A DNA stretch of 11,933 nt from Deltaproteobacteria bacterium. GTDB lineage: Bacteria > Desulfobacterota > GWC2-55-46. The translations under genes and the position numbers were made by a program. Below are positions 1 through 11,933 of this stretch, one piece after another. The stretch lies in the NCBI GenBank assembly GCA_030646655.1, contig JAUSLB010000149.1, positions 1 to 11,933 on the forward strand. Direction: 5' to 3'. Within the stretch, counting starts at the first letter, position 1; each line of letters starts with the position of its first letter. The notes under the pieces are model-generated. The model did not search any database, had not been told where the DNA came from, and was given only the letters and a program-made list of their open reading frames with translations.

Positions 1-870
1 TTTAAGCCTCAAAGCCCTGATAGCGGGGTTCTCCAAAAGCGGCAGCACCCTGCCGGCCCTCTTTGCCTCGAGCGCGGCGAGCGATACATTGAGCCCGTCG
101 TGCGGGCCCATGTAGTTATTCTTGCCGTCCGTGCCCGGGTGCCAGACATGGTAGAGGAACTCTTTCGGGTGCCAGACCTCCTTTTTCCCGGCATTGACGA
201 GCCTAAATGTCATCTCATACGGCCCGCATATATGGCCGAGATAATCGATATGCTCATCGGCCCCGCCGATAGAGACGAGGTCTTCTTTAAGCGCGCACAT
301 GCACGCCCCGTAGTTGAGCGTATGCACCGGGTCATGCCTCTTTGCGAGCCCCTTCGTCGTCTTACCGGTCCAGTTCACGCACCCCCTGCCTTTAATCTCC
401 TCTATAGAAGGGTTATTAAAGGGGTAGAACCTTTTAGATGCGTTCCTTATCTCATCGATGTGGAGGACGATGTCCTTCTCCTTTTCAAACGCCTCTAATA
501 TAGATTCAACGAAGGTCGGGGCGACGACCGCATCGGAGTCGCAGAAACAGACTATGGGCGAGCGAGCCGCTATGACGCCTAAATTATACATGAGGTGCTT
601 ATGGTAGCAGACGTCTTCGGGCATCGACACGGCGATCCACTTATCGAGCGCGGGGGGCCTGTTCTCCTTATCGAAGCTTTCAAGGAGCGACCTCATCCGG
701 GCGGGGCGCCTGCCATAGTACTCGATCCAGATTATCTCAAAATCCCGCCTCGCTACGGTCTGGCTGTTAAGGTACTCTATGGTGTGGAAGCTCTCGCGGC
801 AGGACCAGTCAAGGAGGATAAAGCTTACTCGCGGCTTTCCGGGACGGGTATTCTCAAAGATGGTTTCCAT
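1..870 (-). CDS. GT2-family glycosyltransferase, 3' end cut by window edge
   Basis: A frame open from the ATG at 870 to the window edge encodes 290 residues with no stop, so the C-terminus is missing. It looks like a cytoplasmic GT-A fold, family 2 glycosyltransferase that uses a nucleotide-sugar donor. Visible features are a first beta strand VSFILLDWS (15-23), the metal-binding DxD motif DSD (111-113), a conserved acceptor-side block GGADEH..DYLGHICGPYEM (202-220), and YHVWHP (240-245), where a late His is common in GT-A enzymes. It is a clear paralogue of the gene at 5718-6647, about half identical by eye, and DSD falls at the same residue number in both. The donor sugar cannot be read from sequence. 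The start is uncertain: ATG 870 has no good Shine-Dalgarno, and an in-frame GTG at 882 has only a weak GAAG upstream. It is last of the visible genes, 60 nt after the GT2-TPR gene. Confidence 0.9.
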   Translation of the reverse strand, partial: METIFENTRPGKPRVSFILLDWSCRESFHTIEYLNSQTVARRDFEIIWIEYYGRRPARMRSLLESFDKENRPPALDKWIAVSMPEDVCYHKHLMYNLGVIAARSPIVCFCDSDAVVAPTFVESILEAFEKEKDIVLHIDEIRNASKRFYPFNNPSIEEIKGRGCVNWTGKTTKGLAKRHDPVHTLNYGACMCALKEDLVSIGGADEHIDYLGHICGPYEMTFRLVNAGKKEVWHPKEFLYHVWHPGTDGKNNYMGPHDGLNVSLAALEAKRAGRVLPLLENPAIRALRLK

Positions 871-873
871 TAT

Positions 874-901
874 ATTATACACAAAAAATTAACTTCTTCA
901 A
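874..901 (-). promoter_or_regulatory. Candidate sigma70 promoter just before the partial GT2 gene
   Basis: On the minus strand the 60-nt gap after the GT2-TPR gene contains TTGAAG (901-896), a 16-nt spacer and a perfect TATAAT (879-874). The -10 box ends 3 nt before the ATG at 870, so a transcript from here would start at or inside the start codon. It would be leaderless or would need a start further in. The gap is AT-rich, so a chance match is quite possible. Confidence 0.3.
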
Positions 902-930
902 TAGGTTCTTTAGCGGCTCTCAAGGCGAGC

Positions 931-2304
931 TCATCCACTCAAGGCCTGTTTAAGCCCCCTTTTTACCCTCTTCTTTACCGAAGAGACGAAAGTATGTATC
1001 TTCGATTGCGCCGGCCAGCGCCCATTGACGGGGCCGGGGAATACTTGCGGGCCTTCCTTTCCTTTGCCGGCAAGCTTAATAGCCTTGAGGGCCTCTGCCG
1101 CAATATAGCTTTCAGGCCCGGATGAGTCATGGGCCTTGCTGAACGCGTCTATCGCGCCCTCGAAATCAGAGCTCTGGTACAAAGACCAACCGAGCGCCAT
1201 GAGAGCGTCGCTTAAGATATGGCTTTCATCCGGGCTGGTCTCCTCGATTATCTTTTTAAAGCAGCCTATGGCCTCTTTGAATCGTCTGCTATGGTAATGA
1301 GCCCATCCAAGCCCCCTCGCGGCCCCGGCCCACGCCTCCTTTTCAACGGGCTTTATGAGATTAAGGGCCTCCGAAAGCTCGCGGACCGCCTCTAAGTAAA
1401 GCCCTTTTTGCAGATACGCCCAGCCCAGCCCCCTTCCGGCGAAATGGAGCTCAGGGTTTAGCCTTATCGCTTCTGAAAAATCCTCTATGGCCTCGTCATA
1501 ACGGCCGAGGGAATAAAGGGACCAGCCTTTATAAGCCCACGCGTCAGGGTCTTTTGGGACGATGGAGGACGCCTCTTTGAAATACTTAACCGCCTCCCCG
1601 AACTCCTTTCTCCCGTAGGCCTCCTTGCCCGCATAAAACGCGGCCCTGAAGCCTTTAACTATCCTGTACGGCTCATCCGATGTTATATGCCTCCTGCGGA
1701 TGAGTGAGGGGCTGTTGTGCAATATGGCCGGGGCACCCGGGAATATCCCGGTCCTGAAGCCTTCGCTCGCGGCCCTTAGGCAGAAATCAGCGTCCTCGCC
1801 GGTATCGGCATTCAAGCCTTCGTCAAACCGTGTCCTCTCCCACGCGCGCTTTCTAATGACGACCAGATTCCCCCGTATATACGCCCTTGCCGACCATTCG
1901 TCGTAATCTAAGGGATACGGGAATACCTCTGCCCCAAGCTCTACGGGAAAGGCCCAGTCGACGCACCTCCTGCCGTCCTCGTTATTGATGCGCGAGCCGA
2001 TTATGTCGAGGCAGTCGGCGAACCTTATATTCTTATACCACTCAGGGGCCAGCTCTATGTCAGGCTCGATAAGGCAGATGAACTCTTTCGAGGCCTGAGA
2101 GCAGATGTGATTTCGCGCCTTGCATATCCCGGCCCCGGTCATCCCGCCCCCGATGAATCTTACCCCGCCCCTTCCGCGCCCATGTCCGAGGACGATTATC
2201 TCGTAATCAGGCGCGCCCTGCCTCTCTATCGATCCGACGCATCTGCCGAAAACCTCTTCGGGACAGCCCGGGTCTATTACGCAGAACGAAAGGCTCTCTA
2301 TCAT
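931..2304 (-). CDS. GT2 glycosyltransferase fused to TPR repeats
   Basis: The 457-residue product has an N-terminal GT-A glycosyltransferase domain (about 1-212) and a TPR superhelix. In the GT part, IEPDIELAPEW (79-89) sits where the DxD loop is expected. GEDADFCLRA (169-178) matches the GT2 [ED]D acceptor/base motif, followed by a late His in AILHNS (193-198). At least five TPRs follow (about 219-405), recognisable by repeated AW.YKGWSLY..G.Y.EAI-type helices. The tail (about 436-455) is Lys/Arg-rich and could be an amphipathic membrane-contact helix (inference). The start is firm: AGGAG (2314-2310) lies 5 nt before ATG and overlaps the TAG stop of the SDR gene, so the two are probably translationally coupled. 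The TPRs suggest a protein-docking role; donor and acceptor are unknown. Confidence 0.88.
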   Translation of the reverse strand: MIESLSFCVIDPGCPEEVFGRCVGSIERQGAPDYEIIVLGHGRGRGGVRFIGGGMTGAGICKARNHICSQASKEFICLIEPDIELAPEWYKNIRFADCLDIIGSRINNEDGRRCVDWAFPVELGAEVFPYPLDYDEWSARAYIRGNLVVIRKRAWERTRFDEGLNADTGEDADFCLRAASEGFRTGIFPGAPAILHNSPSLIRRRHITSDEPYRIVKGFRAAFYAGKEAYGRKEFGEAVKYFKEASSIVPKDPDAWAYKGWSLYSLGRYDEAIEDFSEAIRLNPELHFAGRGLGWAYLQKGLYLEAVRELSEALNLIKPVEKEAWAGAARGLGWAHYHSRRFKEAIGCFKKIIEETSPDESHILSDALMALGWSLYQSSDFEGAIDAFSKAHDSSGPESYIAAEALKAIKLAGKGKEGPQVFPGPVNGRWPAQSKIHTFVSSVKKRVKRGLKQALSG

Positions 2305-2312
2305 AGGGGCTC

Positions 2313-3191
2313 CTAAAACAGGGGTTTTTCATGGGCCCTTGAGTAAGCGAAGCTTAAACGCCTTCCGTCCCTGTGGAAGAACCTTCCGTTCGGCCCTCCG
2401 GGAGGATGGGAAAGGAGCATAAGCGCCATGCTCACGATAGAATAGGGGCTTTCTTTTGATGTCCGGTTCATCTCTGTCCGGGCCTCCCCGGCTACAAGCG
2501 AGTTTATCTGTATATCAGCTTCCGGATACCTCTTGGCGCATTCCTCAGCCATTGAAAAAGCCAGGCTGTTAAGAGCGGCCTTTGAGATATTGTAAGGGCC
2601 GAAGCCCGCTGTCGAGGCCCATCCTGCCTCTGATGTTATGAAAAGCGCCTTCGCTTCGCCCCCTGAGATCATGTGCGCCATCGCCTCTTTGGTCAGGAGC
2701 CACTGCGCGGTAACGTTCGTCCTCATAAGCCTCTCCCAGCGCTCAAGCCCTTCATCCAATAGCGGGAAACTCAACGGGCCCGGCGGCAGGGCCGCGTTGT
2801 TTACAAGGCCAGTCAGAAAATGGCAGAGCCCCTTTACCCTTTGGCAGGCCTCTTTGATGCCTTTTTCGTCCGTTATATCGGCCTCTATGACATGGCAGTC
2901 CATAGAGGGGATCGAAAGCGACTCCATCTCCCTTATCGACTCGAAGAGCTTATCCCTCCTCCTGCCTGTAAGAAAGACCTTAGCCCCTGCAGCGGCAAGC
3001 CCTGTTGAGATGCACCTGCCGTAGCCCGTGCCGGCGCCTGTGACCCAGAAGCTTTTGCCTTTAAGCAGCTCCCATCTCTGCCCGGGCAGCCCGAAGCGGT
3101 GGGCCTTCCATTTAAGGGGGTCGGCCTTTTCGAGGACCCCGCGCGCGGCGCCGTGAGCCCTTATATTATTCGATAACCTGCGTAGCGGCAT
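2313..3191 (-). CDS. SDR-family NAD(P)-dependent oxidoreductase
   Basis: The 292-residue product is a classical short-chain dehydrogenase/reductase. Cofactor-binding TGAGTGYG lies at 51-58, the ADITD acidic loop at 104-108, NNAA at 131-134, catalytic Ser187 in ITSEAG, and the YxxxK pair at Tyr200/Lys204 (YNISK). TGRRR (75-79) after the second strand suggests NADP(H) preference (inference). In this setting it may oxidise or reduce a sugar or nucleotide sugar, but the substrate is not readable. A 43-residue N-terminal extension precedes the Rossmann fold. No in-frame ATG or GTG lies between the start and the fold, so the ATG at 3191 is the only plausible start. An AAGGAG lies 12 nt upstream, a rather long spacing. 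The gene overlaps the 3' end of the radical SAM-ankyrin gene by 26 nt, and its stop overlaps the next gene's Shine-Dalgarno. Confidence 0.9.
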   Translation of the reverse strand: MPLRRLSNNIRAHGAARGVLEKADPLKWKAHRFGLPGQRWELLKGKSFWVTGAGTGYGRCISTGLAAAGAKVFLTGRRRDKLFESIREMESLSIPSMDCHVIEADITDEKGIKEACQRVKGLCHFLTGLVNNAALPPGPLSFPLLDEGLERWERLMRTNVTAQWLLTKEAMAHMISGGEAKALFITSEAGWASTAGFGPYNISKAALNSLAFSMAEECAKRYPEADIQINSLVAGEARTEMNRTSKESPYSIVSMALMLLSHPPGGPNGRFFHRDGRRLSFAYSRAHEKPLF

Positions 3192-5688
3192 CTTTCGGGT
3201 CAGCTCCTTTTGAGATGAGGAAGGCCTCAGCGCCCTTTGCGCCTATCATCGTGATGCGGAAGAAGGCGTCTTTAAGGCTGGCCTTATTCTCTATAAGGTA
3301 TTCAGCCGCCTCGATGCGCCCGTGCATCACGGCCACTGAAAGCGGGGTGTCGAAATAATAATTTTTCCGGTTCACATCCGCCCCGCTTTCGACGAGGAGC
3401 TTCGTCATCTCCATATAGCCGTTAAGCGATGAGTGGATGAGGGCGGTGCTCCCGTTTACGTCAACCGCGTCAACATCCGCGCCCTTTGACATGAGAAAGC
3501 CCGCCAGCGTCAGGTTATCGCCTATCGCCGCCGAGATAAGGCAGTTATGCTCGCCGTTGGCCATCCCGTTAACGTCAGCCCCTTTCCCGGCGAGGAATGA
3601 CGCCCACTCGAGGTTGTCCATCGATATGGAATAGACAAACGCATGGTCCACATCGGCGCCGCGCCTTATGAGCATCTCTGAGATCGCCTTGTGCCCGCCG
3701 AGGAGCGAGGCGGTAAGAGGAGTGTCCGAATAGGAGTTCTTGGAGCTCACTTTAGCGCCCTTGTCTATCAATATGCGCGCCTCTTCCTCAAACCCGTAGA
3801 GCGCCGCGTAGAGCAGTAGCGTGCTACCGTGGCCGTCGGCGGAGTCCGCGTCCGTAATGTCTTCTGCGAGCCTCTTCGCCTTAACCCTGTCGTTATTTAC
3901 TATCGCCTCCGCAAAGCTGTAGTTTATGCCCTCAAAGCCTATGCGGGACTTAAGTTTTTCTTTGGCAAGGCAAAGGAGCCTGTCTTTGAAAGCCGTATCG
4001 GCCGTTATGTTCGACGGGTCGTATTTATTGACGGATCTTGGGTTCAGGCAGTATTTATACCGCTCGCACCCGCGGCACGACAGCGGATTGTCTATTATGA
4101 AACGGCGGACGAACCCGGCCGTATCCCCTGACCATATAACTTCAAGCGGGTCATTTTTAAGGTTGCCGATTATTATTTCGTTGCAGAGGTAAACATACCC
4201 GTCAGGGTTTATCTTGGCGAACGTGAAAGGCGAGACGCAGTTATGGTTCATCTCAGGGTGATGGCCGAGCTGGAGGGCGGTGTATTTATTGAAATATGTC
4301 CGCGCCCCCTTGTTCCCTGAGACGACCGCGCCGTCTCTTATGTTCTTTGGGTATTTCGCCTTTAACGGCGTATAGAGGTAATACGGGGCTGTAAGGACTA
4401 CCTTATAGTTATTTTCGATCACGTGTCCGGCAACTTCGTCAAAGAGGCTGTTGGCGTTGTCGGTAACGGGGTCGAGCGATTCTTTAAATAAGGACTCGTC
4501 CTGTATATTCCTTATCACCATGGGGATGAGGCCGAGGCCGTCGAAGCCCGCGCCTTCTGCGAAATCCGCCATCTCCTTCAGCTCCCCGATGTTGCTCCTC
4601 ATAACGACCATGTTTATGAGGAACTGCGCTGTCATTCCCCTAAAGGCCTCTCTGAGCGCCGTTATGTTCTCTCTCACCCTTTCGAACTTGGCCCCGCTAC
4701 GTATCTCCTCATAAGTCTTTTTGACTGGGCTGTCGAACGAGATGTGGATCGAATAGAGATTGCAGGAGGAAAGAGCGCGGATGACGCTCGCGTTCAGGAG
4801 GGTGGCGTTCGTTATTATCGATATCTCGCAGCCGTTATCCGAGAGCGCCTTCACGATGTCGATGAACCCTTTATGGAGCATCGGCTCGTATACCCCGCCC
4901 ATCTGGATAAAACAGTTCTTAACGCCTTTAAGGCTTTCTATCTCGATCCTCTCGGCCTTTTGCGGGGCCATGTAGCTTATGTGGCACATCTTGCATTTGA
5001 TGTTGCACCGGTTCACAAGGTCTATCTCTATAACCTTCGGCGCTCCGTCAAAGCCCTTTACCGCCGGGCTTTTGGAGGCCCTGTAGGGCCTTTCCTCCAC
5101 CCCGTTCCCGTTTACCTTAAACAGCCTAAGCTCCCTTTCTTTAAGCCCCTCGATGCTTGAGTGCTTAAGGAAGTAGTTGAGGAAGAATTCAGACTCCTCT
5201 ATATATATCGCCTTCGGGAAGTCCGGCACCTTTGCCGCGTCCCTCAGTGAGAGCACGAGCTCGTCGTCAGGCATTACCCCTGTGTATATGCCTGAGACGA
5301 ACCCGGGCCTGTCTTTAAAGTAAGGGAGGTTTACCCTGTCTGAGAGCACCGCGAAGTTCCCCGCTTCCGAGAAATTGTCCGAGACGGCCTCTATCCCCTT
5401 GCCCCTGTTCTCGAAGAGTATTATCCTCCTGTCCTCGAGCTTGTATACGTTGACGCACTGCATGAAAAAGGAAAGGTAATAGCCCTTGCGCTCGATATAT
5501 ATCGTCCTTATGTTATCGGGCAGCTTATGTATCCCGTGATAGAACCCGGCTGTCCCGGTTATGGGCGCGTCCTCCGGGAACTTTATGTCCGTCTTCAGCT
5601 CGTCGTGCGTAAGGCTTATCGCCCCGGCGTAGCCGGGCATGTCCTTAAATAAATCAAGGTTCCTCTTATCCCCGAGGAACACGAACAT
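3166..5688 (-). CDS. SPASM-type radical SAM enzyme fused to ankyrin repeats
   Basis: The 840-residue product has three parts. Residues 1-200 are two diverged copies of a ~100-residue domain I do not recognise. Residues about 215-560 form a radical SAM core with CX3CX2C (Cys228, 232, 235; CNIKCKMC) that should bind the 4Fe-4S cluster cleaving S-adenosylmethionine. A SPASM/twitch-like region follows with Cys484, a GX4C ending at Cys502, and CX2CX5C (Cys538, 541, 547); the usual next CX3C is absent. Residues about 588-836 are seven or eight ankyrin repeats (TPLTASLLGGH, GADVD/GADVN turns). SPASM enzymes modify peptides, proteins or small molecules; the target here is unknown. I chose ATG 5688 because AAGGAG lies 5 nt upstream and the duplicated domain begins exactly there. 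An alternative ATG at 5724 has a G-run upstream and overlaps the preceding stop. Confidence 0.9.
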   Translation of the reverse strand: MFVFLGDKRNLDLFKDMPGYAGAISLTHDELKTDIKFPEDAPITGTAGFYHGIHKLPDNIRTIYIERKGYYLSFFMQCVNVYKLEDRRIILFENRGKGIEAVSDNFSEAGNFAVLSDRVNLPYFKDRPGFVSGIYTGVMPDDELVLSLRDAAKVPDFPKAIYIEESEFFLNYFLKHSSIEGLKERELRLFKVNGNGVEERPYRASKSPAVKGFDGAPKVIEIDLVNRCNIKCKMCHISYMAPQKAERIEIESLKGVKNCFIQMGGVYEPMLHKGFIDIVKALSDNGCEISIITNATLLNASVIRALSSCNLYSIHISFDSPVKKTYEEIRSGAKFERVRENITALREAFRGMTAQFLINMVVMRSNIGELKEMADFAEGAGFDGLGLIPMVIRNIQDESLFKESLDPVTDNANSLFDEVAGHVIENNYKVVLTAPYYLYTPLKAKYPKNIRDGAVVSGNKGARTYFNKYTALQLGHHPEMNHNCVSPFTFAKINPDGYVYLCNEIIIGNLKNDPLEVIWSGDTAGFVRRFIIDNPLSCRGCERYKYCLNPRSVNKYDPSNITADTAFKDRLLCLAKEKLKSRIGFEGINYSFAEAIVNNDRVKAKRLAEDITDADSADGHGSTLLLYAALYGFEEEARILIDKGAKVSSKNSYSDTPLTASLLGGHKAISEMLIRRGADVDHAFVYSISMDNLEWASFLAGKGADVNGMANGEHNCLISAAIGDNLTLAGFLMSKGADVDAVDVNGSTALIHSSLNGYMEMTKLLVESGADVNRKNYYFDTPLSVAVMHGRIEAAEYLIENKASLKDAFFRITMIGAKGAEAFLISKGADPKDAATQVIE
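5089..5688 (-). repeat. Duplicated N-terminal domain in the radical SAM-ankyrin gene
   Basis: Two tandem protein-level copies, 5389-5688 and 5089-5358. Copy 1 begins FVFLGDKRNLDLFKDMPGY and copy 2 begins FAVLSDRVNLPYFKDRPGF. Both continue to a second block: TIYIE..GYYLSFF...L.DRRI.LF.N.GKGIE in copy 1 and AIYIE..EFFLNYF...LKERELRLFKVNGNGVE in copy 2. The family is not recognised. Confidence 0.8.
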
Positions 5689-5693
5689 CCCAT

Positions 5694-5699
5694 CTCCTT
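5694..5699 (-). promoter_or_regulatory. Shine-Dalgarno that decides the radical SAM-ankyrin start
   Basis: AAGGAG reads 5699-5694 on the minus strand, 5 nt before the ATG at 5688. It is the strongest ribosome binding site seen near this gene and favours 5688 over the in-frame ATG at 5724, which adds 12 residues and has only a G-run in front. Confidence 0.65.
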
Positions 5700-5717
5700 C
5701 CCGTGCGTTTGAGAGCC

Positions 5718-6647
5718 TCAGCATGGGACAGCCCCCCTTGCCGGCCTCACCGGGCCTTTAAGCCTTAGGGTCTTTATCCCGCTGTTTTCCTGCAACGGCA
5801 GTATGCGCCCGGTCTTGGGTATCTCCATCGCGGTGGTTGACATCCCCTTGCCGTTATTAGGCCCGCAGTAATTATTATCACCGCCCTGATTCGGGTGCCA
5901 GACATGGTAGAGGAAGTGGGTCAGATGGAGCCTGTCCTTTACGCCGGAGTTAATGAGCCTCGCGGTCATCTCGTACGGCCCGCAGATGTGGCCCAAGTAA
6001 TCGGCGTGCTCATCCGCCCCGCCTATCCTTATCAGGTCTTCCCTCATGGCCGAGAGGCAGGCGCCGTAGTTATATGTATGCCAGAGGTCCCTGTCTTCGG
6101 ACAGGCTTGTGGCGGTCCTGTCGAAGCCTGCTGGGACGCCGTCCTTCGCGTTGACGCAGCCGTCGCCCGTGATCTCGTCAACGGGCGGGTAGTTGAAGGG
6201 GTAGAAGGCCTTATTAAAGTTCCTTATCTGCTCGAAGTGGAGCGCGAGGTTGTCGTCCCTTTCAAACTCTTTTATTACGGTCTCGACGAAGCTCGGCCTT
6301 ATGATAGCGTCCGAGTCCATGACAGCCACGATCCTGCCTGAGGAGTTGAGGATGCCCGTGTTATACATCCTGTGCTTGTGGTAGCATTCAGAGGTGTTGT
6401 TATCCATCACTATCCACGTATCTACGGGCGGCGGCACCCCGGCGGATGAGTTCCTCCTTATCATCTCTTTTATCTCTTTCGCCTCCCGGGAGTAGAACTC
6501 TATCCAGACGACCTCGAACCTTGACCTGTCGATCCTCTGCCTGTTAAGGTACTCAAGGGTATGAAAGCTCTCCCTCACGCTCCAGTCGAGCAGTATTATG
6601 CTGACATCGGGCAAACCGGAAAATGTCCTCTTACGCAGGAAGCGCAC
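5718..6647 (-). CDS. GT2-family glycosyltransferase, paralogue of the gene at 1-870
   Basis: The 309-residue product is a cytoplasmic GT-A, family 2 glycosyltransferase. VSIILLDWS lies at 15-23, the DxD motif MDSDAII has DSD at 111-113, GGADEH..DYLGHICGPYEM sits near 209-227, and YHVWHP is near 247-252. Compared with the paralogue at 1-870 it carries a short insertion near 170-188 and a Pro/Arg-rich tail. I chose GTG 6647. It follows a GGGGG (6659-6655) by 7 nt, and it gives the same N-terminal length and the same DSD residue number as the paralogue. A TTG at 6653 overlaps the previous stop as TTGA but has no spaced Shine-Dalgarno. The start lies 2 nt after the B12 radical SAM stop, and the stop is 29 nt before the preferred start of the next gene. 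Donor sugar unknown. Confidence 0.9.
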   Translation of the reverse strand: MRFLRKRTFSGLPDVSIILLDWSVRESFHTLEYLNRQRIDRSRFEVVWIEFYSREAKEIKEMIRRNSSAGVPPPVDTWIVMDNNTSECYHKHRMYNTGILNSSGRIVAVMDSDAIIRPSFVETVIKEFERDDNLALHFEQIRNFNKAFYPFNYPPVDEITGDGCVNAKDGVPAGFDRTATSLSEDRDLWHTYNYGACLSAMREDLIRIGGADEHADYLGHICGPYEMTARLINSGVKDRLHLTHFLYHVWHPNQGGDNNYCGPNNGKGMSTTAMEIPKTGRILPLQENSGIKTLRLKGPVRPARGAVPC

Positions 6648-6649
6648 AG

Positions 6650-9208
6650 TCAAGCCCCCAGAAGGCTTTTGGATGAAACGAAATAAGAAACAGAGTTCTC
6701 AACCTCCCTTATCGAACCGCCCTTGAAAACAAGGCCCCTCTCGTAGCCGTCCGATTGGGCGCGGTTTATATCAAATGGCTGGCCCTGCCGTATGCCGTAG
6801 AATACGCCCTCGGCCTTGATTATGTTGTATCCGTGTAAGCCTTCCCTGATAAGCCGGATATCGGCAGGGTTGTCCCTTTTAAGCCCTGCTATATCCGGGG
6901 CCGAAGGCCTTAAGCCCTTAAGCTCAGGGCATTCTTCCGGGTCATAACCGTAAAACCCGCCGTTGAACTTTACGATATGGAGCCTTCGCTCTTTTGCATT
7001 CTCCCCTTTTGCAATCGCGCCCTCCTCCTCTTGCCCGCAAACGGCATCGGGCCTCGCGCTCCTGCCCGCGCCTTTGCCCTGAAGGACGTCCTTTATCACC
7101 TGCTCCGCGAACGGCCCAACGCCGAAGCCGTGCCTGTGGAGCTCAAGGACAACCCTCTCGAACCTGCGCCTCCTTACCTTGTCGTCTATGCAGGGGTTCT
7201 CGCTGTACCATAAATTGTCAGGCACCATGTGCTGGAACTCTTTCAGTATCTCATTCTTATCCCCCCTGAATTTTATGCCGTACTCCTCGGGGCTCTCCCA
7301 GTAGATGGAGCCTGACATGAGCATCAGCGGGTTTATGTTGGCGACCCTTCCTATGAAGGGCTTATTTTCCGCTATGAGCGAGACCGATTCCGTTATGTCC
7401 TCATCGGTCTCTCCCGGAACGCCCAGTACGATATTGACTTCAGTATATATGCCGGCGCCTGAGCAGTCCTTAAGGTTGCGGGATATCATATCAAGGGTGT
7501 AGCCCTTCTGCTGGAGCCGCAGGGTGTTCTCGCTCCATGCGTCCACGCCGAACCTTAAAGAGACGAACCCCGCCTCTTTAAGCCTGTCGAAAAAAGCGCG
7601 ATCGCTCCCCTTATGAATGCGGAGCTGGCCCGTAAGCTTTATAGTGAGCCTCCGCCTGATTATCTCGCCGCAGATCTCAAGGAGCGCCTCGGGCATGCCG
7701 TTTAGGTCGCTCTCGTTGAACATAAACAGGTCGCAGCCCTGATTGGCGAGGTACTCGAACTCATCGACTACATTTTTCGGCGAGCGTATCCTCCAGAAGA
7801 ACCTCTCGGCGCAGAACCTGCATCTGCTCCACCTGCACCCCCGGCTCGCTATTATGGGCGTCAGCTGGTAGTGGTTGAAATTACGGTAAACATCGAGCCC
7901 GTACCATTCGTACCTCGGCATCTCGATGGAATCGAGGTCTTCCGGCATCGGGCCGGGCCTGAATTTTACGCCGGCCGGCTCGAACCTCGACATGACCCCG
8001 GCAATACCCGTGGGCCTTTCGCCCGAAGCGAGCCTCTTTACGAGGTCGCCCACTATGAGGTCGGCCTCGCCTATGACCATGTAGTCGGCCTCAGGGAAAG
8101 CGAGCCTGCCGATAAAGGGGTGATAGCAGCTGTAGCCTCCTGCAAGGATGACGGTATCCGGCAGGGCCTCCCTTACCCCCTTTGCCACCTCTTTCGCGAA
8201 TTTTATGTTGCATGCCTGAATGGAAAAGCCCGCTATCTTCGGCCTTGCCTCAACTATCGCCTTTATGGTCTCCTCGATCTCGGGCCTGAAGAAATCTATG
8301 GTGTCCTGCCTCTGCCAAAGCTCGTAGTTCTCGGCGAGCCACGGGTCTTCGGGCAGCCTTTTCCCTGAGGGCGTCAATACCGCCTCAGGCCCGTCAAAGA
8401 GGCGGTGCGCATGGAACCTGTGGTAGGCGATTATGTCGAGGTCTATCGTCTGGAACCTTACCCCTGCCTTTTTTAACGCGTTATTCACATACGCAAGGCC
8501 GTTCGGCATGAACGCCATGTTCCTCGAGGGGCTGTCTATAAGGACCATATCGAGCCCCGGCTTAACGGATATTTCAGGTATATCTATGGGGTATATCGAG
8601 CCATACTCCGGTATCCACGCGCTGTCCGGGACATGCACCCTCGCTATGTCCGCTATAACTTCCGGCGAGATTACGGATACCCCGTATTTAAGCCCTTTCT
8701 CCATCCTCCAGCGCTTTACAGCCGAAAGCTCCGAGAGGAATACGTTCTTTATCGAATACGGTATCTCGGACGGGGCGATTACAGGGATGCCTTCGATAAG
8801 GCCGCCCTTTGACCGGGGGTCGTCGTCGATAATGAATTTTATCGCATGCTTTAAGGAAGGTGCATGCTTAAGAAGATAATCGAAGAGCTTCCCCCTGCCG
8901 TAAAAGGCGAGGTCATGTTTTTTGATAAGGTGGACGCCGAGGAGCTCAAGGCATTTTATCTCAGCCTCCCCCGGCTCGTCCTTAAAAAGCCTGTAAGGGG
9001 AAAAGCGCACCTTCCCGCCCCTCACCTTTATCGGCCGCCCTCCGGGGCTTACATCCAGCGTTACTCTGATAGGGTCCATTCTGCCTCCGGCGGTCTTATC
9101 CGCGCCCTTTAGCGTCTTTGAGATGAATCCTTTAAACCTTTTCGGCATGTATTTTTTTATCTTCCTGAAGGCCCAGCTTGACCTCACGCTATCCCTCTGC
9201 CTCTCCAT
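6650..9208 (-). CDS. B12-binding-domain radical SAM enzyme with C-terminal repeat modules
   Basis: The 852-residue product begins with a basic segment (11-34). A Rossmann-like domain follows (about 95-165; FYGRGKLFDYLLK, then FIIDDDP and IEGIPVI), resembling N-terminal domains of sugar acyltransferases. The B12-binding-type domain (about 218-400) has AGFSIQACN and VILAGGYS and ends YMVIGEAD. It lacks the DxHxxG motif, as many radical SAM relatives do. The radical SAM core (about 450-700) has the cluster motif CX4CX2C (Cys458, 463, 466), and VNIVLGVPGET at 591-601. After a low-complexity linker (711-740) come two degenerate copies of the module also found in Wzt and the methyltransferase. The family includes C-methyltransferases and other C-C or ring-forming enzymes; methylation of a sugar carbon is possible but only inferred. 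ATG 9208 lies 2 nt after the methyltransferase stop; its Shine-Dalgarno (GGGG) is weak. Confidence 0.88.
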   Translation of the reverse strand: MERQRDSVRSSWAFRKIKKYMPKRFKGFISKTLKGADKTAGGRMDPIRVTLDVSPGGRPIKVRGGKVRFSPYRLFKDEPGEAEIKCLELLGVHLIKKHDLAFYGRGKLFDYLLKHAPSLKHAIKFIIDDDPRSKGGLIEGIPVIAPSEIPYSIKNVFLSELSAVKRWRMEKGLKYGVSVISPEVIADIARVHVPDSAWIPEYGSIYPIDIPEISVKPGLDMVLIDSPSRNMAFMPNGLAYVNNALKKAGVRFQTIDLDIIAYHRFHAHRLFDGPEAVLTPSGKRLPEDPWLAENYELWQRQDTIDFFRPEIEETIKAIVEARPKIAGFSIQACNIKFAKEVAKGVREALPDTVILAGGYSCYHPFIGRLAFPEADYMVIGEADLIVGDLVKRLASGERPTGIAGVMSRFEPAGVKFRPGPMPEDLDSIEMPRYEWYGLDVYRNFNHYQLTPIIASRGCRWSRCRFCAERFFWRIRSPKNVVDEFEYLANQGCDLFMFNESDLNGMPEALLEICGEIIRRRLTIKLTGQLRIHKGSDRAFFDRLKEAGFVSLRFGVDAWSENTLRLQQKGYTLDMISRNLKDCSGAGIYTEVNIVLGVPGETDEDITESVSLIAENKPFIGRVANINPLMLMSGSIYWESPEEYGIKFRGDKNEILKEFQHMVPDNLWYSENPCIDDKVRRRRFERVVLELHRHGFGVGPFAEQVIKDVLQGKGAGRSARPDAVCGQEEEGAIAKGENAKERRLHIVKFNGGFYGYDPEECPELKGLRPSAPDIAGLKRDNPADIRLIREGLHGYNIIKAEGVFYGIRQGQPFDINRAQSDGYERGLVFKGGSIREVENSVSYFVSSKSLLGA
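6689..6985 (-). repeat. Two degenerate FNIV/FYA modules ending the B12 radical SAM protein
   Basis: Copy 1 (6842-6985) reads LHIVKFNGGFYGYD; copy 2 (6689-6835) reads HGYNIIKAEGVFYGIRQG followed by PFDI. They share the order N/H-I-[IV], K, FYG with the better-conserved copies in the methyltransferase and Wzt genes, but the LGxxD part is weak. The match is at protein level and was judged by eye. Confidence 0.6.
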
Positions 9209-9210
9209 GA

Positions 9211-10611
9211 TCAGCCCCGCGCCGCCTTTAATGCCGCCATCTCTTTCTCAAGCGACTTTACCTTTGAATCCCTTTCTGAAACCTCTTTTTCGAGGGCCTT
9301 CACCTTCTGGTTAAGCGTCATCAGCTCTTTACGCGCCTGCCTCGCGGATAAAAGGTCGATCAGTTCCTTGGCAAACTGGTGCGTCTTTGCTATCACGCAC
9401 TTGGAGGTTTTTATGAGCTCCTTTAGCCTTTGCTTTTCTACGGCCCTCAGATCCGTCGGGCCGAGCTCCTGAGAAAGGGCGTAGAACATGCGCTTGTAAG
9501 CGATTATATTGAACCCCCTGTAGCCCTCTTCCACAAGCTCAGGGAAGAGGTGGGACAGACCGTCAACGATATTTTTTGTCCCAATTGGGTCCTTTGCCTC
9601 GGCGCAGAGCCCGAGGCCCTTGTATTTATTAAGCTCGCTTTCGCTGACCGATGTGATGTCTATATTACCGAGCGTCTGCGACATGGCGAAGAACCTCTCT
9701 CCGTACTGTATGAGATTGAACCCCTTATAGGAGTCCCAGAGTACGGGGCTGAGACAAGGGGATATCTCCTCGCCTATCGTCTTAAGGACCTCTTTAAGGG
9801 TCTTTGCCCTGACAGCGTCCGGCATCTTTCTTAAGATATCCTCTGTCACGGCGGCGTTGCCGCGCGAGCGCGGGATGGCGTAAACAAATTTTCCATAGCG
9901 CGTGATATTGTAATTCCCGGTCACGCCTATCGGGGGGGGCGCGAACTGGCCCTTTTGAAGCGGGTATTCAATATCTGTCGGCGCCCAGCCGCCGTCCTTC
10001 GCCCTTACGCTCCAGATGTTGTAATCGATAGAGTAGTCCTCGAATGCCCTGCCCACCGCGAGCACTACCCCGCAGTGGATCGACTCGTGGAAGTTCTCGT
10101 CCCTGCCCTCGTCAAGGAACTCAGGGTCGAAATCCGAGATCCTGCCGTCGCAGTCGTGGCCGCAGAGTATCCCCCCGTCCCTTTTTACAAGCGGCGAGTA
10201 TTTCTCTATGTCCATCGAGACCTGCCCGTACCTGTGGTCGCCGTCTATGAAGACAAGGTCGAAGTCGTTCCGCTTAAAAAGGCCTGCCGTCTCTTCAGAG
10301 CGCGCCCTTATGGGGATTACCGTATCCTCAAGCCCCGCGCCGCAGACCCTCCTCCAGAAAAAGGAATAGACGTCCTTTTTCTTTGCCACCTCGAAAAGCT
10401 CTGTCCCGGGGCTCCCTTTCCACCAGTCGATGCACACGAGCTTTCCGCCGAGGGCCTTCGCGGCCCTGCCGAGGATGAGCGCCGTATCGCCGCACCAGCT
10501 CCCTATCTCTAAAAATAAGCACCCCTGCCTTGCCGCGGAAGCGGCAAGGGCCGAGAGCACCACCTCCTGCTCCTCGCCCTGAATCTGCCTCTCCCTTATC
10601 TCTATATCCAT
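9211..10611 (-). CDS. Class I SAM methyltransferase with three repeat modules and coiled coil
   Basis: The 466-residue product has an N-terminal class I methyltransferase domain of the Methyltransf_24-like kind (about 12-190). Motif I is FLEIGSWCGDT (33-43), Asp62 ends strand 2 (VCIDWW), and FDLVFIDGDHRYG (117-129) and GGILCGHDC (146-154) follow. Three copies of the FNIV/FYA module come next (about 231-280, 295-352, 364-421). The end is a coiled coil of about four heptads (Leu433, Val437, Leu440, Val444, Val451, Leu454, Met458, Leu461). The position after wzt and the methyltransferase-plus-coiled-coil layout recall WbdD of E. coli O8/O9a, which methylates the glycan end to stop growth. Here the coiled coil is short and there is no kinase domain, so this is only an analogy. 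ATG 10611 is the only in-frame start after the stop upstream; no normally spaced Shine-Dalgarno is seen, and a 13-bp duplication covers the start. Confidence 0.88.
   Translation of the reverse strand: MDIEIRERQIQGEEQEVVLSALAASAARQGCLFLEIGSWCGDTALILGRAAKALGGKLVCIDWWKGSPGTELFEVAKKKDVYSFFWRRVCGAGLEDTVIPIRARSEETAGLFKRNDFDLVFIDGDHRYGQVSMDIEKYSPLVKRDGGILCGHDCDGRISDFDPEFLDEGRDENFHESIHCGVVLAVGRAFEDYSIDYNIWSVRAKDGGWAPTDIEYPLQKGQFAPPPIGVTGNYNITRYGKFVYAIPRSRGNAAVTEDILRKMPDAVRAKTLKEVLKTIGEEISPCLSPVLWDSYKGFNLIQYGERFFAMSQTLGNIDITSVSESELNKYKGLGLCAEAKDPIGTKNIVDGLSHLFPELVEEGYRGFNIIAYKRMFYALSQELGPTDLRAVEKQRLKELIKTSKCVIAKTHQFAKELIDLLSARQARKELMTLNQKVKALEKEVSERDSKVKSLEKEMAALKAARG
9349..9921 (-). repeat. Three FNIV/FYA modules in the methyltransferase gene
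   Basis: Module 1 (9772-9921) reads GNYNITRYGKFVYAIPRS. Module 2 (9556-9729) reads YKGFNLIQYGERFFAMSQ then TLGNIDI. Module 3 (9349-9522) reads YRGFNIIAYKRMFYALSQ then ELGPTDL. Modules 2 and 3 continue into a helical tail with a Cys and a V/I-D-x-L end. Module 3 is closest to the single copy in the Wzt gene, including a 19-nt identical stretch (9515-9533 and 11745-11763). Confidence 0.8.
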
Positions 10612-10629
10612 CCTGAATATCCATCCTGA
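10604..10629 (-). repeat. Perfect 13-bp tandem duplication over the methyltransferase start codon
   Basis: TCAGGATGGATAT occurs twice back to back on the minus strand, 10629-10617 and 10616-10604. Each copy contains AGG directly followed by ATG. The downstream ATG (10611) opens the methyltransferase. The upstream ATG (10624) is out of frame and would give only a 98-codon compositionally biased peptide. Confidence 0.9.
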
Positions 10630-10918
10630 GCGCGCCTGCGAAAAAAATAAAGCCCGGTTATTTTAAACAGGAGGGTGCTGACTTGACCCCGGATCGCCGG
10701 CGGGATTTGAAATGGCCCTGCCGCCTGAAGAAGAAGCCCGAAATCCTTCCCGGCTTCTTTCTAACAGGATGCGGAAAAAGTCCGTCCTGGCCTTTTTCCG
10801 CTACGGCTTAGCCGAAGTGAATTCGGCCAAGCCTCACAAATTGCTCGATTTTTCAGCCTCGCAATTTAGCAATCCGTCCATGTATTGCTTAACAGGTTGC
10901 TTTTTTTAGCAACCTGTT
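10612..10918 (-). ncRNA. Candidate structured 5' leader of the methyltransferase operon
   Basis: The stretch between a predicted start site near 10918 and the methyltransferase ATG holds a chain of inverted repeats, read on the minus strand. A: 10919-10908 with 10901-10890, 12 bp, A6 loop. B: 10889-10884 with 10873-10868, 6 bp. C: 10867-10861 with 10844-10838, 7 bp. D: 10833-10822 with 10816-10805, 12 bp with one G-U. E: 10801-10792 with 10780-10771, 10 bp. F: 10759-10752 with 10738-10731, 8 bp. A weaker G pairs 10725-10721 with 10703-10699. In D the single imperfect pair is G-U in minus-strand RNA but A-C in plus-strand RNA, which favours a minus-strand transcript. No known riboswitch class is recognised. 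It could instead be a palindrome-rich mobile remnant. Confidence 0.5.
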
Positions 10919-10919
10919 A
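10890..10919 (-). repeat. 12-bp hairpin at the predicted transcript start
   Basis: TAACAGGTTGCT (10890-10901) and its exact reverse complement (10908-10919) flank a 6-nt loop, all T on the plus strand and all A on the minus. No U-tract follows on either strand, so it is not a standard intrinsic terminator. It begins within a base or two of the predicted start site and could be a 5' stabilising stem, an operator or part of a mobile repeat. Confidence 0.65.
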
Positions 10920-10923
10920 GAAA

Positions 10924-10951
10924 ACTATAATCCAAGTTTTCCGGCTGTCAA
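10924..10951 (-). promoter_or_regulatory. Sigma70-like promoter for the methyltransferase operon
   Basis: On the minus strand a consensus -35 TTGACA (10951-10946) is followed by a 16-nt spacer and TATAGT (10929-10924), which matches 5 of 6 -10 bases. Start is predicted near 10917-10918, giving a leader of about 305 nt. It lies in the only long intergenic gap, 57 nt or more after the wzt stop, where an independent operon promoter makes sense. Confidence 0.6.
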
Positions 10952-11008
10952 ATATAGGGGGCTGGTTTTTTGGCGGGACCGTTAAACGGCCGGGATCCTG
11001 TAAAATTG
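10952..11008. other. Short spacer between the wzt stop and the promoter
   Basis: This 57-nt stretch holds a small CCGTT/AACGG palindrome near 10980 and an A/T run. No convincing intrinsic terminator follows the wzt-like gene, so read-through into the downstream operon is possible. Confidence 0.4.
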
Positions 11009-11933
11009 CTAAAAGGATTTTGCCGGGATAGAGGGGAACTCCTCGAAAGAGGTCTCGAACCGGGCAAAACCGTCGAACTCCCCGTCTGTTTGGACTTTTA
11101 TATGGATAAGGTCTTTCCTGTTGTCGATAAGAAGGTCCATATCCGGCCTCTTTTCAGCAACGCCTAAGTTTATGAAAAAATCCCCGCTGTTAGCGCTTAG
11201 CCTTATCGACCATTTTACCATGTTGACCGCGCCCGCTGCCGCGGGCGCGATGTCGATCCTGCACAACCTCGTATTCGTCCCATAGACGATCACCCCGTCA
11301 ACGGTGGTTATGGCGAAGCCGAACATCGGATGGTCCACTTTTTCGTAAAAGACCACTCTCATATAGATATCGACCACCGTGCCTGAGCGGACATTCACAG
11401 GGTCGAGCACGCCTCCTGAGGCTACGAGGTAATCGATTACTTCCGCCCTCCTGTCCCCGTGCCTGTACTCGTTTTTATTGTAGCTCTTCCTCTTCGGGCA
11501 ATTATCGGATAAAGGGGCCTCCTCGAAAAACCGCTCAAGCCCGTCCTTCCCCTCCACGATAGTCTTATGCCTCGATTCCATCCTGTCAACCGCCCTCAAG
11601 ACATCCTCGTGAGACAAGCCGACGGCGCAGACGTCCTGCCCGGTCAGCCTGTTTATGCTGTCTTCGCTCGCGCCCCCTATATCAAAGCTCCCCAGCTCCT
11701 GAGAGATTGCGTAGAACCTCGGGCCGAAGTGCACTATGTTAAAGCCCCTGTAGCCCTCTTCCAGAACAACAGGCTCCGGCGCCGGGTCATCTATATTATT
11801 CGAAAAGAGCATGTCGATATAGCGGTTCACTACGGATTTAGGCTCCCCCCTGTCTATGATCCTGCCCCCTTCGAGCAGGATCGCGGAGTCGCAGTGCCTT
11901 ACGACAGCCTCTGTATTATGGCTTACGAAGAGG
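11009..11933 (-). CDS. wzt: Wzt-type polysaccharide ABC transporter ATPase, 5' part cut by window edge
   Basis: The frame is open through the right edge, and 307 residues are visible to the TAG at 11011-11009. The first 45 residues are the end of an ABC ATPase: LFVSHN with the switch (H-loop) His, CDSAILLEGGRI, then VVNRYID, typical of Wzt/TagH-like exporters. Residues about 61-118 hold one copy of the FNIV/FYA module, which is not usual at this point. Residues about 150-307 match the Wzt C-terminal glycan-binding beta-sandwich (HGDRRAEVIDY, GFAITTVDGVIVYGTNT). In characterised O8/O9a systems this domain recognises a modified chain end and couples termination to export at the inner membrane. 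Walker A, Walker B and signature motifs lie outside the window, and the partner permease Wzm is not seen. An internal GTG (11830) is not the start, because homology continues upstream of it. Confidence 0.88.
   Translation of the reverse strand, partial: LFVSHNTEAVVRHCDSAILLEGGRIIDRGEPKSVVNRYIDMLFSNNIDDPAPEPVVLEEGYRGFNIVHFGPRFYAISQELGSFDIGGASEDSINRLTGQDVCAVGLSHEDVLRAVDRMESRHKTIVEGKDGLERFFEEAPLSDNCPKRKSYNKNEYRHGDRRAEVIDYLVASGGVLDPVNVRSGTVVDIYMRVVFYEKVDHPMFGFAITTVDGVIVYGTNTRLCRIDIAPAAAGAVNMVKWSIRLSANSGDFFINLGVAEKRPDMDLLIDNRKDLIHIKVQTDGEFDGFARFETSFEEFPSIPAKSF
11579..11752 (-). repeat. FNIV/FYA module inserted in the Wzt protein
   Basis: Reads YRGFNIVHFGPRFYAISQ then ELGSFDI, followed by a helical tail with one Cys and an AVDRM end. 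It separates the ATPase domain from the Wzt C-terminal domain and is nearly the same as module 3 of the methyltransferase, at both protein and DNA level. Confidence 0.8.

Follow-up and report, generated by a model that had tools for sequence, protein, structure and literature searches.

The stretch of DNA analysed here, 11,933 nucleotides of a Deltaproteobacteria contig that we refer to as the window, encodes six copies of a module of ~ 52-60 residues: one in the export ATPase Wzt, three in a methyltransferase and two in a B12-binding radical SAM enzyme. The module corresponds to no family in Pfam, NCBIfam or PHROGs, in line with the first-pass annotation of the sequence, which had recognised no named family, and it recurs in a family of 93 host ORFs from 33 genomes. 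The reading that we prefer to protein docking, and to which we give slightly less than an even chance, is that the module binds the lipid-linked glycan of its locus.

The copies share a core that had been described as Y-x-G-[FY]-N-[IL]-[IV] with a spaced F-[YF]-[AG]; this is a real conserved repeat, but the pattern is better written in the longer form [ED]-[GS]-Y-[KR]-G-[FY]-N-[IL]-[VI]-x(5,6)-[FY]-Y-[AG]-[ILV]-[PS]-Q-x-x-G-x-x-[DS]-[LI]. The core leads into a helix, which is followed by a short strand with the pattern [CVI]-x-x-[AG]-x-[ST] and by a C-terminal helix with the pattern E-V-K-x-x-[IV]-D. AlphaFold predicts a single small fold composed of three strands, a helix, a strand and a helix, and all three methyltransferase copies keep this order. 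Model confidence is high for copy 3 (block means of pLDDT 82-95; 89 for the single-module model) and low for copy 1 (block means 42-76), and the strand and helix order of copy 2 matches that of the other copies. Conservation was counted over 184 aligned modules, which remained from 193 found after those below 20 bits had been dropped (188 kept) and locus L066, identical in DNA to L167, had been removed. The Asn is conserved in 83%, the Tyr in 78%, the Gly in 87%, the [AG] position in 95% and the Gln in 52%; judged from sequence, the Asn, Tyr and Gln would allow carbohydrate binding. In the methyltransferase these three are residues 368, 377 and 381, and the alternation of residues along the strands suggests that they would share one face of the sheet.

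When a profile of the six copies was searched with an E limit of 1 against the source genome (1.68 Mb, 75% complete), it returned six matches, all in the window, all on the minus strand and at the positions first proposed. The Wzt copy (11579..11764) scored 101.1 bits (E 5.3e-29) with this profile; the methyltransferase copies 3 (9349..9534), 2 (9556..9741) and 1 (9769..9921, diverged and short) scored 100.4, 98.0 and 64.2 bits; and the radical SAM copies 2 (6680..6850) and 1 (6857..6994, mainly the N-terminal hairpin) scored 79.5 and 43.9 bits, the last against a profile containing it.

An important question is whether this similarity could have arisen by chance. An independent profile was therefore built from 169 modules of other genomes, with the rows from the window and from the orthologous loci L032 and L033 taken out, although its rows had been recruited through searches seeded by the window copies. 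With this profile, the Wzt copy scored 52.7 bits (best of 2000 shuffles 7.0), methyltransferase copies 3, 2 and 1 scored 56.0 (3.8), 44.1 (8.3) and 36.1 (5.1), radical SAM copy 2 scored 44.4 (15.1) and radical SAM copy 1 scored 7.0 (5.9). The top score among 500 non-host ORFs of the loci was 3.7 bits, a partly circular control since non-host status had been set by an earlier related profile. Chance similarity is thus ruled out for five copies, and radical SAM copy 1 is marginal; its orthologues in L032 and L033 scored 13.2 and 9.3 bits and were lost with the final profile. Both radical SAM copies had been called degenerate, which holds for 6857-6994 but not for 6680-6850, a full copy.

All genes of the window lie on the minus strand. 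The wzt gene (11009..11932) is represented by its 3' part, cut by the contig end, and encodes the end of the ATPase, the module and Wzt_C (PF14524, E 1.1e-19, residues 154-291); the ATPase domain PF00005 is present in its orthologue L032:7979-9487. No wzm gene is seen in the window, since the contig ends here; in the same-genus genome, L032:9495-10292 (PF01061) adjoins wzt. Next comes the SAM-dependent methyltransferase of the Methyltransf_24 type (9211..10611; PF13578, E 4.8e-21), in which an AF2 model and the heptad register place a C-terminal coiled coil behind the three modules (9214..9351, ~ residues 421-466; one model helix spans 411-464). The B12-binding radical SAM enzyme (6650..9208; PF04055, E 3.7e-16; PF02310, E 5.8e-9) carries its two modules C-terminally. 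A family-2 glycosyltransferase without the module (5718..6653; PF00535, E 3.8e-6) is 51% identical to the two-module protein L061:9105-10439, and some of its homologues in other loci bear the module as well. In the radical SAM/SPASM enzyme (3166..5724; PF04055, PF13186, PF12796), C-terminal ankyrin repeats occupy the place that modules hold in SPASM homologues elsewhere (29-38% identity). The remaining genes encode a short-chain dehydrogenase (2313..3191; PF00106, E 5e-34), which occurs together with the gene of the B12 radical SAM enzyme in 13 of 14 loci that encode a close homologue of it, a family-2-like glycosyltransferase with tetratricopeptide repeats (931..2304; PF07719, E 4.7e-28; PF00535 at E 0.0018, below the cut-off), and a family-2 glycosyltransferase cut at its 3' end by the contig end (1..882; PF00535, E 8.7e-7), 50% identical to that at 5718-6653.

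Judged from record titles, the family extends over Deltaproteobacteria, Nitrospirae, Nitrospinota, Omnitrophota, Sedimentisphaerales, Cyanobacteria and Verrucomicrobia. Its 93 hosts comprise 18 GT2 proteins, 12 B12 radical SAM enzymes and one truncated one, 10 Methyltransf_24 proteins, eight sulfotransferases, eight SPASM enzymes, eight Wzt, six GT1, four PF04464, two F5/8C and two acyltransferase-3 proteins, two singletons and 12 ORFs without a class, where classes come from Pfam and from BLAST to labelled hosts, many of them from BLAST, and some GT2, sulfotransferase and GT1 labels from sub-cut-off Pfam scores. Loci L186-L189 were fetched after this tally and lie outside the 93 hosts. Most classified hosts are glycan-type enzymes. 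The first-pass annotation is borne out in part: it was right in proposing an unnamed repeat module shared by proteins of unrelated chemistry, and this now holds for surface-glycan loci of several lineages; the module is not confined to the three enzymes and also occurs in glycosyltransferases, sulfotransferases, SPASM enzymes, acyltransferases, and polytopic membrane and lipoprotein-like proteins. The candidate roles named by that annotation, docking of the hosts to one another, to a scaffold or to a common glycan, still stand.

How closely is the module tied to glycan loci? A Wzm or Wzt homologue lies within the fetched stretch in 22 of the 33 genomes, and none was seen there in the other 11. 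Neighbours of the hosts (n = 105 examined) include nucleotide-sugar enzymes, Wzm and glycosyltransferases. Among annotated loci the module is concentrated in those of glycan type, with the exception of host L166:9900 (genome G1329), which has prephenate dehydrogenase and Gfo/Idh/MocA neighbours and no obvious glycan locus. The module is rare and clustered: in 17 of 26 multi-hit genomes, a single contig has all matches within 33 kb, a count that mixes E limits (0.01, 0.001 and 0.0001) and is favoured by short contigs, such as the window's own and G053 (3,119 bases), several genomes being fragmented. In the single-contig genome G940, six matches lie within 10.1 kb of 4.69 Mb.

A rival explanation, which we consider rather unlikely, is docking: the modules would bind one another or a single scaffold protein and so bring the enzymes together at the exporter, in the manner of docking domains of other assembly lines. 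It is favoured by the sharing of the module between at least two host classes in 21 of the 33 genomes, by proteins made up wholly or nearly so of modules (L068:9653, L169:3766 and L186:15136), by the co-occurrence of other interaction repeats (TPR, ankyrin and coiled coil) in the same loci, and by the multiprotein complexes with a coiled-coil terminator described for Klebsiella O4 and O7 in PMC11231755. It fits less well with a copy number of 1 to 16 per protein, with arrays of up to 16 copies spaced ~ 70 residues; such arrays suit avidity for a polymer. Nor did unsystematic inspection show a universal scaffold gene.

A further argument comes from the side of the membrane on which the modules lie. 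Signal- or anchor-like N-termini were found in P0048, P0058 (the same protein as L168:7855), L166:9900 and L068:9653; P0048 and P0058 contain discoidin domains as well, and P0058/L168:7855 alone matches the lipobox pattern. In proteins with 6-12 predicted membrane segments, the modules are placed after the last segment, and two polytopic hosts gave no sequence relative in the PDB. These assignments come from a crude script based on hydropathy and charge, which gives ambiguous answers for many of the polytopic hosts, on a set of 160 proteins and 317 modules that includes duplicates and does not count distinct proteins. Thus, some hosts look exported or polytopic, and we infer the membrane face of these unusual hosts from such features. 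Because of them, a shared ligand would probably be present on both membrane faces, and pure docking among cytosolic enzymes becomes less likely, since modules apparently on both sides would be beyond the reach of one scaffold.

If the modules bound locus-specific sugars, their sequences should vary by locus. For the 130 of 184 modules that allow both comparisons (with hand-grouped clades and candidate sets of unequal size), the nearest module sat in an enzyme of the same class from another clade in 95 cases and in an enzyme of a different class from the same genome in 32, with three ties; the mean scores were 54.6 and 49.2, respectively, against 42.1 for modules sharing neither. The SPASM modules show the reverse trend (9 vs 3), and the B12 modules are even (10 vs 12). 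Recent homogenisation within loci, under which the copies of each locus should be most alike, was rejected on this result. Since module sequence follows host class over locus, a locus-specific ligand is less likely, and the ligand would instead have to be one that all loci share. Tracking of host class is also what a partner-specific dock would produce. A common ligand might be a universal element of the pathway, e.g., undecaprenyl diphosphate or the membrane surface, rather than a sugar; this would explain both the two membrane faces and the weak locus-specific divergence, but in most hosts no membrane segment is predicted (a strongly hydrophobic sequence window occurs in 16 of 93), and we regard such a ligand as quite improbable.

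In Wzt, the module is an optional cassette between the ATPase and Wzt_C: the gap between these domains is 98-112 residues with the module (n = 6) and 38-52 without it (n = 10). Comparable Wzt and B12 enzymes exist that lack the module, and it is therefore not essential to their chemistry. This optionality, seen in Wzt, B12 and GT2 homologues, together with the location of the first module in the C-terminal half of 70 of the 93 hosts and the tolerance of degenerate copies, is what would be expected of a passive linker or stability cassette spread by recombination between neighbouring genes with no common ligand. Such an origin seems improbable to us in view of the residues conserved over 184 modules, the constancy of position and host class from lineage to lineage and the concentration in glycan-type loci.

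Are there known relatives of the module? When 68 modules were searched singly at E up to 0.01, one member matched in Pfam (0.0027), one in NCBIfam (0.0043), and three PHROGs families were matched by one member each (0.0006-0.007); LysM or SPOR was returned from Pfam by none of the 68. A three-module L068 protein matched PF13715 as a whole (E 8.8e-7), but its 29.3 bits fell short of the 32.2-bit cut-off and no individual stretch passed; the match was taken as chance. A PDB sequence search with the module stayed at chance level (best E 0.069, a designed barrel), and its model gave nothing significant with Foldseek against the PDB and BFVD or with VIA-align; LysM and SPOR were absent from the structural matches, but may be distant relatives. 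Phage or plasmid origin was rejected: 13 pattern matches in viral_contigs were not confirmed, and tblastn with the L068 three-module protein found no relative in phages or plasmids. In the open library searched, no paper contained the motif strings, and titles and abstracts yielded nothing on a domain common to Wzt, radical SAM enzymes and glycan loci.

Taken as a glycan binder, the module would be a small accessory domain for surface polysaccharide assembly and export whose ligand is the growing glycan or the lipid-linked carrier end of that glycan, comparable with the LysM or carbohydrate-binding modules of other enzymes. The module, its predicted fold, its hosts, its clustering and its cassette character in Wzt are computational results; the glycan ligand, the ending of chains by the methyltransferase and the course of events as a whole are inferred from them. 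The module would keep glycosyl-, sulfo-, methyl- and radical-SAM enzymes, the possible chain-ending methyltransferase, the ABC exporter and some proteins across the membrane on one substrate, and in the window it may tie the coiled-coil methyltransferase and the B12 enzyme to the chains passed to Wzt. The broader picture, a previously unrecognised domain family that marks ABC-exported glycan assembly lines and acts as a shared handle to pass and count the chain on both membrane faces, is put forward more tentatively still. The module profile is a searchable marker for a set of surface-glycan loci, many of which belong to lineages that are poorly cultured, and it connects unannotated ORFs with a single pathway. 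Should the module bind the glycan, it would be a new small sugar-binding domain, for which Wzt proteins with and without it offer a natural comparison; should it dock proteins, it would show what keeps such enzymes and their exporter together. Both outcomes bear on the coordination of export with chain length and modification.

Several known systems resemble this one in part. Docking domains of assembly lines are likewise one non-catalytic module common to the enzymes of a cluster, but we know of none on both membrane faces or in arrays of up to 16. LysM and SPOR are small alpha/beta glycan-binding modules, repeated and found on many enzymes, and our module is likewise small, alpha/beta, repeated and fused to many enzymes; its predicted topology presumably differs from theirs. 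Wzt_C (PF14524) occupies the same protein as the module, which is a separate alpha+beta cassette before it, and 10 of 16 full-length Wzt with Wzt_C lack the module. In ABC-dependent O-polysaccharide export, C-terminal carbohydrate-binding modules of Wzt recognise the chain end before export, according to PMC11231755. A close parallel to the methyltransferase is the WbdD-type terminator, described in PMC3482155 as a methyltransferase, a kinase and a coiled-coil ruler, with the kinase domain present in O9a WbdD and not in O8 WbdD. The window methyltransferase also combines an N-terminal methyltransferase with a C-terminal coiled coil beside wzt, but three modules lie in between and the coiled coil is short (~ 45 residues); no kinase domain was found in it by Pfam search at E up to 1. 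Of the registers scanned for the coiled coil (residues 420-464), the best has hydrophobic residues at 11 of 12 a/d positions, and in the AF2 model the last helix of module copy 3 continues into the coiled coil. In fold, the methyltransferase domain is nearest to MeT1, an enzyme whose target is the 1-OH of methylmannose-polysaccharide precursors, which it methylates. The window methyltransferase is a possible candidate for a chain terminator.

The first-pass annotation had described six copies of a module that it did not recognise as a named family, distributed over the Wzt ATPase (one), a methyltransferase (three) and a B12 radical SAM enzyme (two). A profile built from these copies matched only the same six in the available genome sequence (1.68 Mb, 75% complete), in which the window is one entire contig of 11,933 bases. 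With an independent profile, from which the rows of the window and of two orthologous loci were taken out, five copies scored 36-56 bits against at most 15.1 for the best shuffle (2000 per copy); these five are thus well supported, while the sixth, at 6857-6994 in the radical SAM enzyme, is marginal (7.0 bits versus 5.9). The description of the family as unnamed stands: the module carried no name in the domain libraries searched, and motif strings and topic queries in open papers returned nothing on point. Conservation across 184 aligned modules peaks at Asn (83%), Gly (87%), Tyr (78%), [AG] (95%) and [FY] (90%), with Gln at 52%. For a single module, AF2 (68 alignment rows; mean pLDDT 89, pTM 0.72) predicted strands at 2-5, 8-13 and 16-21, a helix at 34-42, a strand at 46-49 and a helix at 52-66. 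In the model of the whole methyltransferase (13 rows; mean pLDDT 69.9, pTM 0.45), this order of elements recurs three times, module 1 being the least certain with block means of only 42-76, and the final helix of module 3 continues as a coiled coil (411-464).

The distribution of the module is rare and patchy. Matches were found in 9 of 59 genomes of relatives at an E limit of 0.01, weakly so in two of them, and in 4 of 395 genomes of the same phylum (E up to 0.001). In the phyla of other module-bearing centre genomes, the tallies were 2/292 for Spirulina (the non-centre one marginal), 9/245 for Nitrospirae (E up to 0.0001), 6/285 for Omnitrophica, 2/294 for Sedimentisphaerales, 3/77 for Nitrospinota and 1/151 for Verrucomicrobia (the centre itself); every tally includes its centre genome, and since these genomes were picked for having the module, the frequencies are not unbiased rates. 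Lineage names were taken from the titles of the sequence records (17 loci).

In total, 93 module-bearing ORFs were identified in 33 genomes and classified by Pfam and BLAST: GT2 (18), B12 radical SAM (12, plus one truncated), Methyltransf_24 (10), sulfotransferase, SPASM and Wzt (8 each), GT1 (6), PF04464 (4), F5/8C and acyltransferase-3 (2 each), Methyltransf_11 and GT1-like (1 each), and 12 without a class. Searches at the protein level brought in hosts of the pyruvyltransferase and metallophosphatase types, as well as more methyltransferases. One copy is present in 44 hosts, two in 22, three in 21 and four to twelve in six; outside this tally, a SPASM-like radical SAM ORF of 1504 residues identified later (L187:10380-14891) contains 16 at ~70-residue spacing. 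At L034:1786-3960, GT2 and HD_5 domains share a single ORF with two modules. At least two host classes carry the module in 21 of the 33 genomes.

All matches lay on a single contig within 33 kb in 17 of the 26 genomes with at least two matches, and on two or three contigs in the remaining nine; in a single-contig genome of 4.69 Mb (G940), six matches fall inside 10.1 kb, and in G979 they are spread over three contigs of 240, 116 and 44 kb. A Wzm or Wzt homologue was found within the fetched stretch of 22 of the 33 genomes and was not found in that of the other 11. Among the families listed (25 of 109) for 105 module-less neighbours in 15 stretches were Radical_SAM (13), ABC2_membrane (7), adh_short (7), Epimerase (6), NTP_transferase (5) and Glycos_transf_2 (5). 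Dehydrogenase E1 (PF00676) and GHMP kinase (4 each) were also among them, hinting at unusual precursors.

In Wzt the module is a cassette. Between the end of the ATPase alignment and the start of Wzt_C (PF14524), six Wzt proteins that carry it have 98-112 residues, compared with 38-52 in ten homologues without it, the extra spacing being roughly one module long. Among B12, GT2 and SPASM-type families, too, some members have it and others lack it. The nearest module belonged to the same host class in another clade in 95 cases and to another host of the same genome in 32 (n = 130, 3 ties), with mean scores of 54.6 for the same class elsewhere, 49.2 for another class in the same genome and 42.1 for neither. 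Modules therefore track host class more than genome, which indicates that most of the architectures are ancient and were passed down together with their hosts; in that case the ligand would be shared by every locus or else be host-specific. Such kinship weakens the case for a locus-specific sugar code.

A strongly hydrophobic 19-residue window was found in 16 of the 93 hosts; most thus have no strong membrane segment. Signal- or anchor-like N-terminal segments precede the modules in P0058 (= L168:7855), P0048, L166:9900 and L068:9653, and in several proteins with 6-12 predicted membrane segments, the modules lie downstream of the last. In G440, the lipoprotein-like gene L168:7855 precedes a PF04464-type host by ~70 bases, and SPASM and B12 hosts are found on its contig, all inside 33 kb. 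If these crude predictions hold, the ligand would be present on both membrane faces, which points to the glycan or its lipid carrier. The best reading, which we hold tentatively, is that the module would be an accessory domain binding a glycan or lipid-linked glycan. Docking is in our view possible but rather unlikely, and a passive cassette improbable; that the ligand is a universal carrier or the membrane itself seems to us very improbable. Discoidin (F5/8C) and metallophosphatase domains occur with the module in lipoprotein-like proteins (L168:7855-9741, P0048, P0058). Another lipoprotein-like host (L166:9900-10919), from a 9.4 Mb genome, is flanked, among the neighbours tested, by a prephenate dehydrogenase and a Gfo/Idh/MocA enzyme; a glycan locus is not obvious there.

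The window itself belongs to the ABC-export class of surface-glycan loci. Its minus-strand genes are, in order, the wzt end, the methyltransferase, the B12 radical SAM enzyme, a GT2, a radical SAM/SPASM enzyme with ankyrin repeats, a short-chain dehydrogenase, a glycosyltransferase with TPRs and a GT2. In a same-genus genome (L032), the genes from wzt through the B12 enzyme keep this order and wzm (PF01061) precedes wzt; cytochrome b and Rieske genes lie farther out. The two GT2s (1-882 and 5718-6653), both without the module, are probably duplicates, as they share 50% identity. The radical SAM/SPASM enzyme (3166-5724) has its C-terminal ankyrin repeats where homologues elsewhere have the module, and by eye its first 220 residues resemble two related segments. 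Close homologues of the dehydrogenase (2313-3191) occur in 14 fetched loci, 13 of which also encode the B12 enzyme (window 6650-9208), and three loci have the latter without the former; the two enzymes probably act sequentially on one unusual sugar.

A role as chain terminator is possible for the window methyltransferase, which combines its catalytic domain with a coiled coil and adjoins a Wzt with a CBM. Terminator proteins of this kind in Klebsiella and E. coli systems set chain length, and the cap is read by the Wzt CBM (PMC11231755, PMC3482155). The fold nearest to the methyltransferase domain is MeT1 (6g80, E 2.5e-7), whose site of methylation is the 1-OH of methylmannose-polysaccharide precursors (PMC9883506); the likeness is weak because other O-methyltransferases score nearly as well. 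Shared accessory modules are already known as a kind; this one stands out by its unusual host range.
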